The notes under the pieces were generated by a model. The model worked only from the letters and a program-made list of their open reading frames with translations. It had not been told where the DNA came from and made no database searches. Below, in pieces: positions 1 to 31,741 of a DNA stretch of 31,741 bases. Numbering within the stretch: the stretch's first letter is position 1; every line of letters starts with the position of its first letter. The position numbers and the translations under genes were made by a program. Origin of the DNA: a virus; IMG/VR virus record IMGVR_UViG_3300048790_000039, positions 1 to 31,741 of that record; one strand, written 5' to 3'.

Positions 1-436
1 GCGTGACGGTATCACCGCGCACATAAGAGGATGTCACGCCCGAGTTAATGGCGACCGCCGATGTTGCGGTACTGAGCAACGCATAACTAACGACGGCTGG
101 ATTGGCATTCGTAATGCCGGTGATTTCAAACGGGCTTTCGGTGACAAACGCGCCGTTAAAAACCACTCTCATATAATAATTGCCGAATTCCAAAGCCAAG
201 CCTTGATTGATCGAGTCTTGGAATGGAATCATGCGCGGCGGATAGCTGCGCCCGGTCTGTCTTGAAAAACCGACGAAGGCCGTGCCAGCGCGTGAATAGG
301 CACCGCCTTTGTACGATACGTAAAAATTCCGCATCGTGAACGCACCGACATGGATGCGCGCAACGTCAAACCGCCCGGCAACCGATGCGCTTAATTCGCC
401 GGCAACAAAGGCGGATTCTAAGAGGGCGACGGACAT
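1..436 (-). CDS. Tail tube protein B-like (T7 gp12-type), N-terminal part only
   Basis: The first 145 codons of a gene that runs off the left edge. It starts MSVALLESAFVAGELSASVAG and continues with RFDVARIHVGAFTMRNFYV, a run of small and aromatic residues, then RMIPFQDSINQ and LALEFGNYYMRVV. This order (a gain of 'GELS.S..GR.D.A', 'RNF', 'RAGT.FVG', 'R.IPF', 'LEFG..Y.RV') is what I know from the large podovirus tail proteins that form the tail nozzle below the gp11-like adaptor. The start lies 3 bases after the stop of the upstream adaptor gene, fitting the adaptor-then-nozzle order of such phages. Role in virion: distal tail tube. The function call comes from pattern recall and context, and the missing C-terminus cannot be judged. 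Confidence 0.75.
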   Translation of the reverse strand, partial: MSVALLESAFVAGELSASVAGRFDVARIHVGAFTMRNFYVSYKGGAYSRAGTAFVGFSRQTGRSYPPRMIPFQDSINQGLALEFGNYYMRVVFNGAFVTESPFEITGITNANPAVVSYALLSTATSAVAINSGVTSSYVRGDTVT

Positions 437-439
437 GGG

Positions 440-1354
440 CTAATACGCCGAGCCGTCAGAGAATCCGCACGAGCCGGCCCAGCCAGCGCCCCAATAACCG
501 TAGCCGCCGCCGTCATTGCCGGCGATGTTGCCGATGCCCCAACTGAATGCGCCCGAGCCGCCGGTATTGCGGGCGCCGATCCAGTCGACTCTAATATCGC
601 TTGAGGCGGTCATTTCGTTGCCGTCGGCAACGCGGGCTTCATTGATTTTTTGTTTGGCGATCTGGATTTGCTGATTGCGAATTTCCATGCCAAATTTTTT
701 GTCTTTTTCGACCCACAACGGTAACGCCACTTCGCTGGCCCAATAAGCGACCAAGGCGGCCCGAAACAAATGATCCCATATCGTCGGGTACAATGCGTTG
801 AAGGTGTAGACGCAACTGGCCTGCGGCACATTCGATAGGATGACCGTGTTGCCTTGCGGGCTTTGGCCTTGGACTTGACCGGCGCTTGAGCCCGGCTGCG
901 AGGCATAATTGGGATCATTGGTCACCAGAAACCGCGACGGCACGATGCGGGTTCCTAGACCTGGTTGTTGTGCCAATCCAGGCATTGTCGGCGCGCTTGA
1001 ATTGACCGGCACGATATTGGTCGATGGCGCACCTGGATTCAAAAACGGATTCCATGGAATATAGCGAATACGCGAACAGTCCACGGGATAACCATATTCG
1101 TAACAGAATTGCGTGCCCGGCACTTTGCTGCCCACGCTGGGCGTCTGTCCGGTTGCGTCAGCCAATAAAAGTAACGGTTCCTGTTTGCGGGCGAAGGTCC
1201 AAGGTGCCGCGCGCAATAATTGCTCGCGGCATTGTGCATAGGATCGCAACATTACATTGCCGACGCGACCGCCCTGCTCGATGTCGCCCAATTCGGTATT
1301 AAGTGCGATGCAATCCAAAACCTGATTGGCAACATCGGTGACGGTATTGGCCAT
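440..1354 (-). CDS. Tail adaptor protein, T7 gp11 / P22 gp4-like (copy 1 of 3, longest)
   Basis: 304 residues. The N-terminal half has the pattern of the head-tail adaptor family: 'TDVANQVLDCIA', 'AQCREQLLRAAPWTFARK', then an aromatic beta region 'YEYGYPVDCSRIRYI' and 'SCVYTFNALYPTIWDHLFRAALVAYWASEVALPL'. Such proteins form the dodecameric ring between portal and nozzle. The two upstream genes share the same order of elements, so this is one of three tandem paralogs. The C-terminal 60 residues are a Gly/Ser/Trp-rich tail not seen in the other two copies (SGAFSWGIGNIAG, GYGYWGAGWAG). The start codon shares its A with the TAA of the previous gene (TAATG), implying coupled translation. Confidence 0.8.
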   Translation of the reverse strand: MANTVTDVANQVLDCIALNTELGDIEQGGRVGNVMLRSYAQCREQLLRAAPWTFARKQEPLLLLADATGQTPSVGSKVPGTQFCYEYGYPVDCSRIRYIPWNPFLNPGAPSTNIVPVNSSAPTMPGLAQQPGLGTRIVPSRFLVTNDPNYASQPGSSAGQVQGQSPQGNTVILSNVPQASCVYTFNALYPTIWDHLFRAALVAYWASEVALPLWVEKDKKFGMEIRNQQIQIAKQKINEARVADGNEMTASSDIRVDWIGARNTGGSGAFSWGIGNIAGNDGGGYGYWGAGWAGSCGFSDGSAY

Positions 1355-1977
1355 TAGCGTCCGTCCATCTGTGCCATTGCGCTAGATGCCTGTTCGTCGG
1401 CGGCACCCATTTTGGCCGCTTCGCCGCCGACCAACACGGTTCCGAGCCGCCGCGACAAAGCCGCGCTCAATAATTCGCAAAATGACACGTTCCACGTTGT
1501 TGGATCCGTCACTTGCGCGGTATAAGTCGCCACGGCATTGGCCACATTGCAGACAATGACGCGCTGGCCTGGGGTGTAATTATTGTCATTGGCTAATTGA
1601 AACGAATGCGGCTGCGGGTCCGCGTTCGGCGTGAAATAAGCCTGCGGCTTGACGATGCGGATTTTGATGGCGTCGGCCGGGAAGGCATATTCAAAGTTAA
1701 ATCCGAACGGCGGATTGGTCGCCGGATTCCATTGCGTCGGCGGAAAGTAACCGCCGACGGGCGCCGATTTGAGCAACGTCAGAACAATAGTGCGCTCGCT
1801 AAAATCATAGTCGTAGGTTTCCAGCAATTCGTCGCGGGTTTGGCTGTAGGTGTCGAGGAATTTCTTGGCCGCCGCCGAGCCGTCATAGAGCGATGCAATG
1901 CGCAATTTGTAGCCCATGCGGGCCAATGCGTTATTTGCTAGGTCTGCGGGCGACTGAATCGCTGCGGTGCTTGGCAT
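1354..1977 (-). CDS. Tail adaptor protein, T7 gp11 / P22 gp4-like (copy 2 of 3)
   Basis: 207 residues. It shows the same element order as its neighbours: 'SPADLANNALARMGY', 'TYSQTRDELLETYDYDFSERTIVL', 'GFNFEYAFPADAIKIRIV', 'VANAVATYTAQVTDPTTWNVSFCELLSAALSRRLG'. The helical N-terminus, the middle beta part with F/Y-E-Y-A-F/Y-P, and the 'ATYTAQV.DPT.W...F...L...L' segment before a last helix are typical of the podoviral adaptor family as I know it. The gene is joined by TAATG overlaps on both sides. Whether all three paralogs sit in one ring or form stacked layers cannot be told from sequence. Confidence 0.78.
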   Translation of the reverse strand: MPSTAAIQSPADLANNALARMGYKLRIASLYDGSAAAKKFLDTYSQTRDELLETYDYDFSERTIVLTLLKSAPVGGYFPPTQWNPATNPPFGFNFEYAFPADAIKIRIVKPQAYFTPNADPQPHSFQLANDNNYTPGQRVIVCNVANAVATYTAQVTDPTTWNVSFCELLSAALSRRLGTVLVGGEAAKMGAADEQASSAMAQMDGR

Positions 1978-2549
1978 TAGTCGGACCGTCCTTCACCAAG
2001 AGATTCAAACGCTGCGCCACTTTGCAGCATAGCCGCCTCCGTGTCGGGGCGTCCTGCGATCGCCATCGCCAATTCGGATGCCAACAAACGCACCACCGCT
2101 TCGCGGAATAATGGATCCCAAGTGGCTTCGCTCGGGTTGTTGTTATAGGTGGCATAGGCGGAAGCGAGATTCGACCAAATAACTTTAATCTGTGCGCCGC
2201 TCACGACGCTGTTTCCCACGCTCCAATTTTGCGGCAATGGATTGTTAGAATCGACCGACGACAATAGCGGCGCGATTTGCCAAACTTCAATTCCATTGGG
2301 CGGGTAGGCGTACTCGTAAGCAAAGCCGCCCTGGCCTGGATTGCCGGTCAGCGTCAATAAAACCGTACTGCGCGCTAAATCCCATGCCCATTGCCGCGCG
2401 ACGGTCGCGACGGCAGGCGCATAGAGTTTTTGAAGGGCTACGCCTGCGGGCGAATTGTCAAAATTCGGCGCATTGCCGGCCACGGCGGGCTGGTTATCGC
2501 CAATAAGCTGAATTGCGCTGTTGGCGACCGCATTTGACGAATCTGCCAT
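1977..2549 (-). CDS. Tail adaptor protein, T7 gp11 / P22 gp4-like (copy 3 of 3)
   Basis: 190 residues, the first copy to be translated. Elements: 'NAVANSAIQLIGD', 'LQKLYAPAVATVARQWAWDLARSTVLL', 'GFAYEYAYPPNGIEVWQI', 'LASAYATYNNNPSEATWDPLFREAVVRLLASELAMAI'. This matches copies 1 and 2 element by element, although identity is low, so the duplication is old or the copies were acquired separately. The start lies 6 bases after the stop of the large fibre gene, and the stop overlaps the next start (TAATG). Likely role: a ring between portal and tail nozzle. This is inferred from family pattern and position. Confidence 0.75.
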   Translation of the reverse strand: MADSSNAVANSAIQLIGDNQPAVAGNAPNFDNSPAGVALQKLYAPAVATVARQWAWDLARSTVLLTLTGNPGQGGFAYEYAYPPNGIEVWQIAPLLSSVDSNNPLPQNWSVGNSVVSGAQIKVIWSNLASAYATYNNNPSEATWDPLFREAVVRLLASELAMAIAGRPDTEAAMLQSGAAFESLGEGRSD

Positions 2550-2555
2550 GGCATT

Positions 2556-4631
2556 TTATCCCACCATCGAGCGCGGCAGATTGTTATCGTTGGACGGTTC
2601 AAGCGCGCCCATGATTTCTTGGATGCGGATGTTGGTCGCACCCGTCCCACCCCACCATTGCGTGCCGGCGCTGGAGCCATTGATGCCCGACGCGACCGTG
2701 CCGGTAAAATACAGTGAATAGGTCGTCGCCGAACTGACGTTGAACGTCTCGTATTGCAGAATGCAAGGCCCCCCCAAGTTAGTGGCGTTGGCGCCAGCGC
2801 CGGTCGTTGTTAAAAACACGGCGCTGCCGTTGTAGAGGAAGCATGTGTGATTACCAGCGGAAGCCGATTGGATATTCGTGCGCGCGTCGATAGTAATATG
2901 GTTGATGGCGCTGGTTGGCGTGATGGCTTGGCTGATAGCAGCGGCAGCACCACCGATGGTCGGGATCGTCGCGCTGTCGGTATAGGTGTTGCTTGTGGTC
3001 ACGCTGGCCACCGTTGAATTATACGCGGTCTGGATAACGTCGCCTGGCTTTTTCACACCGGGGCCTAAAAGTTGCAGCGTCGTACATGCGCTCGCCCATG
3101 AGCCGGCTGTCGCCAAACCGGCAGAATACTCGCAATAGCCGATGATGCGAACCGAATCATTGGATACCCCGCTGGTGGCGTAGAGCGTTCCTGCGGAAGT
3201 CGCCAAGCCGCTGATGGTTGTTGTGGTGACGCGATTGGTTTCCCACGATACGCACGGATAAATCTGCGTCGATATACTGCACAGCGCCGCGCCTAGTTCT
3301 GGCGTTCCTGAATTATAAGTCAGGAATATCCAAAGTCGGAACGGCACGTTGCTTGATGACGTGCCGAGCGTGGCGCCAGATGGTATAACAAGCGACAGCG
3401 CGCCGGTGATCGCCGTCCATACGGGGGTTCCGGTTGTGAGTGTCGTCGAGCGGAACGGCACGGAAACAGGATTGGTCGCGCTTGGCGTAGAGCCATTGGC
3501 ACCGACGACGTTAATTGTGAGCGCGCTGGCGCCGGCGCTCGCTGTCAACCCAAGATTAACCGGCACGTCGTAACCATAAGGCGGCTGCGTCGTTGAAACC
3601 GAAAACACGCCCGCCGACAGGGAAAGTCCCCACCCGGCGCTGGTGGCGCCCAATGTGCCGCACTGGAATCCGGTTGACGTCACCCATTGCAGCGCATTGG
3701 TCGCGCCCGAACACGACGGCACGGCCAGATCGGCAATCGCGGTCGAGGTGGCTGCGCCTTTGATGGTATTGGCCGATCCGGCGACGGCTAGTTTTGAATT
3801 GGTAACGGCGCCGGCCGAAATTGTCGTCGCGAGTGTGCCAGCCGAATTGGTGACGTCGCCCGTGAGCGCGGGGAAAGCCACCGCCGGCAGAGTGCCGCTA
3901 TTGATCTGCGCGGCATTGATGCTCTTGTTGGTCAGCGTTTGCGTATCCGACGTGCCGACGATATTGCCGCTGGCCGGGAACGTCTGCGCCACGCTGTTGA
4001 CTTGGAACGGCCCCGTGTAGTTATTGGTTCCGGTCCATGTGTTGTTGCCGCCGACCGTGACGAAGGCGCCGCAATCTTTCAACAGCGTACCCGTGGTATT
4101 ATTCCAGCACGCCGCGTCGTTGACGACGCTGGTAGATGGCCCGACGATACCGCCGACGACAAACGGGAAGGCGTAGGTTGCACCATTGAGGATAAGGTTA
4201 AATCCTTGGGTTGTCGCGCCGCCGCCATTGCCAATGGCAATGAGCGCGCCGCCTTGGGCGTTTGGCGACAGACACAGATAATGGTAGGGCCCGGTCGTTG
4301 GCCCGTCATATTTGCAATCGATCGTGCCGTAGGGCCCGGTGCCTTGCGCGGCATAGGGCGCGGTGCCGGTGCCGCGGGCAATCATGTCGAGTTCGGATAG
4401 GCCCATACCGACAGGACCACCAGAGGCAGCGCCCGAATCCTGCACGATCGGCTGGCTTGAGCCTTGCCCGACATACATTGGCGCGTGGCCAGACGTCCAC
4501 GTTCCGCCTTGCAGAATGGCCGATTGGCCATAGACAAGCGTCGGCGTTGATAGGCCGATAATCGCTAGAAGCGCTGCGCGAAGTCTATTCGCCCGATTGC
4601 GAGGCTGGCTGAGTTTCGGGAGCGGATTCAT
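2556..4631 (-). CDS. Large fibre-like protein with N-terminal export signal
   Basis: 691 residues from the chosen ATG at 4631 (GAGGA 11 bases upstream). A start 10 codons earlier is possible. The N-terminus is basic and then hydrophobic (LRAALLAIIGLSTPTLVYG), with a likely signal-peptidase site before QSAIL. The next ~100 residues are Gly/Thr-rich (GTWTSGHAPMYVGQG, MIARGTGTAPYAAQGTGPYG). The middle carries typical phage-fibre repeats (TLTNKSINAAQINSGTLP, FPALTGDVTNSAGTLATTISAGAV). The C-terminal ~250 residues are beta-rich, with a few Cys (CSISTQIYPC, CFLYNGSAVF). Its place just before the tail adaptor genes supports a tail fibre or spike. The Sec-like leader is odd for a virion fibre and is discussed in the findings. 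Confidence 0.7.
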   Translation of the reverse strand: MNPLPKLSQPRNRANRLRAALLAIIGLSTPTLVYGQSAILQGGTWTSGHAPMYVGQGSSQPIVQDSGAASGGPVGMGLSELDMIARGTGTAPYAAQGTGPYGTIDCKYDGPTTGPYHYLCLSPNAQGGALIAIGNGGGATTQGFNLILNGATYAFPFVVGGIVGPSTSVVNDAACWNNTTGTLLKDCGAFVTVGGNNTWTGTNNYTGPFQVNSVAQTFPASGNIVGTSDTQTLTNKSINAAQINSGTLPAVAFPALTGDVTNSAGTLATTISAGAVTNSKLAVAGSANTIKGAATSTAIADLAVPSCSGATNALQWVTSTGFQCGTLGATSAGWGLSLSAGVFSVSTTQPPYGYDVPVNLGLTASAGASALTINVVGANGSTPSATNPVSVPFRSTTLTTGTPVWTAITGALSLVIPSGATLGTSSSNVPFRLWIFLTYNSGTPELGAALCSISTQIYPCVSWETNRVTTTTISGLATSAGTLYATSGVSNDSVRIIGYCEYSAGLATAGSWASACTTLQLLGPGVKKPGDVIQTAYNSTVASVTTSNTYTDSATIPTIGGAAAAISQAITPTSAINHITIDARTNIQSASAGNHTCFLYNGSAVFLTTTGAGANATNLGGPCILQYETFNVSSATTYSLYFTGTVASGINGSSAGTQWWGGTGATNIRIQEIMGALEPSNDNNLPRSMVG

Positions 4632-4785
4632 TTTCAGTTTCGTCCTCGTCTTGCTTGGCATCGGGGACTTCTTCTTGTGCGGCTGCGGGCAGCGGCGCGT
4701 GGCGGATTTCGACACTGGTGCGGTTGTCACCCGGCTCGACGCCGTGCGTGCCGGACAGGGTGGTGGGCACCGGGCTATTTGCCAC
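4585..4785 (-). CDS. Small acidic-tailed protein (66 aa), GTG start
   Basis: I place the start at a GTG overlapping the TAG of the staple-like gene by 11 bases, because GGAG stands 7 bases upstream. No ATG in this frame fits. The product starts MANSPVPTTLSGTHGVEPG and has an acidic, Gln/Glu/Pro-rich C-terminal half (EEVPDAKQDEDETENESAPE). Its 3' end overlaps the start of the large fibre gene by 47 bases. No family recognised. The good ribosome site and the tight overlap with both neighbours argue that it is real. The low-complexity sequence gives no hint of function. Confidence 0.5.
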   Translation of the reverse strand: MANSPVPTTLSGTHGVEPGDNRTSVEIRHAPLPAAAQEEVPDAKQDEDETENESAPETQPASQSGE

Positions 4786-5095
4786 GCTCGGACTCCATAT
4801 TTTCGGCGTCCTCGGATTCGATACCAAGGTCCTCGATCTGCAATTCGATGCGGCAGCATTTGTCGCCGTCGCCCGTGTCATTTTCACTAACGGAAGTGAT
4901 TCGCGCCATGAAAAATCCGTGAATGGTCCCACCTACTTCGGCGTCCTTGTGGTCAAGATCGAGCTTGGCCAATTCCTTGTCGGTCAAGGTAATGCGCAAG
5001 CCATAAGGGTAATCCGGCTTGCTGGGCATGGCGATCGGCATAGCCGTGTCAAGCTTGTCCTCGTCATCTAGCTCCATGCTTTTCATCACGCGCAT
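4775..5095 (-). CDS. Capsid staple-like protein
   Basis: 106 residues from ATG 5095, with GGGAG 9 bases upstream. Longer upstream reading in this frame is Arg-rich out-of-frame sequence and was dropped. The core 'DYPYGLRITLTDKELAKLDL' followed by 'VGGTIHGFFMARITSVSEN' and 'CCRIELQIEDLGIE' is the pattern I know from small phage proteins annotated as capsid staple proteins, which clamp neighbouring capsomers in some tailed phages. The 'Y-G-L-x-I-x-L' strand, 'G' turn and 'L-Q-I-x-D-L' end are all present. It lies among small tagged proteins, away from the major capsid gene, so the exact contact is unknown. Confidence 0.65.
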   Translation of the reverse strand: MRVMKSMELDDEDKLDTAMPIAMPSKPDYPYGLRITLTDKELAKLDLDHKDAEVGGTIHGFFMARITSVSENDTGDGDKCCRIELQIEDLGIESEDAENMESERGK

Positions 5096-5099
5096 GGCG

Positions 5100-5576
5100 T
5101 TAGGCTCCCGGCTGCGCGGCACCTGCCGCCGCGGCGACCGGCGCCGGCGCGGCACCGCCCGGCGCTCCACCAGGCACCGCGCCCGCTTCGGCACCGGACG
5201 GCTCGCCACCTGCGCCCCCGCTGGCCATCATTTCCTGTTCCTGACGCGCCGCCATTTCCTTCATGGCGCTTTCATGCCGCGATGACATCTTGCGATGTTC
5301 CTCGCGGTGATTGCCGTGCAGATCGCGCCGCTCGGTTTCGTGCGACTTGCGCATGGCCTCGCGTTCTTCGTGGTGCTTCTCGTGCATCGGCTTGGCTTCG
5401 GCTTTGGGTTCCTCGGCCTTGGATTCGGATTTGGCGGATTCCTTTTTAGGGGCTTCCTTTTTTTCTTCTTTTTTGGGTGCCTCGGATTTCTTTTCGCCGC
5501 CCATGGCTTTTTTGGATGAAGCATGGTCGTACATGCGGGATTCGCGCTTTTCTTTCTTCGGTTCTTTGTCAGCCAT
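5100..5576 (-). CDS. Lys/Glu/His-rich coiled-coil protein with SRMYDHASS motif
   Basis: 158 residues. ATG 5576 follows AAGGA with an 8-base spacer. The N-terminus is MADKEPKKEKRE followed at residues 13-21 by SRMYDHASS, a variant of the motif ending three other proteins here. Residues ~30-75 are a charged Lys/Glu/Ala stretch. Residues ~75-125 are a His/Arg/Glu/Met-rich likely coiled coil (HEKHHEEREAMRKSHETERR). The last 40 residues are Gly/Ala/Pro. No enzyme motif. Unlike the other carriers, the motif is near the N-terminus. The extreme composition suggests an extended or DNA/virion-associated protein. I do not recognise a family. Confidence 0.7.
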   Translation of the reverse strand: MADKEPKKEKRESRMYDHASSKKAMGGEKKSEAPKKEEKKEAPKKESAKSESKAEEPKAEAKPMHEKHHEEREAMRKSHETERRDLHGNHREEHRKMSSRHESAMKEMAARQEQEMMASGGAGGEPSGAEAGAVPGGAPGGAAPAPVAAAAGAAQPGA

Positions 5577-5580
5577 GGCG

Positions 5581-5817
5581 CTAGTCCTTGTTGCTGGAAG
5601 GGTGATCGTACATGCGAGATTTCTTGGCCTTATGGCCCATGCCCATTAACGTGGTGGCCAAGCGAGCCTCTTTGCCCAACGCACCGGGCGCGTCTTTCTC
5701 TTTGGCGGCATAAGCCTTGGTGGACATGTCAGCCGCTTCCGCCTTGGCCTTGAATACGCCCTTGCGTGATTCAGGCACCGCTTTCTTGACCCAATTTTTC
5801 TTCTTACCTTCGGCCAT
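5581..5817 (-). CDS. Small basic protein ending in SRMYDHPSSNKD
   Basis: 78 residues from ATG 5817, chosen because CAGGA stands 8 bases upstream and because MAEGKKKNWVKKAV is a typical start of small basic phage proteins. An ATG at 5862 (TAATG overlap with the previous stop) is an alternative. The middle reads 'KGVFKAKAEAADMSTKAYAAKE' and 'LGKEARLATTLMGMGHK', the shape of a common phage family with 'A..AG.S...FA' and 'RQARLA.TL', as I recall. The last 12 residues carry the nonapeptide SRMYDHPSS. Function unknown. It is likely a minor virion or packaged protein by context. Confidence 0.68.
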   Translation of the reverse strand: MAEGKKKNWVKKAVPESRKGVFKAKAEAADMSTKAYAAKEKDAPGALGKEARLATTLMGMGHKAKKSRMYDHPSSNKD

Positions 5818-5861
5818 CGGTCTAGTCCTGCTTGCGACGTCGGCGAGATTGGGTGAAGCCA

Positions 5862-6065
5862 TTAGCGGTTAGAACTTGGGTGATCGTACATTCGGCTTTT
5901 CTTACGCTGTATTTTATCGCCAGTTTTATTTGCCGTCGCAATGGCAATTCCTTCTGGTACACCGGATTTTACCATGGCGGTTGCCTGTGCGGCTGCTTTG
6001 CTGGCCGCTTGTCCATGCAGTTTTTTATTGTGCTTGCTCGCGAAGTCCTTTGCTCCCCACGGCAT
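5862..6065 (-). CDS. Small protein (MPWGAKDFASKHNKK...) ending in SRMYDHPSSNR
   Basis: 67 residues from ATG 6065, two bases after the stop of the polymerase-like gene, with CCGGAAC 8 bases upstream. The core 'KHNKKLHGQAASKAAAQATAMVKSGVPEGIAIATANK' is a small helical domain that I know from many phage and proteobacterial proteins (conserved 'HNKKL.G...A', 'G.PEG.AIATANK'). Its role is not known to me. A KTGDKIQRKK linker leads to the terminal tag SRMYDHPSSNR. The stop TAA shares its last A with an ATG of the next gene (TAATG). Confidence 0.75.
   Translation of the reverse strand: MPWGAKDFASKHNKKLHGQAASKAAAQATAMVKSGVPEGIAIATANKTGDKIQRKKSRMYDHPSSNR
5877..5897 (-). repeat. 21-bp DNA repeat encoding SRMYDHP, copy A
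   Basis: Plus-strand core gggtgatcgtacattcggct is identical to the copy at 11607-11627. Shorter, partly matching copies occur at 5593-5619 and 5514-5540. All four are read in the same frame as S-R-M-Y-D-H. The match is strongest at protein level. Confidence 0.8.
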
Positions 6066-6384
6066 CGCTAGGTTCCGGTCGTTTTGGAATACGCGCCAAT
6101 TGCTCGTGGGTGTAACGGCGCCACGAGCGTAGGTACGGGTCGAACGGATAGCGCGCCACGGCGGCGTCCGCTGCCGCCAGTAATTTCGGCACTGGCTGCA
6201 TTCCACCGTTGGTAACGAAACCCATTTTCAATTCCGCTGACATCGCGGCCCAGCCAAACCACAGGCCGAGCGCTAACCAGATAACCCGCCACAACCGCCG
6301 CCACAAAGCCGGTTGCGGGAAAATGGAGCGGAAAGGAGATTGCGATTTCGACGCAACAGGCGACAAATAATGCACGTTCGGCAT
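6025..6384 (-). CDS. Membrane-anchored protein overlapping the 3' end of the polymerase-like gene
   Basis: 119 residues from ATG 6384, preceded by GAGG with a 5-base spacer. It overlaps the polymerase/ligase-like gene by 317 bases in another frame, and the next gene by 41 bases. The N-terminus is MPNVHYLSPVASKS. Residues ~30-48 are one membrane segment (LWRVIWLALGLWFGWAAM). The outside part reads 'LLAAADAAVARYPFDPYLRSWRRYTHEQLARIP', which looks like a TPR-type helix pair. This frame reads as more protein-like than the last 60 residues of the larger gene. It may be a true overlapping gene, or the natural C-terminus of the larger protein reached by a frameshift. Confidence 0.5.
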   Translation of the reverse strand: MPNVHYLSPVASKSQSPFRSIFPQPALWRRLWRVIWLALGLWFGWAAMSAELKMGFVTNGGMQPVPKLLAAADAAVARYPFDPYLRSWRRYTHEQLARIPKRPEPSDAVGSKGLREQAQ

Positions 6385-7276
6385 GGCTGCCTCGGTTGTT
6401 TCTAAATGCCACAAAAGGAATCGCCAGTGCAACGATCGCGCCGATACCTAGTTCTGTCGCCGCCTGGATGGCGTCACTATGGACGAATTGCTCATAAGGG
6501 AACGCCGCGGTGCCCCAGCCTAGACCGTTGCCGAACGGCGTCCATGCCAGAATGGCGGCGCCCCATAAAGTAATGCGGTGCATCGCACTTTGCATTTTAC
6601 TGACGTCGAAACCAAAACCGGCCAGCATGGCGCCGGCGATTAGTATTACGCCCATGATGATCGCCAGATTGAGCCAGATCGAGCGTGGGCGCCGGGCATA
6701 AAACAGGCCGATGATAATGGCGATCGCACCAACACGGCTTTGTGTCAGAAAAACCGGCAAGCCAGCGCTGATTGCCACCAGCCAATTGTGCTTGAGCGCG
6801 CCCCAAACAAATACCAGTGCAGCGAATTCGCCGAGCAATTCGCTGTTAAAAAAAAGCCCCGCCGGCAAGGTTGAATCGTGAGGCAGCGCGAGCAAACCAA
6901 AATACTGGCCGATAACCATGATCGTCGATACGGCAAGCCCGGCGCTTATTCCGACCATGATAGCATCGAGTGAATCCTGTTCGGCCCCCAACAAAAACGC
7001 GCCACACAGAAACACGATAAACAGTAGGTCTTGCACGCCGGCCAGTGGATAAGGCGAACCCAATAGCGACACTGCTCCGAGGGCGACAAAAAACACCAAA
7101 ACGAATTTCATCGTGTCGGTAAGATTGCGCGGATCCAGTTTTGACACCAGCGGCACGCCGAGCGCTATCACGGCCCAGCGCGGCATGAACGCGCCCGCAA
7201 TCATGCCAGGCCAATAAGCGGCGGCCACTGCAAATCCCAGCGCCGCCGCCTTGTATTTGGCCAAGCCGTTCCACAT
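6068..7276 (-). CDS. O-antigen polymerase/ligase-like (Wzy/WaaL-type) polytopic membrane protein
   Basis: 402 residues with about ten hydrophobic segments (for example FVLVFFVALGAVSLLG, LLFIVFLCGAFLLG, ALFVACCVEIAISFPL). Between residues ~250 and ~290 it has 'WTPFGNGLGWGTAAFPYEQFVHSDAIQAATELGIGAIVAL', spanning the family's 'P..G.G.G......HS....A.ELG..G' loop, where the conserved His lies. Proteins of this family polymerise or ligate surface polysaccharide at the outer face of the inner membrane. In a phage, such genes can alter the host O-antigen and block superinfection. The last ~60 residues (RDVSGIENGFRYQRW onward) are Arg/Gly/Ser-rich and look out of frame. It lies inside the late operon, 3 bases after the previous stop. 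Confidence 0.72.
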   Translation of the reverse strand: MWNGLAKYKAAALGFAVAAAYWPGMIAGAFMPRWAVIALGVPLVSKLDPRNLTDTMKFVLVFFVALGAVSLLGSPYPLAGVQDLLFIVFLCGAFLLGAEQDSLDAIMVGISAGLAVSTIMVIGQYFGLLALPHDSTLPAGLFFNSELLGEFAALVFVWGALKHNWLVAISAGLPVFLTQSRVGAIAIIIGLFYARRPRSIWLNLAIIMGVILIAGAMLAGFGFDVSKMQSAMHRITLWGAAILAWTPFGNGLGWGTAAFPYEQFVHSDAIQAATELGIGAIVALAIPFVAFRNNRGSHAERALFVACCVEIAISFPLHFPATGFVAAVVAGYLVSARPVVWLGRDVSGIENGFRYQRWNAASAEITGGSGRRRGALSVRPVPTLVAPLHPRAIGAYSKTTGT

Positions 7277-7279
7277 TGG

Positions 7280-7768
7280 CTAGTCGCGATCCCAAGTGGT
7301 GTTGCTTAGGCTGTAGATATAGCAATAGCTGGTCGCCGCCGTCATGGCGGTTACCGCGTTATCGAGGGTTTGCGAAGTCGTACCGGCGTACAAAGTAAGT
7401 GCCGTCACTCCGCCGATTGAAAAGAAGCAGTTGCGGGCACCGTCGAAGGGTGCGGCCGCAAGGTAGATGTAGCCCGAACTGACAGCGCTGGCGTTGCCAA
7501 GCTGGGCATAGCTTACATTGGTGCCGTATTGGTAATTAAAGCCATTGGCGATCGTGGTCGGCGACTTGTAGTAGCCGTAGACATTGGTAACACCTGCCCA
7601 CGGCGTATAGACGTTGCCGACGACCGGCTGGCCGTTGGGGACGATCTGCAACAAATCGGCAAACGGGTGCGAAACCGTCACGAGCGGCGGGTTGAAACTT
7701 TGCGACACCACGGCGCCACTGAGCAACAGGAACGCAAGACCGGCAGCAACAGCGATTTTCTTCAACAT
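7280..7768 (-). CDS. Exported beta-rich protein of unknown function (162 aa)
   Basis: ATG 7768 follows GGAG with a 6-base spacer. It has a clear signal peptide: MLKKIAVAAGLAFLLLSGAVVS, likely cut before QSFNPP. The mature part is rich in Tyr, Thr, Ala and Asn (VYGYYKSPTTIANGFNYQYG, YIYLAAAPFDGARNCFFSIGG, TSYCYIYSLSNTTW), and two Cys could form a disulphide. No family recognised. It lies between a second exported beta protein and the polysaccharide polymerase-like gene. It could be a decoration or surface protein, but this is inference. Confidence 0.65.
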   Translation of the reverse strand: MLKKIAVAAGLAFLLLSGAVVSQSFNPPLVTVSHPFADLLQIVPNGQPVVGNVYTPWAGVTNVYGYYKSPTTIANGFNYQYGTNVSYAQLGNASAVSSGYIYLAAAPFDGARNCFFSIGGVTALTLYAGTTSQTLDNAVTAMTAATSYCYIYSLSNTTWDRD

Positions 7769-7791
7769 GGGAGTCTCCGTTCCTTTTTGGA

Positions 7792-8160
7792 TTAACCGAG
7801 AATAATGTAGTTATAGACCGACGTGTCGCCGCTGCCGCACGTCACCACAAAGCTGGTGCCGACCGTCACGGTCGTTACGTTGAACGCGGCCGGCGAGCCT
7901 GCGGTTTTGGTTCCGAACAGGAATACCGAATTGGCTGTCACATTCGCGTTGGTGACCGTAATGGCCCCGCTCGATGTGCAAGTGAATGTGCCACCATTGG
8001 CCGGCACCGCGGATACCTGCGTGCCGCCGTTGTAGGTGAACGAGCCGCCGACCGTTATCGGCGACACGAATTGCAACCCGGTCGGCGGAATGCCTGCCGT
8101 GGCGGCAATCGCGACACCAGCGATCAACACAAAGGCTAGACCAAGCAGATATTTTTTCAT
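7792..8160 (-). CDS. Small exported beta-rich protein (122 aa)
   Basis: ATG 8160 follows AAGGA with a 7-base spacer. Signal peptide MKKYLLGLAFVLIAGVAIA is likely cut before ATAGIPP. The mature ~100 residues are beta-like and Thr/Val/Asn/Gly-rich (FTYNGGTQVSAVPANGG, GAITVTNANVTANSVFLFG, VTCGSGDTSVYNYIILG). The ending '(G)DTS.YNY.I.G' is a pattern I recall from C-terminal domains of phage fibre and particle proteins, so this may be such a domain on its own with a secretion leader. Its exact role is unknown. Confidence 0.65.
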   Translation of the reverse strand: MKKYLLGLAFVLIAGVAIAATAGIPPTGLQFVSPITVGGSFTYNGGTQVSAVPANGGTFTCTSSGAITVTNANVTANSVFLFGTKTAGSPAAFNVTTVTVGTSFVVTCGSGDTSVYNYIILG

Positions 8161-8175
8161 CGTCGTTTCCTTTTT

Positions 8176-9096
8176 CTAGGTGCCGGCGTTCAACGGGCCG
8201 ATGGCCAATGATTCTGCCGCGCCGCCTGTCTGTGACATTCTGTAATTGATGGTGCCGGCGCTGTAGAGAATACAATTGAGCCGGTACAGCACGTCGCGCT
8301 CGGGCTCGCCGAAAGTGAGGTTGACGGCCGCCAAACTCGTATATTGTGCAAGCTGGCCGCCGTTGCCGATATTGCAAATCGACCAAGTGGCGCCGCCATC
8401 GAAGCAACGCTCTATTTGAATCGTCCCGGTCCATTGGGCTGCCGTGCCTGTAAACACTGCGGCGGTATCGGCGCCACTTACCGTCACGGCATTTGCGGTC
8501 AAAGCAAATTGGAACGGCCACGATTGGTTGATAGGGCCTACCACGGTAGGTGCGGCTGATAATTGGATAATACCTTGAACGCCGGGGCTATTGCCGCCAG
8601 CGACGGGCACAATGGCGGCCTGCAAGATGGCCGTTACTGTCGTTCCAGCCGGCAGTGTAATGCCTTCGGCGGTTGATGGCACTGTGACGGTCGCGCCTAG
8701 AAGCCTATCCGTCGGCTCGCCAAGATTGAGCGTGATCGTGGCCGGCGTGAGGTTAGCACCGCTGATGACGCCAACATGGGTATGCGGCGCTAGGATGGCC
8801 GTAATATTGGTGCCGCTGATCGTACCGATTGTCGAGCCGCTTGGCAGGTTGACGCTGTTAATGGCCGAGCCAACGGCCAACCCTGTACCGCTGCCAACGG
8901 TTGCCGCCAAACTGCCGGCGGTTGTCGTCAACGTCGTATTAACCGACGCCCATATGGCCAGATTCATCGGCCCGCGAAACGCAAACGGCTGCGTTGGGCC
9001 TAGTGCGGTGATAATCCCGGCCAGAACGGCATTGGCCTGGTCGTTCAGGTTTGGCATTCCTGATGCCGCTAACCCTCTTTTGGCCGGGATTCCCAT
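8176..9096 (-). CDS. Beta-rich putative virion decoration or fibre protein (306 aa)
   Basis: The chosen ATG 9096 lies 3 bases after the previous stop. No good ribosome site is seen, so coupling is assumed, and ATG 9057 (MPNLNDQANAVL) is an alternative. The product is Thr/Gly/Ala-rich with beta repeats (SGSTIGTISGTNITAI, LPAGTTVTAILQAA). The C-terminal part reads 'VTVSGADTAAVFTGTAAQWTGTIQIERCFDGGATWSICNIG', a beta-sandwich-like module of the type found on phage heads and fibres ('G.I.IERS.DGGATW'). It ends in Ala/Gly sequence. Position behind the cement protein suggests a particle component. Family not named. Confidence 0.6.
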   Translation of the reverse strand: MGIPAKRGLAASGMPNLNDQANAVLAGIITALGPTQPFAFRGPMNLAIWASVNTTLTTTAGSLAATVGSGTGLAVGSAINSVNLPSGSTIGTISGTNITAILAPHTHVGVISGANLTPATITLNLGEPTDRLLGATVTVPSTAEGITLPAGTTVTAILQAAIVPVAGGNSPGVQGIIQLSAAPTVVGPINQSWPFQFALTANAVTVSGADTAAVFTGTAAQWTGTIQIERCFDGGATWSICNIGNGGQLAQYTSLAAVNLTFGEPERDVLYRLNCILYSAGTINYRMSQTGGAAESLAIGPLNAGT

Positions 9097-9099
9097 GGT

Positions 9100-9912
9100 T
9101 TATTGGTTCTTGCGTTCCGCGAAGTTCTGTTTGGCCGGTGCGGCGATGGTGCCGAGCACATTGATGAACGGCGCCGACGGGTCATTGTTGTCGTGCTTGA
9201 GGTCCATTTCCTCAGCGAACGCCGGAAGTTCCTGCGTCAAGCCTTCCCGGCGCTTTGGCGGATCACCCTTCACGACGAGGCCTTGTGCCGTGATATAGAC
9301 CGGGCGGTTATCGCTGGTCGCCAGTTTTTCGGTCGAGCCGATTGATAAGCGGAATTCCGCGTAAATCTTCTTGGCGATGTCGTTGATCGGCCGTAGCGCC
9401 TCATTAGGAATGCCGGTCCACACGATTTCGTTGGATGCGATGGTCTTGTCGGGCAAGCGCTTGAACGGTTCGATAAACCGTTCATTGAAATAGATCTTGG
9501 CCACCACCCGATATTCCGGCAGCCATTTGGCTTCGACTTTGCCGTCTTTCTGGCGTCGGGCCTCAAGGACGTGCTCGCGCGCGTCGTCGATCAATCTGAT
9601 GCAACGCTCTTTTGCCGCCGCACGCTGCGCCAGAACTTCGGGAGCTACGCGCTTGCGGTTACTGCCCTGGTCCGAGATTTCCGCGATGGCCAAAGCCATC
9701 TTGGAAAACAGCGCGGTTGCTTCTTCGTTGGAGCCGGCGCCGATCGGGGCGCCCTGCTTGGCGATCTGCGCGACAATCTCCGGTACTGCCTTGGCCAAGG
9801 CAGCATCGAGCGCCGCCTTGAACTCGGGGGTTTCGGTAATGTTGCGCGCGTCGTTCTTTGCCGCTTCCGCCATGAACAAATCCTCTCGTGACTTTCTGCC
9901 GGGTTTTGACAT
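9100..9912 (-). CDS. Conserved phage protein of unknown function (270 aa)
   Basis: ATG 9912 has GGAG at 7 bases. A second start, ATG 9873 (MAEAAKNDARN), has an even better site (GAGAGGA, 7 bases), so either may be used. The protein is soluble. It has an Ala/Lys-rich helical N-terminal half (ETPEFKAALDAALAKAVPEIVAQIAKQG), then 'EVLAQRAAAKERCIRLIDDAREH' and a mixed C-terminal half (YRVVAKIYFNERFIEPFKR, EIVWTGIPNEALRPIND). No motif I can assign. It sits immediately downstream of the cement protein gene, so a head or internal virion role is plausible. Confidence 0.65.
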   Translation of the reverse strand: MSKPGRKSREDLFMAEAAKNDARNITETPEFKAALDAALAKAVPEIVAQIAKQGAPIGAGSNEEATALFSKMALAIAEISDQGSNRKRVAPEVLAQRAAAKERCIRLIDDAREHVLEARRQKDGKVEAKWLPEYRVVAKIYFNERFIEPFKRLPDKTIASNEIVWTGIPNEALRPINDIAKKIYAEFRLSIGSTEKLATSDNRPVYITAQGLVVKGDPPKRREGLTQELPAFAEEMDLKHDNNDPSAPFINVLGTIAAPAKQNFAERKNQ

Positions 9913-9954
9913 CGCCTAGCTCCAATGAACCGGGCAAGTGAACAACCGTCGCGA

Positions 9955-10476
9955 TTAGGCGACGGTGAAGTTTTTGGCTGCGTAGCGATTCGCTTGATCG
10001 TCGCGAACCATGGTGACGATTGCCGCATTGATGGTGCCGGCGGTGAACGTGCCGACCGGGGTAAATAACAGCGACAGATAGCGGGCGTTCAAGCCGGGCG
10101 GGAATGCTGGCGGCCAATCGAAGCGGGCACAGACTTGGGCTGCGGTAAGGTTGGCCGTAAGGATCGCGCCGGTTTCCACCAGCGTATTCCATGTGCCAGC
10201 AACATGGGTGCCGGCGGTATCGACCGCGGCTTGGAACGCGATGTTAAGGCTCGTGCCGCCAGCGAAGGCAGCCGCGCCCAACAGCACTTCCAGCATTGGC
10301 CTTTTGCCGCCGATGCCCAAGTCGGACCCGAACAGCGTCGGCGTGCCGATGATGCTTGATGGCGGCGTGCCAACTCCGGTGCCGAGAATGTCGTAAACAT
10401 TGGACCGGACCGCGGCGCCAAGGATAGGCGTGTTGGTGCCGACCGGGACGAAGGCAAGCAGTGCGTCGGTAATCAT
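9955..10476 (-). CDS. Capsid cement protein, Bbp16-like
   Basis: 173 residues. ATG 10476 follows GGAG with an 8-base spacer. The pattern 'MITDALLAFVPVG', then a beta region with 'VYDILGTGVG', 'MLEVLLGAAAFAGGTSLNIAFQAAVD', and near the end 'LNARYLSLLFTPVGTFTAGTINAAIV' matches the cement protein family first seen in Bordetella phage BPP-1 (Bbp16): an N-terminal '(L/I)TDALL', the 'RY(L)xL.Y...G....G...A' strand pair, and a short terminal segment. Such proteins bind the capsid surface at fixed sites and stabilise it. The adjacent upstream gene encodes the major capsid protein, as in BPP-1-type genomes. Confidence 0.82.
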   Translation of the reverse strand: MITDALLAFVPVGTNTPILGAAVRSNVYDILGTGVGTPPSSIIGTPTLFGSDLGIGGKRPMLEVLLGAAAFAGGTSLNIAFQAAVDTAGTHVAGTWNTLVETGAILTANLTAAQVCARFDWPPAFPPGLNARYLSLLFTPVGTFTAGTINAAIVTMVRDDQANRYAAKNFTVA

Positions 10477-10521
10477 GTCGTTTGCTCCGTTGTTTCGCGC
10501 AAAGTTTGACGCGATCGGCTA

Positions 10522-11565
10522 TTAGCTGATGGTGGATTCCGTGTTGGTGATCTGGTCGATGATCTTGATCGGGATTTCGCGGAACCCCATGATCGGCATG
10601 CCGGCGTAATCTTCGATGCGCAGCAACACGTTACGATCGCGCATGGCCTGCACGTCCATCCAGTGCCGCATGGTGCGGTTGCAGTAATAGACCGGATGCA
10701 CCCCAAAATCGTCGTGCGGCGCGTCGGTCTTGGTAATGCCCGACGTGGAACGGGTCAGTTTGGGGAACAGCAACAGGGTTTCCGCCATGGTGGCGAAAAT
10801 GTCGAGTGCATTGGGTCCGGCGAGGCCGTTGTTGGTAGTGTCGATGTTGGCGACACGCACGCCGTAGCGCCAATCGCTCGGCACCAGCCCGACTTGCTGG
10901 CGGAACCACGAGGTATAAGCCTCGAAACGATTGCCGAGCGAATCAAAGCCAGGGGTTACATCGCCCTTGTCCTCCATATCCAGCCCGGCTTTCGAGCCGC
11001 GCGGGAATGTCAAGAAAAACGACTGCGGCGACCAGCCGATCAGCCACAGCGAAGTGTTGCTCGATCCGGTGCCTTGGCCATTCAGGACGTTGGCAGCGTT
11101 CTGCGCGTTGGCGGTCGAGAGCGTATTGTAGAACGGCGCCAGTCCCATGAATTCGTCGGGGGTGACCGTCGGATTGCCGTAGATGAAAGTCTGCGCGATC
11201 GTCTGCGACATGCCTTCAAGGAAGGCGACATCTTCCGAGCGGCGGAAACGCTGCAAGTCGCCGGAATGTTCGCCGAGCGCGCGATCGACTTGGCTGTAAT
11301 CTTCCAGCATGCCAAGGCCGACTCTTGCTTTGGCCGTGGTCGATTTGGCATAGGGCACGCCCATATTGTAGGAGCGCCAGGAGCCAGCCGGGATCGAGGT
11401 GCGGAACACGAATTCGTGGCCGGTGTGCTCGTTGGCTTCAACCCACGGCGCGTCGTCCGTGTAGTCGTTTTGCTGCGACAGCATTTCGGAGATCTCGGGG
11501 ATTTTGCCCTCGGGATCCATGCGGGACGCAACATCAACGAGGGTCGGCCATGCGCCAGTCGCCAT
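10522..11565 (-). CDS. Major capsid protein (HK97-fold, BPP-1-like)
   Basis: 347 residues. ATG 11565 follows GGAG at 7 bases. Recognisable order: 'DPEGKIPEISEMLSQQND', 'DAPWVEANEHTGHEFVFRTSIPAGSWRSYN', 'MLEDYSQVDRALGEHSGD', 'RSEDVAFLEGMSQTIAQTFIYGN', 'FMGLAPFYNTLS', 'WLIGWSPQSFFLTFPRGSKAGLDMEDKGDV', 'WRYGVRVANIDTT'. This is the pattern of major head proteins of podo- and siphoviruses related to BPP-1. About 415 copies would make a T=7 shell (family knowledge). No protease gene is visible, and the scaffold-like protein is encoded directly upstream. Confidence 0.93.
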   Translation of the reverse strand: MATGAWPTLVDVASRMDPEGKIPEISEMLSQQNDYTDDAPWVEANEHTGHEFVFRTSIPAGSWRSYNMGVPYAKSTTAKARVGLGMLEDYSQVDRALGEHSGDLQRFRRSEDVAFLEGMSQTIAQTFIYGNPTVTPDEFMGLAPFYNTLSTANAQNAANVLNGQGTGSSNTSLWLIGWSPQSFFLTFPRGSKAGLDMEDKGDVTPGFDSLGNRFEAYTSWFRQQVGLVPSDWRYGVRVANIDTTNNGLAGPNALDIFATMAETLLLFPKLTRSTSGITKTDAPHDDFGVHPVYYCNRTMRHWMDVQAMRDRNVLLRIEDYAGMPIMGFREIPIKIIDQITNTESTIS

Positions 11566-11579
11566 AATCTATCTCCGTG

Positions 11580-12590
11580 TTATGCCCGCGCAACTTTTTG
11601 CGAGGATGGGTGATCGTACATTCGGCTGCCAGGGGCTTTACCGTTGCCCTTTGGCGGTTTGAGATCCGAAAGAGGTTGATTGCCTGCTTGTGGTTCGTCG
11701 ATGTAGCGCGCTGCGTTGTGCAGCATGCGCATAAATGCTGGGTGTGAGCCGGCGCCGGTCGTGCGCAAGAATTCGTCGAATTCCTTGCGCTCGGCGGTGT
11801 AGCGCGGTGTGCCGGGTTTTGCCGATGAAATCGTGAGGTCGCGCGCGCGTGCGACCGCGCCCATGGCTGTTTCGTGGCCGGCTCCGCCCAATTCGGGATC
11901 GGCCAAAACCTGCTTTTCCCAATTCCGGCAAGTCTCGTTGAACACCGAGAATTGGTTTTTGAGTGATTCAGCCGCCAAATTGGTGGCGTATTCCGTCATC
12001 GTCTTGGCGTGCAGATCGATCAGCGCTTGCGCGCCCTTGACCGGATCGGCACGGAAATTATCGAACGCGGTATGGACTTCCGCCTTTAAGGCGTCGTCCA
12101 TCTTGAGCGTGTCGGGTAATTTATATTCGTAGGCGACCGGCTCGGGCTTGGCGGCTTCGGCTGGCTTCTCGTCGACCTTAGTTTCAGCCGGTTTTGCAGC
12201 CTCTTTCGCCTTTTCGCCCGGTTTTTGGGCTTTCTCGTCGACCGGCTTTGCTTCGGTTTTGGCTTCGGCCTTTTTGTCGTCTTTTTTTGGCGCGGCTTCC
12301 GCGGCCTTTTTGGCGTCCTCGGCGGCTTTGGCCGCTGTGTCGTCGTCAAACTTTTCCAGCAACGTCTTGTCGAGCTTGGGCGCGTCGGCGGCTGGTTCTA
12401 CGGCCTTTACAGGCTCGGGCGCGGGTTTGGCGTCCGCACCGACAAGAGCTAATTCCGGCTGCGCCAGTGCCCCGGCGGCGGCTGGGCCACCCTCCGTGGC
12501 CGTCACCGTCGCCGGACTGGGCTGGGCGGTTGGGTTATGGGCCGCCGCGCCAGCGTTTGTTGCGTCGTCGGGTTTTACAGCGTCAACCAT
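11580..12590 (-). CDS. Scaffold-like head protein ending in the SRMYDHPSS tag
   Basis: 336 residues. ATG 12590 overlaps the previous stop (TAATG) and has AGGTGA just upstream. Residues 1-155 are a long Ala/Lys/Pro/Glu low-complexity region. Residues ~155-300 are helical (LKMDDALKAEVHTAFDNFRADPVKGAQALIDLHAK, ETCRNWEKQVLADPELGG, ERKEFDEFLRTTGAGSHPAF). The C-terminus reads PGSRMYDHPSSQKVARA. Position right before the major capsid gene, plus an acidic/basic disordered front and helical core, fits a scaffolding protein that shapes the prohead. The terminal nonapeptide is shared with three small proteins encoded 5-6 kb away. Confidence 0.75.
   Translation of the reverse strand: MVDAVKPDDATNAGAAAHNPTAQPSPATVTATEGGPAAAGALAQPELALVGADAKPAPEPVKAVEPAADAPKLDKTLLEKFDDDTAAKAAEDAKKAAEAAPKKDDKKAEAKTEAKPVDEKAQKPGEKAKEAAKPAETKVDEKPAEAAKPEPVAYEYKLPDTLKMDDALKAEVHTAFDNFRADPVKGAQALIDLHAKTMTEYATNLAAESLKNQFSVFNETCRNWEKQVLADPELGGAGHETAMGAVARARDLTISSAKPGTPRYTAERKEFDEFLRTTGAGSHPAFMRMLHNAARYIDEPQAGNQPLSDLKPPKGNGKAPGSRMYDHPSSQKVARA
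11607..11627 (-). repeat. 21-bp DNA repeat encoding SRMYDHP, copy B
   Basis: Identical over 21 bases to 5877-5897, inside the 3' end of the scaffold-like gene and in the same reading frame. Flanking bases differ, so the copies are not part of a longer duplication. Confidence 0.8.
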
Positions 12591-13003
12591 TACTCACCTG
12601 TTTTACGGCGGATTGGTTCGGCAAATCGGTGATCGTTCTCTTGGTGCATGAGCGCGACCGATTGTGGATTGCGCTTGAGGCAGGCGTGATAAAGCCGCAA
12701 GCCAAAATCCTGCTCGCCCTTGGCGTGCCACGCCGCGTTTGGATCTGGAACGCCGGAAGGCCCGACAGGGAAACGTGTTTCAAACGCATGAGCTCCGTCG
12801 GCACCGGCAATAAGCCGCCACATTTCACGGCGCCCGACTTCGGATTCGTAAACGGCTTTCCAGAATTGGTCGGCTTCCTGTTGCTCACGCCGTATGCGGG
12901 ATTCTTTGCGCTCGTGCTTGCGCGAGTTGACGGCCTCTGGCGCTGGCGCTGCGCTGTCCTGCGGTTCGTCGCCATCGTGGGTGTCCGGCTGGTCATCATT
13001 CAT
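12590..13003 (-). CDS. Bbp19-like phage protein
   Basis: 137 residues. The start overlaps the previous stop as ATGA. The first ~45 residues are charged and disordered. The core reads 'QFWKAVYESEVGRREMWRLIAGADGAHAFETRFP' then 'GEQDFGLRLYHACLKRNPQSVALMHQEND'. This has the family order 'v...GRR..WRLL...G.f.tsF' / 'EG.RN.GL.L......P.....M' known from the BPP-1 protein Bbp19 and its relatives, which are encoded between portal and capsid genes. Molecular role not known. Likely a head-assembly protein by constant position. Confidence 0.68.
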   Translation of the reverse strand: MNDDQPDTHDGDEPQDSAAPAPEAVNSRKHERKESRIRREQQEADQFWKAVYESEVGRREMWRLIAGADGAHAFETRFPVGPSGVPDPNAAWHAKGEQDFGLRLYHACLKRNPQSVALMHQENDHRFAEPIRRKTGE

Positions 13004-13512
13004 TGCATCAATGAGCCAGGGGGAACGATGAGACTACGGCCGGGGACTTGCGGCACAATCGATGGCGTCCAGCCCACGGGCACCGTGTCGCGGTGCGAAG
13101 CTTTCTGCATTTCGGGCAGGATCGCGCCGCGCTTGCCGGTTTTGGCATCGCGGGTGCGGACTGCGGCCTTGTGCAAATTGCGCAGGTTTTCGGCCAGTTT
13201 AACGAATAGCGGATGCAGTTGGCCGCCAGCGACTTTCACCCTGGTGCCATCCGGCATTTTTATGCCGCGTAGCCAATCGCCGGCGCGGGTGTGAACTTCC
13301 GCGATCATCAAGCCGATCGGCAGCCAACGGGTATCTTCTCGCCATGCCGAGGCTTGGCGGCACGCGCCTTCGATCAATTGTAGTTCGCGTCGGAAGCGGT
13401 CGTAGCATTCGCCCTTGAAGGGCAGTACGGCCAGCGCATCGGCATCTTCGGCAGCGAGCCGAAAATTGGTCACCAGACAGTCAAAAATTTCGATTTCGGT
13501 GAGCGCACCCAT
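13000..13512 (-). CDS. Hypothetical phage protein (170 aa), head module
   Basis: ATG 13512, with no clear ribosome site. The 96-bp gap upstream holds four 10-bp repeats, so transcription may start there. The protein is soluble and helical ('FDCLVTNFRLAAEDADALAVLPFKGECYDRFRRELQLIEGACRQ', 'RWLPIGLMIAEVHTRAGDWLRG'), then 'PDGTRVKVAGGQLHPLFVKLAENLRNLHKAA' and a Pro/Val-rich tail. The layout 'WL..G.......HP.F..LA..L' is common in phage proteins near portal genes. The function is unknown to me. Confidence 0.7.
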   Translation of the reverse strand: MGALTEIEIFDCLVTNFRLAAEDADALAVLPFKGECYDRFRRELQLIEGACRQASAWREDTRWLPIGLMIAEVHTRAGDWLRGIKMPDGTRVKVAGGQLHPLFVKLAENLRNLHKAAVRTRDAKTGKRGAILPEMQKASHRDTVPVGWTPSIVPQVPGRSLIVPPGSLMQ

Positions 13513-13565
13513 GGCCGATTAGGTGCCGTGATTTTAGGTTTTGGGGCAAGGTGTTAAACGCAAGG

Positions 13566-13605
13566 CGGTAATAAACGGTATTATTCGGTAATGGACGGTA
13601 ATGTT
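13566..13605. repeat. Four 10-bp direct repeats, CGGTAWT plus 3 bases
   Basis: On the plus strand CGGTAAT, CGGTATT, CGGTAAT and CGGTAAT begin at 13566, 13576, 13586 and 13596: exactly one helical turn apart, each followed by three variable bases. They fill the only sizeable gap of the head module, directly behind the stop of the excisionase-like HTH gene. Phased direct repeats are typical binding sites of excisionase-type and MerR-like proteins that polymerise along DNA. A link to the neighbouring HTH protein is inference. Confidence 0.75.
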
Positions 13606-13608
13606 TTA

Positions 13609-13866
13609 TCAAACGACGTGTTTGCTGCGAAGCTGTGCCCATGCGTCGAGGTCGGTTTTTTTATAGCGCACAGCTTTCCATCCGCTACGGGTAAATGGCG
13701 GACCGCCTTTGGCATTGTTGTTGGCAGCTAGGTTGGCCAGCGTTTGCGTCTCGATGCGGTAGCCTTGCCCGGTCAAATAAACCGCTGCCTCCTTGCGCGA
13801 CAGCCATTCCTTTTCGGGTTTGGCTGCGCGCGTAGAAGGCTGCGAGATCATAAAGAGTTCGCTCAT
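13609..13866 (-). CDS. Excisionase-like helix-turn-helix DNA-binding protein (85 aa)
   Basis: The start overlaps the previous stop (ATGA). A second Met at position 6 is possible. Residues ~20-80 read 'EWLSRKEAAVYLTGQGYRIETQTLANLAANN' then 'GPPFTRSGWKAVRYKKTDLDAWAQ'. This is the winged HTH layout of the excisionase/MerR-like HTH_17 group: 'LS.KEAA.YL' helix-turn-helix, 'G.GP.F...G..VRY...DLD.W' wing. Such proteins bind direct repeats and act as directionality factors or repressors. A set of 10-bp repeats starts 4 bases downstream of its stop. No integrase was found in the window, so a local regulator is as likely as an excisionase. Confidence 0.78.
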   Translation of the reverse strand: MSELFMISQPSTRAAKPEKEWLSRKEAAVYLTGQGYRIETQTLANLAANNNAKGGPPFTRSGWKAVRYKKTDLDAWAQLRSKHVV

Positions 13867-14294
13867 TTTGGGGCTGGGGCCGACGCGGTTGGCGGGTTGA
13901 TAGCCGCCGGCACTGGCGGCGGCGTTGGCGCTGTGGCTGTGGAGTGCGCAGCCAATTGCCCGATCAATTCTTGCTCGTGCTTTTTAATCTCGACATTGGC
14001 GGCGCGCGCATCGGCCAGGTCTTTGGTAAGCGTGGCCTCGGTTGCCTTTGCGGTTTCCGCGGCCTTATCGGCTGCTGTTTTCTGCGCCGCCGATTCGGTG
14101 CGCACTGCGGTTAGCTGCTGCTGCAACGTAATCACCGCGGCGTTGCATTGGATGCCGCCGTTGATTTCCGAAAGAAGCTTCTGCCCCATGGCTTGACTTT
14201 CGGGGGACGGCTGCATCTGCGGGGCTTGCGCCGATGCGGCAGACAGGCCGCAAACGGTTAGGACTACAATCGTAACGCTACGCACGAGATTCAT
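13863..14294 (-). CDS. Exported coiled-coil protein (143 aa), possible spanin-like
   Basis: ATG 14294 is chosen over an upstream ATG because CAGGAG stands 7 bases before it and the signal peptide then begins at residue 1. MNLVRSVTIVVLTVCGLSAASA is likely cut before QAPQM. Residues ~40-115 form a long Ala/Thr/Lys coiled coil (LQQQLTAVRTESAAQKTAADKAAETAKATEA, LADARAANVEIKKHEQELIGQL). The last 25 residues are Pro/Ala. An exported or membrane-tethered coiled coil resembles inner-membrane spanins (Rz), but no Rz1 partner is embedded in or next to it, so the call is tentative. Confidence 0.62.
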   Translation of the reverse strand: MNLVRSVTIVVLTVCGLSAASAQAPQMQPSPESQAMGQKLLSEINGGIQCNAAVITLQQQLTAVRTESAAQKTAADKAAETAKATEATLTKDLADARAANVEIKKHEQELIGQLAAHSTATAPTPPPVPAAINPPTASAPAPK

Positions 14295-14363
14295 AGGGAT
14301 TCTCCTGTTGGACGAATACAGAGTTGAGAGTTTCATGCTATGCGTTTTGGATATTTATTACCA

Positions 14364-16292
14364 TTAGAATTGCGCATACCAAACATCGACATCGACGCCG
14401 CCTGTGCCAGTTGAGTTGATGCAAAGGCCATTGCCGGAAGTGTTCTTCAAGCCTTGCCAAAACGACGGCGCATAGATTTCGCCAGAATTCACAGCCTCAG
14501 AAGCTAGGCCGTTAATCTGCGTATTGGTTGACGAACAGTTGGCATTGGCCGATGCGGTATTTTCTAGGAACCACGTAGCCGTGCCAGCGGCGCGCGAGCG
14601 CCAGTTGCATACATAGACCGACTGACTTGCGACACCCTGCACGGCAAGGGTATCCGTTGCCGAGGTTATGTGCTTAAACACATGGCTATCGCACGCAATT
14701 AACCCCTTGAGATTGCCACCTGTTGCACCCGAGGCATTTGCACCAAGGTAGATCGCCTTTGACGGCGGGGCAGAACTGGTTGAAGCCGACATATTGGTAA
14801 TATCGACCACGGCACCCGACGCCAGCGAGCCCGATAGGTAGGCACCGGAAACCACGGCACCGGCTGAGACTGCGCCGGACGCTATTGCACCGCTGGCGAT
14901 GGAGCCAGAAGCGAGCGCGCCGCTGGCGATAGCTCCCGACGCAATCGAGGCAGACGCGGCTTTGATCGCGACCGCCGCCTGATCGCTTGCAATCACGACC
15001 GGGGACGAACTGGCGCTGACAGCCGATCCGTTTGGGTTAGAATTATCAACGGTGCTATGCAGCGAACCGGCCGAAGTAAACTGGAACGGCGCTGTCTGGC
15101 CCGTCGATAAAGTCGGCGCCGACGAATTATAAATGCCGCCGGTTATCATCGTATTGGTTGGCGCCGTCCCTGGGACCGTACCGCTCATTAGTCCCCACGA
15201 GCCGATCGTGTTAGGATCCACCTTACCGATCGCCGTTGTGGCGCTGGCCTGCAAAGTCGCATTGACCGAAAACGCGGTATTGTCTGACGCGATATTAACG
15301 CGCTGCGATCCCGCACCGGATACGCCGTTGCCGGTCGCAACCGTGGTCGCACCGATTTGAGCGATTGAAACGCCGTTTGTGGTTCCTACCGTGGTCTGGT
15401 CTATGCCGAATTTACCGGCAAGCGCCGATCCCGCCGTCAACTGCGCAAATAGCGGATTGCCAGACGCTATGACCGCATTGCCTTGCAACAGATTTGCGTA
15501 CAGGCCATTGGTGGCCGACAAGACGGCATTGCCTTGCAGGACGTTGCCGTACCAGCCATTTGTCGCACTCAGGACGTTGCCGCCTTGGGTCGGTACGATG
15601 CCGTTGCCGTTCGCAAGCGAAGGGGTCGCGTTAAACGCGGTCGATGCTACGCCGCCAGCAGTGATCTTGAGATTGCTGACAGCGCCAGTGCCGGTGCCAT
15701 CGACCGTACCGCCGATAACGACGGGTGGGTTGGCCGCCGCGGTGCCATTGGCTGTTGGGCCATAGACCGCACCGCCGCCACCTGATCCGCCACCGCCACC
15801 ACCCGTGCCGGTCGGCAAGCCCGCGCCGCCGACGCCATTGGCCGTGGTCGAGCCGCCGGTTGCGATACAGTGCAGCGTCGTAATGCCGGTTGGAATCGTA
15901 AAGGCAAACCAGCCGCCGCTCGATGTAATCAACTGGTCCGCGGTTGTCGCCGCGATGCCGTTGACGTTGCAATACATCGGATTGGCGCCGACGTTGCCAA
16001 TAACCGCGACAGTGCCACTTGGAAGGGTGCCGCTCGAATCCGACGTGGTGACGCTTAAGGCGGTCATGCGCGCGCCGGATGCCGACGGTGTAAAGCCGCC
16101 TAATGATGCACTGAAAGTACCTTGCACAAATATCGGGTTGGCAGAACCGCCGCATGGCGTCCAAACGCCGGGGGTTGACGTTGGACATTGCAGATTGGCA
16201 TTGCCGGGGCCGATCTGTGCGTTCGCTGGCTGTGCTAGATAGGGGAGCGCGAGGACAAAAACTAACGCCGCGATTTTATTTAGGATTCTCAT
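14364..16292 (-). CDS. Exported fibre-like protein with ASGAIASG repeats (642 aa)
   Basis: Start ATG 16292 (AGGA, 8-base spacer) gives a textbook signal peptide: MRILNKIAALVFVLALPYLAQPANA before QIGPG. An ATG overlapping the portal stop lies 6 codons earlier. Then follow a Cys-containing region, a glycine linker (GTGGGGGGSGGGG, residues ~165-180), repeats 'GNVLSATNGWYGNVLQGNAVLSATNGLY', a beta region, and an Ala/Ser/Gly pentad array (IASGA/ASGAL, residues ~445-495). The C-terminal ~110 residues hold four spaced Cys and end DVWYAQF, a pattern I recall from alphaproteobacterial phage fibres ('CD...', 'SIYVC', 'G..LC', 'Y.SYAQF'). It lies between portal and head genes. Confidence 0.7.
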   Translation of the reverse strand: MRILNKIAALVFVLALPYLAQPANAQIGPGNANLQCPTSTPGVWTPCGGSANPIFVQGTFSASLGGFTPSASGARMTALSVTTSDSSGTLPSGTVAVIGNVGANPMYCNVNGIAATTADQLITSSGGWFAFTIPTGITTLHCIATGGSTTANGVGGAGLPTGTGGGGGGSGGGGAVYGPTANGTAAANPPVVIGGTVDGTGTGAVSNLKITAGGVASTAFNATPSLANGNGIVPTQGGNVLSATNGWYGNVLQGNAVLSATNGLYANLLQGNAVIASGNPLFAQLTAGSALAGKFGIDQTTVGTTNGVSIAQIGATTVATGNGVSGAGSQRVNIASDNTAFSVNATLQASATTAIGKVDPNTIGSWGLMSGTVPGTAPTNTMITGGIYNSSAPTLSTGQTAPFQFTSAGSLHSTVDNSNPNGSAVSASSSPVVIASDQAAVAIKAASASIASGAIASGALASGSIASGAIASGAVSAGAVVSGAYLSGSLASGAVVDITNMSASTSSAPPSKAIYLGANASGATGGNLKGLIACDSHVFKHITSATDTLAVQGVASQSVYVCNWRSRAAGTATWFLENTASANANCSSTNTQINGLASEAVNSGEIYAPSFWQGLKNTSGNGLCINSTGTGGVDVDVWYAQF

Positions 16293-16306
16293 GGTCGTTG
16301 TCCTGT

Positions 16307-18154
16307 TCATGCGCCTGTTTGGCCGGTCAAAGCGCCCAGCGCCGAGCTTCCGCCGGGCAGTTGCGTATCGCTTAGGGTCTTAGCCGCGCTGACTGCGGCC
16401 ATGGCAGCGCCTGGTGCCTGTGCATCGGTCTTTGCCTTGGCCATTTCCTGCTGCCGGATGGTGTCGTACTGTTTTACTTCGTCGTCGGTAAACATCGAAT
16501 CGGTTGGGAAGTTATTGATGTCGGCATAGTGCCGCATGGCCTTGTCGAGATTGATGACACGAATCGGATCCGGTACGCCGGCGGCTTTGGCGGCGCTTGA
16601 TAGCGAGCCGGCCGTGGCAAACGTGTCTTTCATCGCCACTGATTCAGCCGATCGTTGCGCCAGTTTCAAAATCGAAACATAGGTTATTTTCAGCGGCACA
16701 TTGGCCAGTGATTGCGGCTTGGGCTTTAACATCGGCACGACTTTACCCGTGGCATCGCGCGTGGTGCGGCGCTGTAGAATACTCAAGACGCGCTGAATAC
16801 AAATATCCAATTCCTTTTCGGCCAGATTGATGACCGGGCCCAATTCCTGCAAGCGCTCTAAATCCCGCTTGGTCAATTCCAGTTCATTGCGCGGCTGCAC
16901 GCCTTCCATCTTGGATATGGCCATGAACAGATCGACGAATAGACAGTGATCGATGCGCTGCTCGACTTTGGAAATATCTGCGGTCAATGCAGCAAGCCAT
17001 TGCGGATCAACCTCGAACAGCGGCCAGAAGCCTTTTTTCTGTCCCGCCGTATTCATGTAGGTAATCATCGCCGGCATGATCGAGGCCGGTTCGTTCTTTA
17101 GCTCGGGGTCGGCGCCCATGGGCGGTCGCACGCCCTTTTCGATGAATTCGGCCTTGCGCAAATCCTCTTGCTGGATTTGTTTGTTGTCGCCGATCGCGTC
17201 CATGCAGGGTCCGCGGCCATAAGCATCGTTGGAAACCGTGGCCCATTTGAGCGCCATAAATGGCATATCGTGGAACCCGCGCTTCGATAGCGCCTGTGCG
17301 GTTTTAATGCCCTTGAGCCAGTAGACCTCGCGGAATGCGAAGTTGGATGGCACGACGCGGATTTTGCCTTTGTTGGTGCCTCGCCGTGCAATGTCAAAAT
17401 TTGGCTCAATAGCGTGGGCGACGACAAATTCAGTATCGTAACTCCCGGCTTGCCAAAGCAACTGTACCTGTCGCGGGCAGTTTTCCAGCAAAAACTGATC
17501 GACGATCTGCAACACCGTAAAAGCAAATTCGCGGTAGAACTTGACGGTCGTGTTACGCCCGCCATTGGCGAGATAATATTCGCCGGCGGCCGGCACATAG
17601 AACCGCGCGACGTCCTCTTGATCTTCGAATATCAATATCGGCGCTGTGCCGAATACAGTCTCGTCGCGGAATGCTTGCGACATGCTGTTGTAGAAATTCG
17701 ATTGAGATAGCACCGTGTAGATTTTTTCTTCGGTGTCTTTGAGCCAGGATTTGCCATCGGCATCGAGGTCAACCCACGGCAGGCCAATGCCTAATTTGAA
17801 CCATGGCCGCGACGGCGAACACAGGCCGGTCCACATGCCGGCGGCGCAAGTGCGTACGGCGAGAAGCCCGTGCGAGTTGATAATTTGCTGATTAAGGTTA
17901 GAGCCCTTCCACATGCGGTTGGCGACGATGAGCCAAGAATATCTAAACGGTAAAAAGAATGCCGCTAACACGGCCCAAAACGTCCACCATGACCAACGCC
18001 AAGCTCGCATCGACGCTAGACTGGATTCTAGGTGCGCGTAGATGGTTTGCCAGTCTTGTGATTCGGCTTTTTCGTCCTTCGAAGGCGTCGGCGGCTGCTT
18101 GGCAAGCAGCGTCGGCGACATCATTTCGTAAGGAGCGGAATCAGCCGCGAGCAT
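16307..18154 (-). CDS. Portal protein, podoviral head-tail connector type
   Basis: 615 residues. ATG 18154 (GGAAG, 6 bases). Strong family pattern: 'IINSHGLLAVRTCAAGMWTGLCSPSRPWFKL', 'WLKDTEEKIYTVLSQSNFYNSMSQAFRDETVFGTAPILIFED', 'FYVPAAGEYYLANGGRNTTVKFYREFAFT', 'RGPCMDAIGDNKQIQQEDLRKAEFIEKGVRPP'. This is the head-to-tail connecting protein family (T7 gp8 and relatives), a dodecamer that holds the packaging motor and the tail adaptor. The hydrophobic stretch at residues ~52-80 aligns with the family's 'W..I..Y.LP.R..F' segment and need not be a membrane anchor. The C-terminal ~50 residues are Ala/Lys/Gln-rich. Confidence 0.93.
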   Translation of the reverse strand: MLAADSAPYEMMSPTLLAKQPPTPSKDEKAESQDWQTIYAHLESSLASMRAWRWSWWTFWAVLAAFFLPFRYSWLIVANRMWKGSNLNQQIINSHGLLAVRTCAAGMWTGLCSPSRPWFKLGIGLPWVDLDADGKSWLKDTEEKIYTVLSQSNFYNSMSQAFRDETVFGTAPILIFEDQEDVARFYVPAAGEYYLANGGRNTTVKFYREFAFTVLQIVDQFLLENCPRQVQLLWQAGSYDTEFVVAHAIEPNFDIARRGTNKGKIRVVPSNFAFREVYWLKGIKTAQALSKRGFHDMPFMALKWATVSNDAYGRGPCMDAIGDNKQIQQEDLRKAEFIEKGVRPPMGADPELKNEPASIMPAMITYMNTAGQKKGFWPLFEVDPQWLAALTADISKVEQRIDHCLFVDLFMAISKMEGVQPRNELELTKRDLERLQELGPVINLAEKELDICIQRVLSILQRRTTRDATGKVVPMLKPKPQSLANVPLKITYVSILKLAQRSAESVAMKDTFATAGSLSSAAKAAGVPDPIRVINLDKAMRHYADINNFPTDSMFTDDEVKQYDTIRQQEMAKAKTDAQAPGAAMAAVSAAKTLSDTQLPGGSSALGALTGQTGA

Positions 18155-18209
18155 TCGTTGCTTCCGGTCGAGGAAATTCTAACGCACGGAACGCAACAGA
18201 ATTACAAAA

Positions 18210-18431
18210 CTACTGGCCGAAAGCTGTCTTTGTCGCAACGCCGGGCGCAGCCGCACCCTCGGGACTTGATTTGACCGTATTGTTAAATCCAGCACCGCCG
18301 GCTGCTGCGGCGGCTGCCGCTCGCGCCGCGGCTTGGCTGTCTTGCACCGTGCCGCTGGCTTGTGTCGGCGGATTGGGCGGCGGGGGCGGCGGTGCGGGTG
18401 CTGCGGGCATGGAAGGGGCAAGGAAGCTCAT
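18210..18431 (-). CDS. Small Pro/Ala-rich protein between terminase and portal (73 aa)
   Basis: ATG 18431 has AGGAG 6 bases upstream. Longer upstream reading is not protein-like. Layout: MSFLAPSMPAAPAP, six prolines, 'TQASGTVQDSQAAARAAAAAAAGGAGFNNTVKSSPEG', and the end 'ATKTAFGQ'. Small proteins with a proline run, an Ala-rich helix and a terminal '(L/F)GQ' are regularly encoded just before the portal gene in BPP-1-like and related phages, as I recall. Molecular role unknown. It may be a minor head protein. Confidence 0.68.
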   Translation of the reverse strand: MSFLAPSMPAAPAPPPPPPNPPTQASGTVQDSQAAARAAAAAAAGGAGFNNTVKSSPEGAAAPGVATKTAFGQ

Positions 18432-18456
18432 GCGGGCTCCTGTCTGTGAATTGCGA

Positions 18457-18708
18457 TCACGGAAACACCAGCGATAGACCAGCCGCCGCACCGACGATCG
18501 CGCTGATTCCAACGACGATACCGCATAGGGCACGCGGGATTTGGGTCACTTGCGCCAGATAGCCGACATAGCTCAATCCAGCCGCCGCGAGCGCCATTTT
18601 CCACGCGAAGTTGTTGTGATAGATCAAACCAGCCCAATAAACGCCGGTCAGATATAAAGCGCTGTTGATATACAGCCCGATCACCAGCAAGCGTTGGTCT
18701 GCCGTCAT
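18457..18708 (-). CDS. Small membrane protein, three hydrophobic segments (83 aa), holin candidate
   Basis: ATG 18708 lies 3 bases after the terminase stop, with AGGGG 9 bases upstream. Segments: ~7-26 (LLVIGLYINSALYLTGVYWA), ~35-53 (WKMALAAAGLSYVGYLAQV), ~60-82 (ALCGIVVGISAIVGAAAGLSLVF). The length and three-helix layout fit class I holins, which time lysis by opening the inner membrane, but small membrane proteins are not specific by shape. No endolysin is encoded nearby. Confidence 0.6.
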   Translation of the reverse strand: MTADQRLLVIGLYINSALYLTGVYWAGLIYHNNFAWKMALAAAGLSYVGYLAQVTQIPRALCGIVVGISAIVGAAAGLSLVFP

Positions 18709-18711
18709 AGT

Positions 18712-20175
18712 TCACGACCCCTGGAACGGGCTATAGTCGTTTTGACCATAGTTTCCTTCGGCTTGCTTATCAAGGTCCGCGAATGGCCGGAACGTCGTAT
18801 CCCTGTGAATTATTCGCTGCCGGGCTTTGGGGGTGACGGGTTCGGCAAAGGTGAGCATGCAGGCGTCGAATTCGTCGGGGCTGTAGCCAAGTTTTACTTT
18901 CACTTCAGCCTTGGGCTCAAGCATGAGTCGGTCACCCTTAAAGGTGTAGGTCGTCTGTGTTAGCGCAGCCAACAGATTTGCGTCCTCGATGAGCGCGCCG
19001 CCTTGTTTGATCCATTGCACGAATTCAAACGCCATTTCGGCCCGTTTGTTGTAATACCGCTCTTTGTGGTTGGCTTCTTGGGCAAAGTGGACGCCGATTG
19101 GCGACTTGCCCAATAGAATCAGTTGGTCGATCCAGCCGGCGCCAAATCCGCCCGTGTTGTCGATAAAGCAGGCGTCGGCATTCCAATCGGTCCATTTGCG
19201 TGAGACTTGGCCGGCGCCTTGGGTTGAATTGATATTGCGGTATCGCATCAGCGGGAACATCTGAATTCCTTGGCGCGGCGCGATAATGCTGGAATCATCG
19301 CCGTATTGAGCCACGTCCACGCCAAGCACTTTGGAAGTGTCGCCGATCTCATGCTCGCGCCAGTGCCGTTTCATGGCAGCCGATACTTCGTCCGGCCCGA
19401 TGAGGGCATTAAGCGACGACGGCGGAAACTCGCCAAAAATTCTCACTTTGACCCACGGATTATCCCGGCCATATTGTTCGATCATGGCTCTAGCGTGCTC
19501 GACCGAAACCCTTGGTGTGCGCTTGGGATTGTCTGGATCCGCCGTAATCTCGATCATTTTCCACAGTTTACGGGCCACGGTAGCCGCGCGATAAAGTGGC
19601 CCGGCCAGCATCGTCGGATTGCCCGCCTGCACAATATGGGCCTCGATCGGATTGCCGGCGAAAATGCCCTCGCACACCGGCATGACCGAATCAGGCATGT
19701 CGCCGGTTTCATCCAACAGCCAAATTACGTAAGGCCCGTGCAAACCGGCCAGCGCGTTACCGATTTGTGTGGCGTCGGCGCTTTGCGGGTAACTGCGGGC
19801 TTCGATTTTCCACGTATCTGGATGGTCCTTGCAAAACAGCTTTTGGCTGGTCTGTTCGAACAGGTGCATCAACAGCGGTGACCGTGAGCGCCATCGTGCT
19901 AGTTCCGTCCATAAGTTGGCTTTGAGGTTTGGGCCCGATACGGACGCGGCGCCGCCGATCGGGTGCGGACGTGTCAACAGGAAGTTCCAGCCTATCCATG
20001 CCAGTGTTGCGGTTTTTCCCGGCCCGGCGCAGGCTTTCATCGCCATGCGCGGTGAATGCGGAAACTGCTCTAGTGCGTCTAATTGCCAGGCGTCGGGCTC
20101 AACCTTGAACAACTCGCGCACCATGGTTGCGGGGTGCTCGCGCCAGGTCGCAATGCGGTCGGCTATTTCTTGCAT
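18712..20175 (-). CDS. terL: Terminase large subunit (packaging ATPase and nuclease)
   Basis: 487 residues. ATPase part: Walker A-like KACAGPGKT (residues 47-55), Walker B VIWLLDE (150-156), and coupling region 'IVQAGNP' (181-187). RNase H-like nuclease part with three acidic residues: D287 in 'VLGVDVAQYGDD', D339 in 'ACFIDNTGG', D437 in 'SPDEFDACML'. It pumps DNA through the portal into the prohead and cuts it. The start overlaps the preceding small gene by 13 bases and lacks its own good ribosome site, so coupled translation is likely. Confidence 0.95.
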   Translation of the reverse strand: MQEIADRIATWREHPATMVRELFKVEPDAWQLDALEQFPHSPRMAMKACAGPGKTATLAWIGWNFLLTRPHPIGGAASVSGPNLKANLWTELARWRSRSPLLMHLFEQTSQKLFCKDHPDTWKIEARSYPQSADATQIGNALAGLHGPYVIWLLDETGDMPDSVMPVCEGIFAGNPIEAHIVQAGNPTMLAGPLYRAATVARKLWKMIEITADPDNPKRTPRVSVEHARAMIEQYGRDNPWVKVRIFGEFPPSSLNALIGPDEVSAAMKRHWREHEIGDTSKVLGVDVAQYGDDSSIIAPRQGIQMFPLMRYRNINSTQGAGQVSRKWTDWNADACFIDNTGGFGAGWIDQLILLGKSPIGVHFAQEANHKERYYNKRAEMAFEFVQWIKQGGALIEDANLLAALTQTTYTFKGDRLMLEPKAEVKVKLGYSPDEFDACMLTFAEPVTPKARQRIIHRDTTFRPFADLDKQAEGNYGQNDYSPFQGS

Positions 20176-20360
20176 GTGATTGCGTTAACGACCGCCAGCG
20201 CGCGGCGCAAACTCGTTTCTTCACCTTTGACCAACTTGCCGGCATGATCGCGCGCAACATAGGCCGCTCGTCTACGGCGTCCGCATTTGGCTTTGAACAA
20301 CCGCGATTGCAGCGGGAGCGTCCAGACAGCGTAGTGCGGCTGGTTTATTTGGACGTCCAT
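20163..20360 (-). CDS. Small basic protein before terL (65 aa)
   Basis: ATG 20360 has a strong site: AAGGA 6 bases upstream, the spacer holding the TAG of the previous gene. The product starts MDVQINQPHYAVWTLPLQSRLF and has a basic middle (KCGRRRRAAYVARDHAGKLVKGEE). The 3' end overlaps terL by 13 bases, so its translation probably feeds terL. No family recognised. The Arg-rich patch could bind nucleic acid, but that is speculation. Confidence 0.6.
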   Translation of the reverse strand: MDVQINQPHYAVWTLPLQSRLFKAKCGRRRRAAYVARDHAGKLVKGEETSLRRALAVVNAITCKK

Positions 20361-20362
20361 GG

Positions 20363-20497
20363 CTAGTCCTTATGGTCAACCGAGCCGTCTGACGAAAAGA
20401 ACCGTTGCGCATGATGAATTTCCAGGTCGAACATGATCGCACTTACCACCAGCGCGGATAAGACGACTAGAAATGCCAAGCATACCGCGACAATCAT
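20363..20497 (-). CDS. Tiny single-span membrane protein (44 aa)
   Basis: MIVAVCLAFLVVLSALVVSAI forms one membrane helix at the very N-terminus, followed by a charged, aromatic tail (MFDLEIHHAQRFFSSDGSVDHKD). The ATG overlaps the previous stop by four bases (ATGA), and its TAG lies within the ribosome site of the next gene. The overlaps on both sides and the clean hydrophobic/charged split support it despite its size. Possible lysis or superinfection role. No direct evidence. Confidence 0.55.
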   Translation of the reverse strand: MIVAVCLAFLVVLSALVVSAIMFDLEIHHAQRFFSSDGSVDHKD

Positions 20498-20688
20498 CGC
20501 ATCCAACGCATGCCGGACTTACAAGATTCATCCCACTTCAAATTTAAGTTGGCCGCGCCGGGTTCAATCATGGTGCCCATGGGTGTGCTTTTGGAGATTG
20601 CACAAGATTGAACAAAGCGATTGATCGCCCATGAACTGAGCCATGTGATAATCACCAAGCCGATGACGACGCAAAGCCATTGTTTCAT
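20494..20688 (-). CDS. Small N-terminally anchored membrane protein (64 aa)
   Basis: ATG 20688 overlaps the previous stop as ATGA and has AGGTGA four bases before it. The reading frame is open further upstream but Arg-rich there. Residues 4-24 are one membrane span (WLCVVIGLVIITWLSSWAI), then 'NRFVQSCAISKSTPMG' and a polar tail with one more Cys. Two such tiny membrane genes in a row just before the packaging genes resemble lysis or membrane-modifying cassettes, but no family can be named. Confidence 0.58.
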   Translation of the reverse strand: MKQWLCVVIGLVIITWLSSWAINRFVQSCAISKSTPMGTMIEPGAANLNLKWDESCKSGMRWMR

Positions 20689-21029
20689 TGCTTCACCTGC
20701 GGGCCAGTCGCGCCCGGCATTTCGCCGGGTTGTGCGGGTGCCATTGACGGCACGATTTTCATACCGTGATCGAACGCATCGCGGATTTTCTTGCGCAGCG
20801 AGATCGTGTGCATGACGTCGTTGCACCATGCGGCTTCGGCCAGCATTTCGCCGGCGGCTTGCGCCAGGCAAATCACGACGCCTTCGTATTGAAGCGCTGC
20901 CAATAACGAAAACATGCCGCGTGCAACCACAACCAATACGCCTTTGCAGTGGTCTACCAATTGGCGGCCGGGCATGCCTTTGGTCGGTGGCGGATTAAGT
21001 GCGGATGTACCGTTAAGCTGCTCGGTCAT
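20685..21029 (-). CDS. Hypothetical protein (114 aa) with hydrophobic middle
   Basis: ATG 21029 lies two bases after the previous TAA. Ribosome site weak. Residues ~28-68 are hydrophobic or amphipathic (GVLVVVARGMFSLLAALQYEGVVICLAQAAGEMLAEAA), and the rest is polar with a Pro/Gly-rich C-terminus (MAPAQPGEMPGATGPQ). It could be membrane-associated. I do not recognise it. It belongs to the chain terS - 21031 gene - this gene - 20494 gene - 20363 gene - 20163 gene - terL. Confidence 0.55.
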   Translation of the reverse strand: MTEQLNGTSALNPPPTKGMPGRQLVDHCKGVLVVVARGMFSLLAALQYEGVVICLAQAAGEMLAEAAWCNDVMHTISLRKKIRDAFDHGMKIVPSMAPAQPGEMPGATGPQVKQ

Positions 21030-21030
21030 T

Positions 21031-21312
21031 TTACTCGCTCGTTAAATGGAGGATGTTTCTATCTTCGATTTTGCTTGCGCCCATAACAATTCGAGTCACG
21101 TTGCCTGCAACTTGGTGACTCCAAAAGCCTACTGAGTTTCTAAACCAAAATCCCGCCTGCTGGTCGCTTAATGCTTCTTCGGTGACGGTAAATTGACCCT
21201 CTACGTCGTTGACTAAAGATATGCCCCCGCCAAATAAATCCATACAGGGCTGGACCACCTCTGAAATTTGACCGTTCCACAAAACGTAATCTCCGCGTCT
21301 AAACTTCCTCAC
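21031..21312 (-). CDS. Hypothetical protein, SH3-like beta start (93 aa)
   Basis: Its ATG overlaps the terS stop (ATGA). The first 40 residues 'MRKFRRGDYVLWNGQISEVVQ' and 'GISLVNDVEGQFTVTEEAL' look like a small beta-barrel ('GD.V.W.G....V'), and the rest is mixed. Base composition here is less GC-rich than around it, hinting at separate acquisition. Function unknown. Confidence 0.55.
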   Translation of the reverse strand: MRKFRRGDYVLWNGQISEVVQPCMDLFGGGISLVNDVEGQFTVTEEALSDQQAGFWFRNSVGFWSHQVAGNVTRIVMGASKIEDRNILHLTSE

Positions 21313-22004
21313 TCCGCCGCCTCCTGTTTAATAACCTCGTCGGGTTCAACTTGCTTCGGCTTGGCGTAGCTCGCGCCGACTAATGCCTCAAGTGTGAGTG
21401 CACCAGTCACGTCATGCTTTTCCGCTTCATCGAGTCCCGACATCTTGCGCAATTGCGCAATCGCTTCCAATGGCGAATGGATCTCAAATTTCGGGCCATG
21501 CTCGGTATGCGAGACTGATTTGACCGCCGACATGATTTCGCGCTGCTCGTCTGGATCGAGCGCGGCGATTTTGGTCAAGTCGAGATAGGGTAGCACGGGC
21601 AGCGCCGCGATTGCTGCAGCGCGTTTGGCCTCGTCAAAGATGGTGTCGGTGTAATGTTTGACCATGGATGGGTCTTTTTCCATGCGCACAAAATCGAACA
21701 TCGACACGTCGCGAATCACATTGAGTTTTTGCGCGACTTTCGAGCGCAATTGCGTAACCGCGCGCACGGTATCGCGCGATAGATAAGCAATACGCGCCGC
21801 GACCGATGGGAGCCGATCAAGCTTTGCCGCATTGCCAGCGGTCATGTGCGGATAGCCAGCCTCGCGCGCGGCTTCCAAGCGCCCAAACATGGCGGCGCGG
21901 GCAATGGCGTAGCGCTCGTGCGTATCGCGCCGCAACGGCACTGAGCCTGGTTCGGGGATAGTGGCCGAAAGAGCCGGTAATTGTGGTTGAACCTGGGAAT
22001 CCAT
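21309..22004 (-). CDS. Terminase small subunit-like DNA-binding protein
   Basis: 231 residues. GGAG stands four bases before ATG 22004. Residues ~30-75 carry the HTH pattern of small terminases: 'RYAIARAAMFGRLEAAREAGYPHMTAGNAAKLDRLPSVAARIAYL' (helix, 'A...AGY....NA..L...P.V..RI..L'). A helical middle follows (VRAVTQLRSKVAQKLNVIRDV) and a C-terminal part with 'DLTKIAALDPDEQREIMSAVKS'. It would recognise the packaging site and form a ring that feeds TerL. It is separated from terL by five small genes. A 5-bp stem hairpin (22021-22034) sits upstream. Confidence 0.78.
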   Translation of the reverse strand: MDSQVQPQLPALSATIPEPGSVPLRRDTHERYAIARAAMFGRLEAAREAGYPHMTAGNAAKLDRLPSVAARIAYLSRDTVRAVTQLRSKVAQKLNVIRDVSMFDFVRMEKDPSMVKHYTDTIFDEAKRAAAIAALPVLPYLDLTKIAALDPDEQREIMSAVKSVSHTEHGPKFEIHSPLEAIAQLRKMSGLDEAEKHDVTGALTLEALVGASYAKPKQVEPDEVIKQEAAE

Positions 22005-22039
22005 GAGACTCCAATAGAATCCACAGTTTTGTGGCTAAT

Positions 22040-22234
22040 TCAAGCGATAAGCCCGCGTTTTACCAGCCTTCGAAGTGCTTCTGGTCGGGTTGGCAAGTCG
22101 TCCTCTTTGCGGCGCCAGTCGTCTACTTCTCTCAGGTCGTCGGGTGGCAGTTTGACCATGATACCCTTCGATCCAATCCGAGGGCGCCCTGGTCCTCTTT
22201 TATTTTCTGTATTTTGGGTATCGGCTATTGACAT
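22040..22234 (-). CDS. Ribbon-helix-helix-like small DNA-binding protein (64 aa)
   Basis: First gene of the leftward late operon. After a basic 'RGPGRPRIGSKG' hook comes 'IMVKLPPDDLREVDDWRRKEDDLPTRPEALRRLVKRGL': a strand, helix ('LREVDDW'), turn, and helix ('RPEALRRLV..GL'), the ribbon-helix-helix layout of CopG/Arc-type repressors. Its start codon lies inside the -35 box of the rightward promoter at 22228-22258, so it probably controls its own divergent promoter region. No toxin partner is seen, so a toxin-antitoxin role is unlikely. Confidence 0.75.
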   Translation of the reverse strand: MSIADTQNTENKRGPGRPRIGSKGIMVKLPPDDLREVDDWRRKEDDLPTRPEALRRLVKRGLIA

Positions 22235-22258
22235 GGTTTAATGGGTTTGGCATATAAC
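22228..22258 (+). promoter_or_regulatory. Rightward sigma-70 type promoter
   Basis: TTGACA at 22228-22233 is a perfect -35. The best -10 is TATAAC (22253-22258, 19-base spacer), or the overlapping CATATA with 17 bases. It would drive the 22286-24647 operon. The -35 overlaps the start codon of the opposite RHH gene. Confidence 0.6.
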
Positions 22259-22285
22259 ATCTACCGAAGCAAGGGAAATACGAAA

Positions 22286-22408
22286 ATGCTGCAATTGTTC
22301 CTCGATTTCACCGTCCCATGGGACACAATCGACGTGATTGTGTTGGTGGTGTGTCTAAGCGGTGTGGTCGTTGGGTCTTTGTTCCACTCCGAGCCTTCGA
22401 TCGACTGA
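22286..22408 (+). CDS. Tiny membrane protein leading the rightward operon (40 aa)
   Basis: ATG 22286 with AAGGGA 9 bases upstream, about 25 bases behind the predicted transcription start. The product MLQLFLDFTVPWDTIDV is followed by a membrane span (IVLVVCLSGVVVGSLF) and a short tail (HSEPSID). It is too short for family assignment. Position as first gene after a strong promoter makes it worth noting, and it could also act as a leader ORF for the hairpin behind it. Confidence 0.48.
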   Translation: MLQLFLDFTVPWDTIDVIVLVVCLSGVVVGSLFHSEPSID

Positions 22409-22420
22409 ACTAAATTAGCG

Positions 22421-22452
22421 AGCCGACGCAGGAGGGCAATCCCGCATCGGCT
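22421..22452 (+). other. RNA hairpin burying an AGGAGG sequence
   Basis: Outer stem AGCCGA (22421-22426) with TCGGCT (22447-22452), continued after one mismatch by GC/GC, and an inner GGG-CAAT-CCC stem. AGGAGG (22430-22435) falls in the bulge and inner stem, with no start codon at a suitable distance. No U-run follows, so it is not a plain terminator. It lies between the leader ORF and the next gene (22479). Confidence 0.5.
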
Positions 22453-22478
22453 CATCACTCTAACCACGGGGATGATCC

Positions 22479-22880
22479 ATGGTTCAAGCTGCTGTTACCC
22501 TTACGCCGATTCGCGGACATACGGCACCGCAAAACCCACTCGATACCGCTATCCACAATGCAGGCCGTGCGCTGTGCGCGCTGCAAATGACGCGGCTTGT
22601 CTGCGTGGGGCGTCCTAACAAACGCGAAGCGGAATTGTTGGTCAACGATCTGCTGGATATTGCGCGGATTGTCGATACGGCGCTGCTCGCCATTGGCACC
22701 GAGGCGCGTGACCACTTTGGCAATGACGTTGATCTGGAACCGTTTGCCGATCAATTGCTCGGTGCCTTGGATGGCAACGCTACCTATTCAATCTCGCAAG
22801 CTGCCGAGAAAGTCGATTCCGAATCCAACGCGGAATACCGCGCTGGTGCTTGGGGCGATTATCTCCAAGCGGCGGAGTAA
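22479..22880 (+). CDS. Hypothetical protein (133 aa)
   Basis: ATG 22479, with GGGGA 6 bases upstream. The protein is soluble and mostly helical: 'LDTAIHNAGRALCALQMTRLVCVGRPNKREAELLVNDLLDIARIVDTALLAIGTEARDHFG', then 'LEPFADQLLGALDGNATYSISQAAEKV' and a short acidic tail. No motif recognised. It is followed after 5 bases by a Cys-rich small protein. An early regulatory or recombination role is only suggested by context. Confidence 0.62.
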   Translation: MVQAAVTLTPIRGHTAPQNPLDTAIHNAGRALCALQMTRLVCVGRPNKREAELLVNDLLDIARIVDTALLAIGTEARDHFGNDVDLEPFADQLLGALDGNATYSISQAAEKVDSESNAEYRAGAWGDYLQAAE

Positions 22881-22885
22881 AGCCG

Positions 22886-23071
22886 ATGGGCAAAATATCT
22901 CAAATGATGCTTGAACTTCTGGAACAGCACGAAGCTGATTATCCAGACGACCGCGAGCACTGTAATCACTGTGGCTGCCATCCAGACGATGTTTGTTTTA
23001 GGTGTCCGCTGCAAGTTGGGCGTTGGGCATTCCTTGCCATGGCGAGGCTCCATGATGACCAACATTCCTAA
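22886..23071 (+). CDS. Cys-rich small protein, putative zinc-binding (61 aa)
   Basis: ATG 22886 with GGAG 8 bases upstream. After a helix (MGKISQMMLELLEQHEADYP) comes 'CNHCGCHPDDVCFRCPLQVG': five Cys and one His spaced as C-x2-C-x-C-x-H-x4-C-x2-C, a likely zinc-binding knuckle. The last part is helical (WAFLAMARLHDD). Its 3' end overlaps the KTSC gene. The function is unknown. Such small zinc proteins often bind host proteins. Confidence 0.6.
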   Translation: MGKISQMMLELLEQHEADYPDDREHCNHCGCHPDDVCFRCPLQVGRWAFLAMARLHDDQHS

Positions 23072-23282
23072 AATGATTCCGGTCAAGTCCTCAAACGTCG
23101 AAGCTGTTGGCCACGACGCTGCCAGCAATGAACTCCATGTGCGCTTCAAAGGCGGCGCGCATTACGTCTACGCCAATGTGCCTGCCGCGATCCACGACAG
23201 TCTGCATGCGTCCGAGTCAATCGGCAAGTTTATCGGCACGCATATCAAACCAAATTTCACTCACCGGAGGTTGCCATCGTGA
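23055..23282 (+). CDS. KTSC-domain protein (75 aa)
   Basis: Of two adjacent ATGs, the second (23055) has the better spacing to GAGG. The sequence 'MIPVKSSNVEAVGHDAASNELHVRFKGGAHYVYANVPAAIHDSLHASESIGKFIGTHIKPNF' is a complete KTSC domain: 'V.SSN....GYD.....L.V.F..G..Y.Y..VP..V...L..A.S.G.YF...I...' pattern. The domain is small and of unsettled biochemical function, found alone in many phages and bacteria. Its TGA overlaps the GTG of the next gene. Confidence 0.82.
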   Translation: MTNIPKMIPVKSSNVEAVGHDAASNELHVRFKGGAHYVYANVPAAIHDSLHASESIGKFIGTHIKPNFTHRRLPS

Positions 23283-24157
23283 ACGTCCAAACAAGGATTC
23301 CTCTGCCGTCATTATTCGACGATGCGGGCCCGCAAGATACCGCGCAATTGGAATTGCTCAATCCCAAGGCTGTCATTGGTAATAACAATCCGCCGCCTGA
23401 TGATGTGGTTATTGCCGAGTCTGTATCTGCGCCAGCCGTCGTTAGGCTGCATACGCCGGCACTAGATGGTGCGCGCTCTAATTATATCTACGTGACGGCG
23501 TTCCTGGCCGATGTGCCGGTCATTGAAACCGTCGAGCACGCGACAAAGGCTGCGAACTTCATCGAGCAAGGCCGCAAGACGATTCAGGACTTGACGGCGG
23601 AACGGCGTGCGCAAACCGATCCACTCAATGCTCAAATCGCCGCCATCACCGAGCCTTATCGGCTTCCTGCGGAAAGCATCACAGGCTTGCTCGATGAACT
23701 TAAACGCCGGCTTAAAACCTTCACGATTGCGGAGGAAGCGCGCCGCGTGAAAGAAGCGGAGTTGGCCGCGGCACTTGCTGCGGAAGCCGAGCGCGTAGCG
23801 CGTGAGGCGGAAGCCGCTGAACAGCAAGCGATGCTGGAAGCCGATTGCGGTGTTGTCGTCGATGTAGGCGCCAAGATCGTCGAAGCCGACAAGGCGTTCG
23901 GTGATTACAAGAAAGCCGGTCGCGCTGCCGGTCGCGCTGCTAAGAATACCAAGGCGCGATTCAATGGTGGCTTTGGCCGGGCTGTCTCCATGCGTGAGAC
24001 TGAAACCTTGGTGATCGATGATGTCACCGCTGCCATCGCTGCCATGGGCGTCACCGAAAAGATCATGGAAGCGGTTCTTTCTTCCGCCCGCGACCATCGC
24101 AAGTTTACGGGCGCATTGCCGGCAGGTGTGCGCGCGACAACTGAACGCAAATTCTAA
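23279..24157 (+). CDS. Coiled-coil phage recombination-region protein (292 aa)
   Basis: GTG 23279 overlaps the previous stop (GTGA) and has GGAGGT at 7 bases. N-terminal 80 residues variable. Then 'ETVEHATKAANFIEQGRKTIQDLTAERRAQTDPLNAQIAAITEPYRLP', a long coiled coil with Ala/Glu/Arg-rich section (EEARRVKEAELAAALAAEAERVAREAEAAE), and a C-terminal 'VSMRETETLVIDDVTAAIAAMGVTEKIMEAVLSSARD' ending 'LPAGVRATTERKF'. This architecture ('G.R.F.E....' end) recurs in phage replication/recombination clusters next to SSB-like genes. I know no name or activity for it. Likely a DNA-metabolism accessory. Confidence 0.65.
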   Translation: MNVQTRIPLPSLFDDAGPQDTAQLELLNPKAVIGNNNPPPDDVVIAESVSAPAVVRLHTPALDGARSNYIYVTAFLADVPVIETVEHATKAANFIEQGRKTIQDLTAERRAQTDPLNAQIAAITEPYRLPAESITGLLDELKRRLKTFTIAEEARRVKEAELAAALAAEAERVAREAEAAEQQAMLEADCGVVVDVGAKIVEADKAFGDYKKAGRAAGRAAKNTKARFNGGFGRAVSMRETETLVIDDVTAAIAAMGVTEKIMEAVLSSARDHRKFTGALPAGVRATTERKF

Positions 24158-24200
24158 CAATAAGAAACGAAACTTTCCCTCAAAACAAACGGAGTCTCTC

Positions 24201-24647
24201 ATGCTTATTTCTCAAGCCTACCCGTCAAAATATCTCAAGTCTGACGATCTTGGTGACAAGACCGTTCGCGTCGTCATGGATTTTGTCGAGATCCAAGACG
24301 TCGGCGATGGCGAGTTCAAGCCGGTGCTTTACTTCCAAGGCAAAGACCGCGGCATGGTTTTGAATCTCACGAATGCTAACACCATTGCCGCTGTCTACGG
24401 CGACGAAACTGCGGACTGGAAAGGTCAGGAACTTGTGATCTACGTCGATCGCAATGTCATGTTCGGCGCCAAGCGTACTGGCGGATTGCGCGTGCGTCCG
24501 CCTGAACCTCGCGATGTCGAGCGCGACATGCGCGATGTCTCGCCACAGGCTGTCCCGGTTCGCCGGGTTGCCAATGGTGCGGCTGTGCCGGCGGCGCACC
24601 GTATTCCGGTGACGGCTGATCGCTCGTTGGATGACGTGCCGTTCTGA
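24201..24647 (+). CDS. SSB-like protein with OB-type core and LDDVPF tail (148 aa)
   Basis: ATG 24201 has GGAG 6 bases upstream. Residues 1-100: 'AYPSKYLKSDDLGDKTVRVVMDFVEIQDVG', 'KPVLYFQGKDRGMVLNLTNANTIAAVYGDETADWKGQELVIYVDRN' and 'GGLRVRPP', a widespread phage core resembling an OB fold. After a flexible Ala/Val/Arg linker the protein ends DRSLDDVPF, like the acidic C-terminal tip (DDDIPF) by which bacterial SSB recruits repair and replication proteins. I infer a single-stranded-DNA-binding role for the phage. The core is not classical SSB. It is the last gene of the operon, before a terminator. Confidence 0.7.
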   Translation: MLISQAYPSKYLKSDDLGDKTVRVVMDFVEIQDVGDGEFKPVLYFQGKDRGMVLNLTNANTIAAVYGDETADWKGQELVIYVDRNVMFGAKRTGGLRVRPPEPRDVERDMRDVSPQAVPVRRVANGAAVPAAHRIPVTADRSLDDVPF

Positions 24648-24683
24648 TCGGCGACAAAGGTACTGCGTATCGCTGAGACGATG

Positions 24684-24720
24684 ACCCTTCCCGGCTGCAA
24701 CCGGGGAGGGTTTTTCGTTT
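24684..24720 (+). terminator. Rho-independent terminator between convergent operons
   Basis: An 11-bp stem, with one G-U pair, from ACCCTTCCCGG (24684-24694) and CCGGGGAGGGT (24701-24711), loop CTGCAA, then TTTTCGTTT. It ends the rightward operon. The stop of the last leftward gene (24719-24721) lies in its tail, so that operon may read into it. Confidence 0.88.
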
Positions 24721-24925
24721 AACTGGCCTTGGCGATGTCGTCGAGGCTTTCGCCGATGCGCCTGGCCGCAAGGATTCTGTCCGCTTCGGTCGGCTGCCGG
24801 CTGTAATCCTGGCCGCTCGGGCACGCTTTGAGACGCGCCAGGCGCAACTCTGCCGCGGCCTTGACGCGCTCGCGACACGCCGCCTTTTCCTTCTTGGTCA
24901 ATGGCAAACCCGATACTGAGGTCAC
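24719..24925 (-). CDS. Small basic protein (68 aa), end of leftward early operon
   Basis: GTG 24925 overlaps the previous stop (GTGA), and AAGGA lies 10 bases upstream. It starts MTSVSGLPLTKKEKAACRERV and is helical and basic: 'KAAAELRLARLKACPSG', 'PTEADRILAARRIGESLDDIAKAS'. No family known to me. The alternative TTG start at 24970 would add 15 residues with no ribosome site. Confidence 0.6.
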   Translation of the reverse strand: MTSVSGLPLTKKEKAACRERVKAAAELRLARLKACPSGQDYSRQPTEADRILAARRIGESLDDIAKAS

Positions 24926-25656
24926 GCGCGCCGTTTCCTTCTGGATGCTTCGCCCGATAAAATAAACCAATTACCTAAGCCACCATAGCGATTCTCGGGC
25001 AAAATTGATACTCCGCGCACGTCCTTAAAATCCTGCGCGTAGAGGTTCCACTCGTCGGTTTTGTGGTCAAACCAGACGACGCCTTTGCCTTTGGCACCGT
25101 GGAAAGGTTTTTCTCGATGGACGGTACGAACTTCGCCCGCTTCCTTCTTGGAAGCACCTCTAGACTCTATGGTTAGATGGTTGTTTGGTTGGGTGGCGAA
25201 TTCTTCAATAAATGGAAGTTGTTGCGCGGTTTGGAGTCCCGTTTGGCGTACCGCTTCGAGTCCCTGACTAGGTTTCCTTTTGGAAACAACAGCCTGAAAT
25301 TGATTGTAGTTACAAATTGTTAAGATGGTTATTTCGTGCCCTAAACCGATACTGCTTGCGGATGCTTTTGCTGTCCCTTTTTTTGTTTCTATCATTCCAT
25401 CTGCGGCGAGGCGCTTAAGTAGCCGCGCGACGTTTGATTTTGGCCAACGCCATTGCCGCGCCAGAATGCGAATAGAGGTCGCTATCTGCCCGCGCTCCAC
25501 ATGCACCACGCCCCAGGTGCCGCGGCGCCCTTGGGGCGCGTGTGCTGCCTCGGCGATGAGCCATTGCCATGCCTTGAAACGTTTTGGACTCCGTGCGATC
25601 CAGTGGTCGAATATGCCACGATTGATTGCTATAAAACCACGCCTCGTAGAAATCAT
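24922..25656 (-). CDS. Winged-helix phage replication protein-like (244 aa)
   Basis: ATG 25656 with AAAGG at 8 bases. Residues 1-120 are the pattern of phage replication-initiator-like proteins: 'RGFIAINRGIFDHWIARSPKRFKAWQWLIAEAAHAPQGRRG', 'VVHVERGQIATSIRILARQWRWPKSNVARLLKRLAADGMIET', 'ITILTICNYNQFQ'. The helix-turn-helix has the W-x-x-S-x-x-R-V/L spacing of the DnaD/O-like winged helix. The C-terminal half is polar and less defined, with 'NRYGGLGNWFILSGEASRRKRRA' at the end. It probably binds the phage origin or recruits helicase; that is inference. No helicase or loader is seen downstream in the window. Confidence 0.7.
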   Translation of the reverse strand: MISTRRGFIAINRGIFDHWIARSPKRFKAWQWLIAEAAHAPQGRRGTWGVVHVERGQIATSIRILARQWRWPKSNVARLLKRLAADGMIETKKGTAKASASSIGLGHEITILTICNYNQFQAVVSKRKPSQGLEAVRQTGLQTAQQLPFIEEFATQPNNHLTIESRGASKKEAGEVRTVHREKPFHGAKGKGVVWFDHKTDEWNLYAQDFKDVRGVSILPENRYGGLGNWFILSGEASRRKRRA

Positions 25657-25680
25657 AGTTGTTGCCTTTGCTGTTAAATT

Positions 25681-26172
25681 CTACGCAGAGGCTACATTCA
25701 CCGAGCCAAGCCATTCTTGTGGCGTTAATCGGCCTTTGCTGGTGTTGCACGACATACATGCGGTCACTAAATTTTCAGGTGTAGATTTTCCGCCTCGGGT
25801 AATTGGAATTACATGATCGCAGTGTAGGTCTTTATCGCTTTTGCAATAAACACAACGAAAATTGTCACGCTCGAAAACGCGCGATCGTGTCAACTCCCAT
25901 CCATCACCCCTGTTTCTAATTGAATAATCCACATTTTGCGATTCGGTGACAGTTAAGTAGACACCATCGCGACCGACCAATCGGTAAAGCATGAAAAGAT
26001 TAACTAGAGCTATGGTAGTGGAGCGCGGAGTGCCCCATTCACGAGCGAGTTCACGCCAACTTATTTTTATCGGGCTATTTGCGCAAAGCCACGAATAGGC
26101 ACCAATGCGCATAAGGGTTTTCTTTTGAAAAACCGGATGCCGGATAAGTTTCTTCGGAAAGATTACGCCCAT
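25681..26172 (-). CDS. HNH endonuclease fused to a winged-helix N-terminus (163 aa)
   Basis: ATG 26172 (AAGGG, 8 bases) is preferred to 26217. Residues 1-75 are winged-helix-like: 'MGVIFPKKLIRHPVFQKKTLMRIGAYSWLCANSPIKISWRELAREWGTPRSTTIALVNLFMLYRLVGRDG', echoing the next gene's N-terminus. Residues 92-155 are a full HNH domain: 'WELTRSRVFERDNFRCVYC', 'LHCDHVIPITRGGKSTPENLVTACMSCNTSKG' with CxxC (107-110), D119-H120, N134 and CxxC (139-142). It could nick or cut DNA site-specifically, as a homing or packaging nuclease. The fusion suggests the HNH domain replaced the C-terminal part of a replication-type protein. Confidence 0.8.
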   Translation of the reverse strand: MGVIFPKKLIRHPVFQKKTLMRIGAYSWLCANSPIKISWRELAREWGTPRSTTIALVNLFMLYRLVGRDGVYLTVTESQNVDYSIRNRGDGWELTRSRVFERDNFRCVYCKSDKDLHCDHVIPITRGGKSTPENLVTACMSCNTSKGRLTPQEWLGSVNVASA

Positions 26173-26225
26173 ATTACTCACCCTTTTACACGTTACTGAC
26201 TGTTCCAATTGTTGCATGATTCAGC

Positions 26226-26474
26226 CTATATTTCAATCGCTTCGACACTCACGCACTCTGGCGTCGATCCGACGTGTAACCGCTCGGGGCCGCGCCAAAA
26301 CTCTATCCAGACGTTATTAGGCTCGTGGCGGGTTACTTTGATGATGTCGCATTTTAAGCAGGCGCGCTCGGTCTTGCGTTGGAAGCGCACGGGCTCGGAC
26401 CATCGATGGCGTTTACCTGCTGATGGTTTGCGGCAATCGTCGAGATCGACGACGTTCTCGGGCTTGTCCGTCAT
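26226..26474 (-). CDS. Small zinc-finger-like phage protein (82 aa)
   Basis: ATG 26474, with AAGGAT 11 bases upstream. After a polar start (MTDKPENVVDLDDCRK) comes 'KRHRWSEPVRFQRKTERACLKCDIIKVTRHEPNNVWIEFWRGPERLH', a layout I recall from phage early genes: 'H.W.......TER.C..CG..KV.RHE', one CxxC pair, then 'W.EFWR'. One more Cys comes near the end (TPECVS). Function unknown. Confidence 0.65.
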   Translation of the reverse strand: MTDKPENVVDLDDCRKPSAGKRHRWSEPVRFQRKTERACLKCDIIKVTRHEPNNVWIEFWRGPERLHVGSTPECVSVEAIEI

Positions 26475-26551
26475 GGTCGCATAGATCCTTGCGCGCGATT
26501 GGCGCGGTAACGCATTTAGGTTTTACGCAAGGATACTAGACGGCTACCGAA

Positions 26552-26764
26552 TTACTGCGCGGGTTTTTCGTCGTGCGCGCGCACGCCCATAGTCACATTT
26601 TTTGCCACGCGAACTTCAAAATTTAACCAACTCCAAATTTCGCCATTTGAGTAAAAGCAAACCCATTCGATGTCGGAATCATCGCCATTGAAAATAAAGA
26701 ATTTGGCGCGGGCGAGTCCCTTCGGCGTGTCGAGCCAAATTGTTTGTTCTATTTCGTGGATCAC
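26552..26764 (-). CDS. Hypothetical protein (70 aa), GTG start
   Basis: GTG 26764 overlaps the previous stop (GTGA) and has GGGAG 5 bases upstream, better than the TTG further up. 'MIHEIEQTIWLDTPKGLARAKFFIFNGDDSDIEWVCFYSNGEIWSWLNFEVRVAKNVTMG' reads as a small beta protein with many aromatics. Found singly in phage early operons as far as I can judge. Function unknown. Confidence 0.62.
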   Translation of the reverse strand: MIHEIEQTIWLDTPKGLARAKFFIFNGDDSDIEWVCFYSNGEIWSWLNFEVRVAKNVTMGVRAHDEKPAQ

Positions 26765-27036
26765 GTTAACTCCCAAATTACGCCAAAAATTATTGTGCAG
26801 ATCAGTACGGTAATGAAAATATGTACCCCACAGTTACACGGCTTTTGCATTGCTTTGTCCTCCAACGCTGTTTGTGACTCTATTCCGCGCGCGCGGAGAT
26901 CGGCTTCCAAGGTTGTTTTCGTGCGCTCAATCCAGTTATCGTCATAGCCGCGAAGCTTTCCACCCGCCGCAAGATCGGCGCGGCCCGCGGCTCCGCCACT
27001 ATGGCCGCCGCCGACGCCGCCGACGCCTCCACTCAC
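26761..27036 (-). CDS. Gly-rich protein with C-terminal membrane span (91 aa), internal start likely
   Basis: GTG 27036 overlaps the previous stop (GTGA) and has GGAG at 7 bases. The front is Gly-rich (SGGVGGVGGGHSGGAAG), then 'YDDNWIERTKTTLEADLRARGIES', then a membrane span (VHIFITVLICTIIFGVIW) at the end. Inside the same frame, ATG 26850 has an excellent site (GGAGGA, 7 bases) and would give a 29-residue membrane peptide MQKPCNCG plus the span. One gene may therefore give two products, a soluble-headed tail-anchored form and a bare membrane peptide. Confidence 0.55.
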   Translation of the reverse strand: MSGGVGGVGGGHSGGAAGRADLAAGGKLRGYDDNWIERTKTTLEADLRARGIESQTALEDKAMQKPCNCGVHIFITVLICTIIFGVIWELT

Positions 27037-27245
27037 GACATCACTCCATCCGCTGCGGCGATAGCTCGATCTAAGAGATACCGGAGGTCGCGCAGTTCTT
27101 CGACTGAGACTGTGAATATTTGGATTTTGCAACTCTCATTCCAGCCGGTAGGGCACGAAATTTCAGCGCCGTGGCTATAGTAGTGCATTTTGAGTCCTTC
27201 GCTAGATACGAGCACACGTAGCCTTCCAATGGTTTTGTCGTACAT
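27033..27245 (-). CDS. Hypothetical protein (70 aa)
   Basis: ATG 27245 with GGAG at 7 bases. 'MYDKTIGRLRVLVSSEGLKMHYYSHGAEISCP' looks beta-rich, followed by a helix (SVEELRDLRYLLDRAIAAADG). Two Cys. No family recognised. The stop overlaps the next start. The 48-base gap before it holds nothing I can identify. Confidence 0.62.
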   Translation of the reverse strand: MYDKTIGRLRVLVSSEGLKMHYYSHGAEISCPTGWNESCKIQIFTVSVEELRDLRYLLDRAIAAADGVMS

Positions 27246-27293
27246 AGATTCACTCCACTGGTTAGCGCGGGCGCTTATGGATGTCGTTTATCG

Positions 27294-27623
27294 TCATAAT
27301 TGCAACGCCGCGTCTATCTTCTCGCGCAAGATAACCAAATCCGCCTTTTCAAAAATCATAAACACTTCCTTGTCGTCGAAACAGCCGTCGCGGCCTATCG
27401 CATCTTCACAAGCAAACGACGCGCCTGTTTCCAAACTGCGTTCAAGGATGCCCATTGCCTGCCCGCTATCGCTTGCGGAAGGCCACGCAAGATTTAGATA
27501 AAGCCAATCATTCTCAAGGCTGTCATCTTTTATCGAAAGACTATCGAAAGCCCACGGCACGCCTTTGCAAAATATTGTGCCGGGCGGGAGTGCCAAGAAT
27601 GTTTTGCGGTCAACTATTTTCAC
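27294..27623 (-). CDS. Hypothetical protein (109 aa), GTG start
   Basis: GTG 27623 overlaps the methyltransferase stop (GTGA), with GGAG at 7 bases. 'MKIVDRKTFLALPPGTIFCKGVPWAFDSLSIKDDSL' followed by 'DWLYLNLAWPSASDSGQAMGILERSLETGASFACEDAIGRDGCFDDKEVFMIFEKADLVILREKIDAAL'. It is an alpha/beta small protein of the sort that recurs in alphaproteobacterial phages ('F..LP.GT.F.K'). The role is unknown. Confidence 0.62.
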   Translation of the reverse strand: MKIVDRKTFLALPPGTIFCKGVPWAFDSLSIKDDSLENDWLYLNLAWPSASDSGQAMGILERSLETGASFACEDAIGRDGCFDDKEVFMIFEKADLVILREKIDAALQL

Positions 27624-28762
27624 GCCACAACTCCACTTTCCTTTATCTCTCCCGTAACAGGATCATGGGGAGGAATGGATTCAGTTAACGAGCTACGGCG
27701 CTTGACCGGCCGCGCCGTGAATCTTTCAACATCGTCTGGCTCGCTCAAAGCCTCGCGCTGGCCTGGTGGAATCCACAACGGCGGCATCGGGCTTTTTCCT
27801 TTGACCCATACGAGCCATACATAATCTGTCGCGGTAGATGCGGTTGGATCCCAGCGACCCTTTACCAGCGGCACGCGCTCGGAAAAGAATGCGACCAGCG
27901 TTGGCGGTTTGGGTCCGAAGATTCGGTTATAGCGGCCGGCGGTCGGAATCCATTGCAATCTGAAAAACATGGCCACGCCGACGTTGGCCATGTCGATCGC
28001 CCGCAACACGAAGGCTTCGGCCTTGTCGCCAAACGGCGGATTGGTCACGATCCAATCAACGTCGCAACTTATTTCTGGTCGCAAAAAATCAGCAACCGAA
28101 TCATTGTAGCCGTAGTCGTGGATGTCGGTTGCATAAACGCTATCGGAATACTCGCGCAACACCTCGGCGATGTGGCCTTCTCCGCACGCTGGCTCCCACG
28201 CCGTTTTGATTCTTTTGCCCATAAAACCGCATGTCGGCAAAACGTGTTGCATCAACGCGCGCGTAGCCCAAGGCGGGGTAGGAAAGTAGTCAAGAGAATC
28301 ATCCGGCTCGTGCCGAGATCCCATAAGCGCGCGGGCGCCGTTGATTTCGTGGTTGTCGATAATCTTGGCGCCGCGGGCGGCTATTCGATCACGCACACCT
28401 TGCACACAAAGTTCAAATGCCTGCTCGGATATGCTGCTGCGCTTCTGTGCGCGCGACGATAATTTGCGGTCAACGCCGACATCATCAAGGGTTACGGATA
28501 ACTGTCCGTTCGCGGTACTGTTCTTTTTTGGGCGCCCTTCCTTAAAGTGCCCGGCTTTTTTGGCTTCGCTGATTATAAAGCCAAGCTTGCGCTCTATGCG
28601 CATTTGAAAAGCGCTGGCGTCGGCTAGTAAAGCTTCGTCGTTGATCTGGCGGGCATAGAGTTTGATATGTTCGATTTCGTCGCGGATTGGCAATACCTCG
28701 TCGATGCGCGTGGCTTCGGCGAGCGCGGCGCGGGCGCGGTCGTATTGGGCGAGCGTTGTCAT
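27620..28762 (-). CDS. DNA adenine methyltransferase with helical N-terminal domain (380 aa)
   Basis: ATG 28762 overlaps the previous stop (ATGA). The 78-residue upward extension is Arg-rich and out of frame. Residues ~1-140 match a helical module often coupled to phage methyltransferases ('IDEVLPIRDEIEHIKLYARQINDEALLADASAFQMRIERKLG', 'LDDVGVDRKLSSRAQKRSSISEQAFE'). The catalytic part has motif I WEPACGEGHIAEVL (189-202), 'ATDI' at 211-214, and motif IV NPPF (241-244), the adenine-N6 signature. 'FRLQWIPTAGRY' and 'FFSERVPLVKG' follow. Without a restriction partner it would be an orphan methylase that protects phage DNA or sets expression timing. The target sequence is unknown. Confidence 0.88.
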   Translation of the reverse strand: MTTLAQYDRARAALAEATRIDEVLPIRDEIEHIKLYARQINDEALLADASAFQMRIERKLGFIISEAKKAGHFKEGRPKKNSTANGQLSVTLDDVGVDRKLSSRAQKRSSISEQAFELCVQGVRDRIAARGAKIIDNHEINGARALMGSRHEPDDSLDYFPTPPWATRALMQHVLPTCGFMGKRIKTAWEPACGEGHIAEVLREYSDSVYATDIHDYGYNDSVADFLRPEISCDVDWIVTNPPFGDKAEAFVLRAIDMANVGVAMFFRLQWIPTAGRYNRIFGPKPPTLVAFFSERVPLVKGRWDPTASTATDYVWLVWVKGKSPMPPLWIPPGQREALSEPDDVERFTARPVKRRSSLTESIPPHDPVTGEIKESGVVA

Positions 28763-29079
28763 GCGTTTGCCAATTCCAAAAGGACATCGGCGTGGCACGG
28801 CTGATCGATGGGGCAGAAGCAAGCAAGATTTTTGCCGCGCAATTCGGTGCGCGCCGCTTCTACAATTTCCGGTCTTTGGTTCAAATATTCCCGGTAAGTC
28901 AAAACCGCTTCTTTGGCGGTTGGCACGCAAATAAACCCGGCACCACTGCGCGCGCCAGGCCGTGCCTTTGGTGACACTATAAAGGGATTGCCCCATTTCG
29001 TAGGGCGCGTGACGATCACGGTATCGTCTGGAATCTTCCAGCCTTTCGTGCGCTTGCGCTGGATCCGGGCTGGCTTCAT
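28759..29079 (-). CDS. DUF4326 family protein (106 aa)
   Basis: ATGA overlaps at both ends. 'PARIQRKRTKGWKIPDDTVIVTRPTKWGNPFIVS' and 'AVLTYREYLNQRPEIVEAARTELRGKNLACFCPIDQPCHADVLLELAN' give the DUF4326 pattern: 'R...GW..P.....V.RPT.WGNPF', and 'LRGK.LACWC.....CH.DVLL'. Two Cys and a His near the end may bind metal. The biochemical function is not known to me. It is common in phages. Confidence 0.85.
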   Translation of the reverse strand: MKPARIQRKRTKGWKIPDDTVIVTRPTKWGNPFIVSPKARPGARSGAGFICVPTAKEAVLTYREYLNQRPEIVEAARTELRGKNLACFCPIDQPCHADVLLELANA

Positions 29080-29312
29080 CCCGGCACCCTCAACGTCTGC
29101 ACCAGCGCCGCATGCCGCAAATCAAAGCCTTGCTCTGGCCGCTCGATCGGCGGGAGGTCGCCTTTGGCTTTAGCGGCTTGCCAAACTGATTCGATGTATT
29201 CTGCCGTGGTTGGGCGGCCTAGAATGGCAAAGCCGGACACCAGTTTAGCCACTGAATAAGGCCAGCCGAATGCGGCGATGATAGTAGAGCGAGCTGGGTG
29301 TTTAATGGTCAT
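29076..29312 (-). CDS. Hypothetical protein (78 aa)
   Basis: Joined by ATGA on both sides. 'MTIKHPARSTIIAAFGWPYSVAKLVSGFAILGRPTTAEYIESVWQAAKAKGDLPPIERPEQGFDL' reads as small helical protein, with a polar C-terminus. No family recognised. Confidence 0.6.
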   Translation of the reverse strand: MTIKHPARSTIIAAFGWPYSVAKLVSGFAILGRPTTAEYIESVWQAAKAKGDLPPIERPEQGFDLRHAALVQTLRVPG

Positions 29313-29536
29313 GCGGGGCGGCTTTGATTCGATTTCAAATCAAGGCGACGGGAGCGATCTTTGCGCGAATCGTCGGTCACCATACATCCCGCCGCCGTAT
29401 GGATAACCGCGGCCTTTAGAATATCGCGGAGGTCTTGTTTACTTGGTTCTAAGAGCTTGGCTGGCGGCCATCCGCCCGCGCGTCCTATCGCCATCATGCG
29501 CTTGGTATCGAGAGTTTTGAGGCTGGCGGCGCTCAT
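29309..29536 (-). CDS. Hypothetical protein (75 aa)
   Basis: Joined by ATGA on both sides. 'SLKTLDTKRMMAIGRAGGWPPAKLLEPSKQDLRDILKAAVIHTAAGCMVTDDS' then a basic tail (RKDRSRRLDLKSN). It is helical and basic with a single Cys. Unknown function. Confidence 0.6.
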   Translation of the reverse strand: MSAASLKTLDTKRMMAIGRAGGWPPAKLLEPSKQDLRDILKAAVIHTAAGCMVTDDSRKDRSRRLDLKSNQSRPA

Positions 29537-30069
29537 TTTATCTTCCGGTTGCGGTCGAAACGCTCGCCTTCTGCTATTCCTAACGCACAGCCACGTACCA
29601 AATCACGCCTAAATCCCTGCGGTTTCCACCAATCGACCCTCCATGGCCACAGTAACCGCCCGCTAATTGGAATCTCGCCCTCGTCCATTTCGTAGTCGGT
29701 CATCGTAAACCGTCTTGGCCCTATGAGATAGGCGGCGCCAGCTTGCGCGAGGTCACCCTGTGGGTGGCCATTGTCGTGCGCTGAGTCCCAACCTTCATGG
29801 TCTACCTGCCGCGCGCGTTCCGCAATAACGGCTTTTATGAATGGGGATAACGGGTGGCGGATATGGAGCGCTTCGAACAGGCGCCGCACCATGAACTGCC
29901 GCATGATCGATACGACCGTGAATATGGCCGTAATAGCTAGATTCGTGCCGAGTGGTGGGTTAAAGCCAAATAGCGGGAACACCAGCAATTGGGTGCCGAG
30001 CGCCACCACGAGCCCAATAACGGTCGAAAGCGCCGTTTCCAGAAAAGACATAAGCCGGGATTGCTTCAT
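29533..30069 (-). CDS. Membrane protein (DUF7220-like) fused to a phage domain of unknown function (178 aa)
   Basis: Residues 1-70: 'SRLMSFLETALSTVIGLVVALGTQLLVFPLFGFNPPLGTNLAITAIFTVVSIMRQFMVRRLFEAL', two membrane helices of a small phage membrane family. Residues ~75-178: 'FIKAVIAERARQVDHEGWDSAHDNGHPQGDLAQAGAAYL' and 'LLWPWRVDWWKPQGFRRDLVRGCALGIAEGERFDR', a soluble domain I recall as a stand-alone phage protein ('ERQ.Q...EG....HDD.H..G.L..AA..Y'; 'WPW...WWKP...RRDL..A.AL...E.ER.DR'). Helical His/Asp/Glu content suggests a metal or nucleotide site, not proven. Both neighbours overlap by ATGA. Confidence 0.7.
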   Translation of the reverse strand: MKQSRLMSFLETALSTVIGLVVALGTQLLVFPLFGFNPPLGTNLAITAIFTVVSIMRQFMVRRLFEALHIRHPLSPFIKAVIAERARQVDHEGWDSAHDNGHPQGDLAQAGAAYLIGPRRFTMTDYEMDEGEIPISGRLLWPWRVDWWKPQGFRRDLVRGCALGIAEGERFDRNRKIK

Positions 30070-30440
30070 TTTGAGCGTTTCCGGCGCTTTTTCGGGAATG
30101 TTTCACGTGAAACATTTGGTGCCGTTCGGCGTTTTTTCCGGGATTTTGCAGGTTTTGGCTTGGAAACGGCCAAAAGAGTGCGCTTTGTGGCCGAAATACC
30201 GACTAAATTGGCTGCTTCTCGCTCCGCGAACGTGGGCGGTGCGGTGACCAAATCGGCGGTCTGGATGATTTCGAAGTTTTCCGGCAAGCGGACGCGGGTT
30301 GTCTGCCCTAGCTTTGGCGTGTTTGCGGCCACTGCCGCTTCTAGCTCTTTCCACGCCGGCGGATCGTCGGCATGCCCGCAATCCGCCGCTGTCATCGGCT
30401 TCGGCCCAAGCCAGTTGAATAACCTAGCCAGCAAGTTCAT
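30066..30440 (-). CDS. Hypothetical basic-tailed protein (124 aa) containing a parS site
   Basis: Joined by ATGA at both ends. The first half is mixed ('MNLLARLFNWLGPKPMTAADCGHADDPPAWKELEAAV'), the middle ('TRVRLPENFEIIQTADLVTAPPTFAEREAANLVGI') plain, and the last 35 residues very basic (KPKPAKSRKKRR, KKRRKRSK). Between the basic blocks the reading NVSRETF is encoded by the perfect palindrome at 30097-30116. The basic tail could bind DNA or be shaped by the need to keep the site. No family recognised. Confidence 0.6.
   Translation of the reverse strand: MNLLARLFNWLGPKPMTAADCGHADDPPAWKELEAAVAANTPKLGQTTRVRLPENFEIIQTADLVTAPPTFAEREAANLVGISATKRTLLAVSKPKPAKSRKKRRTAPNVSRETFPKKRRKRSK
30097..30116. 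promoter_or_regulatory. Perfect parS-type palindrome (ParB-binding site)
   Basis: A 20-bp perfect palindrome whose inner 16 bases (30099-30114) are TGTTTCACGTGAAACA, the bacterial chromosomal parS consensus bound by ParB/Spo0J. It lies inside the coding region of the 30066-30440 gene. A chance exact 16-base match in 31.7 kb is about 7 in a million. Confidence 0.88.
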
Positions 30441-30640
30441 GGATTAGCCTTTCTGCCTGCGGCCTTGCGTTTGAGATAGCGGTCGTGCCGAGCTTTGGTT
30501 TCGTGGGTATCCCGGCATGGTCCGCATCGGATACCGCGGCGGATTTTGGCCGGGCAATCGAGGCAATAGAGCCGCGGTGGTCGCACTGAGAGATTGCGGT
30601 CGTTACCGGCCACGGGGAAGTTGGCGATGTTTGCGCTCAT
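30437..30640 (-). CDS. Small zinc-ribbon-like protein (67 aa)
   Basis: ATG 30640 (AAGGG, 7 bases). Longer reading upstream overlaps another gene and is not protein-like. 'PRLYCLDCPAKIRRGIRCGPCRDTHETKARHDRYLKRKAAGRK': two CxxC-type pairs (C-x2-C ... C-x2-C) form a likely zinc ribbon, followed by a basic helix. Small early proteins with this layout often bind nucleic acid. Unknown role here. Confidence 0.65.
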   Translation of the reverse strand: MSANIANFPVAGNDRNLSVRPPRLYCLDCPAKIRRGIRCGPCRDTHETKARHDRYLKRKAAGRKANP

Positions 30641-30801
30641 CGACCCACCCTTACGCTGGCGGTATTTTGAATGCGCATTCGGCGCGCTCGCAACAGCATG
30701 AGTCGAGTATAGAGATTTTTGATTTGTTTGTCTAAACGCCCCAATTGCTCGCGTTCTTTTGGGCTTAATGCCTGACGCCAATTGCGTGCGTTTTTGCTCA
30801 T
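30637..30801 (-). CDS. First gene of the leftward early operon, small basic helical protein (54 aa)
   Basis: ATG 30801 stands only about ten bases behind a predicted -10 box and has no ribosome site, so the mRNA may be leaderless. 'MSKNARNWRQALSPKEREQL' is followed by a helical stretch (GRLDKQIKNLYTRLMLLRARRMR). Its TGA overlaps the next start (ATGA). It fits phage early small proteins with an ELxxLDxxIxxLyxRr-like helix. Function unknown. Confidence 0.6.
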   Translation of the reverse strand: MSKNARNWRQALSPKEREQLGRLDKQIKNLYTRLMLLRARRMRIQNTASVRVGR

Positions 30802-30810
30802 GTTAGACAC

Positions 30811-30838
30811 ATTACAAAATGGTTGACGAAATTGTCAA
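30811..30838 (-). promoter_or_regulatory. Leftward early promoter
   Basis: On the minus strand TTGACA (30838-30833), a 16-base spacer, and TGTAAT (30816-30811). The expected transcription start is within 2-3 bases of the ATG at 30801. It would drive the 16-gene operon ending at 24719. Confidence 0.68.
30823..30838. promoter_or_regulatory. Operator-like dyad between divergent promoters
   Basis: TTGAC - GAAATT - GTCAA: two 5-base arms around a 6-base centre, each arm being part of one -35 box. A dimeric repressor bound here would shut both promoters at once. The regulator is not identified. The winged-helix-like protein at 31111-31470 and the RHH protein are candidates. Confidence 0.5.
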
Positions 30839-30851
30839 GCCGACTTATACA
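30823..30851 (+). promoter_or_regulatory. Rightward early promoter
   Basis: TTGACG (30823-30828), a 17-base spacer, and TATACA (30846-30851). It overlaps the leftward promoter so that the two -35 boxes share the same DNA. It serves the genes from 30884 onward, whose first gene has a normal leader and GGAG. Confidence 0.6.
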
Positions 30852-30883
30852 CGGTGCCGTCGTCAATCTTGCGGAGTAACAAA

Positions 30884-31111
30884 ATGGTTTCCGCCATCGC
30901 ATGCCCTCAGCCACAAGCCTCCGATGGTGGATCCCGCGCCGTGGCCAATCCCGATTATCCCCGTGACGGGATTGCCACGGCGCGGTCTTGTTTTGAAGTT
31001 GACGAATTTGGCTACGTCAATAACATCTGCAATTTCTCGCCCAATGGGCAGCATGAATTTAGTTTTAGCGACCAATACACCTGCTGCGTCCATTGTGGTG
31101 ACGGACGCTAA
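30884..31111 (+). CDS. Cys-containing early protein (75 aa)
   Basis: ATG 30884 with GGAG at 7 bases. 'ARSCFEVDEFGYVNNICNFSPNGQHEFSFSDQYTCCVHCGDGR' carries Cys/His spaced like a loose zinc site (C, C, H, CC, H, C). The front is Pro/Ser/Ala-rich. The TAA shares an A with the next ATG. First gene of the rightward early operon. Unknown function. Confidence 0.58.
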   Translation: MVSAIACPQPQASDGGSRAVANPDYPRDGIATARSCFEVDEFGYVNNICNFSPNGQHEFSFSDQYTCCVHCGDGR

Positions 31112-31470
31112 TGGTGGATGGCTCCCGCAAATCTCATACGGGCGAGCATCTTACTGATTCCATGAAATTGGCGCTGATGATTTTATTAGAGGATGGCCGC
31201 GCCGTTTTAAGCGCATACCCTAAATGCTGGTTGGGCGTTAGTGGTCGTCGCGTTGCTATTCAATCCGCGATGGCGCTTTACGATCGGGCTCTTGTGCGCA
31301 TTATTGTCGAAAGCCGCCATCGCAAAATGCACATTATCCGGTTGACCGAGTTGGGCGAATTTGCTGCCGAAGGCGTCAAATTAAAATGGACGAATAATAA
31401 TACCTATCGATCGTCTCCGCATGGCGTTTCTGAAAAGGCCGCCCGGTTTATTGTCGAGGTAACATCGTGA
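31111..31470 (+). CDS. Winged-helix-like protein (119 aa)
   Basis: ATG 31111 overlaps the previous stop (TAATG). Residues ~18-90 ('MKLALMILLEDGRAVLSAYPKCWLGVSGRRVAIQSAMALYDRALVRIIVESRHRKMHIIRLTELGEFAAEG') have the layout of a winged-helix domain: helix, helix, 'ALYDRALV' recognition region, a two-strand wing, and 'LTELG..A...G' as in MarR-type proteins. It is a candidate regulator of the divergent early promoters. The C-terminal 30 residues are polar. Confidence 0.58.
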   Translation: MVDGSRKSHTGEHLTDSMKLALMILLEDGRAVLSAYPKCWLGVSGRRVAIQSAMALYDRALVRIIVESRHRKMHIIRLTELGEFAAEGVKLKWTNNNTYRSSPHGVSEKAARFIVEVTS

Positions 31471-31628
31471 GTCGGTCTTTACCCGAATGGATCGGCGCTA
31501 CGCCTGATAGCCGCGTGCCGGATCACGTCAAGGTCCGCATCTTCGATCGGCACGAAGGGCGATGTACCCGAACTAGACATAAGCAGGATGCCCGTGCTAC
31601 GGCTTCCCTTTCCGGGGAATTGGCCTAA
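31467..31628 (+). pseudogene. Truncated HNH-type endonuclease fragment (53 aa)
   Basis: GTG 31467 overlaps the previous stop (GTGA) with GAGGT at 6 bases. 'SRSLPEWIGATPDSRVPDHVKVRIFDRHEGRC' is the usual beginning of small phage HNH proteins ('PEWIG.TPD..VP..VK.R.F.R..GRC'), which should go on to 'CxLSG.....DHI...G..N..N..P......K'. Here reading continues as TRTRHKQDARATASLSGELA and stops, so all catalytic residues are missing. The HNH core was not found in the other frames. It may be a decayed gene or a short product. Confidence 0.6.
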
Positions 31629-31741
31629 TGGCACTCCCCACCATTTTTCAAATGTTCTACGGGCGTCCCAAACTCATGTTTGAGGCTGATGATTTTACGG
31701 GGCCAGACGGAAGAATCTTGGTTTTGGCAATCAAGAACCAG
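31628..31741 (+). CDS. Unknown protein, N-terminal part only
   Basis: ATG 31628 overlaps the previous stop (TAATG), with GGGGA 9 bases upstream. 38 codons are open to the window edge: MALPTIFQMFYGRPKLMFEA and on. It is too short to judge. The tight overlap supports it. Confidence 0.45.
   Translation, partial: MALPTIFQMFYGRPKLMFEADDFTGPDGRILVLAIKNQ

Follow-up and report, generated by a model that had tools for sequence, protein, structure and literature searches.

The question raised by this locus is what a bacterial centromere site is doing inside a coding sequence of a tailed phage. The window, by which we mean the whole stretch of 31,741 nucleotides analysed, was scanned for chromosomal-type parS, taken as the 16-bp TGTTTCACGTGAAACA with at most two mismatches, and an exact match was found at 30099-30114 within aatgtttcacgtgaaacatt at 30097-30116. 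No second match occurs in the record with up to three mismatches allowed. The site is read in frame on the minus strand, where AAT GTT TCA CGT GAA ACA TTC encodes N-V-S-R-E-T-F, and this peptide lies between the K/R-rich blocks KSRKKRRTAP and PKKRRKRSK in the C-terminal tail of a 124-aa ORF. The site, its carrier and the genes that bear on the argument are:

30097..30116, no strand: perfect 20-bp palindrome AATGTTTCACGTGAAACATT with the exact 16-bp chromosomal parS consensus inside (sequence scan)
30066..30440, minus: orphan 124-aa ORF with parS near its C-terminus and the K/R-rich tail KSRKKRRTAP-NVSRETF-PKKRRKRSK (translation; homologue searches empty)
30638..30801, minus: 54-aa ORF, first of the leftward unit, with a 3-base overlap with the next ORF (PHROGs, E 0.012 only)
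30437..30640, minus: gene upstream of the 124-aa ORF in the leftward unit, with a weak DksA-like zinc finger match, phrog_54 (PHROGs)
29533..30069, minus: gene downstream of the 124-aa ORF, with a DUF7220 N-terminal part and a C-terminal part known from phage proteins (profile matches)
27620..28996, minus: DNA methyltransferase, phrog_799, in the leftward unit (PHROGs)
18712..20175, minus: large terminase, the basis for placing the phage among relatives from Hyphomicrobiales genomes (similarity)

Counted from its start near 30801, the leftward unit consists of overlapping ORFs (30638-30801, 30437-30640, 30066-30440, 29533-30069 and further ones), of which the 124-aa ORF is the third; rightward ORFs diverge from it at 30854 onward. 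These small overlapping ORFs and their divergence from the rightward ones suggest an early operon, and parS lies about 0.7 kb into it, on the downstream side of the divergence near 30801. No homologue of the 124-aa ORF was found in Pfam, PHROGs, INPHARED or IMG/VR, and its tail around parS is presumably disordered and basic. Exact matches to the 16-mer are expected 7.4e-6 times per window with uniform bases and 3.8e-6 times with the window's base composition, and the probability of exactly these codons with the peptide fixed is about 1.6e-4 under the window's own codon usage, which favours some of them (GAA 0.66, AAT 0.52). The original prediction had named an exact 16-bp parS in this palindrome, coding for N-V-S-R-E-T-F between basic blocks, and a chance of about 7 in a million per window; rescanning and translation bore out the former and our estimates the latter. 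Its claim that no phage ParB is found holds for the fragment at hand, as a profile search gave no ParB_N (PF02195) match in the record, a result that covers these 31.7 kb and not the rest of the genome.

The record is a 'linear' 31.7-kb fragment, without end repeats, of a tailed phage in which terminase, head-tail adaptor and major head protein were identified; related complete phages are of about 43 kb. No tyrosine integrase was found in the fragment, and within it neither parA nor parB lies beside the site, as they would in a phage-plasmid with its own ParABS. As far as the fragment goes, the arrangement is of the phi29 type, a host-type parS without a phage ParB. Alphaproteobacterial genomes, among them Hyphomicrobiales and Rhizobium, encode terminase relatives at 60-64%, one of them on a 2.6-Mb contig of Rhizobium BK313. 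As these relatives sit in alphaproteobacterial genomes, the host is probably an alphaproteobacterium, and its order probably Hyphomicrobiales. The best ParB gene of Rhizobium BK313 has an exact 16-mer at a distance of 1.5 kb, and a Rhizobiales MAG has two exact 16-mers 1.6-3.6 kb from parB; such a host would thus recognise the phage site.

At least 120 IMG/VR contigs contain the same 20-mer; none contains its reversed form. Among the matches listed (120), the loci form 65 nucleotide clusters and 20 of the 61 usable sites (33%) fall within called ORFs, where 88% would be expected from random positions; sites inside ORFs are often close to gene ends, as in the window. Above-threshold ParB_N matches were present in 4 of 50 parS-bearing IMG/VR records, many of which are fragments. 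In INPHARED the window's 30-mer matched 391 records (reversed control, 10) and the bare 20-mer 356. The count is inflated by many records entitled 'Listeria phage LM 4-11-1/4-14-1', unannotated contigs of possibly chromosomal origin, none of which serves as a named example here. The named INPHARED phages with parS infect Bacillus, Listeria, Lactobacillus, Enterococcus, Arthrobacter, Microbacterium, Gordonia, Pseudomonas, Vibrio and Ruegeria; among the matches listed there were none of Escherichia, Salmonella or Klebsiella, hosts which to our knowledge are without ParABS. The alphaproteobacterial isolates are Ruegeria phage DSS3_MAL1 with two exact sites, RpAliso, which carries parS, and HTVC027P with one 1-mismatch site. 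Many parS-bearing isolates are virulent (P100, phiPsa347, PZA). Phage sites are mostly intergenic, and their locations differ: some are close to a genome end, others within late genes, and a common promoter context is lacking. Among plasmids, in a collection rich in Enterobacterales, 94 of 72,556 records matched, mostly weakly (13 at ≥99%; control, 1), so that at ≥99% identity 201 phage records (2.3 Gb) compare with 13 plasmid records (7.3 Gb). Enterobacterales are not known to have a chromosomal-type ParABS system. A search of the openly licensed literature turned up no study that surveys phages for host-type parS.

In several phages parS occupies a terminal repeat or is no further than about 4% of the genome from an end, as if placed in the DNA that enters first or last. 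The INPHARED positions near a genome end or in a terminal repeat are:

MT670420 (phiPsa347), 379
KP280063 (Vibrio phi 3), 2934
KU998253 (Orchid), 78479
MN602268 (DSS3_MAL1), 143737
OR257569 (RpAliso), 147105

The 5.9-kb inovirus bajarodino virus 6 (L355, PQ006135.1) has six exact parS 16-mers, mostly between genes, at 268, 1800, 3039, 4482, 5234 and 5261. Inoviruses are long-lived episomes.

A coding parS in which conservation can be followed base by base is present in Microbacterium phages. In gene 71 of Quhwahvirus, encoding an HTH protein, parS is read as D-V-S-R-E-T, and all 18 of 18 parS bases are identical across Quhwah, Teamocil and Smarties, three lineages with 45-53% identical codons. 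At other amino-acid-invariant columns the codon is kept in all three in 75 of 159 cases (47%), and the residues flanking parS do not align (3 of 40 invariant). The D-V-S-R-E-T parS occurs again in a second genus (Fregley, Wilca), in another small protein. Like the window, Quhwahvirus has its parS in coding DNA, here that of a variable protein linker; unlike the window, it belongs to an unrelated phage and host and has relatives in which base-level conservation is visible. The comparison of these genes shows that phages can keep parS for its DNA within a variable protein segment, the arrangement found in the window.

As the site is enriched in phages, prefers intergenic positions, is conserved at base level in Quhwahvirus and occurs in identical form near parB in related hosts, the prediction that the window palindrome is a genuine loading site for host ParB is well supported. 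The phage-wide pattern shows selection on parS sites. The earlier reading of a genuine parS for host ParB therefore stands, and among the uses it had listed (partition, silencing, titration, interference) no single one could be picked out.

The explanation we prefer, with about an even chance of being right, is that the site is a working parS for the ParB of an alphaproteobacterial host, which would couple extrachromosomal phage DNA to ParABS/SMC for inheritance. It would be kept by selection on the DNA and tolerated through its placement in the presumably disordered basic C-terminal tail. Recognition of the phage site by chromosomal host ParB is predicted to be very likely, as the sequence is exactly identical to the cognate site. 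ParB-CTP would then load, close into a sliding clamp and spread out along the neighbouring early DNA, as follows from established ParB biochemistry, and the phage genome, being extrachromosomal, would be coupled to host ParA (and SMC). The phage DNA may thereby be positioned and inherited by daughter cells when lysis is delayed, in a carrier state, under starvation or as an episomal prophage. ParB binding at the window site, its spreading and the purpose of partition are the parts of this explanation that we infer.

The window site shares the identical 16-bp consensus and the perfect palindrome with the chromosomal parS of Bacillus subtilis, Caulobacter and Rhizobium, but stands alone in a presumed phage early gene, with no parA/parB beside it. 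Phage use of host ParB is already known from phi29 and sporulation, where host Spo0J/ParB is reported to act in phage genome entrapment in spores (Meijer et al. 2005, as cited in PMC9437464), and the window site is a variant of this in alphaproteobacteria and in coding DNA. Phi29 and its relatives likewise carry host-type sites without a ParB of their own, but there the host is of another phylum and sporulates, the sites are several and near-exact (three with one mismatch and one with two in the relative PZA) rather than one and exact, and the phages are unrelated. The plasmid prophages P1, N15 and mycobacteriophage RedRock also have centromere-like DNA on the phage genome, consisting in RedRock of repeated 8-bp motifs (PMC7157519), but unlike the window fragment they code for a ParA and a ParB of their own, with sites to match. 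Partition is favoured by the phi29/Spo0J precedent, as cited above, and by the inovirus with six exact sites in 5.9 kb, and disfavoured by how rare parS is on plasmids and by virulent phages also carrying it, in part within terminal repeats. As plasmids need partition most and yet carry parS much less than phages do, partition may not be the general reason for its carriage, although the plasmid collection leans to Enterobacterales, which are not known to have this system. Also counting against the preferred explanation, the 124-aa gene is without an orthologue, the terminase relatives are mostly without the site and 27 DUF7220 prophages have none.

The main rival to partition is early-gene silencing, in which host ParB at the site would spread over the early leftward operon, damp its transcription and delay or gate the lytic programme according to host state. 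We consider it unlikely, as ParB spreading has modest effects on transcription in many bacteria and the phage sites are mostly intergenic and scattered, without a shared promoter context. The location of parS within the leftward unit, past the point of divergence, would nevertheless suit such control, and ParB is reported to repress promoters adjacent to parS3 and parS4 in Pseudomonas aeruginosa (PMC5521831). Phages sharing the DUF7220 neighbour bear on both readings. Of eight IMG/VR records with a full-length relative of the 29533-30069 protein, a group chosen post hoc, five have a parS-like site (at most two mismatches), where composition-matched palindromes predict 0.03 and the reversed control has none; this count speaks for the preferred explanation. 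The five sites lie in non-homologous genes or places, two of them inside conserved genes. For silencing speaks that in three phages the site is near repressor-like HTH genes, between these and the integrase and a few kb from the latter. In the temperate, integrase-bearing G042 (L290), a 1-mismatch site at 11152-11167 overlaps the start of an ORF (11160-12203) that matches ParB_N below threshold and may encode a ParB-like phage regulator binding to its own gene.

Two ideas on integration were considered with this group and dropped. As 27 integrated DUF7220 prophage regions (463 kb) have 0 sites where 0.47 are expected at three mismatches, which is not significant, no depletion and hence no avoidance of parS by integrated prophages can be claimed. 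Nor can parS serve as a marker of non-integrating phages, as an integrase is present in four of the five DUF7220 phages with parS.

The site may instead be used during infection itself, with ParB and SMC recruited to the injected or replicating genome for positioning, compaction or protection, or with ParB drawn off the host origin, helping productive infection and not inheritance. Consistent with this, virulent phages carry sites, in some cases in direct terminal repeats or no more than about 4% of the genome from an end (phiPsa347/397, Vibrio phi 3, the Gordonia Orchid group, DSS3_MAL1 and RpAliso), and parS is far commoner in phages than in plasmids. Before the phage has replicated, however, the one site in the window would draw little ParB away from the several sites of the host, and for this locus we judge such use improbable.

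A genuine parS without present function, gained by recombination from the host or another phage or left over, and neither selected nor used here, appears quite doubtful, as the 20-bp palindrome is exact and undecayed and selection on such sites is evident in the phage-wide pattern. What speaks for it is the search for the site in the phage's relatives and the codons, which partly match the window's usage. As no relative of the 124-aa gene was found in IMG/VR or INPHARED, there is no orthologue showing constraint and the conservation evidence comes from the sites of other phages; the 119-aa gene at 31111 and the DnaD-like gene also had no relative in IMG/VR. In IMG/VR the closest phages are L001 (98% terminase) and L002, whose sequences stop short of the parS region. 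Among 21 viral terminase relatives two have parS-like sites with at most two mismatches (TGTTCCACGTGGAACA in G013, TGTTTCATGTGAAACA in G021), and parS is absent from those nearest in sequence. None was found in prophage loci with proteobacterial 56-64% terminase or in the methyltransferase relatives. The G013 site (G013:C1:33968-33983) is a palindromic variant within a very long ORF of 3,372 codons, and TGTTCCACGTGGAACA might suit a host with that parS variant.

A chance match, or protein-level selection for NVSRETF, is very improbable. Scanning many windows does yield some exact matches, and INPHARED with its 2.3 Gb should contain about 0.5 by expectation, but only 4-7e-6 are expected in this window, the 20-mer is enriched over its control and the codons have a probability of 1.6e-4 even with the peptide required.

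The window site is one instance of a pattern undescribed in the openly licensed literature searched. We propose, tentatively and as somewhat short of probable, that carriage of a host centromere is a widespread and largely unreported trait, in which unrelated phages (tailed virulent and temperate phages, inoviruses and probably microviruses) keep parS under DNA-level selection, even in disordered coding segments, for use of host ParB/SMC during infection, a use largely lacking in plasmids. If host ParB acts broadly on phage genomes, chromosome segregation would be a host system exploited by phages, and parS a simple sequence marker of that exploitation, its 16 bases predicting where ParB clamps and SMC may load on phage DNA in infected cells. 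In G039 (L292), the parS-like site TGTTTCCCGTGAAACA at 13065 has a CCCG centre, which makes it as like the Noc-binding site as parS.
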